From Bathymodiolus brooksi (taxonomy: Eukaryota > Mollusca > Bivalvia > Mytilida > Modiolidae): a stretch of 64,000 nucleotides of DNA. The stretch is taken from contig OY804577.1 in NCBI GenBank assembly GCA_963680875.1, forward strand, positions 100,947,906 to 101,011,905, in the 5' to 3' direction. Of the stretch, positions 1 to 64,000 are shown piece by piece. The position numbers and the translations under genes are program-made. Under the pieces are notes generated by a model. It did not search any database and was not told the origin of the DNA. It saw only the letters and a list, made by a program, of their open reading frames with translations. Position 1 is the first letter of the stretch; every line of letters starts with the position of its first letter.

Positions 1-129
1 ATCGTTTATTCATTCTTAATAGACAAATGACTCGATTGCTGAACAATACATTAGATAGAGCCTTCAACTAAAAGTGTCCGTATTGTAGGTAAAAATGTAT
101 ATGTTTTAGTCATGTAAATATGTCCATGG

Positions 130-369
130 TTACTTCCTAAAATTTCCATTTTCCAACATTTTATCATTTTGTCTGCCATGAAGACTAGTTAGTTGATATT
201 TTTCACCAAATAATATTAATGCAAACGTAGATGTCAAATTCAGTTCGCACGAAGCGTTTCTTGAAAAACCTGCATCAGGTACGATAGAAATGCCAAATAG
301 TTTAAACGTTTTAGGAACAAAAGCAAAAACAGAAAAAACAAGATAGTCAAAATTTATTTGTAGATTCAT
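130..369 (-). repeat. Degenerate dispersed repeat with hammerhead-like motif (Penelope-type end?)
   Basis: On the minus strand this translates to a piece containing RNASCELNLTSTF. A related piece, RNASCALNLMSTF, occurs on the + strand at 62782-62973, so both are copies of one dispersed repeat rather than a gene. The minus-strand core at 245-284 reads CTGATG...GAAAC...TTC. Its flanks TCGTAC and GTGCGA can pair over six positions with one G-U, as in helix I of a hammerhead ribozyme. Such ribozymes are known from the terminal repeats of Penelope-like elements. The core deviates from CTGATGA, so activity is doubtful. The family assignment is inference. Confidence 0.35.
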
Positions 370-604
370 GGTTATTATTTATTTATCCCTAGAGTAATGG
401 CCAATTATAAGCAGAACCTACATTCTTGGCTATTAGTCTCTTATTTACAGGCATTCACTGATCTTTGAACTCGTCGTGTTTGTCGTTTTAACTTCTGTGA
501 GAGTGGTCTTTTGGATTGAAGCGATATTAGACACGGTTTTTGTTTGGCTCATTGTTTTATTTTTGTCATCGGAGATTCATATAGCAAACACGTCGGTTTG
601 GAAT

Positions 605-760
605 TCCATTTAGGAGACAACTATATTGTATTTGAAAATTTCACGGCATCAATTGGAGATTTGACGCAACAGCGGAGCCAGTGAACGGATATTTGCGACC
701 ATGAAATCGACAATTGATGCCGTGAAATGTTCAAATACAATACAGTTATCTCCATTCTAA
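605..760. repeat. Foldback palindrome, arms about 44 bp
   Basis: The left arm (GGAGACAACTATATTG... from 613) is repeated inverted at 706-753 (...CAATACAGTTATCTCC). The arms share the core TTTCACGGCATCAATTG and enclose a spacer of about 50 bp. No coding content is seen. A single-arm, more diverged copy lies at about 872-952. Non-autonomous DNA-element (MITE) origin is likely but unproven. Confidence 0.6.
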
Positions 761-871
761 TGTAATCATGTGTATAGATGTGTATTGCCACATTATTGAC
801 AAGATGACGTAAGCGGTAATCAGCTGAAATTATAAAAAAAATATATCATGCTATTTCAACAGTGGAATTGA

Positions 872-952
872 TACCATGAAAATTACACCTTTAAATCGAC
901 AATTAATGCCGTGATTTTTTCCAAATACAACACAGTTGTCTCCATACTAATG
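872..952. repeat. Diverged single arm of the 605-760 foldback family
   Basis: The segment repeats the order of the right arm at 706-760 with substitutions: ATCGACAATTAATGCCGTGA, then a T-run, then CAAATACAACACAGTTGTCTCC and CTAATG. It indicates that this family is dispersed locally. Confidence 0.5.
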
Positions 953-1209
953 CAATCATGTTCATTGCCATATGATTGACAAGATGACGTATGCGGTAAT
1001 CGGCTAAAATATATCAAGATATTTCAACCGTGTAATTGATACCTTGAAAATTACAGCATTGTCCAATCACAAATCACAAACAACTACATTAGAATGTTCG
1101 ATATCAGCCAGCCACATTTATAGCTCTATCTCTCACACCAGTGCTTCAAATTCGTTTGGTTCCCTTCGTTCTCATATCTGTATTCAGCATATTGTGGTTT
1201 ATCAACGGA

Positions 1210-1316
1210 ATAGCAGGTCGGTGGTTTTCTCCTGGTACTCCGGTGTTCTCCACCAATAAAACAGACCTCCACGAAACAACTGAAATATTGTTGAAAGTGG
1301 CGTTAAACACCCATAA
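1210..1316 (-). repeat. Bivalve SINE-like repeat, truncated copy
   Basis: This is the reverse complement of the repeat seen in longer form at 12455, 13197, 27140 and 62050: GTGTTTAACGCCACTTTCAA, a CAATATTTCAG block, a TTTTATTGGTGGA block and an AACCACCGACCTG block. Only the first ~105 bases are recognisable. It is non-coding; the overlapping short reading frames are incidental. Confidence 0.75.
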
Positions 1317-1429
1317 CCTTAACCCTATCAACAGAATACCTCGTGTCGTTGTGGTTAACTAGTTTGTTGTTCATTACTGTTTAACTGTATATTCTCAGTG
1401 TTATATGACTTTGTTGTTTTAATTTCTAG

Positions 1430-1486
1430 GTATGACAACAGAGATCCCAGATCCATGTCCGTCTGATATTAATAAGAGTACAATAG
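1430..1486 (+). CDS. Receptor gene exon (extracellular, short, phase 1-1)
   Basis: This 57-bp exon is flanked by a consensus acceptor (TTAATTTCTAG) and donor (GTAAAT). Only one frame is open; it reads MTTEIPDPCPSDINKSTI with a split first and last codon. The exon is a multiple of three with phase 1-1, like the next two exons, which supports it as part of the same + strand gene. It probably encodes an extracellular linker with one Cys. No signal-peptide exon was found upstream, so the gene's 5' end is missing or unrecognised. The prediction is ab initio. Confidence 0.55.
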
Positions 1487-2903
1487 GTAAATACATATCT
1501 TACCAGCTCATTCTATCTTTAAAAAAGTTATTATTTCATCGTGAACACTGAAAACGCAGCATAAGATGTGTATGACTGCCTACTAATACAAACTGTGATG
1601 TGTAATATGTTGTTAAAGACTGTAAGAATGATAAAGTTGAAGTGCATAATCTAGTAGTTGCTATTAAATTGCAACTTGTAGGGTCAAGATATGTGTGAGA
1701 TATTGTATATGTTTCTTTATCCGGTTATCTAAAATGCAATTGCATCTAAAAAAAAAAAATGAATCCGCTCACATCTGGCAAATATTAAATTCTTCTTTTT
1801 AATTCCGGATTGTACATCCTTAATGCTGAACCCGTCAGCCCTCTAATCATACATAGGAAACTTTTTATTGATATTCAGAAATGATCTTACTCCTTCATAA
1901 AACCATAATGATATTTTTAAAGAAGTACATCGATGTTCGTCGTTGATTATTCGTTTGAAATGGAACCATTGACGTGACCCAATACTGGATTTTTATTGAT
2001 ATGGTATATCACTAGATTAAAAGAAACATACAACATGCATCTAATCATTTCAATCAAACTGGAGAAGTGATCGAAACGCTTAATTTTCAAACTATTCTAC
2101 GAGTTAAGCCTTCCATGCAGTCAATGGTATTTTTGCTCTTCAACCTTTTACGTAAACATTTGTTCATGGTTCGGTACATTGTGTTTGCTGAAGAATGCTT
2201 CTGGGTTGGATTTTAATAGTATTCTAAACCAGCTTAAATGAAATCGTAACACGCATCTACCATATCTACATACGGGTGGATTGTCCACTACTACATGGAA
2301 GGTCATATTTAAATAGAATGAAGGAATGCTGAAGTTATGATGATAATATATTCATTCGTATATCTAAGTTTCCCCTCTACACGCATTGAAAATGGTTCTC
2401 ATCATATCATCTACTAAAATAAACAGCTGGACCAAAAGTTGTTCAATTTCTACATTTGCTAAGTTTCTACACAGAAGTCAGTATTTGTTCCACAGGAACA
2501 CCAAAGTCACAAGCTAATATAGAAAAAGAGAATAAAAAAAACAAATATTGGAATGGAAATGAATTCAACAGTCTGTGGAAAGAAAAACAAACGGATTCAA
2601 CTTTTGTAGTAGTACTAATTTTCGATTTAACTGTATTTGTACAATACCTCGACGTTATCAAAAAACGACGTTAGAAATAATTGTTTATCTATTCAGTCGA
2701 TCATCAAAAGTTTAAATATGAATGTGAAATAAACTGATCTATCTAATGCTTGTGTTGATAGTTGATGTTGTTAATATAAAATTAATAAACAAATAAGATG
2801 TTAACGATGAAACGATATTCTCAAAACATATAATATACGGATTGTTTTCCTAACAATACGTGGAATAGCTATATTTATATATGTTTTAGTTGCTTTCTTA
2901 CAG

Positions 2904-3287
2904 TGGATATGTGTGAGTCACAATTTGCAAAAGAAGACGACACAAAGTCTGGAAACGTCATACTAGACAGTGTCGTATTACGTATAATGATACAAGACAA
3001 TTGTTTCTGTCGGGTGACGATAGACAATCAAATAGAACCAGTATCAATTGGTTTGAGAAAATTCGATGGTCTCACGTCATCAACACCAGTAGAAAATGAA
3101 TGTGGACTTGTAGTTGACATCAATCATATACCTGAAATGTCAACAGGAAATGTAATAGCTCCAATTGAATGTGTTGAGAACACTGATTATCGTAGTATAC
3201 CATTATTACTAAACAGTACTTTACAGTTTGAATCTAGAATAATAAATGGAACATTCACCCGGGGCTACTGTATGCAGATACAACGAG
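2904..3287 (+). CDS. Receptor gene exon: Cys-containing extracellular domain
   Basis: This 384-bp exon (128 codons, phase 1-1) sits between acceptor TTTCTTACAG and donor GTAACG. The frame is open throughout, begins VDMCESQF and ends YCMQIQR. Six Cys residues (CESQ, CFCRV, CGLVV, CVEN, CMQI) and N-glycosylation sequons (NST, NGT) suggest a secreted, disulfide-bonded domain. I do not recognise the fold; a CUB-like or other beta-sandwich domain is possible. Its phase joins the exon at 1430 to the stalk exon at 5114. The ligand is unknown. Confidence 0.7.
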
Positions 3288-5113
3288 GTAACGCATCATT
3301 ATTATTTATAAATTAGAAATATCAATATTATTATGAACATAACATACCTAAACTGCATTAATCAGCCATTATAGCACTCACCACCTGCAAAACACAGCAA
3401 ATCAATTTCTATTGGGTTGTATAAATATAGATTATTACATGGCATTTTTCATTTCTTACCCTTTATCAGTCCTAGGTCATGATATCAACCCGAGAACAGA
3501 TATGCTTAAGGAATGATATATGAACGAGGGCTGTTAAAGGGTATAATATGAAAATTGACATGTAATGATATATGTTTATCATATATTTCAACAGAGGAAA
3601 TAACTGATTTGTAACAAAAATGTTTAGTGAGTTTTGGATAGAATTAAATTCATCAAAAACATGTAGGTATAGAACAAGAATTGTATCGTTTTAATATGCA
3701 AATCCAATAAATGCACTTTCAATATTATAAGAGATAAAATTGGCAGTAATAATAACTTTCTGTGCAAATATTCAATGAAACAGCTTAATCCGCCGTATTT
3801 GTAAAAAAAACAGTTTTCCAGAAATTACGAACATTGACGGAAAAGCATGTAATAGCATTCCTAAGGCAGTTAATAAACTTGATCTATCAGCCCTCTGGGG
3901 TCATTCTTGTGAGACTGGGTTAAATAAACATGATTCCTCTTATTATTCTAAACAAAACTCAAAGTTTCATCACAAGTTAAAATGTTACCTATATAAGTAT
4001 ATATTAAACATAATCCATCATCTTAAGTTAAAACAAATAATAATTATTTATCAATGCAGTTTTATAATTGTATTATCCATAGACTAACTACGGTCAGGTA
4101 AAGGATATGCATTTGGGATGCAACTGCTGGACTGAGTATAAATCAATATAATTAGTAAAACACAAAACACAGACACCGTGAGAACAATTCCAAATGATTT
4201 GTACAGGCACTTCAAACAAACATGGCGGGTTTAAGCTCCTCCCATCTAACTGAATCGAAGAGGACAAGTTAGTTTTTTTTCCACTTGTCAGTAAAATGCC
4301 AGTTGTCATTTAGTAACGGTTTACCTGCTTTCTTGTTGAGAACGCTTAGGCTTTAGAACCAATTTATGTATTCTTCGTGATGCAGAAGTTGTCATATAAT
4401 ATTAGTTCAAATCAAGAGAACATATGACCTTACTAATCATTTAATCATTAGATAGACCACAAGGCCAACGTAAGACATAATAGAGGAACAATAATCAGCT
4501 TTGAACGGCAATTTAATTGTCAACGACATCTGTTTTCATATGTAGTCAAATCATCGAATACATTTCAACAATATAAACTCGATACGCAATTGAAGAAGTC
4601 TCTTTGCCATATAGTTTGGTAGAGGGCTAATCATTGATATCAAATATGAGGTAAATGTTTATGTTTTTGTTCGATTGCATTTCTTCGCCATCAATATACA
4701 TCGGTAGATCTGCATGAATGTGGTTGTGAATGTTGAACGCCAATATGAATTATATATCAGTAGTTTCGGAAGCCGGTGAAACCACCGACTTGTCGCAAGT
4801 TAGGAACAAGTTTTATCACATAAAGATGTAGTAAGATGTAGACCCGTGATGAACGCGAATCGAACTCACAACTTTATTGGTGGTACATATACAAAATGTA
4901 GTTCTTGATTGCAATGGTAAATTTGAATATAGCTGCCATACGTCAGTTACCCCTAAATATGTCTGTCTGCAAGCTGTCCATAAACAAATGTATATAATAC
5001 ATACACTGTTTTAACGCTATGTCTGTTATTCTACACCAGAGCATATAAAATATAGTAACCATCCCAGTCCATTCGCTTATATTATACATTATCATCGCAT
5101 GACAACATTTCAG
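3288..5113 (+). other. Intron, no gene seen
   Basis: AT-rich intron between receptor exons. Apart from a degenerate SINE-like copy near 4770-4955 I see no supported coding segment, promoter or structured RNA. Confidence 0.6.
4770..4955 (+). repeat. Degenerate bivalve SINE-like repeat
   Basis: Blocks in the same order as the fuller copies: GAAACCACCGACTTGTCGCA, then ACAAGTTTTATCACATAA, then AATCGAACTCACAACTTTA, then CATACG. The 5' half is missing and the 3' half is diverged, so this is an old copy inside the receptor intron. Confidence 0.55.
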
Positions 5114-5356
5114 ATAGCAATACTAGCTCTTCACAAGTTTTACAAATTCATTGTGATGCTCCAACAACACAACAGACAACCCGCCAGATAATACAATCTG
5201 ATCAAACGACTGATACTTCAGGTACTGTTGAATATCCAGCATCTACATCTCCACACATGACTGATTTTGAGAAATCAAGTACACCGACAACAACAGGAAT
5301 TACTACTCCAAAGACAGATACATCTACAAAGGTTGACAATCTAGCAATGACTACAG
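5114..5356 (+). CDS. Receptor gene exon: Thr/Ser-rich mucin-like stalk
   Basis: This 243-bp exon (81 codons, phase 1-1) lies between ACATTTCAG and GTAAGT. The product is dominated by Thr, Ser and Pro (for example STPTTTGITTPKTDTSTK), with one Cys (HCDAP). That composition is typical of an O-glycosylated juxtamembrane stalk. The next exon in phase is the transmembrane exon at 12826, more than 7 kb away. The intron was expanded by the tandem array and LINE between them. Confidence 0.7.
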
Positions 5357-5479
5357 GTAAGTTTATAATTGTAAATACAGTAAATCATGACATTGCTAAA
5401 GATAAGTATAAATGAAATACATTTTGAATGTCAATTTTAAATTGGAACTAGGAAGAACTGTTTTAGATACCTAAAACTT

Positions 5480-8400
5480 ATGTCTCCCTTTAATGCGGCC
5501 ATCTGTACAACAACCTATCTCGAAAGACAAAAATGTTATAACCCGGACAAGAAAATACTATTTAAAAAACAATTATTTGACCTTGAGGTCAAAAGTCAAG
5601 GTCCCATGAAAGTCATTACGGTACGCGGCAAACGCCTTATGGTCATGCACCCACATACCAAATATCATTGACCTATCTCGAAAGACAAAAATATTATGGC
5701 CCGGACAAGAAAATATATTTACAAAACAATTATTTGACCTTGAGGTCAAAGATCAAGGCCCCACGAAGGTCATTACGGTATGCGGCACACTGTCTTATGG
5801 TCATGTACCCACATACCAAATAAATACTATTTAAGAAACAATTATTTGACCTTGAGATCAAAGGTCAAGGACCAACGAAGGTCATTGCGGTACTGGAAAC
5901 ACCGCCTTATGGTCATGCACCCACATACCAAATACCATTGACCTATCTGGAAAGACAAAAATATTATGGCCCGGACAAGAAAATACTATTTAAAAAACAA
6001 TTATATGACCTTGAGGTCAAAGATCAAGGCCCCACGAAGGTCATTACGGTATGCGACACATTGTCTTATGGTCATGTACCCACATACCAAATAAATACTA
6101 TTTAAGAAACAATTATTTGTCCTTCAGGTCAAAGGCCAAGGTCCCACGAAGGTCATTGCGGTACACGAAACACCGCCTTATGGTCATGCACCCACATAGC
6201 AAATATCATTGACCTATCTCGAAAGACAAAAATATTATGGCCCGGACAAGAAAATACTATTTAAAAAACAATTATATGACCTTGAGGTCAAAGGTCAAGG
6301 TCTCACGAAGGTCATTACTGTACGCGACACACTACCTTATGGTCATGCACCCACATACGAAATAGCATTGACCTATCTCGAAAGACAAAAATATTATGGC
6401 CCGGACAAGAAAATACTATTTTAAAAACAATTATTTGACCTTGAGGTCAAAGGTCAAGGTCCCAAGAAGGTCATAACGGTATGCGACACACCGCCTTATG
6501 GTCATGCACCCACATACCAAATAAATACTATTTAAGAAACAATTATTTGACCTTCGGGTCATAGGTCAAGGTCCCACGAAGGTCATTGCGGTACGCGAAC
6601 CACCGCCTTATGGTCATGCACCCACATAGCAAATATCATTGACCTATCTCGAAAGACAAAAATATTATGGCCCGGACAAGAAAATACTATTTAAAAAACA
6701 ATTATTTGACCTTGAGGTCAAAGGTCAAGGTGCCACGAAGGTCATTACGGTACGCGACACACTACCTTATGGTCATGCACCCACATACGAAATAGCATTG
6801 ACCTATCTCGAAAGGCCAAAATATTATGGCCCGGACAAGAAAATACTATTTTAAAAACAATTATTTGACCTTGAGGTGAAAGGTCAAGGTCCCACGAAGG
6901 TCATTACGGTATGCGACACACCGCCTTATGGTCATGCACCCACATACCAAATAAATACTATTTAAGAAACAATTATTTGACCTTCAGGTCAAAGGTCAAG
7001 GTCCCACGAAGGTCATTGCGGAACGCGAAACACCGCCTTATGGTCATGCACCCACATAGCAAATATCATTGACCTATCTCGAAAGACAAAAATATTATGG
7101 CCCGGACAAGAAAATACTATTTAAAAAACAATTATATGACCTTGAGGTCAAAGGTCAAGGTCTCACGAAGGTCATTACGGGACGCGACACACTACCTTAT
7201 GGTCATGCACCCACATACGAAATAGCATTGACCTATCTCGAAAGACAAAAATATTATAGCCCGGACAAGAAAATACTATTTTAAAAACAATTATTTGACC
7301 TTGAGGTCAAAGGTCAAGGTCCCAGGAAGGTCATTACGGTATGCGACACACCGCCTTATGGTCATGCACCCACATACCAAATAAATACTATTTAAGAAAC
7401 AATTATTTGACCTTCAGGTCAAAGGTCAAGGTCCCACGAAGGTCAATGCGGTACGCGAAACATCGCCTTATGGTCATGCACCCACATAGCAAATATCATT
7501 GACCTATCTCGAAAGACAAAAATATTATGGCCCGGACAAGAAAATACAATTAAAAAAACAATTATTTGACCTTGAGGTCAAAAGTCAAGGTCCCACGAAG
7601 GTCATTACGGTACGCGACACACTACCTTATGGTCATGCACCCACATACGAAATAGCATTGACCTATCTCGAAAGACAAAAATATTATGGCCCGGACAAGA
7701 AAATACTATTCTAAAAACAATTATTTGACCTTCAGGTCAAAGGTCAAGGTCCCACGAAGGTCATTACGGTATGCGACACACCGCCTTATGGTCATGCACC
7801 CACATACCAAATAAATACTATTTAAAAAACAATTATTTGACCTTGAGGTCAAGGTCCCACGAAGGTCATTACGATACGCGACACACCGCCTTATGGTCAT
7901 GCACCCACATACCAAATATCATTGACCTATCTCGAAAGACAAAAATATTATGGCCCGGACAAGAAAATACTATTTAAAAAACAATTATTTGACCTTGAGG
8001 TCAAAGGTCAAGGTCCCACGAAGGTCATTACGGTATGCGACACACTATCTTATGGTCATGTACCCACATACCAAATAAATACTATTTAAGAAACAATTAT
8101 TTGACCTTCAGGTCAAAGGTCAAGGTCCCACGAAGGTCATTGCGGTACGCGAAACACCGCTTTATGGTCATGCACCCACATACTAAATACCATTGACCTA
8201 TCTCGAAAGACAAAAATATTATGGCCCGGACAAGAAAATACTATTTAAAAAACAATTATTTGACCTTGAGGTCAAAGGTCAAGGTCCCATGAAGGTCATT
8301 ACGGTACGCGACACACTGTTTTATTGTCATGCACCCACATACCAAATATCATTGACCTATCTCGAAAGTCAAATATATTATGGCCCGGACAAGAAAATAC

Positions 8401-8766
8401 TATTTAAAAAACAATTATTTGACCTTGAGGTCAAAGGTCAAGGTCCCACGAAGGTCATTACGGTACGCGACACGCCGCCTTATGGACATGCACCCACATA
8501 CCAAATAAATTCTATTTAAAAAACAATTATTTGACCTTGAGGTCAAGGTCCCACAAAGGTCATTACGAAACGCGACACACCGCCTTATGGTCACGCACCC
8601 ACATACCAAATATCATTGACTTATCTCGAAAGACAAAAATGTTATGGCCCGGACAAGAAAATATTATTTAAAAAACGATTATTTGACCTTGAGGTCAAAT
8701 GTCAAGGTCCCACGAAGGTCATTACAGTATGCGACACACCACCTTATGGTTATGCACCCACATATC
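5480..8766. repeat. Higher-order tandem array, 430-bp period, units of ~160/155/115 bp
   Basis: The block ATTGACCTATCTCGAAAGAC is followed by TATGGCCCGGACAAGAAAAT, the palindrome TGACCTTGAGGTCA, AGGTCAAAGGTCAAGG, CACGAAGGTCATTACGG and CTTATGGTCATGCACCCACA. A shorter unit starts at AAATACTATTTAAGAAACAA. Three units form a 430-bp higher-order repeat, with equivalent points at 6209, 6639, 7069 and 7499; the register changes after 7900. Open frames of about 70 codons recur only because the unit repeats. The outer edge starts with TATGTCTCCC, which recurs inverted-paired at 11429-11453. The array is thus probably the core of a transposable element. Comparison with the tandem-core pearl/HINE elements of bivalves is inference. 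Confidence 0.85.
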
Positions 8767-11319
8767 CCCTCTACGAAATCCTAATGATATAGTTACCAGT
8801 AATTTGTCCTATGAAGGCGTCGAGAAATGTGAGATATTAAATAAATATTTTTGTTCTATAACAGATTTAGAAGATGATGAGATAGATCTCCCTGATTTTG
8901 ATGATAGGGGTTGTAATACTTTAACTACAATAGTAGTGTGTGAACAAGATGTAATTGACGTTCTAAATATCTTGGATCCCAATAAAGCTGTTGGACCTGA
9001 TATTATTAGTAATAAAATGTTAATTGCTGTTAAGAACGAAGTTGCAAAGCCATTGTCTTTACTATTTAACAAATCTTTTCAATATAAAATATTTCCTAAC
9101 AACTGGAAAATTGCATTTATAATTCCGTTATATAAAAGGGGCGACAAGTCTTTGCCGTCAAATTATAAACCAGTATCTCCTTTCATGCGTGAGCAAATGT
9201 ATTGAAAAAATAGCTTTCAAATATATCTTCAACCACTTAATATTTAACAGCCTTCTCTATAAGTTTCAATCTGGCTTCCTTCCAGGATATTCTACAACTC
9301 ATCAACTAGTTGAATTATATCATAATATTTTGCTTGCATTAGATAACAAAGAAATGACTAGTATTACTTTTGCTGACGTGAGCAAAGCTTTTGATCGAGT
9401 TTGGATTAGAGGTCTCATTTTAAAGCTGGAAAGGTATGGTGTAAAGGGAGAATTATTGTGTTGGTTGAAAAGTTACTTAAGTAATAGATGTCAAAGGTTA
9501 GATGTTAAAGATGCAATTTCTAGTGTTGGAGAGCTCACGGCTGGTGTGCCCCAGGGGTCAGTATTGGGCCCCTTGTTATTTCTTATATTTATAAATGATA
9601 TAGCGAATGACATGCTAGGTCTTGGTAGACTGTTTGCTGATGACACGTCAATTGGACATACCGCGCATGATGAAAATACACTAAAAAATATGATAAATAT
9701 TGATCTCAAATATATTCAAAAATGGTCAAGAAGATGGCTTGTAAAATTAAACCCAAGTAAGACTGATATTATGGTTTTCAATGCTAATAATCAGCAGAAC
9801 GACTTGACTTTTGATTTTAATAGTACACTTATTCAAACAGTAAACACTCACAAACATCTAGGAGTAATTGTTAGTTGTGATTGTAAGTGGACTAAACATA
9901 TTAATACCATAATTGAAAGAGCTTCAAAACAATTAAATATTTTGAGAAAATTAAAATTTAAACTTAATAGGCAATATCTGCAAAATATCTATATTACATT
10001 TATTAGACCTATATTAGAATATGGATCTGAAGTGTGGGATAATTGTGGAGCTGTCCACTCTGATAGATTGGAAAAAGTACAAACTGAAGCTGCTCGAATA
10101 GTAACAGGGCTTACTTCATATGCTAGCTTAGATTCTATTTATTGTGAAACTGGGTGGGAAAAGTTAACTGTAAGACGGGAAGTTAAAAAACTTAACTTAT
10201 TTTATAAAATCATAAATAATGAAGCCCCAGAATATTTATCAAGAGTTAATACCCCCAACAGTTGCCGAATCAAATAACTATAATCTACGAAATCGTCATA
10301 ATATAAGTCAACCAGCAAACAGACCATCATCATACCAAAACTCACTCTTTCCGTCGACTATTAAGACTTGGAATACCCTTGATTTAAATATTCGTGAGGT
10401 TCCAACCTTTTTCACATTAAAAAAAAGGCTACAATTTATATATTTTAGAAATAAGAAAATACCATGTTATTTTTCGTCAGGTGACAGATACTTGAATGTT
10501 TTGCAAAGTAGGTTAAGAAATAGATGTAGTGCATTAAATAGTGATTTATATCGTGCTAATTTGATTCCGAATGCATTATGTTCATGTGGAAAATCGGATG
10601 AAACTGCAAAACATTTTTTATTACATTGTAAAAATTATATTGTACAAAGAAATATTTGTCTTATAGGAATTCGAGAAATTAGTAGTGATTTACCAATAGA
10701 TGAGCTTACTTTATTATTTGGCAATGAAATTCTCAACGACGAAAAAAATACACAAATTTTCTTACAAGTTCAAAAATTCATTCAAAACACAGGGTCGTTT
10801 CACAATAAATTGACTACTGTATGAGAATGTGTGCTGATGTTTATATTGTTTACCGTTCACGACTGACCTCGAAAGTTTATTTCTATTGTTCTTTTTTTCT
10901 TTTCCTTTCTTTTTTTTCTTTTTGTTTACAACAGTATGCGACAATGGATAACTCATCTTTAATACCATATTATAATACACAAAATGAACTAAAAGTACTT
11001 ACATTTGGAGAAATAATGTATTATCAATCCAATAACTTAACAACACGTGCTATAAGTCTATGTCCCAGTTTTCTTTTTTTATACTCGGGTCTGTTTGATT
11101 GGTTACATTTAATGGTATTTCATTGTTGCATTCTGCTTTATTGCTATATTTTTTGTTTCATGTTTTCATGCGAAAAGTTTAGAGAAATAATGTAATAATA
11201 ATGCTTATCATATTGTATATTGTATATTATATGTATATGGAGAAGACAATACTAAGTTGAAAAACTTGTGTCTGATTCTTTTGTCATTATTTAGACAATA
11301 AAATATGTTTAAAATAAAA
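8767..11319 (+). pseudogene. 5'-truncated LINE (Jockey/CR1/I-type reverse transcriptase)
   Basis: The RT is read in three frames (8767-9185, 9189-10275, 10219-10824). It starts within the N-terminal RT linker, so the endonuclease is missing. Visible motifs are PNKAVGPD, SNYKPVS, FADVSKAFDRVW, GVPQGSVLGPLLF and LFADDTSI (catalytic FADD). A thumb region EKVQTEAARIVTGL follows, and then a C-terminal Cys/His motif CSCGK...HFLLHC. Two frame breaks, near 9183 and 10250, inactivate it. The 3' end is a tail with GGAGAAGAC...ACTTGTGTCTGA...AATAAAATATG. It sits inside the tandem-repeat element: ACCCACATA precedes it and CCAAATATAATTGACC follows. The C-terminal half keeps good conservation, so the insertion is not ancient. 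Confidence 0.85.
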
Positions 11320-11455
11320 CCAAATATAATTGACCTATCTGGAAAGACAAAAAAGTTATGGTCCGGACAAGCTTCGCTGAGAAGAAGCAGAAGAAGCGGA
11401 AGAAAAAATCAGACTAAAACAATATGTCTCCCTTCGTTCGAAGGGGAGATATAAT
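11320..11455. repeat. Right flank of the tandem-repeat element, ending in a hairpin
   Basis: The first bases continue the array unit interrupted at 8766 (CAAATATAATTGACCTATCT, then a TATGGTCCGGACAAG block). A unique segment GCTTCGCTGAGAAGAAGCAG follows. The end, at 11429-11453, is a hairpin with arms ATGTCTCCCTT and AAGGGGAGATAT. This defines the far edge of the element whose near edge is at about 5480. Confidence 0.65.
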
Positions 11456-12454
11456 ATCTTAATTTAATATATTTAACAAGAGTATAATAAAATAAATGAA
11501 AGTATCGCATAAGAAAACTTCTCAAGAACTACGTGTACTAATCAATTTCAGTAATCAATGATAAATCTCATTTTTGTTCAATTCCGTGGAATAATGTATA
11601 ATTGTTCCACATACTTTTCTGGTTTAGTTTTTATAAATGTCAAGGTCAGAAGACACTGGACACTCATTCTGTGTTATGGTAGGTGATTGGCATAAACAGG
11701 TGGCATTTGACATATTCATTCCGATGTATGGTTACGGACCATTAGTCTCTCATTGTTTTGTGATATAAATAGGTTCATTATGCTGTTAATTTGAGGTATG
11801 GGAAATGCCCATCGAACACTCATCTTGAGGTATGCACCATTTAATTTTAGGTATGGCTACGGGTTTATGTAAAGCCCGATGATACTGGACATCATCTAGT
11901 GGTACCACAATGGAGCATTGGACACTTTAGTTGAATAGCCATGTCCATTGAACTCTCATTATAAATGATGGACAGAGGTTATTTGGCACTCATCCTGAAC
12001 TATTTCCAAGAGAAAAGGGGGCATTTAAAGCTCTATTTGAAAAATATTGAGGGAGAGACTTGTCGACCCAAAGTAATTTATGGCATGGTCCGGTCTATTG
12101 GACATTCTGCTTGCGACTGAATAAGATATGTTACCAGTCTAATGATCCATGACAATTGCAGAATTAGTTGTCAATGCCTCTCATCAAGAGTGTCCATACC
12201 ACAACATGCTTATCTTACCATTCCTCAAAGTTAATTTAAAACATCCCTGCCATGCCTCAGAATGAGTATTGCCAAGGGTCATTTAGGGCAACACACGGGT
12301 TTCAGCAATGATAATCTTAGTGGGCTTCGTGTAGTGTTCAGTCGATCATTGTTTGTCTTTAAGTCGTTCTTCTCTTGGTCATTGTATTGTGTGTCTTTCG
12401 AGTTTCTACTCCTGGTTACGCTTTTATACCATTTCAAGACAGCTTGTTTGTTTG
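11456..12454. other. No gene seen (receptor intron)
   Basis: AT-rich intronic sequence. Phrases such as GGACACTCAT recur loosely between 11650 and 12000, suggesting an old decayed repeat. The stretch at 12320-12430 resembles a T-rich dispersed mussel-type repeat. No supported coding segment. Confidence 0.5.
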
Positions 12455-12697
12455 TTTGATGGTGTTTAACACCACTTTCAACAATATTTCAGCTATATCG
12501 TGGCGGTCAGTTTTATTGGTGGAGGAAACCGGAGGACCCGGAGAAAACCACCGATCTGTCGCAAGTCACTAACAAACTTTATCACATAATGTTGTACACC
12601 TCGCCCTGATCGAACTCAAACACCGGTGGTGATAGGAACTGGTGGCATAGGTAGCTGTAAATCCAACTACCATACGATCACGGCCACGATGGTCCCT
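12455..12697 (+). repeat. Bivalve SINE-like repeat, near full length
   Basis: Runs from GATGGTGTTTAACACCACTT through the CAATATTTCAGCTATATCGTGG, ACCACCGATCTGTCGCAAGT and ACAAACTTTATCACATAATG blocks to CCATACGATCACGGCCACGA. The same order of blocks appears in copies at 13197, 27140 and 62050. It lies 130 bp upstream of the transmembrane exon. No recognisable pol III boxes were confirmed, so SINE is a working label. Confidence 0.75.
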
Positions 12698-12825
12698 CAT
12701 TTCAAGACTACATACTCAATAATTTAATATATTTTTTTTTTATCATTGCCATAATGTTGTTAATTTCGAAACCAAATAAACTTGGATTAACATTTTTCCA
12801 ACTCAAAATATTTATTTTCTTACAG

Positions 12826-12913
12826 GAATTGAACAAACAACATATATTGTTATTGGTGCTGGTTCTGGTGTAGCTTTAATACTGCTGGTAGTTTTAGTTG
12901 TAGTTTGTCTAAG
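12826..12913 (+). CDS. Receptor gene exon: transmembrane helix
   Basis: This 88-bp exon (phase 1 to phase 2) lies between acceptor TTTTCTTACAG and donor GTTTGT. It encodes GIEQTTYIVIGAGSG followed by the hydrophobic run VALILLVVLVVVCL and then Arg completed across the junction. This is a single membrane helix of about 23 residues with a small-residue GxGxG entry. Together with the upstream Thr-rich stalk and the downstream basic RKSTHK it predicts a type I receptor. The exon at 63444 is a clear paralogue with the same phases and the shared core ILLVVLVV. Confidence 0.8.
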
Positions 12914-13196
12914 GTTTGTAAATATATAATTTACTTTTGATGTTTGAAGATTTATACTTAAATGTATCTAAAAATATCCCCAACAGTAACGACATACGTT
13001 TTATTGTCTACCAATAAATCTGTTCTCTAAGCATTTACACAGGATGTTTCACGCATCCTTTCACAAAATAAGAGGTATTGCAATCTATAAGACGAACGAC
13101 CTGGTCGATATGCATTCATATACACGAAAGTTGAACATTTGAATACCATGGACAGAAACAAAATTCTACACATTCGCTTTGTTGTAGGATTAACGT

Positions 13197-13436
13197 TATG
13201 GTGTTTAATGCCACTGTTAACAATACTTCAGTTATATCGTGTCGGTCAGTTTTATTGGTGGTGGAAACCGGAGAACACTACCGACCTGTCGCAAGTCACT
13301 GACAAACTTTATCATATAATGTTGTATTGAGTACACCCAGGTATGAGCGAGATTCGAGATCACAACGTTAGTGGTCGTAGCCACTTACTACATAGGTAGT
13401 TGTAAATCCAACTACCATACGATCATGACCACAACG
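13197..13436 (+). repeat. Bivalve SINE-like repeat, near full length
   Basis: Starts TGGTGTTTAATGCCACTGTT and ends CCATACGATCATGACCACAA. It differs from the 12455 copy by many substitutions and lacks several bases around the CCGGAGAAC block. It separates the transmembrane exon from the possible cassette exon at 13475. Confidence 0.75.
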
Positions 13437-13474
13437 GCAACTGTTTTGTTGTAATATTGACATACATTTTACAG

Positions 13475-13549
13475 GAATAAGTTGATTAGCAATGAATACC
13501 AAAAAGCTCCAATTAGCAAAACTCAAAAGAAGCGGGCGTATTCACATTG
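13475..13549 (+). CDS. Possible cassette exon of the receptor gene (tail switch)
   Basis: A 75-bp segment between acceptor CATTTTACAG and donor GTATAT. Its phase (2-2) matches the transmembrane exon upstream and the tail exon downstream. Spliced after the transmembrane exon it would add R-NKLISNEYQKAPISKTQKK-RAYSH. Joining its final TG to the first A of the exon at 13834 makes TGA at the junction. Inclusion would therefore end the protein after a short basic tail without the tyrosine repeats. This is a prediction from splice sites and phase only; a chance match is possible. Confidence 0.4.
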
Positions 13550-13833
13550 GTATATATATATACGGATATGAATCTCGTGATGTGAAACGTCAGTCTGATG
13601 TCTAGTTATCATAGTACTATATATGTTGAATCAGAGGGACATTTATGGACGATTGTCAATATTTGTTACATTATTCATGTAATAAGAATTTTAAATTGAA
13701 AACGGTTTTTAAATTTTAGTGATAATGGACATATTTTATACTCGTATTAATGTAGAATTTCATGTTGTTTCTTGTATCACAACATTTGTAAGAGTTTAAT
13801 TTAAAACATCTGTTTTTCCTTTTTTTTCATTAG

Positions 13834-14800
13834 AAGAAAATCAACACACAAAGCAGGAACCAATGGAAATGTAAGTCAATCATATCAGCAAGAAGAAAGT
13901 GACGATGAGTTGCAGGATAATGTACTCTACGTACCAGCAACGGAATTTGATATTACTGGTGGTAGATTAAGCATGGAAGGAAATTACAGTACCGTTGATG
14001 ACGATGCAGGAAAATATTCGAACGAAAGATTAAGTGTGGAAGGAAATTGCAGTACCGTTGATGTGGATACTCCAAGATTCTCCAACACTAGATTAAGCAT
14101 GGAAGGCAATTACAGTACCGTTGATGACGAAGCACGAAAATATTCCAACGAAAGATTAAGCATGGAAGGCAATTACAGTACCGTTGATGAGGACACAACA
14201 AATTCCTCCAACACTAGATTAAGCATGGAAGGCAATTACAGTACCGTTGATGACGATGCACGAAAATATTCCAACGAAAGATTAAGCATGGAAGGCAATT
14301 ACAGTACCGTTGATGAGGACACAGCAAATTCCCCCAACACTAGATTAAGCATGGAAGGCAATTACAGTACCGTTGATGAGGACACAGCAAATTCCTCCAA
14401 GAAAAGGTTAAGCATGGATGGAAATTATAGTACAGTTGAACTCGATGAACATTTGGATACAAACTGTAGCTACCCTGAGAATTCAGAACAAGGGCAAACA
14501 AAAGGGAAGCAAAAACCAACTATCAAACCAAAACCTAAATGGTCCTGTATAAATAGTGAGGAACATCGCTCCTCTGATCAAAACATAAAACACATTACTC
14601 CTACAAATGGCAGTGACAACGTCTATGCAATTGTTGATAAAAGTAGTAACAATGTTCCTACAATTAATATAAGTAAAGGGGAGGGAACATGTCAACCTGA
14701 TCAAACCTACGCTGTTGTGGACAAAGCACGGAAACGTAAATCTAGTTCAGATGAAACAAATAAAAAGAAGTTCGAAATAAATTCTGGCAACAGGGTCTAG
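13834..14800 (+). CDS. Receptor gene last exon: cytoplasmic tail with tandem tyrosine motifs
   Basis: The acceptor TTTTTTTCATTAG precedes A-AGA-AAA; the A completes the Arg codon left by the transmembrane exon. The tail of about 322 residues starts RKSTHKAGTNGNVSQSYQQE. It then has eight tandem 21-residue units of the form RLSMEGNYSTVD plus a spacer. Spacers alternate between KYSNE and SNT endings, a 42-residue higher-order period. Unit 2 has Cys in place of the Tyr (NCSTVD). After a Lys/Pro-rich stretch (KPTIKPKPKWS) come NVYAIVDK and QTYAVVDK. YxxV motifs suit SH2-type docking after phosphorylation, and KYSN fits YxN. A signalling or immune-type receptor is inferred. The stop is TAG at 14798-14800. 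Confidence 0.8.
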
Positions 14801-14919
14801 GCTATGTGATATATGCGCTTTATCAGGAATAATACAATAGGCCTTAATTAGATGTGGTGATACTATATCTATGACGTTCTTGATTCTATTTGTATGTAGC
14901 TTATTAGATAATATACGGC

Positions 14920-14925
14920 AATAAA
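14920..14925 (+). terminator. Polyadenylation signal of the receptor gene
   Basis: AATAAA lies 120 bp after the receptor stop codon in an AT-rich 3' UTR (ACGGCAATAAAATTAAATGC). It is the first canonical signal downstream. Confidence 0.6.
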
Positions 14926-15122
14926 ATTAAATGCTTTAGGTTTCAACTGTTTTTAACAAATGTCTGCCATTTACTTGGTCCATAATTCGATGATATCTTC
15001 CATGATTAAACCGTGAAAAGCTTGAAGATATCATAAATGTGATAGTGTGTCAGTATCAAAATAATCATTGTATTTTCTTAATTCCACTTTTCATGTTGGT
15101 CAACTGTAGACAATACTGACCA

Positions 15123-16195
15123 ATGCTGACCACTATGGTCGAGTCCATGAATGTAAACAAAGACATTAACAACTCACTTACAAATTTACTCTTGTCCAGT
15201 TCCCAACCAAATACATCTATTGAGAATAGCTCTGAAATCAATACTGATACACCTTCAAGACCTATGCGTTCCAAAAAAAGTTGAAGTCCAGAAAGTCCAG
15301 ATGACTTATCGGGAATTGCTAGGCAGATCAAGCGACGTAACTCACTGGGTGACTTAAACTCAACAACATCAAAAAAATTGCGCGAGTCCATTGGCAATTC
15401 ACTAAGTAAAACTGTTGAGGAACAGGTCAAATCTGATTTGGATGAACATATTAAGACTTTAAGGGAAACTATAAAAAAAAAAAAACAAGAAACAATAACA
15501 GAGCAAAAATCATTTACATAAAAGCAAGCTGAACTTGTAATAGCCACAAACAAAAGGGTTACTTCAAACGAACAAACACTAAATCAATGTAACACAGAGA
15601 TTGGTGACCTAGATATCAGCGAACTAATCTGGAAACTCGACTCGAAAATCAGGAACAGTATTCACGTAGAACCAGCCTGCGATTTCAGAATATCCAGGTC
15701 CCTATAGACAGATCTGGCCGTATAATTCCCCCTGTCAATACCGACGATCTTAATCTAAATGTGTGTAATCAGAAGCTTGAACTTGGTATTCAGAAAGAAT
15801 ATATCAGTAGATCGTATGTCATCGGTACAATCCACAATGGTAAATCACAGGTTATTGTGCGCTTCCTATCATACATAATCCGCGAGAAAGTATACAGTCC
15901 TAAAAAGTGCCTAAAGGGAGATCCGGGCAAAATCTTCATTACGGAAAATCTCACCACTTTCAGAACAAACCTTGTCAAAGAACTGGCTGAGCTCAAATTC
16001 AATCTTCACATTAACGTGTATTGGACAAATAATGGTCGTATATATGCTAAAAAATCTGAATCCTCCACCAAACAACTCAGTCGTAAGCACGACGACATCC
16101 TCGATCTATTAAGAAACATAGATTTTGTTGAACCCATTAGTGATATGGAAAATGTACGCGCCCAGAACAATCTAATTCCAAAAAGTCAAGATTAA
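15123..16195 (+). pseudogene. LINE ORF1 relic (coiled-coil and RNA-binding type)
   Basis: The first part, from the ATG at 15123, reads MLTTMVESMNVNKDINNSLT and continues through a Lys/Glu-rich coiled-coil-like segment (EEQVKSDLDEHIKTLRETIK) with stops. From 15761 an intact stretch follows with SRSYVIGTIHNGKSQVIVRF, KVYSPKKCLKGDPGKIFITE and INVYWTNNGRIYAKKSE. This last region matches the C-terminal half of ORF1 proteins of mollusc LINEs as I know them. At least two stops or frame changes separate the parts, so it is inactive. It may be the ORF1 of the LINE whose EN-RT part starts at 19.5 kb, with later insertions between; that link is inference. Confidence 0.65.
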
Positions 16196-16878
16196 GATTA
16201 ATATTTCAACATGACATGACAGTAATTGCATTATAATGTAAATACTCAATTGGTTTTACTTAGTTTGTTTTGGGTTTTTTTATATCTTTTTCCCCCCTTT
16301 TCGAATACTTGTTTGGCGTAACTCCTGTCCTAAATTGATAAATCTCCTAACTCAAGAAAAACAAATAGTTAAAAATACATGTATGCAGCAAAACAAAAAT
16401 AGCTTTGTCGTATTTGTATGTACTGAGCAAAAAAAATAATAATTAAAAACAATAATGAGGAAAGAATAAAAATAACTGATTGAAGAAGAAAAGAAAAGAA
16501 AAATTAATAATATTGGGTTTTTTCATCGAGCAGCGACCATTATCATACATATCGCACTCTGTAAAAAAATATAAACTGACGAATTTTAGCACTTCATATC
16601 ATACTGTATTACCATTGTGTATCAAGAGACCTTTCATTATTCAGTTTTGCAAACAATAATGGGTTTTTTTGCTCAGAATATTAAAATTCAGTAATCAAGT
16701 TTTTTTCTCCATCTAAAGATGTTGGCGCAGATCCCATTTCAATTATATATCTAATTCATTAAATTCATCTTTCAGGGTGATCACGACTATACATGTGTTT
16801 ACTTATTTAGTCTATTTTTAGACGTCATATTTGTGTGTTGATCAATGGATGGGTTCGTTGTAATTCCCCGGTGATCAC
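16196..16878. other. No gene seen; T- and A-rich sequence
   Basis: Long T and A homopolymers and poly-A rich blocks follow the ORF1 relic. Nothing codes. This may be the decayed spacer between LINE ORF1 and ORF2. Confidence 0.45.
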
Positions 16879-17995
16879 GATATGTTGTGTACAAGTTGTG
16901 ATTTTGTACATGTTATAACATGTACAAAATAATTGTACATGTTATAACTTGAACAATGCAAAAATACAAGTAATAACATGTACAAAATTAGGTCGTACAT
17001 GTTATAACATGTACAAAATATTGGTTAAAAATGGCTTTAACTTGTACAATATATGAACATAATTTTAAATCTGAAGTAATGAAGAGCAATAATCAAAAGC
17101 AAAAGAAACATAATATACAGCATGCATAAATTACTACATTTTGTAATTTACCATTCCAGAAACCAGCTGTGCTTACTTGTTGCTACATGACAAAGACATA
17201 TGACACCTAGAGTTGCACATAACTTTCAACCTTCGACATTTACACCTACCAGACTTACAATTTCCTTTCTTACATTGACAATGCACAAAACCTTGCCCTC
17301 TCCACTCAACGATATCTTACTCACTATCTCTCTCACACTCATATCACTTACTGGGACTTGGCATTTTCCTTGCCAGAAGGTTTATTTGCATATTTTGCCT
17401 GCTTAACACCTCCTATTAAAGTTTCTATCCTCTGCTTTGAAAGCAGGGTATTGTTTGCAGAGGAATTTTTCTTCGACATATCAAGAATTTCATTGTAAAA
17501 TCTGTCTTGGGTATCCACTTGCATCTTAACTCTTTACTACTATGAAAGTAAATGTATTGCCTTCTGAGTAGAAACTCACAATTATTATTCACCAGGTGAG
17601 AATACTGAATAATATTCATTGACTACATGTGTGCTTTAAAAGTATTAAGTAATTATAAAAACTGCTCAACTTATCATTAACTGTATCAAAAAGATAAAAA
17701 AAAAAAAAAAAAACTAAAACAAAAATTAATAAAAAATATATAATTGATGTTAATAAGACTCCAGGTTAAGGAAACGTTGTTGTGATAATGGAAGCGTATC
17801 TTTTGTTCTTTATTTTCAAATATTGTACAAGTTAAAGTCATTTTTAAGCAATATTTTGTACATGTTATAACATGTACAAGCTATTTTTGTACATGTTATA
17901 ACCTGTATTTTTGGATTGTTCAAGCTATAAAATGTACAGTTTTCTTGTACATGTTATAACTTGTACACAATTGCAACATGTACACGACATATATA
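16879..17995. mobile_element. Foldback element with ~175-bp inverted ends packed with a 22-bp palindrome
   Basis: The left end (16879-17051) and right end (17817-17995) are inverted copies of one another. Each contains several copies of a perfect 22-bp palindrome whose half-site is TGTACATGTTA. Variants are separated by AAAATA or GCTATTTT spacers. The termini read GTTGTGTACA and, inverted, GTCGTGTACA, flanked by ATAT on both sides, a possible 4-bp target duplication. The ~765-bp middle codes for nothing I recognise. A non-autonomous DNA transposon is likely. Confidence 0.7.
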
Positions 17996-19112
17996 TATAT
18001 ATATATATGATTGACTATTATAAGTCATATTTATAGTACCTTTTTCCACTAAGGTGTCTGTTAATATAGTCATTCAAATAAATGTTTTCCCCTTTTCATT
18101 CTATTGAAAGATTGTGTCAACTAATTTTGTCAAAGTCTACTCCAGTAACTAGCATATAAAACATTTATTATGTCACAAATAATCGCCTTATTGATACTAT
18201 GCAACATACTTATCTTCAGAAATTCAGCTTTGACTATTTGAGTACCTATTATCTTTAATGTCAACATAATTGTTTAACCTCTGCACAACACGTAACGGAT
18301 GTCTTTATTTTCTCAGGTGAGTTATCTACCATGTTATGGTGTAAAATTATGTGAATTGTTATATAGAATGTGTATGTTTGTGTAAACTTATGTGAACTCT
18401 TGTATAATATATATTTACATGTATGTATGTATTTAAACCGGTGTACCATCTCCTATATCTGTGATTGAATATTTTTCTTTGTAAAGAAATTTAATATATA
18501 ATATTGAATCAAAACCAAACATGTATAATCTGATGAAATCCTATTTTCCCCATTGTGTATTCCATAACAAAGGTTATCTATTTTTTATTATATAGATAGG
18601 TGTGAATTATGGGGATTTATCCGTGAAATAAATTCCGGTATTTTCACATGTGAAAATATCAGTTTTTTCCCGCCGGAACTACTTTTACATAACTATAAGT
18701 GTAGTGGTTACGTCCCTTGTTGTGTTACAGTGAATACATATACGATTGTAAACTGAAAAAAATCCACGAAATGTCATTGACGACTTTGGCACAAAACCAA
18801 CATGACGTCATTGACGTCATATGAAGACTTCCAGTTTGAAACGTAAAGATTATATGTATGTTATTTGGCTTCGTGTACGCTTCAATTTTGATCAAATTTA
18901 ACTAAAATAAGTTTTCAAGGTAAGCATTTTAATTATTTTTGTGCATAATCTATTGTTGTAAATATGACATGTATAATTTCACATTTTCAAGATGGCAGAC
19001 CCTTCCAGCTGAACCCCTTAGTATCATTGCTCGTAGATTTACACGCGTGGAATGAAATATACGAATAACAAAAATAATATAACAGAAATTTTGAAAGTCT
19101 ATATAATAAACA
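17996..19112. other. No gene seen
   Basis: AT-rich, with a short AT microsatellite at 17990-18009 and TGACGTCA-like sites near 18800 (CATTGACGTCATATG). An ORF-free stretch. Confidence 0.5.
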
Positions 19113-19277
19113 GTATAACTAAATCATACATTTTGAATATAAAAATAAGACCACTCGTGACGGAATACGCATTAACGATTAAGCTCGTGGGTGTTCCGCC
19201 CACTCGTTTAATCCTTATGCGTATTGCGGTCACTCGTGGTCTTATTTTTATATTCAAAATCTACGATTAGCTATACT
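19113..19277. repeat. Compact palindrome (MITE-like), arms ~75 bp
   Basis: The left arm, from GTATAACTAAATC through TTTTGAATATAAAAATAAGA, CCACTCGTGACGG and AATACGCATTAACGATTAAG, is repeated inverted to 19277 (ending ATATTCAAAATCTACGATTAG). The loop is a short GTGGGTGTTCCGCCCAC hairpin tip. The whole 165 bp can form one stem. Non-coding. Confidence 0.7.
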
Positions 19278-19565
19278 ATATTTACTCAGCACTCTGTAGA
19301 TTTATTTGTACATTTTTATTGTTCCAACTGTTTTCATTTCCCCCCTTTTCTCTTCTTTCTTATGTATGTGGACAAGATGACTTGCATATCATACCTGTAC
19401 ATGAAATGAGACAATTAGGCTGCCTTGAATGCGTATTGGTGGTCCTGTTGCCAAATGGGTAACAGCCTATAGGGACATTGGGCGGCTATTGGATTATTTC
19501 ATGCTCATACGAGGAATTCAAATAGTCCAATAAACTGTTCTGCTTACTCATGCAAAGACATATTT

Positions 19566-21973
19566 TTGACTAACCTGTGTTGCTCGTTCCTTTTTGCTGC
19601 ACTTCTTTGTCTCCAAAATTTAAATCCAAATGTAAATGCAGAATTTCTCCTTTTCATATTGACATTCATTTCTATGGTAGGCAACATCGAAACTAATCCA
19701 GGCCCCGAAATACCACGCTCCTCCAGTTCACAAAATGACATCATAGACAAAACAACTTCTCTTTTTAATCTTAATATACGTAGTTTAAGAAATAAAATCG
19801 ACTTTCGCAATGATTTCGCTGAAGATTTTGATATCCTATTATTAACGGGGACACACATCGAATTGACGAATGCGACATTCTTCTAGAATCCTTTTCAAAT
19901 ATAATCCAGCGTCAAGATACAACAAATGCGGATGGTGGTCTACTAATTTATGCTAAAGATACGATACGAATGGTAAGAAAACAAGAATTAGAAAATTCCA
20001 TTGATGAAACACATTGGGTCAAAATTAATGCCAAAGGTCAATCCTTTCTTCTATGCAATACTTATCGGGCACAATGGACTGACCTAGATTATTATAGCAT
20101 ATTAGTGTATGCAATCGAGTTGGCCATTGAGCTCAACGAACATATCGTGCTAGTCGGGGACTTGAATTCAAACTTATTGTGTGTAAACGATAACAATCTT
20201 GTAGATATTATGAATACCTTTGTCTTTAAAAATGTTATTGATAAGCCAACTAGAGTTACTGAAAATTATAAGACTTTGTTAGATTAAATTATTTTGTGGG
20301 ATAGTCTTAATTCTATTTATTCTGATGTTATAAATATACCATGAAATATTAGCGATCACGATGCAGCCGTCGCGTATATTGATTGTCCCAAGGGAATTTC
20401 AACCATATTTAAAAGAGAAATATGGCAATATGATAAAATAGACATCGGAAAGTTTGACAAAAATATAGATGATATTGATTGGAATGATAAGATAGGACAT
20501 TTTGATGATGTCGATGATATGTGTAATGAATTTACTAAAACGTTCTTAGAAATAGATAGGGATTGCATACCTACTAAGGAAATAATAGTACGAGAAAATG
20601 ACAAGCCCTGGTTCAACAATACTTTAAGAAAGGAACTTCGAATTCGCGACCGAATACGAAAAAGGCTTTAAACACAATAGAGAAAGTGATATAACGAAAT
20701 TGAAAAAGCAAAGAAGCAAAGTAATTAATATGTAAAACAAATATTAGTTGTATTAAAATACCAGAGAATGAAATAGTAGACATACTGCATATTTTTGATC
20801 ACCAAAAAGCGTCCGGCCCTGACCGTATCTGTCATAAGATGTTACAAATGTCACCAGAAAAAATAGCATTTAGAATTATATTTAATAAATCTTTGACTCA
20901 AAGTAAATATCCATCTGCATGGAAAATAGCTCATGTAATCGCCATATTCAAAACGGGAGATTCCTCTTTACCCTCTAATTACCGACCCATATTCCTTATA
21001 AGATGTGTAGGAAAAGTATTGAAGAGAGTAGTTTATAAACATGTCTACAACCATGTACATAGTAACACACTTATTTACGAATATCAATCGGGCTTTTTAT
21101 CAAACACTCAACTGCTCATCAATTAATTGAATTATATAACACTATTTTAAATTCACTAGAAAATAAAGAATTAAGTTGTTTTGTATTTTGTGATTTTTCA
21201 AAAGCTTTTGATCAGGTATGGCATAATGGACTTATACATAAAATGAATTCATATGCAATAAGTGGAAATTTACTAGCATGGCTTAAAAATTATCTTCATG
21301 AAAGAAAACAAAAAGTAGTCATCAGAGATTCGCCGTCGTCATTATCTGATGTTTAAACTAAACTGTTTCTGCTGGTGTAGCCCAAGTCTCTGTGCTTGGT
21401 TTCCTATTATTCCTGATTTATATAAATGATATCGGTGAAACACTTCTTTCTTAAACTATGTTATTTACTTATGATACATCCTTGCGGTATTCAAGTTCTA
21501 GTCCTGATACCGTGGAATTAGCTATAAGTCATGACCTAAATAAACTTAGTACTTGGTCTGAAAAATGACTAATGTGATTTAATCCAGACAAAACGGAAAT
21601 AATTATATGTTCAAATATGGAAATACCCAACAATTTAAATATTTCATTCAATGGTAAATTAATATCCAATACCTCCAGTCATAAGCATTTATGTGTAACA
21701 TTATATCATGAAGCAAAATGCAGCGAGCACGTAGAAAATATTGCCAAAACTATAAGTAAGCATTTAGGAGTATTAAGCAAATTAAAATTTAAAATGAATA
21801 GACAGAACTTAGAAAAAATGTAATTAGTTTATATTCGTCCCATTTGTGAATACGCGTGTGAAGTTTGGGACAACTGTGACCGAGTTAGTGTAGTACGTGC
21901 CATTCAACCAAATTAGAGAAATTACATTTAGAAGCTGCCAGAATTGTAACTGGATTGCACATATTTACAAAGA
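19566..21973 (+). pseudogene. LINE ORF2 relic: 2A-like peptide, AP endonuclease and N-terminal RT
   Basis: The frame opens with a hydrophobic leader (FLLFILTFISMVG), immediately followed by NIETNPGPE, a 2A-like motif. The endonuclease follows in pieces: LNIRSLRNKIDF, CNTYR, VLVGDLNSN and NISDHDA. Then come a linker (PWFNNTLRKELR), and RT with HQKASGPDRI, LPSNYRPIFLIRC, FCDFSKAFDQVW and LNISFNGKLISN...HKHL. Many stops and frameshifts occur (for example near 19885, 20287, 20670, 21125, 21355), so it is dead. RT box PQGS is altered (VAQVSVLG-like) and the catalytic YADD region is eroded. The reading is interrupted at about 21973 by a foldback insertion and resumes at 23438. The family resembles the CR1/Jockey lineage. 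Confidence 0.8.
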
Positions 21974-23437
21974 CGATTCTTCTGTAAATGGCCGTTTTCG
22001 GGTGAAGACGACCGAGGTAAGACGAGTCCACGTGCACTCGTCTTTACTCGTTGTGACATCCAATCAGAACGCCTCTAACAAGAAAAAAAATCGTTTAAAT
22101 ATATACCCTAAGCCGGGAATGTCACATTATATACCCTGTCTGATAGCTGAATAACAGATATATTACGGATTTAACCATTGGTAAATATATTTGTGTCTTT
22201 TATTTTCATTTTTTCGTATTTCTAGATGTCCTTTTCCGTACCTTTGACGTCATTCTTCAATGACGTCAAAATATGTGTCACGTCATATTTCATGTATGGG
22301 GTGTCTCATGAAGGAAAATACTGTACTTTCAATAAAATATTAGTAAGAAAAGCTCAAATATCAGTAGAAAGCTACTTAGTTTATTAGTCGGTGTCACAAA
22401 AGTCAATTTTATGTGATGTGTATTTCATAACGCTCAACGATATTGATCTGATAATTTATGCAAATTAGTTACTGATCAATGGCGGGGGTCTCTAGGAGTT
22501 CACGATAGTGAAAGTTGATGGTTTACGGAAGAAATAGGTACTTACATGCGTTGTTGGGAAAGCCCGGGTGATCTTCCTCTGCGCTCCACTCGCGAAAAGA
22601 CATAAAATTTCTATCACTCGTGGAAGATCACCCGGTCTTTCCCAAGAACGTATGTAAGAACCTATTATTCTTCCGTAAATGGCCGTTTTCGGGTTGAGAC
22701 GACCGAGTTAAGACGAGTGCACGTACACTCGTCTTTACTCGTTGTGACATCCAATCAGAACGCCTCTAACAAGAAAAAAATCGTTTAAATATATATCTTA
22801 AGACGGGTATGTCACATTATATTCCCTGTCTGATAGCTGAATAATAGATATATTACGGATTTAACCATTGGATTTTTCCAAATACAGACTCCAACCGTAT
22901 TAAATATATTTGTGTCTTTTATTTTCATTTTTTCGTATTTCTAGATGTCCTTTTCCGTACCTTTGACGTCATTCCTCAATGACGTCAAAATATGTGTCAC
23001 GTCATATTTCATGTATGGGGTTTCTCATGAAGGAAAATACTACACATACTTTCAACAAAATATTAGTGAGAAAAGCTCAAATATCAGTAGAAAGCTACTT
23101 AGTTTATCAATCGGTGTCACAAAAGTCAATGTTATGTGATGTGTATTTCATAACGCTCAATTTTATGATATTGATCTGATAATTTATGCAAATTAGTTAC
23201 TGATCAATGGCGGGGGTCTCTAGGAGTTCGCGATAGTGAAAGTTGTTGGTTTACGGAAGAAATAGGTACTTACATGTGTTGTTGGGAAAGCCCGGGTGAT
23301 CTTCCACTCGTGATATAAATTTTTGTTTCTTTTCGCTCGTTTCGCTGCGCTCCACTCGCGAAAAGACATAAAATTTCTATCATTCCTGGAAGATCACCCG
23401 GTCTTTCCCAAGAACGTATGTAAGAACCTATTATTCT
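21974..23437. mobile_element. Foldback insertion in tandem duplicate, inside the LINE
   Basis: Two direct copies (about 21974-22670 and 22671-23437) each start TTCTTCNGTAAATGGCCGTT and end AAGAACCTATTATTCTT. Near its 3' end each copy has an inverted pair: GGTACTTACATG...GGGAAAGCCCGGGTGATCTT against AAGATCACCCGGTCTTTCCC...CATGTAAGAACC-type sequence. Each also carries TGACGTCATTC, AATGACGTCAAAATATG and CACGTCATA (CRE-like) and a GACGAGT...ACTCGTC mini-palindrome. The second copy has a ~30-bp block absent from the first. It separates RT thumb sequence (GLHIFTK) from its continuation (LYFETSWESLHS). Confidence 0.75.
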
Positions 23438-24325
23438 TTATATTTCGAAACTAGCTGGGAATCATTACATAGTAGGCGTCACAGACGAAAATTTCAATTG
23501 TTTTATAAGATATACAACGGTTTTGTACCGCATTATTTGCATGATTTAATTCCTCCACTAAAGTACAACAATCTATCCAATACGTAATAGCAGTGATCTA
23601 ATTGTCCCCTTTTGTAGACTTTCTTCGACGAATTCATCAATCATTCCTTCTTCTGTTAGAAAATGGAACACACTTGAGAACTCTGTCCGTAATCTTGACA
23701 CCACATTAAAATTCAAACTGCGTTACTAAACAATGCAAATGAAATAAATATTGTTCCCAAACATTTCAGGTATGGTCCATGGAAGTTAAATGTGGTATTA
23801 AGACAACTTCGATGTTCAGCCTGTTTATTCAACAACGATTTACATCAATCAAATATAGTATCTAGTCCAAATTGTGCTTGCGGTGTTCCTCGAGAAGATG
23901 CATTTCATTTCTTCTTTGAATGTAGTAAATACACTGATATTAGGAGGGATTTGTTAGTTTGTGGAAATCGATTTGGAATAAAAATCGATCTTGCTTTACT
24001 TACAAGAGGTAACCGAAATCTAAATTATGAAGATATCTGTTTAATTTTTAAAGAAGTGTTCAAGTTTATTAGAAAATCTAAACGATTCCTCATTGTATAA
24101 CTTACAAATATATCCAACATGATCATCGTGTCCACAAAAAACTTCTCCCCCTGTTTTTCTGTTCTCTTTTACATGTGTAATTGTAACTGATACACCTTCA
24201 TTAATGTGCATGCTTTTCTTAATATGTATATGTGTTATATTTGTTATGTAATTCCAAGGAGAAGACTTTATAAGTTGGTAAACTTGTGTCTTATCCTTTT
24301 TGTCTCTATGAGCAAATAAAAGTGT
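23438..24325 (+). pseudogene. LINE ORF2 relic, C-terminal part and 3' tail
   Basis: Continues the LINE broken at 21973: LYFETSWESLHSRRRRKFQL, then VPHYLHDLIPPL, a decayed WNTLEN block, and an open frame at 23792-24100 with RQLRCSACLFNNDLH and CACGVPREDAFHFFFEC. The latter is a C-terminal Cys/His motif equivalent to that at about 10575-10630. The 3' end has AAGGAGAAGAC...ACTTGTGTCTTATCC and AATAAAAG, the same tail as LINE copies ending at 11319, 32785 and 61421. Confidence 0.75.
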
Positions 24326-24329
24326 TATA

Positions 24330-25170
24330 AACTAAACATAAAGTATGATAGTTAGATAAATAATTTGCACTACAATTCAGGGAAGATAACGTTTGTCGAA
24401 TTTAAATTAAGAATGGATGTTTCCTATGTAATATTGCTTAGAATGCTTGTTGTACTTGTAAATATTTTTTCTGATAAAATGTTCATTGTTCAAATTATTT
24501 GTGTGGTTTTTTTTTTAGCTTTGGGAAGAAGATTGATTCGCTTTAGTATAAATCATGTAATCTTTTGACGGAATTGAAGGTATATGTGAGCAAGTAAGAG
24601 TTTTGCTGTCCATTCCTTAACAAGGACTGAATGCAAGATGATATTGACCGCTGAGAATATGATTAGATCCTCATTGGTTAATAACTTGGACAGAAGTACA
24701 TGTGACGCGGTCTCATTCTTTCAACATTCATGCTAGTGGTCTAGATTAAGTTATATGGAACGAAAAAAAAACATATCGTATAAATCTGTGTATCATTTTT
24801 GGGTTATCTATTTTGGCACACCCTTTAGTCCCACCCACTTTTTGTACCAAAATGCGAAAATTTATATTTAATCTCATGAAGTAAAAAGGAATGATGTTAA
24901 TATAAGAGAGACAAAATCCCCTTTCGAAATAACGAAATCAAAGTGATTCATACAGAGGTCGTTTTAAGGTCTTCAACAGAGCGGATACCAATACCATGCA
25001 TCGAAAGGTATATGGTTACGTGCTGAAATTTAGCTCAGACCTTTTTATGAATCGAAAAACTGAATCAAAGATAAAGTAATGATCTGCATAACTTAAAGTT
25101 TCACTTCCTGATGTGAGTAGTGAAGTATTGATCAATTGAGACAAATTGATTATGCTGAGAAACAGATCAT
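24330..25170. other. No gene seen
   Basis: AT-rich spacer. The one 67-codon open frame (24365-24568) has no splice context or recognisable domain. Confidence 0.5.
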
Positions 25171-25173
25171 TTC

Positions 25174-26993
25174 TTATTTTTCAATTTGTAATTGAATTTC
25201 TTCAAATTCATTAACATTATACCGTAAATTATAAGAAGCGAGATTTGAAATTTTGCTAAGTTTATTTTGTAATTTAAAATATTCAGCTCTTTTGCGATTA
25301 TTTTTATCTGTTGCGTATATTTGAGTTGATCTTTTAATTTTATATTTTAAGTTATCTATCCAACTTAAAGGTTCATCGTTGTACAATCTACATTGTTTCC
25401 TTTTTTGAATTAAATATTCAATTTTTAGAACATAATCTTCGTCTTCCAATAACGTGTTATTAAAAATTCATACGCAAGGACCGCGTTCTGCTTCACTGAA
25501 TTTGATATTTAATACAGTAAAAGAATGACCGCTGAACGGAGAAAGTTTATAAAAAAAAACATTTTTAGCATACAACGTGTACATTTTGAAATGAAAATAA
25601 AATATATCCTGCTTTGAACAATTTTATTTCTAATCACGCGTAGCCACGAGAAAACTTTAGACGATGGATACCTTGCCCACCATATATCATAGATATTAAA
25701 ACCAGTCAAATAATTTGTCAGTAACTTGTATGCTTTATCTTCAGTATGTTTTCCCAACTCTATTCAGGGGGAGACAACGATGTAATAAAATCACCATGGA
25801 CTATCAATTCATCGAACTTTGGAATATTTTCAAAAACCTTTGTGAAAAAATCCATACTCTTTAACAACAACATTTGGAGCATACACATTTACAATATCTA
25901 CAATTTTGATTTGTATTTCTTTGACATTATTCTTGTATTATCCGATAATCAGAAATTCTACATCTTGATATCCTGACTCAATAACTCACCGCTGCGATGG
26001 TATTTTTTTTTTATTTGCGTCAATGAAATCAGTGTTCCCAAAGGTTTCTTGAAGTCCAATAACATCGTACTTATTTTCGGAACATAACAGAACTTTGTAA
26101 ATTCACCGACATTTCTTAAACCATTGACATTGAACCATCACAAAAATAAGGAAGATTGTATATGTGTTGTAGTTAAACGCTAAGCTTAATTTGTGTTTTG
26201 GTTAGAACTACTAGATCGCCTCCTGTCATAGGGGATGTCTTCTGAATGTTCCACCCAATATTACCATTGCCACCGTCACTTCATTATCATTCATCTCATC
26301 TGCGTTATATTAAGTCGAAGTGGCATCTATTTTACCATTTTCAGAGGAAGCCGTACTTTGATATAGAACAACAACCTCTGATTTATCATCACATGACATG
26401 TTATCCTCCTTTATACCATCATTTTTAATCAATATTTTCAGAATTTAAATTTGTTCTAGATTCAACAACAGTCTCATTGTTTTCAGATAAATCAATTTCA
26501 TCATCACTTTCCATATCATCTTCATCAACTTCACCTTCGGGATCGTTTACGGAATGTGTATGGCTCATCTGAACTTCGTCATCATGGATTCGTACCTCAC
26601 TTGTAGACATTATGTTGTCACTTATATTATTTTGTTCATGGTTATCATTTGTATTGTCTTGTTTTTCAGTAGTTTGGGGTTTACTTGTCTTGTCGTTGTC
26701 GGTTCGCATTCTTTGGCTTTATCATGATTATGTTCATCAACTTCATCAGTTGTCGTTGTAGTAAATCCTTTAGTTATATCGGAATTATCATCATTTTGAT
26801 AATTTTTGTCTTCTCGTTCAAGTCGTCTCCGTAATACATGTATATCCAAGGAAATGCATTTAAATTTACTTGGATATAAATTGCACCATTCACATGGAAT
26901 ACTAGGATAATAGTTTGATAAATGTCCGAAATCGTTACACTTTTGGGCATTCATCGTAGAGATGTTCACTTGATAGATATTTTGAGCAACCAC
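25174..26993 (-). pseudogene. L1/Tx1-like LINE relic (ORF1 end plus endonuclease)
   Basis: Read on the minus strand from 26993. First comes an ORF1-like end with a Cys/His-containing segment (KCNDFGHLSNYYP...CEWCN) and an acidic region (DEDDMESDDEIDLSENNE). Next comes a decayed endonuclease start (FNVNGLRN near 26110), then YDIWWARYPSSKVFSWLR...SRIYFIFIS (25509-25757), which matches the C-terminal DIWR/SRID part of AP endonucleases. Last is a linker SWIDNLKYKIKRSTQIY (25174-25449). Frame breaks separate all pieces and no RT follows, so it is 3'-truncated. The AP endonuclease class is clear; the exact clade is inferred. Confidence 0.65.
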
Positions 26994-27139
26994 CCTGCTA
27001 CGGCCACAACACTACTATCCTATATAATTAATATATTATGACTCTTGATAGTAGCCTTTACTTAGAAAAAATATCAACAACATGTTGATCAAAGTGTATT
27101 CTCCATTACATATTTCACATGTCCAGAATTAGGTTTGGT

Positions 27140-27392
27140 TTGGTTTTATGGTGCTTAACCCCACTTTCAACGATATTTCAGTTATATCGTGGCGGTCAGT
27201 TTTATTAGTGGAGGAAACCGGAGGACCCGGAGAAAACCACCGACCTGTCGCAAGTAACTGACAAAATTTTATCGCATGATGGTGTACACCTCGCCCTGAT
27301 CGAGATTCGGACTCACAACATCAGTGGTGATAAGCACTGGCTGAATAGGTAGTTGTAAAACAAACTACCATACGGCCACGACGGTCCCCTAC
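27140..27392 (+). repeat. Bivalve SINE-like repeat, near full length
   Basis: GGTGCTTAACCCCACTTTCA through ATATCGTGGCGGTCAGTTTT, AACCACCGACCTGTCGCAAG and TCGCCCTGATCGAGATTCG to CATACGGCCACGACGGTCCC. One of the best preserved copies here. Confidence 0.8.
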
Positions 27393-28607
27393 AGAATTAG
27401 GTATTTTGTTTCTATTGAATATGTAATATAAGATTAAGCACATAATACACTCCTGTTCTCTCGATGATATAGCTGAAAAATGGTTGAGTTGGCGTTAAAC
27501 AGTAATCACTCAATCACTCACTCACGCATAATACAACCTTATCTTATCTGATGCTATCGTGGAAAGTAGAATTTTGATTGGCTAACATTTTCTTTAAACC
27601 CCATTCCTCGTATATAACCTACTTGGTGTAGACACAATTTATAACGACGTGTCGTTCTCCATAATAAATAGCAGACGTCAAAAGGTATAATGTCTATGCT
27701 CTGTTTTATTAGAAAGTAAACTTACAAAAAAGCTTGAATAAACAATATTTTGCTCTGTCAACTAAACGACGCAAAAAGTCAACATAGCTCTCAGTGACCT
27801 TTAGCTAAGTGTTACATGATCTTTGCTATTTCTTATAATTATATTTAACTATTATTATCTGAAGTGTTCTTTTACTTTTTTAATTTCCCTGAATTTCTGG
27901 TTAATCACACAAGTAAACAAAATGTATTTTTATATAATTCGCATGTCCATGGTAGTTAAATTTGAGAATCAAAGTAACGTTATGTGCTAACCGGGTTTGT
28001 AACTAGAGTAACGACGGGTGCCACTAGTAGAATAGGAACTGCTTACCCTTTCGGACCACATGAGTTTTTAGTGGGATTCGTCTGCTCAATCTCACGTGTA
28101 GTGTTTTGTAGGTTGTTGTTTGTCCTTTTCCTTTACAGCCACGATATAGCGGAAATATTGTTGAAAGTAACGTTAGACACCATAAAACCAATCCTTCTTC
28201 TGGCCATTGCGTTATCCGTTCTTCTTTGATTTACGGATTATGATTACCCCTTTTGTATCTTCAAACTCTTCTTTCATTGAAACCTCGTTTGTGTGGTTTT
28301 CTCACAGCTAAAAATAAACAAACAAAAACAAAGTATGACCACTACGATATAGTGCTTTACACCAATAACTATGAAAATAAAAGTATTACTTTTAGACATT
28401 TTACATCTTTATTTGAAATTCCATTATAACATAGCTTTATTATTATTGTCGATTCATAGGTCAAATGTCATATGTTTTCTTCGTTTCCTCTGATTTCCAC
28501 GTTTTGATTCGTTCCCTCTGTGGTCATATGTTGTTTAGTATGAAATCATCTATTTCTATCAAGGTCTAGCTGGCGTCAATGATGAGTTTGGTTTTTGGAG
28601 GAGACGA
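27393..28607. other. No gene seen; dispersed-repeat fragments
   Basis: Contains a fragment with AACGACGGGTGCCACTAGTA...TGGGATTCGTCTGCTCA (27990-28120), a dispersed mussel-type repeat, joined to an inverted SINE-like start at 28136-28190 (CACGATATAGCGGAAATATT). Otherwise AT-rich with no supported coding segment. Confidence 0.5.
28136..28190 (-). repeat. SINE-like repeat fragment (first ~50 bases, inverted)
   Basis: Reverse complement gives ATGGTGTCTAACGTTACTTT followed by CAACAATATTTCCGCTATATCGTGG, the start of the SINE-like family seen at 12455 and 27140. Confidence 0.65.
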
Positions 28608-28755
28608 CTAATTTCTCAAATCTAAATTGATATAATTTTCATTTGTAAGATAGCCTTGCTGTGTTGCTATGGAAACTGTGTTGTCATTCAAACCAGCATA
28701 GAAGTGTTCGTTGCTATATTCGTAATTACATGTGGTTTCATTGGCACGTGTTTTC
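28608..28755 (-). CDS. Terminal exon of a minus-strand receptor-like gene (tyrosine-motif tail)
   Basis: On the minus strand the acceptor TTTTATTTGTAG precedes an exon that must begin in phase 2. That is the phase in which the receptor transmembrane exons at 12826 and 63444 end. It encodes KTRANETTCNYEYSNEHFYA and GLNDNTVSIATQQGYLTNEN, ending YINLDLRN before TAG at 28608-28610. FYAGL (YxxL) and ENYINL (YxxL and YxN) resemble SH2-docking sites. No matching transmembrane exon was found upstream (28.8-29.2 kb), where repeats intervene, so the exon may be orphaned. A receptor tail is inference from phase, position of basic residues and tyrosine motifs. Confidence 0.4.
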
Positions 28756-29099
28756 CTACAAATAAAACATACTTGTATTAGCATGAGTAACTTACTCATC
28801 TTTGTTTACATAAAAATGATCAAAAACTTCCACTTCACGGTTCTGCACCTGAGATATTTTATTTCTATCAATATAATACCAAAATACTAGATTGTCATTG
28901 TGGGTTTCTTTGACTTACACAAAATTGGCATTAACATACTCCTTTATAGCAAATATTTCAATTCAATTTCATACAAATCATTTGTAGACTTTATTGATCT
29001 TGCATGAATTGTAGTTAGATTCCTTCACCAATGGGATCCGCGTTTCTACGATAAAAATATAATTTGAATTGTTTCTAGAAAAGTTTAAAGATATCAAAG

Positions 29100-29229
29100 A
29101 GGTAATCAGAAGTTGAAAATCGAAGTAGGACTGACAATGTAATGACAAAAAGAAAAAGGACAAAAAGACAAACAGTGATCTACAAACTAACGCTTGAGCA
29201 ACACTAACGCCACAAAAAAGCAAAAAACG
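29100..29229. repeat. Dispersed repeat fragment next to the DIRS-like element
   Basis: Reads, inverted, TTTTTTGTGGCGTTAGTGTT, then a TTTGTCTTTTTGTCC block. Similar T-rich phrases occur near 12330-12400 and 28100. It abuts the point where the DIRS-like RNase H frame stops, so it marks a breakpoint. Confidence 0.4.
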
Positions 29230-32045
29230 GATATTCCAAGATAAGCTACTACGGTAGTATTGTCTGTTGCCAGAACCAGAGATTTGAGATGGAGAGTTGT
29301 TCTGAAATGAGACAAGGCCAAATGAACTGCTTTCATCTCCAACAGGTTGATGTGTTCCTTCTGTTGTTGAAGAGACAACAACCCTAAGGCCCAACTTCCC
29401 TCTAAATAAGCTCCCCAATCCAGGTTGGAAGCATCTGTGTAGAGAGTTAGGGTAGGAACTGGTACTGACAGAGACCTTTCATCACATTCTCCGTTTATCC
29501 ACTACTGTAGGTGAGGTAACAGTGAAGGAAGAAGAGGGATCTTTGCTTCCCAGTCTTGAGAGGCTGGAAGCCAGTGTTGAAGAAGATAAAACTGTAGGGG
29601 TCGAATGTGGAGACGCCCTAGCGGAACCACTTCCGCGAGTGAGTTGAGGAAACCTAGTAGTTGAGAAAACTGTCTGGCTGTTACGAACTGGGTGTTAGAA
29701 CAACAGAATTCTCTGACAGAGGGAACACATTTTTCCTCGGGTGGAAAAATGAGACACAGGTCTGTTCTGTAGTGTTCTCCTAGAAACAGAAAATTCTGAG
29801 GAGTCAACTCCGACCTCTTCCAAGATATCAAAAACCCCAGATTTAGAAAAAGCTGAATTACCATTTCCGTTTGGGAAACAAGAGTTTGTTGATCGAAATC
29901 CTTGATCAGAGAATCGTCTAGATAGAATGAATCTGAACAGACAGTGTGTGCAGATGGGCTATTACTGTTTGAAACACTCTTGTGAAAACTAGGGGAGCCG
30001 TTGAGATCCCGAATGGTAGTGTTCGAAATTGGTATACTGTATTGTCTCAAACAAAACGAAGAACTTTTCTGAAGGGAGGAGCAATAGGGATGTGAAAGTA
30101 CGCATCCATGAGATCGAGGCTTGTTGTCCACATACCAGGGTGGATACAAGACCTGTTGGAACGATTGGTTTCCATTTTGAAATGGGGTACCAAGAGAAAC
30201 GTATTCAGGATAGAAAGATCTATAACTGGTCTCGTACCTCCAGTTTTCTTGGGATCTAAGAAAAGACGGGAGTAAAAACCTGGAGATTGAAAAGGATCCC
30301 GAACCCTATGTATTGCTCCTTTCAAGATCAAAGACTGAACTTCCTCCGACAGAAGAGTCCGCTTCTCTTTGTCTGACGTGTGAGACAAAAGAGATGGGAA
30401 TCTCTGACAGTGGAGCTGACTTCAGAAACTGAAGATGAAGCCCCCCCCCCCCCGAATTACTGATGGAACACACGAGTCCGTGGTAACTTTCTCCCATTGA
30501 CTCAGAAAGTGAGTCAGTCTCCCTCCAACAGGAATAGAGGGGAACGGAACAGAAAACTGTTCCTCCCTCTCGGGAGGTGTCGGTAATAAACGAGGGGGCA
30601 ACTTCCTATTTACGATTCCCTGTCTTCTTGGCTCATTTTTTCTTGTGAGAAAAATTGGGCTTGGAAGCAGAAGAGGTAGTTGGTGGGTCAACTTTCCTCT
30701 TCTTGGGAAACGTGTGGGTAGAACTAGAAAGATAATTAGTTACCACAGAACGTTTGCCATTTGTTACCTGAAGGTTAACTTTGATAGGCTGTGGAAGTTT
30801 CTTCGTCTCCTCCTGAACCTCCCGAACAGATAAGCCAAAGATCTTGTTCGACAAAAGAGAAGACAGCAAAGAGTCTTTTAAAGACTCATTGACCGAGGAT
30901 TTCTCTAAAATTCCAATTCTTTTAGAAAGAGTGAAATTACCGAGAGTTCCCATAAGAAGAAGTTGAGAGATACCAATAGTCTGGTCAATTTGGAGTAAGA
31001 AGGACTTAAGTTCCGAAAAATCATCCCCTCTCTCCTGAAGTAAAAATCCAGCTGCCGACAGAAAGTGTTCAGCTGTACCCAGTGCATGAGAGGTGCTCCT
31101 AAGAAGGTTCTATGACCAAAGAGATTGTGCAAGTCTTAACCCATATACTGACTTTGAGCCTTGAAGGGAAGTCATAGTTTTATCACAAGTAGGAGCTGAC
31201 ATTCCAATAGACGAATTGTGTATCTCGAAATCCTTACTTCTAAACCTGCCTGGAAAAGAAGAGGGACCAAAACCAGGAGATTTTCCAATATTGTTACTAG
31301 AAGAGCCTGGAGGTGAAGCCAAACTATCCTGAATCACTCGAAGAGCTGTGGAAACATGCTTAGATTCAGGAAAAGACTTGTAAGAAGAGGAAAATTCCTG
31401 AGATAAACCACACGACGTCTCAAACGTGGACAAAGTTTGTTGGATCCTAGGAGGGGAATCAAAAGGAACATGGGCTTTTTCTCTGAGGAGAGAATAAAGC
31501 CTAGCTTTTAGCTGATCCCTAGAAGCCGGAAACTCCTCAGATTCGGATTCACTAGAACTGCCTTCTTCGGGAGTACCAGCTCTGTTCAGAGTGGAAGAAA
31601 CAGATTTCTTCGAAACGGAAGTAGTAGGAACAGCTTCATCCTCTACAGTGAGAAATGAAGCCTCCTGATTCCCTGGGGCCATGGATATAGTGTCATCTTC
31701 TTCCTGACACTGGTTAGGAGAAGAAGGCTCTACCGGGGCACCTGACCGAGACTCCAAAGCATACAACCTATCCGAGACAACCTTCAGATCAGAAATAAGT
31801 GACTTCTTAAACTCCCCTAAGGTTTCTCTTACTTCTCTGGCTAGTGAAGTCTGAGAAGAGGAAGTATCAGAAGGTAACCTGGGGTTACTGGAAGGATTAC
31901 CAGGAAAAGTTGACCAAGGATAGGAAGGGTCACAAGGAAAACAAGGATGAGCTTGGAACTGATGTGTCCAAGGAGGACAAGGCCAACCTGGGAACCTATT
32001 GGGAGGTTGCAGTGAAGAAATTGGAGGTCTATGCTGCATAGCATT
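29230..32045 (-). pseudogene. DIRS-like retrotransposon, 5' part (gag-like, RT, RNase H start)
   Basis: Read leftward. A 5' ORF (from about 32039 to 31110) is rich in Pro and Ser, starts MQHRPPISSLQPPNRF, and has an acidic SSSESESEEF tract and FPESKHVSTALRVIQDSL. More of this protein continues in other frames to 30633 and runs into VGGRLTHFLSQWEKVTTDS. RT follows (30388-30047: EVQSLILKGAIHRV, GFYSRLFLDPKKTGGTRPVI, SLDLMDAYFHIPI), then YLDD, LGFLISWKRSELTP, LLGFLNSLAEVVPLG, and RNase H with EMKAVHLALSHF and TDNTTVVAYL. A stop near 30047, a frame change near 29965 and others inactivate it. No tyrosine recombinase or terminal repeats are present, so the copy is truncated near 29230. GC content is higher than its surroundings, which suggests a recent arrival. 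Confidence 0.75.
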
Positions 32046-32049
32046 CAAA

Positions 32050-32785
32050 CCCGTTAAAAACGATGGGGCAGTGATATTAGATACAACGTATCAACAGGAC
32101 GTGAAAAAGTGTGGGTCACTGACGATACAATGGGAATTGCTATTTTGTAATCGTTATATTGTATATAGAAATAAAATGTTATCGTCATTGGCAATACTGA
32201 ATATGAACGGGGTAGAAATAAATGTTGATACTTTGTTATTTGGAAATGATTTTATATCAGATGAAACAAATTGTGAAATATTTTTAATTCAGTATAATTG
32301 TAACAAAACAACCAGGTGAATTCCCTTACAGGTATACCATTTTGACACAAATGTTAACGTGTTATTCGAATGATCATAATTGAAAATAAAACCTCTGGAT
32401 GATCTTTGAAGACTATTTGATCTTACAAAATAAATAGAAATATATTTACTTACCATGACTATTTTCAGCAACTAAATCCCAATAGATGAATGAAAGTAAA
32501 TATGTCCACGTAGTACGCATTTGGGTCTGTTCGATATGTATCAATAGGTTATCTATATGTTGATCATATAGTCAATGAGGCTCCATGAGGGTTTTAATTG
32601 TTTTACTGTTTATATTTTTCTTCATGCCTTCATTTACTATAAACGTTTACTATAAATTTGTGTAATTAAATATCATTATGTTCAATTGTGTATTTTGAAA
32701 TATATGTAATGGGAGAAGACTGTCTAAGTTGTTTAACTTGTGTCTTATCCTTTTGTCTTTTTGAACAATAAAATATGTTTAAAGT
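32050..32785 (+). pseudogene. LINE 3' fragment
   Basis: Encodes NRYIVYRNKMLSSLAILN and TLLFGNDFISDETNCEIFL, which align with the C-terminal end of the LINE at 10620-10800 (YIVQRNICLI, LLFGNEILNDEKNTQIFL). It ends with the shared tail GGAGAAGACTGTCTAAG...ACTTGTGTCTTATCC and AATAAAATATGTTTAAAG. It appears to have inserted upstream of the minus-strand DIRS-like ORF. Confidence 0.7.
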
Positions 32786-33000
32786 AATGGGAATTCCAAC
32801 CCTAGTAACTGTCCTATTCGGAACCAGGTCCGAGGTTAGGTGGTTTCTCAGTCCTGCTACCGAAGTCTCAGGATTAGTCTGGGAAACGAAGGTAGGAATT
32901 CCCACACTCAAGAGGGTTAGGTATGGAACCATCCCAAAAGGTGTCACTGCCTGTGAGGATTTGAACGGGCTCAATTCCATAATTTTACAATTTGAACAAA
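32786..33000 (-). other. Possible 5' leader of the DIRS-like element
   Basis: GC-richer than its flanks and starts exactly where the LINE tail ends. GGGAATTCC near 32790 and GGAATTCCC near 32897 form an inverted pair. If the LINE fragment at 32050-32785 is removed, this sequence would lie directly upstream of the DIRS-like ORF. Inference from position and composition only. Confidence 0.3.
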
Positions 33001-33329
33001 AAATAATAAATAAATATACTGTAAATTACCTGAAATTACAGTAAATTTGTGTCACAATATAAATATAATATACAAAAAATATATATATAATGTATAAGGG
33101 TATCAAAACCAAACAAAAATCGTTTTCTTCTGTTCTTCAAGAAAAGCGTGCTATTCTGGTCGCAGCAGGAAATTGAATGGGTTGTATTATGGGAAGCTCT
33201 TATTAGGTCCTCCAGGGGATCTTCTCAAAATATTGTCATAATATTATTGGTATTTCCTGCTGTTCGGATGTCGCTTAGGGACTATCTCAGAATGTAAAAT
33301 GATAAGATATTTATGTTATAAAATTCATA

Positions 33330-33545
33330 TATTTTATATAACAGACAAAGATAAAAATGTCATATACTTTATATCACAGACAAAGATAAAAATGTCATAT
33401 ATTTTATTTATATCACAGACAAAAATAAAAATGTGATATACTTTATATCACAGACAAAGATAAAAATGTCATATACTTTATATCACAGACAAAGATAAAA
33501 ATGTCGTATACTTTATATCACAGACAAAGATAAAAAAAAATCATA
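33330..33545. repeat. Minisatellite, ~38-bp period, about six copies
   Basis: Unit TATATCACAGACAAAGATAA followed by AAATGTCATATACTT, with single changes among copies (GTGATA, GTCGTA). No coding role. Confidence 0.85.
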
Positions 33546-34067
33546 TACAGTGCATTGTATCACATTTTTGTAACAAAGGTTTATAAATTATTTTTTTCTC
33601 ATTCTCCACTTCTATTTGAAAAATACAGTTCTTTTCCCATATCTACAGTGGGTCTCGTCATAATTTTCTAACATAGTTTTATTTAAACAAGTGGTCCACT
33701 TTGCCAATAAATTTCCATCTGGATGGACCCCATCAACATATATGTTGTAATAATAAGTCCTCTTGACATGTCTACATAGTTCAGACATTTGATGTAAGTA
33801 TGTTTTTTTTCCTCATTTGAATTATTGAACATGATGATGGATTTATTAACATTCAGAAGAATGAAATTTAGGTTCTCTTGCATCTGGGGGATTGACTCGT
33901 ATTTTAAATAGCCTGTTTGTCCTTGTTGGTATCTTATTGTGATCCAATAAAGTATATTTATTGTAGGGATTGTGGAAAATATTGGTACACAATCAATATC
34001 AGTTAGCAATTATTTTGCTCCATCCATTAATTTCTTAAAATCAAACAACATATTAGCTTGGTAGTTG
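33546..34067. other. No gene assigned
   Basis: A 108-codon minus-strand open frame (33683-34009, LLTDIDCVPIFSTIPTINIL...) lies here. I recognise no domain, and no splice or repeat evidence supports it. Probably a decayed element or chance. Confidence 0.4.
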
Positions 34068-34591
34068 TAACACCACTTCTTGATATATTATATCATTTTT
34101 CTTCCAATTTGTTTATATCTGTAATTCCACTCATCAAATATATTTAAAAAATTCAACCATTATAGTTTTTTGTCATTAAACGTTTTTTCCACAATGAAAT
34201 CTATTTTTTCCAGGGAAATGCTGCACTGGAACATTCACATATTCGTTCAACCCATTTGCAAATTCAAAAATCCCCGTCCTCTGTATCGGAATAACTGAAC
34301 GGAGATGTCAATAATATATTTCTGAGATTTTCGTCCATCCTTACCGTTGGTCAATCAAAGTGGCGGTAGTCTTATAATGGTAGCTTAGTAGTTAAGCGCT
34401 ACTTCTTACTATATTATATCATTTTCTCCCAATTTGTTTGTGATGTTTGTAATTTCACCCATCAACTATTTTTTTTAAATTGGCCATTATAGTTTTTTAA
34501 GTCATTAAAAGTTTTTTCCACAATGAAATCTATATTTCCCCAGGGAAATGCTGCACTGGAACATTCACATATTCGTTCAACACATTTGCCC
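34068..34591. repeat. Direct repeat pair (~195 bp, 34068-34262 and 34401-34591)
   Basis: Both copies run TATATTATATCATTTT...CCATTATAGTTTTTT...GTTTTTTCCACAATGAAATC...GGGAAATGCTGCACTGGAAC and end ATTCGTTCAACNCATTTGC. They are separated by about 140 bp of unique sequence. A segmental duplication or two element ends. Confidence 0.75.
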
Positions 34592-34607
34592 GCGACGTGC
34601 CGTATAT

Positions 34608-34662
34608 AAATGATGCTATATATATATATATATAAATGATGCTATATATATATATAAAAGAA
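34608..34662. repeat. TA microsatellite with duplicated AAATGATGC
   Basis: Two TATATA runs, each preceded by TATAAATGATGC. Simple repeat. Confidence 0.8.
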
Positions 34663-34702
34663 ATTAGTAAAAGAAGAACAAAACGGATTTTTCACAACAT
34701 TC

Positions 34703-35320
34703 TTGTACTAACGTTTTCACTGCTGTTGGAGATCTTCAGGTACAATGTTTATAAGTGTATATATATGACGTTAACTATATAAAGGGAGACTATGATGTTA
34801 CGTTTTCGCGGTAAAATATATTACCTATAAAATTAATGAACATCTTTAAAGTTGGTATAAGATTAATAAAAATCTTTTTAAAGTCATTGTAAGATTAACG
34901 AAAATCGTTAAAGTCGTTTATCATTTAACGAAGGTTTAAGAATATTAATTAATGAAGTTTCTTTTCTTCTTCTTAAAAAATCACCCTCTGTATTAACTTT
35001 ATACAGCGGAAATATTTTGAAATGTCCTCCAGAACAATCATGGAAATCTTCATTAGCTCTTATTATAGTAAGGTCCTGGTGCCTTGTTTGTTGTCTATGA
35101 ACAGTCATTCGAGTCCGCAATTCAGTTTTGGTTTCACTTACATAGAATTCTCCACAATTAGAGCAAATAATTGCGTATACAAGATTCTTAGTTTTGCATG
35201 ATATATCTTGCATAACTGTAAAAGTTCGTCCATTCTTAAATGTAAACGAGGTTCCTTCTATTAAACTCGGACATGTCATACATCTCTTGTCGGTACATTT
35301 CTTAACAGATGGTGATGATT
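34703..35320 (-). pseudogene. Penelope-like element 3' end: GIY-YIG endonuclease and ribozyme-like terminus
   Basis: The minus-strand frame (34908 to about 35320) has Cys pairs CTDKRCMTC, then KNLVYAIICSNCGEFYV and ETKTELRTRMTVHRQQ, ending FLRRRKETSLINILKPSLND. This is the GIY-YIG nuclease domain that follows RT in Penelope-like elements, with the first tyrosine motif (VYAI) and FYVSET in place of the usual YIG. Downstream, 34703-34745 reads CTGAAGA...GAAAACGTTA flanked by TTGTAC and GTACAA, a perfect six-base helix. It resembles the hammerhead found in such elements but with one core change. RT is absent upstream because a Tc1-like sequence abuts at 35323. Confidence 0.7.
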
Positions 35321-35322
35321 CA

Positions 35323-35778
35323 TGAAACCACAACAAAAATCCAGAAAAATGTTAATTACTGACCAGACAATCTCAAGAACGCAATGACGACATGTTATGA
35401 CATTACATTGGCTGTAAGAAACCACAACAAAAATCCAGAAAAATGTTAATTTAATGAATATTTTATCACAAGGTCAGTTTTTGCAGTAAAACATGTCCAT
35501 TTTAAGTATTGACCTTCACAGTTCAAAAAGCACAATAAGATTGTCATTTCACTTTCAAAACGTCACTTATGAATCATTTGACGACATCTATTGTTCAAAG
35601 TTCAGTACCGGGTGTAACCCCCACGTGCTTGGATGACGGCCTCAACCCTATGTGTCATCCCTTCAGTTAGACGTCGGATGTCCTGTTGTGATAGCTCCTG
35701 CCATTCCCGATGCAATGCTGCTTCCAACTGACTAATGTTTTGCACAGGAGGTTCCCGAGCATGAATACGACGTGCTTA
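35323..35778 (-). pseudogene. Tc1/mariner transposase C-terminus with terminal repeat
   Basis: On the minus strand 35778-35602 encodes PPVQNISQLEAALHREWQEL, ending MTHRVEAVIQARGGYTRY and stop. This is the usual end of Tc1/mariner (DDE) transposases (LxxALxxEW...vIxarGGxTxY). After it lies ~150 bp of 3' flank and the sequence GAAACCACAACAAAAATCCA (35420), repeated in direct orientation at 35323. The rest of the transposase, including the catalytic triad, is absent. Confidence 0.75.
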
Positions 35779-35779
35779 A

Positions 35780-36114
35780 CCTTTTTCTTTGTGTATATAT
35801 ATATAAAAAAAAAAGGTATTTGTGAGATGATTATGATTATATTTCTTTATCAACATATATTAATTACTATTCAAAAATAAGATAGAATGAATATCATTTA
35901 CCAACATTAGTTCAACGAATAACAATAATTTATAAACTATTGCAATATGTATAATATGAATTACAGAAATTTAAGACAGTGTTTCTATTCAAGTAACTAT
36001 ATATCAACTGGCCATGTAAGTTTTTGTCTCTTCACTGGTTTACTGATTGGGTAATCATTGATGGTGCCATTCACCTGCTGAATACTGGCCTTGCCATAAC
36101 TAGTGTTTGTTATG
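35780..36114. other. No gene seen
   Basis: AT-rich spacer with a TA run at 35797-35806 and A-rich tract. Confidence 0.5.
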
Positions 36115-38370
36115 TCAGACTTGGCTCGTTTTATTGAGTGAAGCTTTTATGTTCTTGTAACCATACTGTGATACAGATGGTATTCTATTATCTCCACAAC
36201 AACCTCTTTGATGAGAAAACCATCCTTCTACAATGTCTTGGTCTTTGTTTAACTTTTTTGAAATGATATATGGTTTGGATGGATATTTCTCTTGAAATTG
36301 TTTTGAGAATAAATATTTAAGTAAATCTATGAATGAAGATAATGTCAAATGGGTGTCTGGAATAGTTTGCCATGAAATTTTGTGTTTCTGAATTTCACTT
36401 AGAATTACGAATTCATGTTCAAATTCAGTTTCCCATTAAAAAAACCCAGCTATTTTGTATTGATTTTTTTTCTATTTCAGCTATACTCTCATCAGTATTG
36501 ACTTAAGAATGTCAAACATCATTGCACAAACTTGTATGTATTTCTGTGTAGATTTGATTGCCTCCTTCATTTTCTTGCATTTCTCTTGCAACAGACTCAC
36601 ACAGAGTATTTACTGCTAGATTGACTCTTATTTTAGTGAAATTATTGAGGTAAATAAAATCAGTATTTAGCATTCAGCTTTGTCTATGGAATTGATATTT
36701 TGTTTTTTGTTAAAACTGATTATTATTATAGCAATTATTAGGTAATATTCTTTTTTTTTTTTTATTTAGATGTACCTTGAATTTGCAAGTCTTCACATTA
36801 TTTTCTTCAATTTTGTCTTAGACTCCATTACTATTATTTAAGTCTTCTACCGCCGGATTTCCATCACAACTTTACATTACGCAAATTTTTCTTTCCTTAC
36901 ATTTTGCATTTATCTCCCCTCTTGTAAAGCTACTCTGGGTTTTTTTTTTGGGGGGGGGGGTGTAAATTTTTATCTCCGTTTTTTTTTTTGCCTCGAACGC
37001 ATGTATTTTTCAACCATTTTCTGTAGTAAACAAATTTTTTTTCCATAATCGAAGCACAATTTTTATCAACTTCACATTTATTTAACATTGTAAAGTAAAG
37101 ATTTTTTAATTTCTTACATTTTGACATTTTTTCTAGAGCAGATTCTACGGCATTTTGTTTTTCTTCGACAACATGTTCTTTGTCTACTAGTTTAATGGAA
37201 GTTTCATCAAGAAAAGCAAAAAACTCGTATACTTCCTCTTCCTGAAAAATTGTACATGGCACCACCAGTATGCAAATTGCAGCAAACCTTATCACAGCCA
37301 AGATGACTTATCAATGTTAGCAAGTGATCTTTCTGTAAATTACAATCATCACACAAACGTTTTACTTCTGTTCTTACTGACAACAACCCAGCCATAAAAT
37401 ACATTTTTTGTTATTCATGCTGTGAAGTAACCACATTGATTTGGGTTGATTTTAAGTCATCTGTTATTTGATTCTTTTTAACTATTGGCGAATGAATAGT
37501 GCTCCAGAAATATAAACACAGAGACAGTACTAAATAGTAACAATCAAATGAAGAAATTGGCAAATAATCAGAATGTATCAGTGGAATGCGCCTACTAGTT
37601 TTAGTTGGAATTTGTGGAGCAGATGGTGGCAGTTTGATTATTGCAATACTCTTTGGTATTTTGTCATCAGCTTTGGTATATGAATGCTCTTTCTCACTGC
37701 TGCATATTGGCTGTAAAGTTGTATTTTGTTGTATATAATAATTAGGAATTGCAGTTGTAGTATATATAATGGGTTGGTTTGTGGTCGGATCACAAGAGTA
37801 ATTATGATCATAGGTTGTTGTACAATCTGAGGATGTTTCATCCCATGACGGTGAATAACAGAATCATAATTGAATATATGCACTCCGTTGATTGAATCCA
37901 GATGATTTGTATGAATATTGTTATTAAAATTTTCTATTTTTGGTTGTAAATTATTCTTCACAGACATATTTTGTGAGGTAGAATGAACAGATGTTTTATC
38001 CACAGAATAAGTTATGTCAAATCTTGCTTTTGCTGAATCTGTATACGATTCAAGTGATTGGAGGGCATTGCCAAAACTTTGATGAACACGTTTGTTTATT
38101 TGTAGTTTGAAAAACCCTGTTTGTAGAAATGTTTCTATTCTCCTTACTTCATTTTGTTGTAAATATACCTTTTCTTAAGAGATCATAGAATTGTTCTTTC
38201 AAGTAATCCAAGCAAGTTATTAGATTGGATCTTAAAGGCGAGTGACTCCGCAATAATGCTGACCCCAGGAATGAAAGAATGTTCTTTTCCTTTAGTTGTA
38301 GAAATTGTAAAAAGATTTCAAAGCTGATATGATCGAAATTCCTGTTGGAAATGTCAGACATCAGTATGTA
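36115..38370 (-). pseudogene. Decayed transposase-like ORF (P-element/THAP9-like C-terminus)
   Basis: Minus-strand coding-like segments in several frames. From 38409: FDHISFEIFLQFLQLKEKNI and NLITCLDYLKEQFYDLLRKG; then VRRIETFLQTGFFKLQINKR, a Ser/Asn-rich middle, a Cys-containing part (KRLCDDCNLQKDHLLTLISH, 37404-37207; CKKLKNLYFTMLNKCEVDK), and VNTLCESVARE. It ends in a 36115-36348 frame with KLNKDQDIVEGWFSHQRGC and GDNRIPSVSQYGY. The last part resembles the QDxxExxFSxxR..G..NP...Q signature near the end of P-element-type transposases. Homopolymer runs (poly-G at 36951) and frameshifts show decay. Assignment is tentative. Confidence 0.4.
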
Positions 38371-38575
38371 CCGTATTTCTTCTAATAAACGCCCCGGGGG
38401 CGTTGACATTTTCCAAAAGGGGGGCGTTAATTAGAGAAAATATTTCCAAGTTGACTTCGTGAAACAGACAATAGAATTTTACACGTGTGTCGGTTGTCTC
38501 ATTGTTATCTATAAATAGCACAATCCAGTTGATGTAAATTCTTATAAACGTGTTTGATAATCGTCTATTGAATCT

Positions 38576-38752
38576 ATGGAATATAATTTTAATAGTTCTA
38601 TCAGGGGTTACCATGTCTATAAAAATGTGTGGAAATACGAAATTGGAGACAAACTAATATGTGAAAGAGAGGAAAACAATACAAATGATAAATTTTCAGT
38701 AAACTCGTTCTTCAGCGTGGGAATCCAGGACAGTGTGCTGGGCATGTTCTCA
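38576..38752 (+). pseudogene. HIRAN-like segment in the pogo-like element
   Basis: The ATG frame starts MEYNFNSSIRGYHVYKNVWK and continues IGDKLICEREENNTNDKFSV. The pattern GYHVYK..W....G..L.C.RE..N..D.F.V matches the short HIRAN-like domain I know from invertebrate predicted proteins. The frame then drifts (FFSVGIQDSVLGMFSIW) and overlaps the start of the DDE part, which is in another frame. It is unclear whether the segment belongs to the transposon or was captured. Confidence 0.5.
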
Positions 38753-38754
38753 AT

Positions 38755-39608
38755 ATGGATGAGACCCCAGTGTGGTTCGAAATGCCAGGAAAGTCAACAT
38801 TAGCTGAACGTGGGGGAAAGGAGGTGCGTGTGGCAACAACGGGCCATGAAAAAGAAAGACTTACTGTTACGCTCGCTGCTTATGCTGACGGAACAAAACT
38901 ACCTCCTCTTGTTCACCTACCTGGTGTCCGTCCACTACCAAAATATGAAGTTCCGAACGGTGTGGTAGTGTTTATGTGTGGATCGGGAAAAAAGTCTTGG
39001 GCAAACGAAGAAAGCATTAACTTTTGGTTGAAAAGAATTTGGGGTTTAAATAACCAAAAACGCCGTTTTCTCGTTTGGGATGCCTTTAGGGCACATATAA
39101 CTCCATCCATCAAGGAGTATGTCCGAATGAAATACAACTCGGATCTGTGTGTTATTCCCGTAGGATGCACATCAAAATTACAGCCGGCTGATGTTTCATG
39201 GAATAAACCGTTTAGGTCGCACTTATCAGAAATGTATGATGAATGGCTATTTTCTGGACCTGTGGAGAAAACCAAAGGTGGCAACAGACGTGCTCCTTCT
39301 AAATCTTTAATTCTGAAATGGATCAAACAATCCTGGGATGCAATTTCTCCTGACAAATACGTAAATCATTTAAAAAATGTGGAATCTCGAATGCCTTGGA
39401 CGGCAGTGAAGATAATTTATTTCAAAATGAAGGCGACGATGATCCATTTGAAGGATTCGACGAAGAGGACGTCAGAATGGATGAGGAAATTTTAGCAAAC
39501 GTTTCGTCATTCAACGAACAAAACACCGAAATCAGCGATGGTAAAAACGAAATAAATTCAGAATTGGAAGAGGAAAATGAATCCGATTATGACAGTGACG
39601 GACATTAA
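38755..39608 (+). pseudogene. Pogo-like DDE transposase, partial
   Basis: Starts at MDETPVWFEMPGKSTL, the first catalytic Asp block (NMDETP-type) of DDE_1 transposases. Next are TTGHEKERLTVTLAAYADGT, RRFLVWDAFRAHI (second Asp block), IPVGCTSKLQPADVSWNKPF, and PSKSLILKWIKQSWDAI. A frame change near 39378 leads from NVESR to NALDGSEDNLF-type sequence, read at 39396-39608. That frame ends in an acidic tail (FEGFDEEDVRMDEEI...SDYDSDGH). The N-terminal DNA-binding part is missing. Best matched to the pogo/Tigger family, as in POGK/POGZ-like proteins. Confidence 0.8.
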
Positions 39609-39989
39609 CGATGTGTAGCTTTTACCAGTTGTATAAAATCTTTATGAAAAAACTTAGTTTTAGTTTAGAATAGTTACCGTAGTTCATTGATAGATAGATT
39701 TAGAGTGTAGATTATTGATTTATTTTCCGATGTACATGTAGCATGTGTAGCGAAGTGCATAATTAGCGGAACTACCGGTATTTTTGGAACTCATTGTTCG
39801 ATTATTTTACAATTTTCATTAAAGCTCAAATCGATTACTGTATAATTCTAATTAAAGTTCTAAGATTACTGGTCTTAATTTATTTTTATGGAAATGGGGG
39901 CGTTTATTAGAAGTAAAAATGTTCTGTTGGCAGAATTAAGTGAGGGGGCCTTTATTAGAAGGGGGCGTTAATTAGAAGAAATACGGTAT

Positions 39990-41385
39990 ATGAAAGTTTT
40001 TCATTATTTTCCCCCACTCAAATTCGTTCTATTTATTGACTTTCCATCAATATTCTGAATACCAAGTGTATTGAGGGTTTCACTTTCCATTATTCTTGTC
40101 TGCTGTAAATATATACAACACAGTTTTAATTTAGTAAGCGATGTAATTGTGTATTATTTATTAGACGCCGTATGTACGGAGGTAAATCTTTCCAAAAATA
40201 TATTTAAAAAATAACGTGTGAAAATCCATTCCTGACTAGCCAAAAAAAACAACTATTATTATTTTTTAAAGGAAAAATATTACACTTTTTTTTCTTAGTG
40301 TTAGTGTGTAGATTTAATACTAGAAATGCTGCGCAAACCTTGCTATCCCTGTATTTGTAGCCTGGTGACCAGAGTCTGATTTTTAAAGATTTAATCGTCA
40401 AAAATACTATACGGCTATATTATATGCCATTCGATTCGTCAAAGTATGTACTTTCAAAATATGGATGTCGTCAAAATCAAATGTGGTAACAGTTTTTCAG
40501 AAAATGAGGTTAAAGGTCATCGCCCAGTTTTAACAGTATTTCACATAGTAAAGACAAAGAAAGCAAAATTACAGTCTTTTCTAGATTTTTTTTTCTAGAT
40601 TTCAATTTCTCCTGTTGAATAATAATATATTTGTCTGAAAACGAAAATCTATTTACAGGACGTCGGCTGATTTTTACGTATTATGACGTTTAAAAAAGCG
40701 CTGGAAAAGTTACAACATTTTTGTTTGCTTTTGAATTATATTATCAACTTTATCAGTAATTTTACTGTTGAAATGTTATTGAAATACAATGGTATACAAA
40801 GGGATTTGTATCCAATAATTGAAAAAAATCAAAAACCCTAAAATATAACATGTTTTACTTAGCATAAGCTGAGTAATGGCAAGGGGACAAAATGAAACAT
40901 CTTGACTAAAGCATCAAACATTGTGTGAAATCCAATCAACTGAAGTATTTTTGAGTGGATTTAATGCACTATGTACATTCTCTTATTTATTACATGAAGT
41001 AAAATTTAAAAAAAAAACGAAGTGAAAATGAAGAACGATAATATAGAGACGTCAATACAAGACACAATGAGACGATGGAAGACAAACAAATGAAAACATT
41101 ACACCAAAAATTAAAAGCAAATGAGCAACACCCACACAAAAAATAAGCTTGCTTGTGTATAAAGGCACACTGAAAGGGTAAACAGTTTCTGCATCTTGTA
41201 TGACGAATTTTGTACTGGAGAAATCGCAAACGAACAAGCATGGATAGTTTAAACAGGAGGCATACATGAATGGTACTAGTATACTATTTTCCGAGATGGT
41301 TCTTTGTATCTGTCTTACACAACCATGTGAAAACAAGTTTGCTTCTAATTAAATAAACATAAGTAGCTTCAATATGTTCCAAGAG
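39990..41385. other. No gene seen
   Basis: AT-rich. Short minus-strand frames at 40204-40401 and 40990-41336 have low-complexity composition and no domain. Confidence 0.5.
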
Positions 41386-41389
41386 ACGT

Positions 41390-43215
41390 TTATTGTTCAG
41401 TTACCTGACTTGTGTCCTCTCTCAATGTATGCGTTTGTGCATGTTTGCACCAATCTGACCCTTGGCAGAAGCATAAATCTGTAGATGCAAGTTTTTCCTC
41501 GAAGCAAACACATGATTTTGTGCATGGCGATTTTCCCTTACATAAACATACAAGATCTTGCGAAAAGTCTGCTGACATCGGTCCTTCAAAGTATACCGGT
41601 TGTAGCGAATCCTTTCCTTTTTGCCATCTGTATTCTAATGGTGATGGAATATGGGGTTTTGCAACATGTGAGGCAGTCCAGATTTGGATCTGAAGGGATG
41701 CTCGAAGACTATACTGTTTCAGTGCTGCTTCAGAGGGGATAATCTGACCAAACGTGCATCTCGACTTGTAGGAATGTTCACACGCCATTTGTTCATGACT
41801 AATTGTCATGATGAGACGTTTGACAGTTTTTCATTTGATCATACAGTCTGGTAACAAATGTAAATGTTTCATGTATATTAGTATGGAAACCAAACAGACA
41901 GTTCCAGAAACACGTCATGAATCTCTTCGAAGTGGTCAAATGTTCTACACTAGTGTGTAAAGGCCGCTATATGTATAATTTTAAGGGAATAAAATAAAAG
42001 TGTGAATCCCCTGACAGCCCTGTTGAATTGTTTTCCTACCACCATTTGTTCAACTGTGCTACCGGCATAACCATCAGAGTCAACCAACAAGTCGCGAAGC
42101 CCTCCATCTGCCCACAGCTTACCTAATGCGAAAATAAAAGTAGAGACTATGAAAACCACCTAGTCTGAGGATGTGGAGCTCAAAGATATCAGGCTTTGAC
42201 CATTTTACTTGCTGGCTTATCGCATAAAGTTGTTGATCAATTGCTTGGATTACATGCTCTTGGCCAGCGTCCATTGACATATCAAGACCGATAACAAACA
42301 ATGGAATCCTGTCCAGAAAGGTATTGTTTGTGTCATGATTTCATTATGGATGGAAAACACGATGTCATCTCGGGATAAAAGTCGTGATGATCCAAATGTC
42401 ATCTACCGTGGTACGTTTTCCGTTGTAACAGGATTTAATTTTGTCAAACTAATTTGTGCGCCGTGGTGACTGTACTCTAGATTTTGGCTTGATGAAGGAT
42501 AAAGCATCGGTGAGCGAGGCGGCATTGTCATCAGTTTAATACGTTCTGCACATACCGCTAGTTCGTCCACAGATTTGAATTGAAAAACAGCTCTTGCTAG
42601 AGAGTGGAAAGTGTTCTTTCCGTCTACTGTTTATGCGTTAATGTCAATGTTATCCGAACCCTCTTGAATCAGATGACCATGTTCGGTAGAAAATTCCACT
42701 TTCGCAATATCATTCCGAATGATTTTTCCAATACTGTGAAGGAGCTGGTCGTCAGTTGGTTCTTTGGATTTCGCTCTTTCTTTAAAATGTTCCTGGCTAG
42801 TCTTATGAGTCGTATTCGAGTCAGAGTAATGATTTGGAGCGTCCAGAATACGACTTATTCGTTCAATGGATTCTATTTTCTTAACAGTTTTAACATTTGT
42901 GTACGTTTTATTGTTACAAAAGATACAAACATTCCAATCGATGGGACCAGACTGAGCGGGTTAGAATAGTAAAGGCAGTACTGTCCTGGTCGGAGCCCGT
43001 TGTACCACATTTTCTGTTGACATAGACGGCAATGTTATGCTTGGTAGTGTACGACTTACAGCAACTTCTGTGGTAAACCATTTGGATATCACCAGCTTGT
43101 ATTTGATCCAAAGATCTATAAATTTATTGCAAATTTCATCTGAGTTCAGAAAGCTTGATTTGCTGTTATGAGTGAATATATTAACTTCCTCACCACAATT
43201 ACTCTGACAAATCAT
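41390..43215 (-). pseudogene. Orphan mollusc transposon protein, in pieces
   Basis: Read on the minus strand from 43215. MICQSNCGEEVNIFTHNSKS and VYHRSCCKSYTTKHNI form a Cys/His N-terminus. Then come KERAKSKEPTDDQLLHSIGK, FKSVDELAVCAERIKLMTMP, FVIGLDMSMDAGQEHVIQAI, FELHILRLGGFHS, GKLWADGGLRDLLVDSD (42119-41950, YAGSTVEQMVVGKQFNRAVR), and finally SEAALKQYSLRASLQIQIW with a Cys-rich end (CLCKGKSPCTKSCVCFEE...CFCQG). The order HR.C, LGGFH, G..W...GL..LL, GK...RAVR, LPP..A...H..R..YQ, CxC matches an uncharacterised invertebrate transposon-linked family known to me only from predicted proteins. Frames change at least four times. Confidence 0.5.
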
Positions 43216-43499
43216 ACATTTCTCGAAGGTAATCCACAGTTTATGCTACTTTGAACAACTGGGACCGAATTTTAATAGACTTCCTCAGTTTAACATTTTC
43301 CGAATTTTCTTCAGAACCTAATCCGATATTTTATCGTGTTTCAAAAATTATACACTTCTTAATTATAATTATAACTATCTTTAATCTAATCTTTCGTTTA
43401 TTTACGATTCTAAAATATTTCAACCACTTCAAAACTTCGCGGACAACTCACAAAACCCATTAACACCGGAAATACAGACGAATAAAAGTAAAAAAGATA

Positions 43500-44615
43500 T
43501 ATTAAGCAGGGTGAATTCGACAATTTGGTGCACTCGACTGATCAAGCTAAATATAGTGACCGTAAATTACGGATCGAGTCGGGCGGTAATGAGATTCCGG
43601 AAGTAAATCCAGCATTGTGTAGTGAATGTTTTGATCGTTTCCTAAAATGATTTTGAGGGCGGTAATAACATTTTAATGTTCACAAGTGTTGAGATTATAC
43701 ATCAAATACTTATAGTATGCCAATTTTTTTTAGCAATGTGATATATAGTATAATTTTATATTAAATAGAATTGAAACCTAGTGGGACTAGAAAATATAGC
43801 GACATTTCACGTTTTCTTTAGATATAATTTTCTAACAAAGTATTGAACATTTTATTTGTCATACATTATGAATAATATAGGGTTTATAGAATTTGCATAC
43901 GGTAAAAAAAATATATTTTCAACGCAGTATTAAAATGCGAATCAATTTATCTAGCGCATGTTCTATTCTATTTTATATGAAATGTCGTAACTAAAAGTCG
44001 AATTCCCGAAAATGGCGCCATACGAATTTTTGACGACAAGTCAAAATTGCAAGAGGATGCATTTAGTTATACATATGCCAATTTCCAGCCGTATAGTATG
44101 AAGTGAAATTAAACTGTTAATATGCGACTTTTTCTCACTTTGTCACTGCACTATTGTCAGTCAGAGAGAAATAACCTATTGCAGTAGTTCTATCAGTCCG
44201 TCGGTTTTCGAATATCTATAAATCCTATATTAAACAGGTTGAACCAAGCCCTGCAATGTGAATAAAGAAGATTAAATCAAGATACATGTACAAGACGCCA
44301 TATCCCATATCTGCCTCCATTACAACTTTCCTAACAACTGATGCTGCATGCTGGGACAAATAGTTACTTAGACATGCGCACAAACACTTCCGAGTATATA
44401 CATTTTGAGTATGGTAAAATCGTCTGACGGAACCAGTTCCGTATTCGAATTTAAAGACATTTTATTTGAAACCGTTCTTTAATTTTAAGTTTATAAATAT
44501 AATGATTTTGTGGGTAATGGTATGGTACCTATGACATTAAAAAAAATGCTCAAAAATATTTAGAAATACTAGTAGACTCTTAATTTGTGGTCTGGGATTT
44601 CCCCAATAATGATTA
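43500..44615. other. No gene seen
   Basis: AT-rich spacer between transposon relics. No supported coding segment, hairpin or repeat stands out. Confidence 0.5.
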
Positions 44616-44617
44616 CG

Positions 44618-44928
44618 TCTACCAAAGATGATAACCCCATTCATCGGGCTCTTATTATGACAGATTTCACGGAAGCAAACAATATAAACACAATGACATG
44701 GCCGGCACAGTCATCAGACATCAATATAATTGAAAATGTATGGCTAATTTTTTTTTAATGGCTTGCAAACTAATGTCCGAAATATAAAGACTTCCTATGA
44801 ACTTTTCAACAAGATTATAACTATCTGGGAAAGCATGACTTTGAATTACATACGAAAACTTTATTCCTCATTCCCAAAACGTGTTTCTGCAGCAATAAGT
44901 ATGAAAAGTTATCTTGCAAAGTATTAAT
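44618..44928 (+). pseudogene. Tc1/mariner transposase C-terminal fragment
   Basis: TKDDNPIHRALIMTDFTEAN, then WPAQSSDINIIENVW gives the second Asp (DN.P.H) and the third acidic residue (IENVW) of the DDE/DDD triad. After a stop at the poly-T run the frame changes to RNIKTSYELFNKIITIWESM and ...LYSSFPKRVSAAISMKSYLA-KY stop. The N-terminal half is absent. The Gypsy element begins 73 bp downstream. Confidence 0.75.
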
Positions 44929-45090
44929 GAAAGAAAGTTATTTTTTTATATATGTAATGTTATGTTTTATTGCTATGCTGGAAGTTAATATAGAAAGTGA
45001 TATAAAATCTGAGATACTAGACAACAGTGATGATTGACAGTGTTGGGCTTTCAAACCATTTAAGCTTTTAGTAGGAGATCCTTATACCCA

Positions 45091-45105
45091 ACCTTGTATT
45101 TCAGG
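45091..45105 (+). promoter_or_regulatory. Splice acceptor directly before the U3 ORF
   Basis: ACCTTGTATTTCAG|G is followed immediately by ATG. This is a strong acceptor with a pyrimidine-rich run and invariant AG. The same sequence in the right LTR (55672-55686) would serve a spliced RNA started in the left LTR. Confidence 0.55.
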
Positions 45106-46155
45106 ATGTCGGAGGTGGTTACCAAAGTGAATATCAGGAGACTTTATACGCGCATGAGATGTAAGGGTGATGAGAGGGACGTATATATTGGGCAAAAATA
45201 TCGGGTAATAGGACACATCATGAAAACCCATTTTACCTTGACTGATGTGCCCTATTACTGCAGTCTTTGTTTTTTCAGATGCCAGCAGTGGAATGACTTG
45301 ATCAAACATGTTCGTCATTTTCGGCCACACAAAATCCAGCGAGGACAGGTGATCGCTAGTGGTAGATGGACAGGAGAGGAGGCATATCGAAAAATTAACA
45401 AATCTCCTGTCCAGTTGGTGGAAGGAACAGACTTCATATAACTGCCACGGGAGGAGGCTCTCAACCGAAAGGTTCAGAGACAGAGGGTCCATATACCAAC
45501 TTTTGGCCCCGTTCCTTTGGTTGAGAGTACACCTACACCTACTCAATCTACAGAACCTACACTCAATACTCCTACTCGGATTCAACTTACCGGACCAGCA
45601 ACTGAAACACCACCATCGACACCAATTTTATTAAGTTCGCCACTATCAACCCCTATAAGGAGGATATTACAGAGGGAGGTAGAAATGGAGTTTGCTATAG
45701 AATCAACATCAGAGGTGCCTCCCTCTCCTATCGTACATCCATCACTAGAGTGGGAAATGATTCCACTAGGGAAAGAGGAAACTAAACCAAAGCCACCATC
45801 GTCATCATCTTCCTCATCATCTTCTTCCTCATCATCCTCTTCTTCCACCTCATCTACTTCAACTAAGGATATCATTCCACTTTCTTTTTTTTCCAAGTCG
45901 TTAGATGAAATGAAGGAACTAATTATAAAACATCACGAAAATTTGATTAAGGAACAACAGGAAACTAGAAAGGAACTGGTAAATTTAACTGCACAAGTAA
46001 CTGGTCTGCGTTCAGTAGTAAGAAAGCAGGCAGATGAGATACAGAAGCTTTCGTCACCACCATCGCATAGAGTACCATCTAGAGTTCAGCGTGCTAGATC
46101 AAGGTCACCAATGAGAAGACCCAGAGGACCATTCAACAACAGAGCCAGGAAATAA
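45106..46155 (+). pseudogene. U3-encoded zinc-finger/coiled-coil protein, left LTR copy (nonsense mutation)
   Basis: A 350-codon frame (349 residues plus stop) from the ATG at 45106. Residues ~45-70 form a C2H2-like finger (YYCSLCFFRCQQWNDLIKHV, then RHFRPH). A Pro/Thr-rich linker follows, then an acidic stretch, a run of about 20 Ser near residue 235, and a predicted coiled coil (KELIIKHHENLIKEQQETRK...). The end is Arg-rich with RARSRSPMRRPRG, suggesting nuclear or nucleic-acid binding. A TAA at 45439-45441 interrupts the frame; the right-LTR copy has AAA there. Not related to gag by eye. Zinc-finger fragments of this look occur in mollusc predicted proteins, but the function is unknown. 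Confidence 0.75.
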
Positions 46156-47265
46156 ACATTCTCTTTTAATGAACATTTTTGGAAATTGTATTGCTAATTT
46201 ATGAAGCAATTATTTCAAATTACATACATTATATGACCACAATTGGTACTAGTATAAAAAAAAAACATTTGGTATTATAAGTATTTTTTTTTTTATGTCA
46301 AAATAACTGGTATTTTTTTTTGGTTGATGATTAGTTTTTTTTTTTAATTTAAATTTTTATTGTTGTTTAGATTACATTCAAATTTAATACCATAACTTAA
46401 ACTAAGAGTAGGAAAGGTAAATTAGTTAGCATCTACAGAAAAATTTCATATTGGGTTGAACTAGCTGCTGAATGGTTTGTAGTATGGGGTTTCTTGATTT
46501 TTTTTATTTTTTTCTAACAAATTTTTGTCATTATTTTTTTAAGTATTACTACTAATAGATTAAATTGTCTATTATCATCCCAATTTATCGATTTTTGATC
46601 AAAGATTAAGTCATTTTATCTATTTGTGGGGACACAAATATGAAAGAGGGGGGGTATTGAAACAAACTGAATTTTTACTTGTGATGTTGTATTCAGGAAT
46701 ATTATTGTTAATTGATTCGACTTATAATGTTGCTTTTATTGATTTTTTATCTATGCTGAAATATAAATATATTATGTTGTAACCGATTGGTTGCGGAATT
46801 ATGAACAGATTCCAATAATTATTGTAATTTATAAACTATGTTGTATTTTTTTATGTTTTCAAAACTTTGACATGTTCCCCGTGAAGTGTCAATGTACGAC
46901 TCGACCCGTTTACATCGTTATTTTTGCATGGCAACATGACTTACTTATATGTTCAATTCTCTAAACGTTGTAGAATCCGAGAATCAGTAATTTCAACCAT
47001 AATAATTGGCTTAAATACGACATTTTTGGCATTTGTCACTACATAACCACACACGTTTCTTCGTAGTGTGCCATCTTTCGATAAAACGAAGTAATGCGCA
47101 ACAACCGATTTCATTGGTCGATACTTTTAGAACTTTTACAGTAATGTTATTTTTCGTATTCAAAGTATGAGTAAATTTTGTCTTTAATTATAATGCAATA
47201 AATTTGTGTTAAAATCTAATTTTAACATTCATTATTAGGAAATTTGTAAAGTAAATCGCCGATTT

Positions 47266-47395
47266 TTGGTGATTGGTCAATTGTCATTTTTTTCCCGCGT
47301 GCTGTTCGGTCGCACAGAAATTGCCCCAAAATCGCACGGTCGCGTGAAACGTCAGTATAAAAGCGGCGACGCTCGAAATGACGTCAGAGTTCTGC
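47266..47395 (+). promoter_or_regulatory. LTR promoter (TATA box, CCAAT-like, CRE-like), left
   Basis: TATAAAAG at 47356-47363, in a GC-richer island, is preceded by GATTGGTCAATTG (inverted CCAAT) at about 47270. ATGACGTCAG (CRE-like) lies at 47379. TCAGAGT at 47384 places a plausible initiator A about 30 bp after the TATA box. The right LTR has the same elements at 58711. This defines the U3/R border in the middle of the LTR. Confidence 0.75.
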
Positions 47396-47469
47396 TAATT
47401 TTTTTGACATACAGTCGTTTGGACTCTGTTATAAAATTTCTTTGGCATTAAGGACGAATTTGTAAAAGT

Positions 47470-47660
47470 AAAAAAATTAAGAAAGGTAAATAATTGTAGA
47501 GCTTAAAAACTATATTTCTTTGGGGGGTTTTTTCTTGTTAAAATTTAAGAAAGGTAAATAATTTTAGAGCTTAAAAAATATATTTCTTTGGGTTTTTTTT
47601 CTTGTTAAAATTTAAGAAAGGTAAATAATTTTAGAGTTTAAAAACTATATTTCTTTGGTT
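47470..47660 (+). repeat. ~68-bp tandem repeat (3x) carrying a splice-donor motif
   Basis: Each unit contains TTAAGAAAG|GTAAATAATT, with GT at 47486, 47554 and 47621, then AGAG(C/T)TTAAAAACTATATT and a G/T-rich run. AAG|GTAAAT is a good donor, about 100 bases after the inferred start site. The right LTR has three matching units (58835-59015). Their use as donors is inference. Confidence 0.65.
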
Positions 47661-48038
47661 TTTTTTTGTTAATAATGTTTGAGTTTGAAATAGAATAGGA
47701 GTTAAATTTTATTACTGTGCACATATTTCTAAATAAATTTAGAAATCCAGCTACAGTCAACATAAGTAATATTTATGATTCTTCTACACCAATATTCTTA
47801 AAAGGTTGATAAATGGGTATAGTTCTATATAAGAACTTTATGTTTTAAATAGTTTTTTTCCAGTTAACAGAAGATAATTTAATCTAACATACCAGATTAA
47901 TTTTTGAAGTCGTAGGTCCACATTGTTAGCATATGCTGTTAATACAGGACTTAACCAAATATATTAGTCTGTCTCAACATAATCCTTTTCAACATCAGAC
48001 CCATATTATTGGCTTAAGTTGTCAATACAGGATCTAGC

Positions 48039-48750
48039 TAAATTTTTATTCAACTACTTGTAATCAAATAATACATGTTTAGAAACATCATTGTTCACAT
48101 GTATAGCATAGTTAGCTATACAGAACATTGCTAAATTGTTATTCAACTAATTAAATAATATATGTTTAGAAACCTCATTGTTTACCTGTGTAGCATAGGT
48201 AGCTATGCAGAACATTGCTAAATTGTTATTCAACTAATTAAATAATATATGTTTAGAAACATCATTGTTCACATGCATAGCATAAGTAGCTATACAGAAC
48301 ATTGCTAAATTGTTATTCAACTAATTAAATAATATATGTTTAGAAAAATCATTGTTCACATGTATAACATAAGTAGCTATACCGAACACTGCTAAATTGT
48401 TATTCAACTAATTAAATAATGTATGTTTAGAAACATCATTGTTCACATGTATAGCATAAGTAGCTATACCGAACACTGCTAAATTGTTATTCAACTAATT
48501 AAATCATACATGTTTAGAAAACATCATTGTTCACATGTATAGCATAAGTAGCTATACCGAACACTGCTAAATTGTTATTCAACTAATTAAATAATACATG
48601 TTTAGAAACATCATTGTTCACATGTATAGCATAAGTAGCTATACCGAACACTGCTAAATTGTTATTCAACTAATTAAATCATACATGTTTAGAAACATCA
48701 TTGTTCACATGTATAACATAAGTAGCTATACAGAACACTGCTAAATTGTT
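48039..48750 (+). repeat. ~87-bp minisatellite in R, about eight copies (left LTR)
   Basis: Unit CTAAATTGTTATTCAACTAA, then TTAAATAATATATGTTTAGA, AACATCATTGTTCACATGTA and TAGCATAAGTAGCTATAC. The first and last units are diverged. The right LTR has about seven copies, so copy number changed after or during insertion. Confidence 0.85.
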
Positions 48751-49177
48751 ATCCAGCATTGTTAATCATCTAAGGTAGATAGTATCTCAGATTTTAATTG
48801 GGAACTATCATCATTTCATTTCAAATTACCTGGAACTACCGTATTCCAATTCTGATGTAAATATGTTCATTTAATGCATCAATTATTTTTTTAATATCAC
48901 TTCAAGTTATTGATCTCAGTAGGAATGTTTGGATAAATTAAGTGGATAGTTTGTCAATTATTAAAGTAAACTGTCCAATAGCCATATTTGTGGACACTGA
49001 CAGTTGAATTTGTTTTATAAACCAATCTTATTTTTGGAAGTTAGGAAATTTTGATTATAAGTATCCAGTAATAATTCTAGTTGATATTCAATATTGTTGA
49101 CACTAGATAGTTGTATTGTCTCAACTGCAGTGTGTAATTTGACAGTTTGTAAATGAAATATAATTATTTATGCAGAT

Positions 49178-49183
49178 AATAAA
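49178..49183 (+). terminator. Candidate LTR polyadenylation signal (left)
   Basis: AATAAA in GCAGATAATAAATCATTAAC, 165 bp before the LTR end; conserved at 60443 in the right LTR. It would set the R/U5 border soon after. Confidence 0.5.
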
Positions 49184-49352
49184 TCATTAACCTTTCTGAA
49201 TCATTTATTTGTGTGAGTTATCTCCCATAGACTGCAAAGGAACTTTAGTGACCCTGGGTTAGACAGGTACTCGGGAGTACGGCAAAAGAGAAGTTTGAAG
49301 ATATCAAAGGGGTCAACCGCTAATTTGTCCACCCCTAGCGCGCTACACATTT

Positions 49353-49372
49353 TGGCATCCTCGGCGGGATTC
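49353..49372 (+). other. Primer-binding-site-like sequence
   Basis: TGGCATCCTCGGCGGGATTC begins five bases after the LTR end. Its complement ends in CCA and fits the T-arm and acceptor end of a tRNA. I cannot say which tRNA. Confidence 0.6.
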
Positions 49373-49441
49373 ATTCTTTTTGAGTGTGTCCTGTGATACG
49401 AACCTTTTGTTTTGAGAGTATTAAACACTGAGATAGCAGTA

Positions 49442-51073
49442 ATGGTTAAAAGAAGAAATCCACTTATGGGCAGGTCTAAAGACACATGTGACCATGAAAC
49501 TGACTTGTATGACAGTGACCAATACCTCACTGGTGAGACAAAACTGGCAGAAGAGAGTACAGAAAGCACCTGCTTGTCTGAAGAAGACATAGAGGACGTT
49601 GATAAAACTATGGTAATGAAAACTCCCGAAATCCTACCTAGTACAAGTTTTCAAGTCAAGGTGACTAGACCAAGTAATCCTACGTTAAGACGTAGTAAAA
49701 GACTTGTAACAAGAAAACAAATACCAAATAGAGATCACACACCCAAACCTGAGGTCACAGATGAGGGCGCACAAGGAGATACCGTCACTGGATTGTATGG
49801 AATGTTAAAGGGTGCCATTCAGGACATGACAATGCAACTAGTGACGACAATTCAAACTGCATTTATGAAGGGCAGCCGGTTCAAAGATAGGGATCTTGAC
49901 CGAAAATCACCACAAAGTCTCCCTACGCAAGCCAAAAGTATTACTAATAGTTCAAGAAGATCAGTGGTCACCAGATCACGTAAAATCAGACAGCAAATTG
50001 ATAGTGGATCAGGCAGCGAATCATCTGACTTAGATGACATGGAGTCTGATAACAGTTCAGACTGCCACAGTGTAGACACCAGTCGAATATTTAGAAGCAA
50101 AACTAAACATAATCACTCTATAAGATTGCCAGCTTTCACTGGAATAGAGAAATGGGAAGTTTGGTATCACCGTTTCGAGGCCGTAGCTGAGCTTAAAGGT
50201 TGGGACGAGACTGACAAACTACAGGAATTATTGCCTAGGCTGCAAGGTGATGCTGGTGATTTTGGTATAATCGAGCATGCTCGAACATACAGGCTACAAT
50301 TTAACCGAAGGAAACAAAATAGTACAGAAAGCCCAGAAAAGTATGCGGCAGAGCTAAAGAGGCTTTATGATAAAGCATACAGAAATAGGGATAATAAAAC
50401 AAGACAGGAAGATTTGATACAAAGATTTCTCCTTGGCCTTCAGGATTATAAAGCTAGAATCCATATTGAGCTGAACAAAGAACCGAGAAGTATAGACGAA
50501 GCCGTCCAGGAAGCGATAATTTATACAGAGACAATGAAAAATCCTAATCACCAAGAAGATAATCATAAGAGAGTGGTTAGACAGATAAGAAATACCAATC
50601 CAAAGGACTCCAAGGTCAACCCAGATAAATTCCAAGATGTCCAGGATAATGAGAAATCAGTTAGAAGTGAGCTCACTACTCTAAAGGTGGAAAGTGACTC
50701 GGAAAAGACAGGTATCGTAACTTTCAATAAGCAAGATCTTAGGGAAATATTTGAGGAAATGTTCAAAGTAAAAGAAACTGGGAATCACTTATATAATGCA
50801 GCCAGACAAAATCAAAATAGGGCTCCGGCAAGTAATACCAACTGGAATCCAATTGTATCCAGAAAACCAGTTACCTGTTTCTCATGCAATCAGCCAGGGC
50901 ATATAGCTCGAAACTGCCAGAGTACCGGTAGGACAGAACGATACTCAGATAGGGGCAACAACAGAAATGGTCAAGAATCAAGAACCAACTACTTAAGGGA
51001 TAGTAAGGAGATAGAAAAGACAAATGCAGGTCCGGCTTATGGCCGTCCTTATGGGGGCTTTGCTTTAAACTAG
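49442..51073 (+). CDS. gag: Gag polyprotein of the Gypsy element
   Basis: 543 residues from the first ATG (MVKRRNPLMGRS). The N-terminal third is charged and Ser-rich (SGSGSESSDLDDMESDNSSD). Residues ~228-375 form a Retrotrans_gag (capsid-type) domain (IRLPAFTGIEKWEVWYHRFE ... QRFLLGLQDYKARI). Near residue 480 lies one CCHC knuckle, CFSCNQPGHIARNC, for RNA binding. The C-terminus is Gly/Asn/Arg-rich. The frame is intact and ends at TAG 51071-51073, right behind a -1 slippery site, so a fraction of ribosomes should continue into protease. Confidence 0.9.
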   Translation: MVKRRNPLMGRSKDTCDHETDLYDSDQYLTGETKLAEESTESTCLSEEDIEDVDKTMVMKTPEILPSTSFQVKVTRPSNPTLRRSKRLVTRKQIPNRDHTPKPEVTDEGAQGDTVTGLYGMLKGAIQDMTMQLVTTIQTAFMKGSRFKDRDLDRKSPQSLPTQAKSITNSSRRSVVTRSRKIRQQIDSGSGSESSDLDDMESDNSSDCHSVDTSRIFRSKTKHNHSIRLPAFTGIEKWEVWYHRFEAVAELKGWDETDKLQELLPRLQGDAGDFGIIEHARTYRLQFNRRKQNSTESPEKYAAELKRLYDKAYRNRDNKTRQEDLIQRFLLGLQDYKARIHIELNKEPRSIDEAVQEAIIYTETMKNPNHQEDNHKRVVRQIRNTNPKDSKVNPDKFQDVQDNEKSVRSELTTLKVESDSEKTGIVTFNKQDLREIFEEMFKVKETGNHLYNAARQNQNRAPASNTNWNPIVSRKPVTCFSCNQPGHIARNCQSTGRTERYSDRGNNRNGQESRTNYLRDSKEIEKTNAGPAYGRPYGGFALN

Positions 51074-51106
51074 AGAGGGTCAACTCCGCTGACCGGGAGA
51101 TGACCC
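51064..51106 (+). promoter_or_regulatory. -1 programmed ribosomal frameshift signal
   Basis: The heptamer T-TTA-AAC (51064-51070) is in the required phase (gcT TTA AAC tag) immediately before the gag stop. After a 6-base spacer, GGGTCA (51077-51082) can pair with TGACCC (51101-51106). An alternative inner stem uses TGACC at 51090. The -1 frame from this point is open into the protease ORF. Heptamer, spacer and stem all match the classical signal. Confidence 0.8.
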
Positions 51107-51696
51107 CACCTGTTATTGATGTAAATGTTAAAGGTCAGCAATTGAATATTAAAGCAGAAGAATTTGTTCCTAACAACAGTATTGAAGTAATTTGTTTAGA
51201 AAAAGATGATAATGTAACAGATGTAGACAATGAAGTTTCATTAGGGAATAAGCCTATTTCGGATCCTAGAACTGATGATTCCGAAAAGGAATGTAATTTG
51301 CCAAGTAAATTAGATGTTGTCGGTCGACAGTTGACTAGAAGTGCTGGTGTTTATATTGAGGGTGCGGTGCAGGGCAGGAGGATTATGTTCACTGCAGATA
51401 CGGGTGCAGCGAGAACTGTTATTTCCACGAAAGCCTTTAAGCAAATCCCTAGGGACAAACAACCACAGTTAAAGAAATCTCGTACATTGGCTGGCGCCGA
51501 TGGACAGCCATTAGTTGAGCTTGGTAAAGCTATGTTCTCTATTAATCTAGGACAATTAACAATGGAAAGAGAGTTGATTGTCGCAGATATTGAGGATGAT
51601 GCCCTTCTTGGGCTTGACATTTTGATGAAGGGACCAGGGGGTCCTGCTGATATTAAATTGACTAAAGGTGAAATACTGTCAAATTGGCCAAAGTGA
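51070..51696 (+). CDS. Retropepsin (aspartic protease) of the Gypsy element
   Basis: In the -1 frame relative to gag; the frame is open from the frameshift site, and an ATG lies at 51100. The active site is FTADTGAARTVIS (near 51390), and ALLGLDILM near the end is the usual ILG-type second motif. The spacing of about 70 residues is normal. The N-terminal part is acidic and unlike known domains. It cleaves Gag-Pol. The frame ends TGA at 51694-51696, where RT continues in another frame (overlap 51662-51696). Confidence 0.85.
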   Translation, partial: LERVNSADREMTPPVIDVNVKGQQLNIKAEEFVPNNSIEVICLEKDDNVTDVDNEVSLGNKPISDPRTDDSEKECNLPSKLDVVGRQLTRSAGVYIEGAVQGRRIMFTADTGAARTVISTKAFKQIPRDKQPQLKKSRTLAGADGQPLVELGKAMFSINLGQLTMERELIVADIEDDALLGLDILMKGPGGPADIKLTKGEILSNWPK

Positions 51697-53400
51697 AATT
51701 GTACGAAAAGTAAGGTCTGCAGATGATTTTTACATCCCTCCTCGTAGCGAAGTTATAGTAGAAGTATTTGTCGATAAATTTGATGATGATAACCCAGAGG
51801 GGCCTCAGAATTATTTATTAGAACCATCCCCGTTCTTTGAACAAAGGTATCCTGTTGCTATGGCTGCTTGTCTTGTTGAAATTAGTCACAATGTCACCAA
51901 TCAGGTGAGACTAATGAACCCTTTTGATCATGAGGTCCAGATCGAACAGCATGCTGTTCTTGGTGAAGCTGAACCAGTTCTTGCTGAACCAGTTACCTTA
52001 TCTAGTACGGAAGATAGTGAAGAATTGAACAATTATTGTAGTGTCCGCAGAATAAAATTATCACAAGCAAACCCTGTAACATGGCAAACCAATACAGGTA
52101 TCATTAGGAGTATCTCCAAAAAGGGAACAACCGATGGAGGAAAAGGTGGAGTGGTTCCGCTACACTTGGTCGATTTATATAATCAAGCAACTGAGGATCG
52201 CACCGAACAAGAACAGGAAGATATAGCTAATCTTTTGGCGAAGTACAGCCAGACTTTTTCTAAACATGAATCAGACTTAGGACGGACAAACTTAATAGAA
52301 TATACTATTGACACTGGTGATTCTAAGCCTATCAAGCTACTACCTAGGCGAGTACCCATGGCCTTTGCAGGTGAGGAAAAAAGGGTTGTTTCTGAGATGT
52401 ATGAACAGGGCATTATACAGAAATCGAACTCACCTTGGTCCAGTCCGCTTGTATTAGTGGTAAAGAAAAACGGGAAGATTAGACCATGTGTCGATTACCG
52501 GCGGTTAAATGCGGTTACAGTAAAGGACGCCTTTCCTTTGCCACGTATCCAAGATTGTTTGGATACTGTACGTGGGTCAACCTTATTCAGTACTTTCGAC
52601 CTGACTAGTGGTTATCATCAGATACCAGTAAAACGGGAAGATGTCCCAAAAACCGCCTTTGTCACCAGGTATGGTTTATTTGAATTTCTAGCTATGCCAT
52701 TTGGTGTTTGCAATGGACCCAAAACCTGTCAACGTCTAATGGAAATGGTACTTAACGGGTTGCAATGGCAATCTTGCCTAATATACTTGGATGACGTAAT
52801 CGTTTTTAGTGACAACTTTAATGATCATATGAAACGACTGGAGACAGTTTTAGATAGGATGTCTAAGGCGAGTTTAAAGTTTAAACCTGAAAAATGTCAG
52901 CTGTTACGAAAAGAAGTCACTTTTCTGGGACACGTAGTTTCTGAGAAAGGAGTACAGCCCAACCCAGACAACATTGCAAAAATATTAGCTTGGCCTACTC
53001 CCAAGACAGTAACTGAAGTGCAACAGGTCTTGGGAATCGGGAGCTATTATAGACGCTTTATCAAGGACTTTTCCATCTTAGTTAGACCTTTGACCGACTT
53101 AACAAAGAAATCAAAAGCATTTACTTGGACAGATGAATGCAGCAAGGCTTTTGAACGACTGAAGTTAGCTTTTACCAGTACAGAGATAATGGGCTTTCCC
53201 AAGGATGAAGGTGGATTTTATCTGGATACAGATGCTTGTAATACAGCTATTGGTGCAGTTCTCAGTCAATTTCAGGATGGACAGCTGAGGGTTATTGCTT
53301 ATGGTAGGCGTACACTGAATAAAGCCGAGAGAAATTATTGCATTACTGATAAAGAACTCCTTGCTGTACGCTATTTCATAGAATACTATCGTCAAAATTC
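51662..53400 (+). CDS. pol: Reverse transcriptase and N-terminal RNase H of the Gypsy element
   Basis: Read in the frame +1 to protease. RT spans about 52330-52960: WSSPLVLVVKKNGKIRPCVD, LFSTFDLTSGYHQIPV, FGVCNGPKTCQRLM and the catalytic YLDDVIVFS. Connection and RNase H follow with WPTPKTVTEVQQVLGIGSYY, TDLTKKSKAFTWTDECSKAF, FYLDTDACNTAIGAVLSQ and TDKELLAVRYFIEYY. The frame then fails after EYYRQ near 53395 and stops at 53428. A lesion there removes a short piece of RNase H and shifts the frame. RT itself has all catalytic residues. Confidence 0.85.
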
Positions 53401-53404
53401 TGTG

Positions 53405-55101
53405 TTCGAACAGATCACCAGGCCTTAATTTGGCTTTTTAGTTTAAAGGAACCTAAAGGAAGAATCGCTAGATGGCTTGAGATTTTGTCTGCATTTGATT
53501 TCTCTGTAGAATACAGAGCTGGACCAAAACATGGAAATGCCGACACCATGTCTCGGTGCTTTAACCCAAGAGATTGTGACTGTCCACTCACTGATAATTT
53601 AGAGTACTTGAAATGTGGTCCATGCAAGAAATGCAAAAAGAGGGCTCAGGACATGTTTAGCTCAATGTCCATTCCTGTACCTTTTACTGAAAACCTATTA
53701 CAACCTGACCAATCTGATATACCAAATGAAGTTGACAAAGTGTGTGTCGTAAAAACGAGAAAACAAAGTACAGGAGAAAACACCTGGACTCCATGGAATA
53801 ATGGTTATTCCCGTACAGAGCTACAATCAATTCAAAAGGATGACCCAGATATTGGACCAATTTTTAGATGGAAAGAATGTGGCTCCCGTCCTGATCGAGT
53901 TGAATTAGTGAAAGATAGTCCAACTACGCGTCATTATTGGTATCTATGGGATTCCCTGGAGATCACAGATGAACTCTTGTTCAAGAAATTCCACAGAAAA
54001 GATGGTGTGGAAAGCTACAATCAATTCATAGTTCCTTTTCGGCTTAGAAAGGAAATCCTTAAAAATATGCATGACTCCGTAATATCTGGACACCTTGGGA
54101 AAAAGAAAACTAAGGAGAAGCTGTCTCAGAGATATTACTGGTATGAGATGAGAGAGGATATTAGTATTTGGATAAGTCAGTGTGAAATATGTGGGGCGAA
54201 TAAACCTCCACACAAGTCCAGTAAAGCACCACTAGGAAGTATGCCTGTGGGAGCGCCATTAGATAGGCTGGGAACAGATTTGTTAGGTCCTTTGCCTGTT
54301 ACACCAAGAGGTAACAAATACATCCTGACCATTACAGATTATTTCACGAAGTGGGTTGAAATTTTTGCAGTTCCAGACCAGACTGCTGTTACCTGTGCTC
54401 AAACAATGTTGAATGAAGTTGTTTGTAGATTTGGATGTCCACTTGCCATTCATTCCGATCAGGGTCGAAATTTTGAAAGCGGGATATTTCAAGAATTATG
54501 CAAGATCTTAGAAATCAGGAAAACTAGAACTAGTCCAAGGAATCCTAAATGCAATGGCCAGGTTGAAAGATTTAATAGGACACTAATAGGTATGATAAAA
54601 TCCTACTTACGAGGAGAACAGACCAATTGGGATATAAATCTAGGTTGCTTAGCAGGAGCCTACAGATCTAGCCCAAACGAGTCAACAGGTTTGACTCCTA
54701 ACCTTATGATGCTGGGCAGAGAAGTTACCCTTCCATTTGAAATTATCAACCAAAGGAAAGGGATAACTGGAGGTGAAGAAACAGAAAAAGAGGCAGCCCA
54801 TACACAAAAGATCAGGGAAAGAATGCAAAGAGCACATGTGGTGGCTCGCAAGAACCTGCAAGTAAATGCAAAGAGAAGAAAAGACTTTTACGACATAAAA
54901 GCAAAGTTAAATTCATATGCGGAATATGACAAAGTATGGTATTTAAATGAGAGTAGGAAAGAAGGAGTTTGCCAGAAATTACATCCCTTGTACCTCGGAC
55001 CTTGCCTAATATTACAGAGGTTGAGTGATCTTAACTACAAAATACAATTGGATGGTCAAGGTACTATGAAAATTGTCAACCACGACAAACTAAAACATTA
55101 G
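53405..55101 (+). CDS. RNase H end and integrase of the Gypsy element
   Basis: In the same frame as protease. It begins with the RNase H end (TDHQALIWLFSLKEPKGR, GPKHGNADTMSRC), then a Cys-rich linker (CGPCKKCKKR). Integrase has the HHCC zinc-binding block (HDSVISGHLGKKKTKEKL...CEICGANK) and the DDE core: RLGTDLLGPLPVT, AIHSDQGRNFES and NPKCNGQVERFNRT. A C-terminal chromatin/DNA-binding GPY/F-like block (LYLGPCLILQRLSDLNYKIQ) follows. The frame is intact to TAG. No chromodomain is seen. Confidence 0.85.
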
Positions 55102-55582
55102 AGACTGCAATATTCCTAAATGGATGAAATCTGTTGAAATTGCTATGTCTAAAAGAAAGAAAAATTGATTGACCATTAACATTCAATTTCTAAAAGATTT
55201 AAAAGTTTAAATCTTAGATAAACATTGTTATGAGGTCAATTATCTCGAAAAACTATTTTTTTTTTCCCCACAAATTGAAAGTAATATTTTTTTAATTTTT
55301 GTAATAAGATAAATAAAATCCTAGTGGACAACATTACATGAGTTGACAGAAACTAACAGAAAAATAAAAGAGATTAAAATTCGCAATCTTTGCAAAAAAA
55401 AAAATAAATATTGTAAATTTTTGTTTTTGTATGACCTGTAGAGATTTTGTTTTTATGTATAGTTCCACTTTCTTTTCATGATGATTATTGATCATAATTT
55501 TTGACAAAGCTCATTTTTTTCCATGAGAAGACCAAACTAATTTATATCAAATAACTGATTGGCAAGGTAAGGGTGCCATCCC
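55102..55582 (+). other. Gypsy 3' untranslated spacer, no env
   Basis: A 480-bp AT-rich stretch between integrase and the right LTR. No open frame of note. The purine-rich GGCAAGGTAAGGG at 55561-55573 is the best polypurine-tract candidate but is interrupted by pyrimidines before the LTR. Confidence 0.55.
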
Positions 55583-55686
55583 ATAAAATCTGAGATACTA
55601 GACAACAGTGATGATTGACAGTGTTGGGCTTTCAAACCATTTAAGCTTTTAGTAGGAGATCCTTATACCCAACCTTGTATTTCAGG

Positions 55687-57505
55687 ATGTCGGAGGTGGT
55701 TACCAAAGTGAATATCAGGAGACTTTATACGTGCATGAGATGTAAGGGTGATGAGAGGGACGTATATATTGGGCAAAAATATCGGGTAATAGGACACATC
55801 ATGAAAACCCATTTTACCTTGACTGATGTGCCCTATTACTGCAGTCTTTGTTTGTTCAGATGCCAGCAGTGGAATGACTTGATCAAACATGTTCGTCATT
55901 TTCGGCCACACAAAATCCAGCGAGGACAGGTGATCGCTAGTGGTAGATGGACAGGAGAGGAGGCATATCGAAAAATTAACAAATCTCCTGTCCAGTTGGT
56001 GGAAGGAACAGACTTCATAAAACTGCCACGGGAGGAGGCTCTCAACCGAAAGGTTCAGAGACAGAGGGTCCATATACCAACTTTTGGCCCCGTTCCTTTG
56101 GTTGAGAGTACACCTACACCTACTCAATCTACAGAACCTACACTCAATACTCCTACTCGGATTCAACTTACAGGACCAGCAACTGAAACACCACCATCGA
56201 CACCAATTTTATTAAGTTCGCCACTATCAACCCCTATAAGGAGGATATTACAGAGGGAGGTAGAAATGGAGTTTGCTATAGAATCAACATCAGAGGTGCC
56301 TCCCTCTCCTATCGTACATCCATCACTAGAGTGGGAAATGATTCCACTAGGGAAAGAGGAAACTAAACCAAAGCCACCATCGTCATCATCTTCCTCATCA
56401 TCTTCTTCCTCATCATAATTAATTAAAGGTAATAACAAAATTACCGAACTCCGAACAATCTTACAAAGGGAAAGTCAAAACTCATAATTATATAAACAGA
56501 CAAAATCAGTCAACAACCGGAAAACTGTGAAAACCGTAATGACCCTGACTTGGTACAGGCATTTCTAAAGAAATGGTGGGTTGAATCAGATTTTAAGGCG
56601 CCAAACCTCCCGCTCTCATTACGGTTCAAAGGTTCCGGCTGTCACTGTAACAGTATTTAAATACAGGAACAAAATAGGTAAAATAGTTGTCAAAGCAGTA
56701 CCATATTCGGTGACGTAAATGTCAAAAATATTTTTACGTCACACATTGACAAAAAAAATTCTTGACATATTTGACTCTTTATCTTTATACATTTTCACTA
56801 TATGAAAATGCATCGCTTATAATTTATTCTGCAGAGACGGAATATATTTCGACAAGATATTGGTATCGGAATATAAACTTTTTAAGAGATCGAATAAGGC
56901 GAATCTTTTTATAGCCCTGGTCCAGTAGCCTGTTTCTCAGATGAAGATGACGTTTCAGGAAATCAGAATAATTGCTACTGCCCCTTGCATAGCGAATCAA
57001 TTGCGAGATGTAAACACCATATGCAGGAGAAGCTGGTATATTGCTGCACATATTTGGAAAATTTATGATTTTAAAATTGAAGCTATGATGGCGGCTGTAA
57101 AACTTTTAAAGTGATGATTTTAACTTTACTATTAGGAACCCTGGATTTTGCAGCTTCCTTGTAAGCAGCAGCCCTCTATCATCATCCTCTTCTTCCACCT
57201 CATCTACTTCAACTAAGGATATCATTCCACTTTCTTTTTTTTCCAAGTCGTTAGATGAAATGAAGGAACTAATTATAAAACATCACGAAAATTTGATTAA
57301 GGAACAACAGGAAACTAGAAAGGAACTGGTAAATTTAACTGCACAAGTAACTGGTCTGCGTTCAGTAGTAAGAAAGCAGGCAGATGAGATCCAGAAGCTT
57401 TCGTCACCACCATCGCATAGAGTACCATCTAGAGTTCAGCGTGCTAGATCAAGGTCACCAATGAGAAGACCCAGAGGACCATTCAACAACAGAGCCAGGA
57501 AATAA
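55687..57505 (+). pseudogene. U3-encoded zinc-finger/coiled-coil protein, right LTR copy (split by insertion)
   Basis: Reads through the position of the left copy's stop (KLPREEALNRK) as far as the Ser run, then ends at TAA 56416-56418 created by the insertion. The rest, from DIIPLSFFSKSLDEMKELII to the Arg-rich end PRGPFNNRARK, resumes after 57180. A few silent or conservative differences from the left copy are visible (for example F to L after CSLC). The two copies therefore carry different lesions, and the source element presumably had an intact frame. Confidence 0.75.
56417..57179 (-). mobile_element. 5'-truncated retroelement inserted in the right LTR
   Basis: Absent from the left LTR and flanked by CATCAT on both sides (possible target duplication, in a low-complexity tract). 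On the minus strand 57051-56824 encodes YGVYISQLIRYARGSSNYSD and LRNRLLDQGYKKIRLIRSLK, a C-terminal piece I know from abundant mollusc non-LTR-type reverse transcriptase proteins. Its 3' part contains GGAAAACTGTGAAAACCGTA on the + strand, and the same sequence occurs inverted at the window end (63945-64000). Confidence 0.7.
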
Positions 57506-58619
57506 ACATTCTCTTTTAATGAACATTTTTGGAAATTGTATTGCTAATTTATGAAGCAATTATTTCAAATTACATACATTATATGACCACAATTGGTACT
57601 AGTATAAAAAAAAAAAAAAAAAACATTTGGTATTATAAGTATTTTTTTTTTATGTCAAAATAACTGGTATTTTTTTTTGGTTGATGATTAGTTTTTTTTT
57701 AATTTAAATTTTTATTGTTGTTTAGATTACATTCAAATTTAATACCATAACTTAAACTAAGAGTAGGAAAGGTAAATTAGTTAGCATCTACAGAAAAATT
57801 TCATATTGGGTTGAACTAGCTGCTGAATGGTTTGTAGTATGGGGTTTCTTGATTTTTTTTTTTTTTTTCTAACAAATTTTTGTCATTATTTTTTTAAGTA
57901 TTACTACTAATAGATTAAATTGTCTATTATCATCCCAATTTATCGATTTTTGATCAAAGATTAAGTCATTTTATCTATTTGTGGGGACACAAATATGAAA
58001 GAGGGGGGGTATTGAAACAAACTGAATTTTTACTTGTGATGTTGTATTAAGGAATATTATTGTTAATTGATTCGACTTATAATGTTGCTTTTATTGATTT
58101 TTTATCTATGCTGAAATATAAATATATTATGTTGTAACCGATTGGTTGCGGAATTATGAACAGATTCCAATAATTATTGTAATTTATAAACTATGTTGTA
58201 TTTTTTTATGTTTTCAAAACTTTGACATGTTCCCCGTGAAGTGTCAATGTACGACTCAACCTGTTTACATCGTTATTTTTGCATGGCAACATGACTTACT
58301 TATATGTTCAATTCTCTAAGCGTTGTAGAATCCGAGAATCAGTAATTTCAACCATAATAATTGGCTTAAATACGACATTTTTGGCATTTGTCACTACATA
58401 ACCACACACGTTTCTTCGTAGTGTGCCATCTTTCGATAAAACGAAGTAATGCGCAACAACCGATTTCATTGGTCGATACTTTTAGAACTTTTACAGTAAT
58501 GTTATTTTTCGTATTCAAAGTATGAGTAAATTTTGTCTTTAATTATAATGCAATAAATTTGTGTTAAAATCTAATTTTAACATTCATTATTAGGAAATTT
58601 GTAAAGTAAATCGCCGATT

Positions 58620-58750
58620 TTTGGTGATTGGTCAATTGTCATTTTTTTCCCGCGTGCTGTTCGGTCGCACAGAAATTGCACCAAAATCGCACGGTCGCGT
58701 GAAACGTCAGTATAAAAGCGGCGACGCTCGAAATGACGTCAGAGTTCTGC
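58620..58750 (+). promoter_or_regulatory. LTR promoter, right copy
   Basis: TATAAAAG at 58711-58718 with the same inverted CCAAT (GATTGGTCAATTG) and ATGACGTCAG as the left LTR; inferred start about 58741. From here it could drive transcription into flanking DNA. Confidence 0.7.
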
Positions 58751-59390
58751 TAATTTTTTAGACATACAGTCGTTTGGACTCTGTTATAAAATTTCTTTGG
58801 CATTAAGGACGAATTTGTAAAAGTAAAAAAATTAAGACAGGTAAATAATTTTAGAGCTTAAAAACTATATTTCTTTGGGGTTTTTTTTCTTGTTAAAATT
58901 TAAGAAAGGTAAATAATTTTAGAGCTTAAAAACTATATTTCTTTGGGGTTTTTTTCTTGTTAAAATTTAAGAAAGGTAAATAATTTTAGAGTTTAAAAAC
59001 TATATTTCTTTGGTTTTTTTTTGTTAATAATGTTTGAGTTTGAAATAGAATAGGAGTTAAATTTTATTACTGTGCACATATTTCTAAATAAATTTAGAAA
59101 TCCAGCTAGTCAACATAAGTAATATTTATGATTCTTCTACACCAATATTCTTAAAAGGTTGATAAATGGGTATAGTTCTATATAAGAACTTTATGTTTTA
59201 AATAGTTTTTTTCCAGTTAACAGAAGATAATTTAATCTAACATACCAGATTAATTTTTGAAGTCGTAGGTCCACATTGTTAGCATATGTTGTTAATACAG
59301 GACTTAACCAAATATATTAGTCTGTCTCAACATAATCATTTTCAACATCAGACCCATATTATTGGCTTAGGTTGTCAATACAGGATCTAG

Positions 59391-60016
59391 CTAAATTTTT
59401 ATTCAACTACTTGTAATCAAATAATACATGTTTAGAAACATCATTGTTCACATGTATAGCATAGATAGCAATACAGAACATTGCTAAATTGTTATTCAAC
59501 TAATTAAATAATATATGTTTAGAAACCTCATTGTTTACCTGTGTAGCATAGGTAGCTATACAGAACATTGCTAAATTGTTATTCAACTAATTAAATAATA
59601 TATGTTTAGAAACATCATTGTTCACATGTATAGCATAGGTAGCTATACAGAACATTGCTAAATTGTTATTCAACTAATTAAATAATATATGTTTAGAAAC
59701 ATCATTGTTCACATGTATAGCATAAGTAGCTATACCGAACACTGCTAAATTGTTATTCAACTAATTAAATAATATATGTTTAGAAACATCATTGTTCACA
59801 TGTATAGCATAAGTAGCTATACCGAACACTGCTAAATTGTTATTCAACTAATCAAATAATACATGTTTAGAAACATCATTGTTTACATGTATAGCATAAG
59901 TAGCTATACCGAACACTGCTAAATTGTTATTCAACTAATTAAATCATACATGTTTAGAAACATCATTGTTCACATGTATAGCATAAGTAGCAATACAGAA
60001 CACTGCTAAATTGTTA
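59391..60016 (+). repeat. ~87-bp minisatellite, about seven copies (right LTR)
   Basis: Same unit as 48039-48750 with one copy fewer. Variants (AATATATG against AATACATG, CAGAACATTG against CGAACACTG) are ordered alike in both LTRs. Confidence 0.85.
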
Positions 60017-60612
60017 TCCAGCATTGTTAATCTTCTAAAGTAGATAGTATCTCAGATTTTAATTGGGAACTATCATCATTTCATTTCAAATTACCTGGAA
60101 CTACCGTATTCCAATTCTGATGTAAATATGTTCATTTAATGCATCAATTATTCTTTTAATATCACTTCAAGTTATTGATCTCAGTAGGAATGTTTGGATA
60201 AATTAAGTGGGTAGTTTGTCAATTATTAAAGTAAACTGTCCAATAGCCATATTTGTGGACACTGACAGTTGAATTTGTTTTATAAACCAATCTTATTTTT
60301 TGAAGTTAGGAAATTTTGATTATAAGTATCCAGTAATAATTCTAGTTGATATTCAATATTGTTGACACTAGATAGTTGTATTGTCTCAACTGCAGTGTGT
60401 AATTTGACAGTTTGTAAATGAAATATAATTATTTATGCAGATAATAAATCAATAACCTTTCTGAATCATTTATTTGTGTGAGTTATCTCCCATAGATTGC
60501 AAAGGAACTTTAGTGACCCTGGGTTAGACAGGTACTCGGGAGTACGGCAAAAGAGAAGTTTGAAGATATCAAAGGGGTCAACCGCTAATTTTTCCACCCC
60601 TAGCGCGCTACA

Positions 60613-60811
60613 ATATTATACAAATATTCCATGTGATTGTGGTCAATATACAAGAATATTTTCCCGAGGTACCTTGAATTGCATGGATGTGTTATATTGC
60701 CCGACGCCAACGGTAGAGGGTAATAAAACACATCCATGCAATTCAAGGTACCGAGGGAAAATGTTCTTGTATATTGACCCCAGTCACATCGAATATTTGT
60801 TATATTATATT
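60613..60811. repeat. Foldback palindrome abutting the Gypsy element
   Basis: The left arm ATATTATACAAATATTC...GTCAATATACAAGAA...CCTTGAATTGCATGGATGTG is inverted at 60727-60811. The spacer is short (TTATATTGCCCGACGCCAAC...). The LTR ends at the outer edge of the left arm, so the Gypsy element inserted at or beside the palindrome. Confidence 0.7.
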
Positions 60812-60928
60812 TTAATAGTAAAATAATTAATCAAAAATAAAAATAAATTAATAAGTGTAAGCTGACATCAATGAGATAAACAGCAAGAAATTTCAAGTAG
60901 TCTAACAGTTCTGATAATAAACATTAAT

Positions 60929-61600
60929 CAGGGGCGGATCCAGAGACGCTGTTGACGGGGGGGGGGGGGGGGGGGCTCAGCTATGGAGCAATATTTTCAA
61001 TAATTGATGGAGCCAACTGTTGTCCCAAAGCGGTTCTGGCGTGTAGGTCGGTAAACCTTGTTTTCATTTCATTTAGCGTACAGTAGAGAAGAGGTACAGT
61101 TATTGACTTCCTAAAGTAGTCTTCCGGACTCTCTGCTTCAACATTATCTCTCATTATTTGTCTCCCGCATATTCTAGGTTTTTTAACCTCTATGTCTAGC
61201 GGTTCACATATTTTAGCACTCCTCTCAAAACACTGGTGGTTGAATTGTTCAACATTTGCTCTGCAGTCTAGTGAGCTCTGAATTAAATTTACGCTTCTTA
61301 AGACTCTGCCTATGTCAAGTGATCTCTCTTGTAGTGTTCTTGTAGAGGACCTTTGTAAGTTGGAATAACTTGTGTCCGATCCAAATGTTATATAGTTAAC
61401 AATAAAATAAGTTTAATCTAAATCTAGTGATCTGCTGAGCCCTTTCTTAAAAACCAGGCACATTTGAACAATAACAATGGTTACGACAAAATCAAAGTTG
61501 CAAATGGAATTCAACAAAGAAGTTACATCAGCTTCTTCTGGTCTGGTGTATGTGTGTTTTGGCAGTTTTGTAAAGTGCTCAAAGGTTTGAGCAATAGCAG
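60929..61600 (-). pseudogene. hAT-like transposase C-terminus with end repeat, split by a LINE tail
   Basis: CAGGGGCGGATCCAG at 60929 matches the type of terminal repeat common in hAT elements and is followed by a poly-G run. On the minus strand the stop is at 60981-60983. The frame reads SLDIGRVLRSVNLIQSSL, EPLDIEVKKPRICGRQIMRD, ESPEDYFRKSITVPLLYCTL and LNEMKTRFTDLHARTALGQQ. An earlier part, LLNSICNFDFVVTIVIVQMC, lies at 61427-61600 beyond an ~85-bp insertion. The pattern (LQ...Di, P R..gRq..R, peeYfr..i.vP.L) fits ZMYM1/THAP12-like hAT transposases. Confidence 0.7.
61338..61421 (+). repeat. LINE 3' tail fragment inside the hAT relic
   Basis: TGTAGAGGACCTTTGTAAGT, then ATAACTTGTGTCCGATCC and AACAATAAAATAAGTTTAAT. 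This corresponds to the tail of the LINE copies ending at 11319, 24325 and 32785. An extreme 5' truncation of ~85 bp. Confidence 0.65.
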
Positions 61601-62049
61601 GGGGGAAATCTAATTTAAGTCTATTTTATTTCTAATTAATTTCAATTATTTTATATGTATTTATATTTTCATTTAGAGTTTAAAATATGCTGTATTCATA
61701 TATTTTCAAAGCGGAAACTCGTGTATTTTTTATTATACAGCAACATTTGCCTGTATTTTTTTTTGTTAAAATAAATGATATTTAAAACAAAATCCTTGAA
61801 AGAGCCTCAATTTACAGGTGTTGGTGGTTATACCTATATGAAATGGTGACACTAGACATGTTTATATAACGGTTTAAGACAATACCTGATTAATTGGTAT
61901 TTTGACAATACATTCATAAAAACTTAACGTTATATTTCCTGGTGGGCGTGTCAAGTGAAACTAGAATAGAAAAAATTGCGAAAAATATTGAATTTCTAAT
62001 ATTAATAGAAATCTAGTTCTAAAATATAATATATAGAAATATTTCACGC
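61601..62049. other. No gene seen
   Basis: AT-rich spacer without supported features. Confidence 0.5.
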
Positions 62050-62283
62050 GTTCCGGAAAGTGCTTAACGCTACTTTCAACAATATTTCAGTTATAATATC
62101 ATAGCAGTCAGTTTTATTGGTGGAAGAAACCGGATAAAAACACCACAAGTCACTGACAAACTTAATAGCATAATGTTGTATCGAGTACACCTTGCCATGA
62201 GCTCGATTCGAACTCACAACTTTAGTGGTGATATGCACAGATTGCATAGCTTACCATACGGTCACGACCACGACGGCACCTCT
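62050..62283 (+). repeat. Bivalve SINE-like repeat, diverged
   Basis: AAGTGCTTAACGCTACTTTC, CAATATTTCAGTTATAA, AGTTTTATTGGTGGAAGAAA, then TCGATTCGAACTCACAACTT and CCATACGGTCACGACCACGA. An internal deletion is present around the CCGACCTG block. Confidence 0.7.
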
Positions 62284-62317
62284 CATTTTCCGGAAATGCT
62301 ATATGATAAAAAGATCA

Positions 62318-62445
62318 TAACATGACCTTTTCATATCAGATGCCTCATCAGCCTTTGGGCCTGATATCAGCCCTCGGTACCGGATTTCTGACTGTTATCA
62401 GAACCTAGGGCTGATGGGGTATCTGATATTGGCCATGTGATAATC
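62318..62445. repeat. Foldback palindrome, ~45-bp arms
   Basis: ACATGACCTTTTCATATCAG-ATGCCTCATCAGCC is inverted in GGGCTGATGGGGTATCTGA-TATTGGCCATGTGA. The loop contains GATATCAGCCCTCGGTACCG. Non-coding. Confidence 0.7.
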
Positions 62446-62477
62446 TCTTTCTATATGCACACATATAAATGTAATAT

Positions 62478-62620
62478 ATAATGCTCAATTTTTCTGTATA
62501 CCCCAACCAGGAAGTTTATCTATATATGGTAAACTTCCTTATTGGGGTATTCAGAAAAAAATTGCATTATATATGGTAAACTTCCTGGTTGGGGTATTCA
62601 GAAAAAATTTGCATTATATA
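62478..62620. repeat. Foldback plus direct repeat (CCCCAACCAGGAAGTTTA)
   Basis: ATACCCCAACCAGGAAGTTT is followed by its inverse GGTAAACTTCCTTATTGGGG, and then by a second, closer inverse (AAACTTCCTGGTTGGGGTAT). The outer ends AATGCTCAATTTTTCTG and CAGAAAAAATTTGCATT pair as well. A three-arm palindrome from partial duplication. Confidence 0.7.
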
Positions 62621-62781
62621 TTTACACTTATACGATTTAAGTGTAAAATTTGTTTTGATGTTTTGCACTGACAAGGTTTATTAGACGTATTTTTATTACT
62701 GAAATTTACAGTTCCTAAATAATATAATTATTTATAAAACTAAATTTTTCCTCCCTCAGGCATAAGTGACCATAGCCGATT

Positions 62782-62973
62782 TTGGCTATCCTGTTTAGAC
62801 CCTTTGGTTTTATTGCTCCCAAAACTTTAAATCATTTGGCTTTCCAATCTTTGTGCCTGTCTGATGAAGGTTATACAAGAAACGCGTCGTGCGCTCTAAA
62901 TTTGATGTCTACGTTTTTACTATATGATATCTTACGATCAACGATAACTATGCTTAGATATATGAATCATTAG
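62782..62973 (+). repeat. Degenerate dispersed repeat related to 130-369
   Basis: Translates to APKTLNHLAFQSLCLSDEG and YTRNASCALNLMSTF, matching the minus-strand piece near 240-320 (PKTFKLF, RNASCELNLTSTF). The DNA contains CTGATGAAGG...GAAACGCGTCGTGCG. Helix I does not pair here, so a ribozyme fold is not supported in this copy. Confidence 0.45.
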
Positions 62974-63443
62974 TACCTTGTTTTTGTCAACTGATATTTG
63001 AATGTAATATTCATATAAATACTTACTGTCATAAAAATAAAAACAAATAAATAACATATTCACAAATATAATACATCATACAATGTAACATACATTGTAA
63101 CCGCCATACAGTTTTAATGGAATACCGTGTTAGGTGTTCTCTAAACGTGTCTTATGTCTATCTTGATTTGACTTACTGGACAAGATAACATTGAAGCCAT
63201 ATTTTTATTGACGATCTGGTCAAGTTGTCTTTTGAGCTTGCAATGTGGCTAACGGAGTGGTGGGTGTTCGAATCCGTTGAAGGCAACACAAAATATTGTC
63301 GGCTTGTAAAAGCTTAATTCTTGCACTGTTTGGTTTATTTTTTCGTATATAGATATCAAATGTATTACATATAATGCTATCATTTTGTGAATCAACATAT
63401 AGTTTTGATATATTTTCTATAATAATTTTATTAACTTTTTCAG
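62974..63443. other. No gene seen; intron of the second receptor gene
   Basis: AT-rich. The only functional signal is the acceptor at its right edge (TTAACTTTTTCAG). Confidence 0.45.
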
Positions 63444-63528
63444 ATCAAACAGCCTATATTGTAGTCAGTGCTTGTTCTGGTACAGTTGCCATAATACTTC
63501 TGGTAGTCTTAGTTGTAACATGTATAAG
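63444..63528 (+). CDS. Paralogous receptor transmembrane exon
   Basis: This 85-bp exon between TTTTTCAG and GTTTGT has the same phases (1 to 2) as the exon at 12826. It encodes DQTAYIVVSACSGTVAIILL followed by VVLVVTCI and a split Arg. Shared core residues are YIV..... and ILLVVLVV, and both donors read GTTTGTA. It marks a second member of the receptor family. Its downstream tail lies beyond the window. No upstream ectodomain exon for it was found in 14.9-63.4 kb, which is mostly transposon. Confidence 0.65.
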
Positions 63529-63944
63529 GTTTGTATATATATAATTACTAAAATAAACAGTGGCTGATATATAGTACACCGATTTTGATATGACAATGTT
63601 AATGGTCGCTTGCATGCCATTCTCATCATAAATGTATTTAAATATTTATCATGTCTACCTTCTGATTTCAAATTAAAATGGAATTTGCGTGCCAACATAC
63701 ACTATGTCACGATCACAACACATATTAAGAAATCCTCATGAAAAAAATGAGTAATATTCTATATTTGCACACATTATTACTGTGATTGAACCCATTACTG
63801 CACTTAGATGACCACGTTCAAAGTTTTCATTTTTGTGTGGAACGAAATCTATGTAGACTGACGCTATTGAATACTATGTAGCATACTGTACATGAACATT
63901 CAGGCGAGCGATGCATCCTCAAGAGAGTTTCTAGATGTACCTTT

Positions 63945-64000
63945 TTTTCTTTAGAAATGCCTGTACCAAGTCGGGGTCATTACGGTTTTCACAGTTTTCC
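63945..64000 (+). repeat. Start of a dispersed retroelement 3' sequence, cut by the window end
   Basis: AAATGCCTGTACCAAGTCGG...TTACGGTTTTCACAGTTTTCC is the reverse complement of part of the insertion at 56417-57179 (about 56517-56570). It would continue past the window. Confidence 0.6.

Follow-up and report, generated by a model that had tools for sequence, protein, structure and literature searches.

A Conserved Third Gene After Integrase in a Ty3/Gypsy Retrotransposon of Bathymodiolus brooksi

The window analysed here, a stretch of 64,000 nucleotides of Bathymodiolus brooksi (contig OY804577.1), harbors a Ty3/Gypsy LTR retrotransposon with a third gene, ORF3, which in other copies of the element is located downstream of integrase and before the 3' LTR. 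Judged by sequence comparison, ORF3 is an old gene under selection, common to several related element lineages. That the copy in the window is a tandem dimer, i.e., two units with a common middle LTR of which the left one is damaged, is strongly supported. For the structure of the locus and the reality of ORF3 as a gene, taken jointly and leaving function aside, a probability of about 0.92 is given. A preliminary description of this DNA had placed the frame in U3 of the LTRs; this striking claim of a U3-encoded gene in Gypsy proved wrong and is removed, and what is left standing is a conserved, selected third gene in a Gypsy branch.

Classification and LTR Boundaries

The features of the locus are collected in Table 1. 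The zf-CCHC, aspartyl protease, RVT_1, RNase H, H2C2, and rve matches are all above the Pfam cut-off. The order protease-RT-RNase H-integrase in these matches, the zinc knuckle of gag, the TG...CA ends with a target site duplication (TSD) of 4-6 bp (here TG...ACA and 4 bp), and the tRNA primer-binding site (PBS) and polypurine tract (PPT) adjoining the LTRs are those of Ty3/Gypsy elements (Metaviridae) and bear out the initial assignment to Gypsy. In the window copy, the protease frame differs from the RT frame. The PBS begins 5 nt after the LTR end, and its tRNA was identified by a 16-base pattern search, ARAGORN on two units, and reading of the tRNA gene, the CCA of tRNAs being added post-transcriptionally; a tRNA search found no tRNA gene within the window. 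Membership of the Troyka lineage, summarized as having CG...CG ends and a 3-bp TSD (PMC12440569), was rejected, the element having TG...CA ends and a 4-bp TSD.

Table 1. Features of the element in the window (positions are those of the window)
Feature	Position	Strand	Basis or remark
Remnant of upstream tandem unit	45002..46657	+	pre-ORF3 spacer, ORF3, post-ORF3 region, PPT
Putative deletion junction, host flank / pre-ORF3 region of element	45002..45007	.	ATAAAA common to both sides
ORF3 copy 1, 349 codons	45106..46155	+	ATG at 45106; in-frame TAA 45439-45441 (codon 112)
Polypurine tract AAAGAGGGGGGG	46643..46654	+	3 nt before TG of first LTR
First (shared middle) LTR	46658..49347	+	2.69 kb; TGAAACAAAC...GCGCTACA
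TATAAAA, putative TATA box of LTR	47356..47362	+	read from sequence
AATAAA, putative poly(A) signal of LTR	49178..49183	+	read from sequence
Primer-binding site	49353..49371	+	19 nt complementary to 3' end of tRNA-Arg(TCT) + CCA
gag with zinc knuckle	49442..51073	+	Pfam zf-CCHC E 3.4e-06
Protease part of pol	51100..51696	+	Pfam gag-asp_proteas E 1.9e-09
Reverse transcriptase + RNase H	51668..53428	+	Pfam RVT_1 E 2.1e-33, RT_RNaseH_2 E 8.3e-27
Integrase	53485..55101	+	Pfam Integrase_H2C2, rve
TTTCAG, splice-acceptor-like	55680..55685	+	1 nt before ORF3 ATG
ORF3 copy 2, first part	55687..56416	+	two zinc-type motifs, Thr/Pro linker
762-bp insert	56417..57178	.	in Ser run of ORF3 copy 2; flanked by 7-bp duplication
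ORF3 copy 2, last part	57179..57505	+	probable coiled coil, basic tail
3' LTR	58013..60612	+	2.60 kb; repeat alignment and edge comparison
Right-hand copy of 4-bp target ATAT	60613..60616	.	comparison with solo-LTR paralog and empty sites

Two direct repeats are found in the window, 45002-49347 and 55583-60612, with gag-pol in between. They had been described as LTRs of about 4.3 kb each; the repeat pair is present, but the second member measures 5.03 kb because of the 762-bp insert within its ORF3 copy, and neither repeat corresponds to an LTR. Sequence related to the insert is found at C3:101036209 and C3:101082667. Across the same 2.0-Gb genome, the LTRs of the element are 2.4-2.9 kb long with TG...ACA ends, and both LTRs of the window start directly after a PPT. 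A similar tract precedes the TG at each of the 8 edges of middle or 3' LTRs that were read, those of the window among them. Exact 4-bp TSDs, matching the LTR edges of the window, are present at 9 of 11 loci and inexact ones at the other two. Regarding the outer left edges fetched outside the window, 13/13 begin at the TG of the LTR, which is 1.66 kb to the right of the equivalent of 45002, and the ORF sequence is absent from the upstream bases fetched with them (300 to ~4900 per edge). With LTRs at 46658-49347 and 58013-60612, ORF3 therefore lies outside U3. The remnant at 45002..46657 is part of what had been called "U3"; its equivalent sits between pol and the 3' LTR in 8/8 other close copies, in agreement with the initial placement of the frame after integrase.

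History of the Site

A neighboring duplicate (paralog) of the locus carries at the same site a solo LTR without ORF3 and with ATAT on both sides, and the further duplicates of the site that were fetched are all empty (6/6), with ATAT once. The left flank of the window matches the paralogs as far as 45002, where the next 54 bp of the solo-LTR paralog are missing and a 6-nt microhomology is found at the junction. As the empty sites put the target 54 bp from 45002, the ATAT found there is coincidental and was rejected as a TSD.

These observations bear directly on the view that the repeats are true 4.3-kb LTRs with the ORF in U3, the protein being made like that of MMTV sag or lentiviral nef. While it is favored by the direct repeats and by what looks like an ATAT on either outer side of the repeat pair, the 13 other outer left edges all begin 1.66 kb further right, a solo LTR without the ORF occupies the very same site, the ATAT at 45002 is coincidental since six empty sites set the target elsewhere, and a good PPT stands within the supposed LTR, immediately before TG. 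The LTR edges, the TSDs, and the layout of the other copies contradict it as well, and it is refuted by the solo LTR and the empty sites, hardly any probability being left to it. An encoding of the sag/nef type fails likewise, ORF3 being upstream of the PPT, after pol in the other close copies, and missing from the solo LTR.

Regarding the strongly supported reading of a tandem dimer, two units would have stood in tandem with the middle LTR in common, and the left one would then have lost its LTR, gag, and pol through a deletion with microhomology, leaving on the left side an ORF3-PPT-LTR remnant that would for this reason imitate a long ORF-bearing LTR. A dimer with a shared middle LTR is also present on C8. 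In other lineages, three ORF3 pairs ~11 kb apart have pol upstream of both members; they were rejected as LTR pairs, pol being before both in the three pairs fetched. The ORF3 regions 1 and 2 of the window diverge by 0.24-0.48%, and copy 1 diverges from the ORF3 of other close loci by 1.3-3.5%. The two LTRs of the window differ by 0.75 and 1.34% (two stretches), values to be compared with 1.0-1.8% between loci; the 1.34% stretch is no lower than these, which counts against the dimer.

The same layout and the near identity of the two ORF3 copies are also predicted by a one-off extended LTR, in which plus-strand synthesis was primed upstream of the usual PPT, so that ORF3 came to lie on both cDNA ends before integration. 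This is highly improbable: a polypurine run was not found directly before 55583, no TSD is seen at 45002, the left edge is off the paralog-defined target with 54 bp of host flank missing and microhomology at the joint, and tandem units are known at other loci. As to the dimer, a complete dimer stage at the window locus is what we infer, and alternative rearrangements could give the same final form. When a tandem dimer is broken and sits in a segmental duplication, it can mimic a U3 gene and mislead automatic LTR annotation.

ORF3 as a Gene

The 349-codon frame reported for each repeat is there (45106-46155) but is intact in neither copy of the window, copy 1 being interrupted by a TAA at codon 112 and copy 2 by the 762-bp insert. 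Among close copies, ORF3 is open in 5/8, and 43 of 121 genome matches start in residues 1-15, are stop-free, and lie in a frame of at least 320 aa. Four C12 copies have a 5-nt deletion that parts the start from the fingers, and two of these also have no ATG.

The dN/dS of ORF3 is 0.13-0.43 in nine divergent pairs (dS of at least 0.06, C15 left out), 0.60 for one C12 copy against another, and 0.76-0.94 in three pairs involving the decayed C15 copy; the values for close pairs are scattered (0.3 to 2.9), and their intervals are wide. An excess of third-position changes is seen in 6/8 pairs. In 4/5 comparisons, synonymous sites have diverged more than the noncoding stretch downstream of ORF3 (e.g., 0.56 vs. 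0.15 for C5 against C12_4314), the opposite being observed for C3b; therefore, dN/dS may exaggerate the constraint, or the stretch is conserved or recombined. The preliminary description had proposed a search for other copies and a dN/dS check, a value near 1 in all copies or an ORF restricted to this locus pointing to a passenger captured by one element; ORF3 is selected and is found in many copies and not at this locus alone, so that neither outcome was observed.

Relatives with 20-46% identity are found in four further element lineages. The eight Cys/His residues are invariant across five aligned ORF3 sequences, and all five lineages retain the CCHH+CCHH residues and the basic tail; the comparisons show a genuine gene whose predicted zinc-ligand residues are kept in at least five lineages. 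In the lineage-B copy, a pol frame of at least 150 aa is absent from the 1.5 kb upstream of ORF3. Protein searches of public contigs (sources jgi, lgn, and ena) give at least 17 relatives, with 8000 candidates scored in one of the searches. Many of the relatives are fragmentary or frame-shifted; P0009 aligns over 97% of the family-A protein (42% identity), and P0010 over 94% of P0009. Scans of viral contigs and genome contigs for ORF3 relatives yielded nothing useful. Among the open-access papers listed, no title or abstract opening describes a post-integrase zinc-motif gene of such a kind.

The motif TTTCAG before the ATG is conserved in 15/15 ORF3 copies aligned, and a CAG stands 0-2 nt upstream of the ATG taken as the start in each of the five lineages, vs. 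3-4% of the ATGs of the window; in lineage D, where earlier in-frame ATGs are present, the one after CAG was selected. ORF3 is thus probably translated from a spliced mRNA, its message being formed by splicing to a putative acceptor just before its own ATG.

The ORF3 Protein and Its Possible Function

Classical C2H2 zinc fingers have the spacing C-x2-C-x12-H-x3..5-H. The first finger of ORF3 reads C-x2-C-x17, x15, or x11-H-x4-H and the second, with an unusual spacing, C-x2-C-x12-H-x6-H, so that both deviate from it, and Pfam C2H2 matches are below the cut-off only. In lineages A, C, and E, the ORF3 protein has no match to any Pfam family above the cut-off; there is a weak likeness to the fingers of ZNF462 and BCL11A (matches under the cut-off or with an E of at least 0.04), and a PDB sequence search gave only weak or low-complexity matches. 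The composition includes a Thr/Pro linker, a Ser run, and an Arg-rich basic tail, and weak Pfam matches make a coiled coil near the C-terminal part probable. Of the initial picture of a C2H2, coiled-coil, and Arg-rich protein, the paired Cys/His residues and the basic tail stand, the coiled coil is probable only, and the classical C2H2 finger is lost.

Nucleic-acid or chromatin binding, as first suggested, is plausible from these features, and ORF3 would be a spliced accessory nucleic-acid-binding protein. Its product may be nuclear and oligomeric, bind the RNA of its own element, and regulate RNA export or expression, a role akin to that of the protein CERV discussed below; this reading is tentative and falls a little short of an even chance. 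ORF3 could instead bind DNA or chromatin and serve to transactivate the LTR, to target integration, or to counteract host silencing. The basic tail and the weak likeness of the paired motifs to ZNF462 and BCL11A fingers would suit such a protein, but the features fit RNA binding no less and there are two fingers only, the second with its unusual spacing; we regard this as possible, with the odds somewhat against it. That ORF3 stands in for an envelope gene, its product being structural or serving cell transfer, is suggested by the place after integrase and the likely spliced message, as for env, but is very unlikely, given Cys/His motifs, a Ser run, and an Arg-rich tail whose composition is unlike that of a membrane glycoprotein, and Pfam matches that include no retroelement envelope family.

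Comparison With Known Systems

In errantiviruses such as Drosophila gypsy, env is a third gene after integrase with a spliced message. ORF3 resembles it in being a third gene after integrase that is probably spliced, and differs by its Cys/His motifs and its composition. MMTV sag and lentiviral nef are accessory genes near the 3' end of the genome that overlap U3 or lie entirely within it; ORF3 is also close to the 3' end, but upstream of the PPT and the LTR. Plant Ty3/Gypsy elements such as those of the Tat lineage carry additional ORFs, and an m6A-demethylase domain is reported in summary for orchid elements (PMC9289625). Likened to ORF3 by description, these plant elements also add a conserved gene or domain to Gypsy, with other proteins and in other hosts.

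CERV, from the LTR retrotransposon Cer1 of C. elegans, is described in outline as an accessory protein made from a spliced mRNA, with a possible zinc finger of C4 type, a leucine zipper, a nuclear localisation sequence, and a G-protein-like domain, with exons 1-3 in the gag frame, and as required for nuclear export of the genomic RNA (PMC10309623). Compared by description, ORF3 would also be an LTR-element accessory protein with a possible zinc finger, and its mRNA may be spliced; unlike CERV as outlined there, it carries CCHH motifs and starts at an ATG of its own downstream of integrase. It is conceivable, at clearly less than even odds, that an ancient, fast-evolving, spliced third gene runs through this whole branch of animal Ty3/Gypsy elements, its paired zinc motifs, coiled coil, and basic tail forming a dedicated regulator of their own RNA or chromatin, a counterpart of Rev or CERV that evolved independently. 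If ORF3 does regulate RNA export or expression, regulation like that of complex retroviruses would have evolved in one more lineage of LTR elements.

LTR boundaries and position of ORF3

The preliminary description had placed a 349-codon zinc-finger frame, ORF3, in U3 of two LTRs of about 4.3 kb. Long direct repeats are borne out by sequence self-comparison (see table); they are 99.5% identical in the first 834 bases and 97-98% across the remainder, with gag, protease, RT, RNase H and integrase between them, and a 762-base insert with a 7-base duplication can be found only in the second. When the source genome of the window (2.0 Gb in 136 contigs; all counts are lower bounds) was searched with the supposed LTR and with the ORF protein (query: an intact natural copy), at least 81 and at least 121 matches were obtained, respectively, and many of the LTR matches begin at the base equivalent to about window position 46655, without the ORF part. 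The fetched edges define an LTR starting with TGAAACAAAC and ending with GCGCTACA. Outside the window, 13 outer left edges were fetched, no more than 12 of them independent since two have a common flank; all begin at that start, and the 300 to about 4900 bases retrieved upstream of each contain no ORF sequence. The LTR is preceded by a polypurine tract at all 8 of the middle or 3' edges that were read, including two in the window. Of the 11 loci with both edges read, 9 have a perfect duplication of 4 bases, in most cases ATAT or GTAT, and two lack one. Five bases past the LTR lies a primer-binding site, 19 bases of which are complementary to the tRNA-Arg(TCT) end with CCA. Five LTRs measured edge to edge are 2.44-2.89 kb long. 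Because these edges, tracts, duplications and the primer-binding site delimit the LTRs, ORF3 falls outside them, and it follows pol in 8/8 other close copies, in one after a large pol deletion; its assignment to U3 therefore fails.

The LTRs also contain tandem repeats of 87-bp and 67-bp units, the latter carrying GAAAGGTAAAT, a possible splice donor, shortly 3' of the TATA box. Elsewhere, contig C10 bears twelve LTR copies over 7 Mb, about 92-95% identical, with matches beginning at the LTR start, and an array of 34 sites matching the primer-binding site complement, spaced mostly at 1.67 kb, harbors a tRNA-Arg(TCT) gene in each of two units checked.

Coordinates of the features discussed (no prefix, window; C prefix, contigs of the same genome)
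Feature	Position	Basis or remark
Direct repeats	45002-49347 / 55583-60612	sequence self-comparison
LTRs in window	46658-49347 and 58013-60612	edges, polypurine tract, 4-base duplications, primer-binding site
ORF3, first copy	ATG 45106 to 46155	
ORF3, second copy	55687	
Insert in second repeat	56417-57178	related sequences at C3:101036209 and C3:101082667
LTR tandem repeats (87-bp and 67-bp units)	48061-48752 and 59414-60017; 47472-47667 and 58827-59027	
Palindromic element	60620-60800	
Tandem-repeat region	5513-8764	
Segmental duplication	C3:100.78-101.37 Mb	
Neighbour with solo LTR	C3:101018745-101071879	
Tandem dimer, same family	C8:61.99-62.02 Mb	
Tandem Gypsy pairs about 11 kb apart	C4:117.26-117.28 Mb; C6:40.40-40.42 Mb; C1:60.65-60.67 Mb	other lineages
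Repeats resembling ORF3	C15:8.92-8.96 Mb	L051
LTR copies	C10:44.8-51.4 Mb	
Array matching the primer-binding site complement	C3:89016088-89072676	

Integrity and coding constraint of ORF3

The 349-codon frame is present as described, but its codon 112 is TAA, so that the first copy is interrupted, and the second is broken within a Ser run by the 762-base insert; neither copy at the locus is thus intact, and both lesions were absent from the preliminary description. Among eight other copies (at least 96% identical), five are fully open, two have a common 11-base deletion (the C8 dimer) and one a 1-base deletion. The dN/dS check across copies covered 21 pairs: 9 with dS of at least 0.06 and without the decayed C15 copy gave 0.13-0.43, e.g., 0.26 (0.12-0.56), 0.30 (0.18-0.46) and 0.23 (0.15-0.32); the 3 pairs involving C15 gave 0.76-0.94, and in the other 9 the sequences are too similar for the ratio (0.3 to 2.9, or undefined) to be informative. 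Third codon positions are the most changed ones in 6/8 pairs, the exceptions being the two pairs with C15. In four of five comparisons, the noncoding stretch 3' of ORF3 diverges less than synonymous sites (0.15 vs. 0.56 for C5 against C12_4314) and is therefore conserved or exchanged between lineages, so that the ratio may overstate the constraint. Judged from its sequence, ORF3 is a real gene.

On C15, dozens of matches to the Thr/Pro-coding part of ORF3, often at 39-base spacing, apparently represent a minisatellite grown from a decayed copy.

Lineages and conserved features

Among the ORF3 matches listed, 43 start in residues 1-15, contain no stop within the match and have a frame of 320 aa or longer. 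Included in this number are a C12 frame that has a stop in a later piece and three copies of family A that carry small indels. Five lineages (A, the window family, to E) were sorted by identity and frame length rather than by a tree, with one to three loci inspected per non-A lineage. Integrase identity among lineages A, C and D is 69-73%, but for ORF3 the figure falls to 22-39% among the five lineages over aligning parts. Residues C16, C19, H37, H42, C52, C55, H68 and H75 (lineage-A numbering) are identical in the five aligned sequences, and each of the five proteins terminates in a basic tail, with a net charge of +6 to +18 in its last 60 residues. In Pfam scans, no family exceeded its cut-off with the ORF3 protein of lineage A, C or E, and with that of lineage D a short CAP motif was the sole one to do so. 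Outside this genome, 17 relatives can be found, many of them fragments; P0009, from public contigs, groups by eye with lineage B.

History of the window locus

Several units of one segmental duplication lie on this chromosome, and the window is one of them. A neighbouring unit, matching most of the window piecewise at 95-99.6% (mostly 98-99%), has a solo LTR at the same site with ATAT on each side, and six of six other duplicates fetched have no LTR and a single ATAT. The left flank of the solo-LTR neighbour equals the window up to 45007 and then continues for 54 bases ahead of its LTR; since these are retained there, the window has lost them. If two tandem units with a common middle LTR once stood complete at the locus, the left unit's LTR, gag and pol would have been lost as well. 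The joint in the window is ATAAAA, common to both parents. A tandem dimer with a common middle LTR exists in the same family on C8, and three pairs in other lineages, with copies about 11 kb apart, have pol ahead of both ORF3 copies. The window's two ORF regions are 0.24-0.48% apart, while copy 1 differs by 1.3-3.5% from the ORF3 copies at the other close loci; a dimer derived from a single element would be expected to show this. Against such an origin, the LTR pair of the window differs by 0.75% in one compared stretch and by 1.34% in the other, vs. 1.0-1.8% between loci.

Within the three pairs on C4, C6 and C1, the copies are 99.8-99.96% identical where compared. The left flank of the window occurs at least eight times on its chromosome, once in inverted orientation. 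Directly right of the insertion site lies a palindromic element (83-nt arms, 90% complementary), present in empty-site duplicates too, and a tandem-repeat region, its repeats offset by some 270 and 430 bp, is shared with the neighbouring duplicate.

Expression, predicted function and comparison with CERV

In all five lineages, CAG can be found 0, 1 or 2 bases 5' of the ORF3 ATG, with 6 to 11 pyrimidines in the preceding 12; in lineage D, the ATG adjoining CAG was chosen despite earlier in-frame ATGs. Since only 3-4% of all ATGs in the window have such a CAG, this count is far above chance, although the lineages are related and so not fully independent of one another. TTTCAG is kept in 15/15 aligned copies of lineage A and its C12 relatives, two C12 copies having lost the ATG. 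The layout is that of a spliced 3' gene, and ORF3 may be expressed in this way.

A pair of zinc-type motifs, a probable coiled coil and the basic tail, in a putatively spliced accessory gene, fit a nuclear protein predicted to bind nucleic acids. No description of an ORF3-type gene was found in the open-access literature searched. The nearest parallel described there is CERV, the accessory protein of C. elegans Cer1, which is translated from a spliced mRNA and without which the genomic RNA is not exported from the nucleus (PMC10309623); the likeness is proposed as an analogy of role and not as homology. For ORF3, binding to DNA or chromatin would be nearly as likely as a role of the CERV kind.
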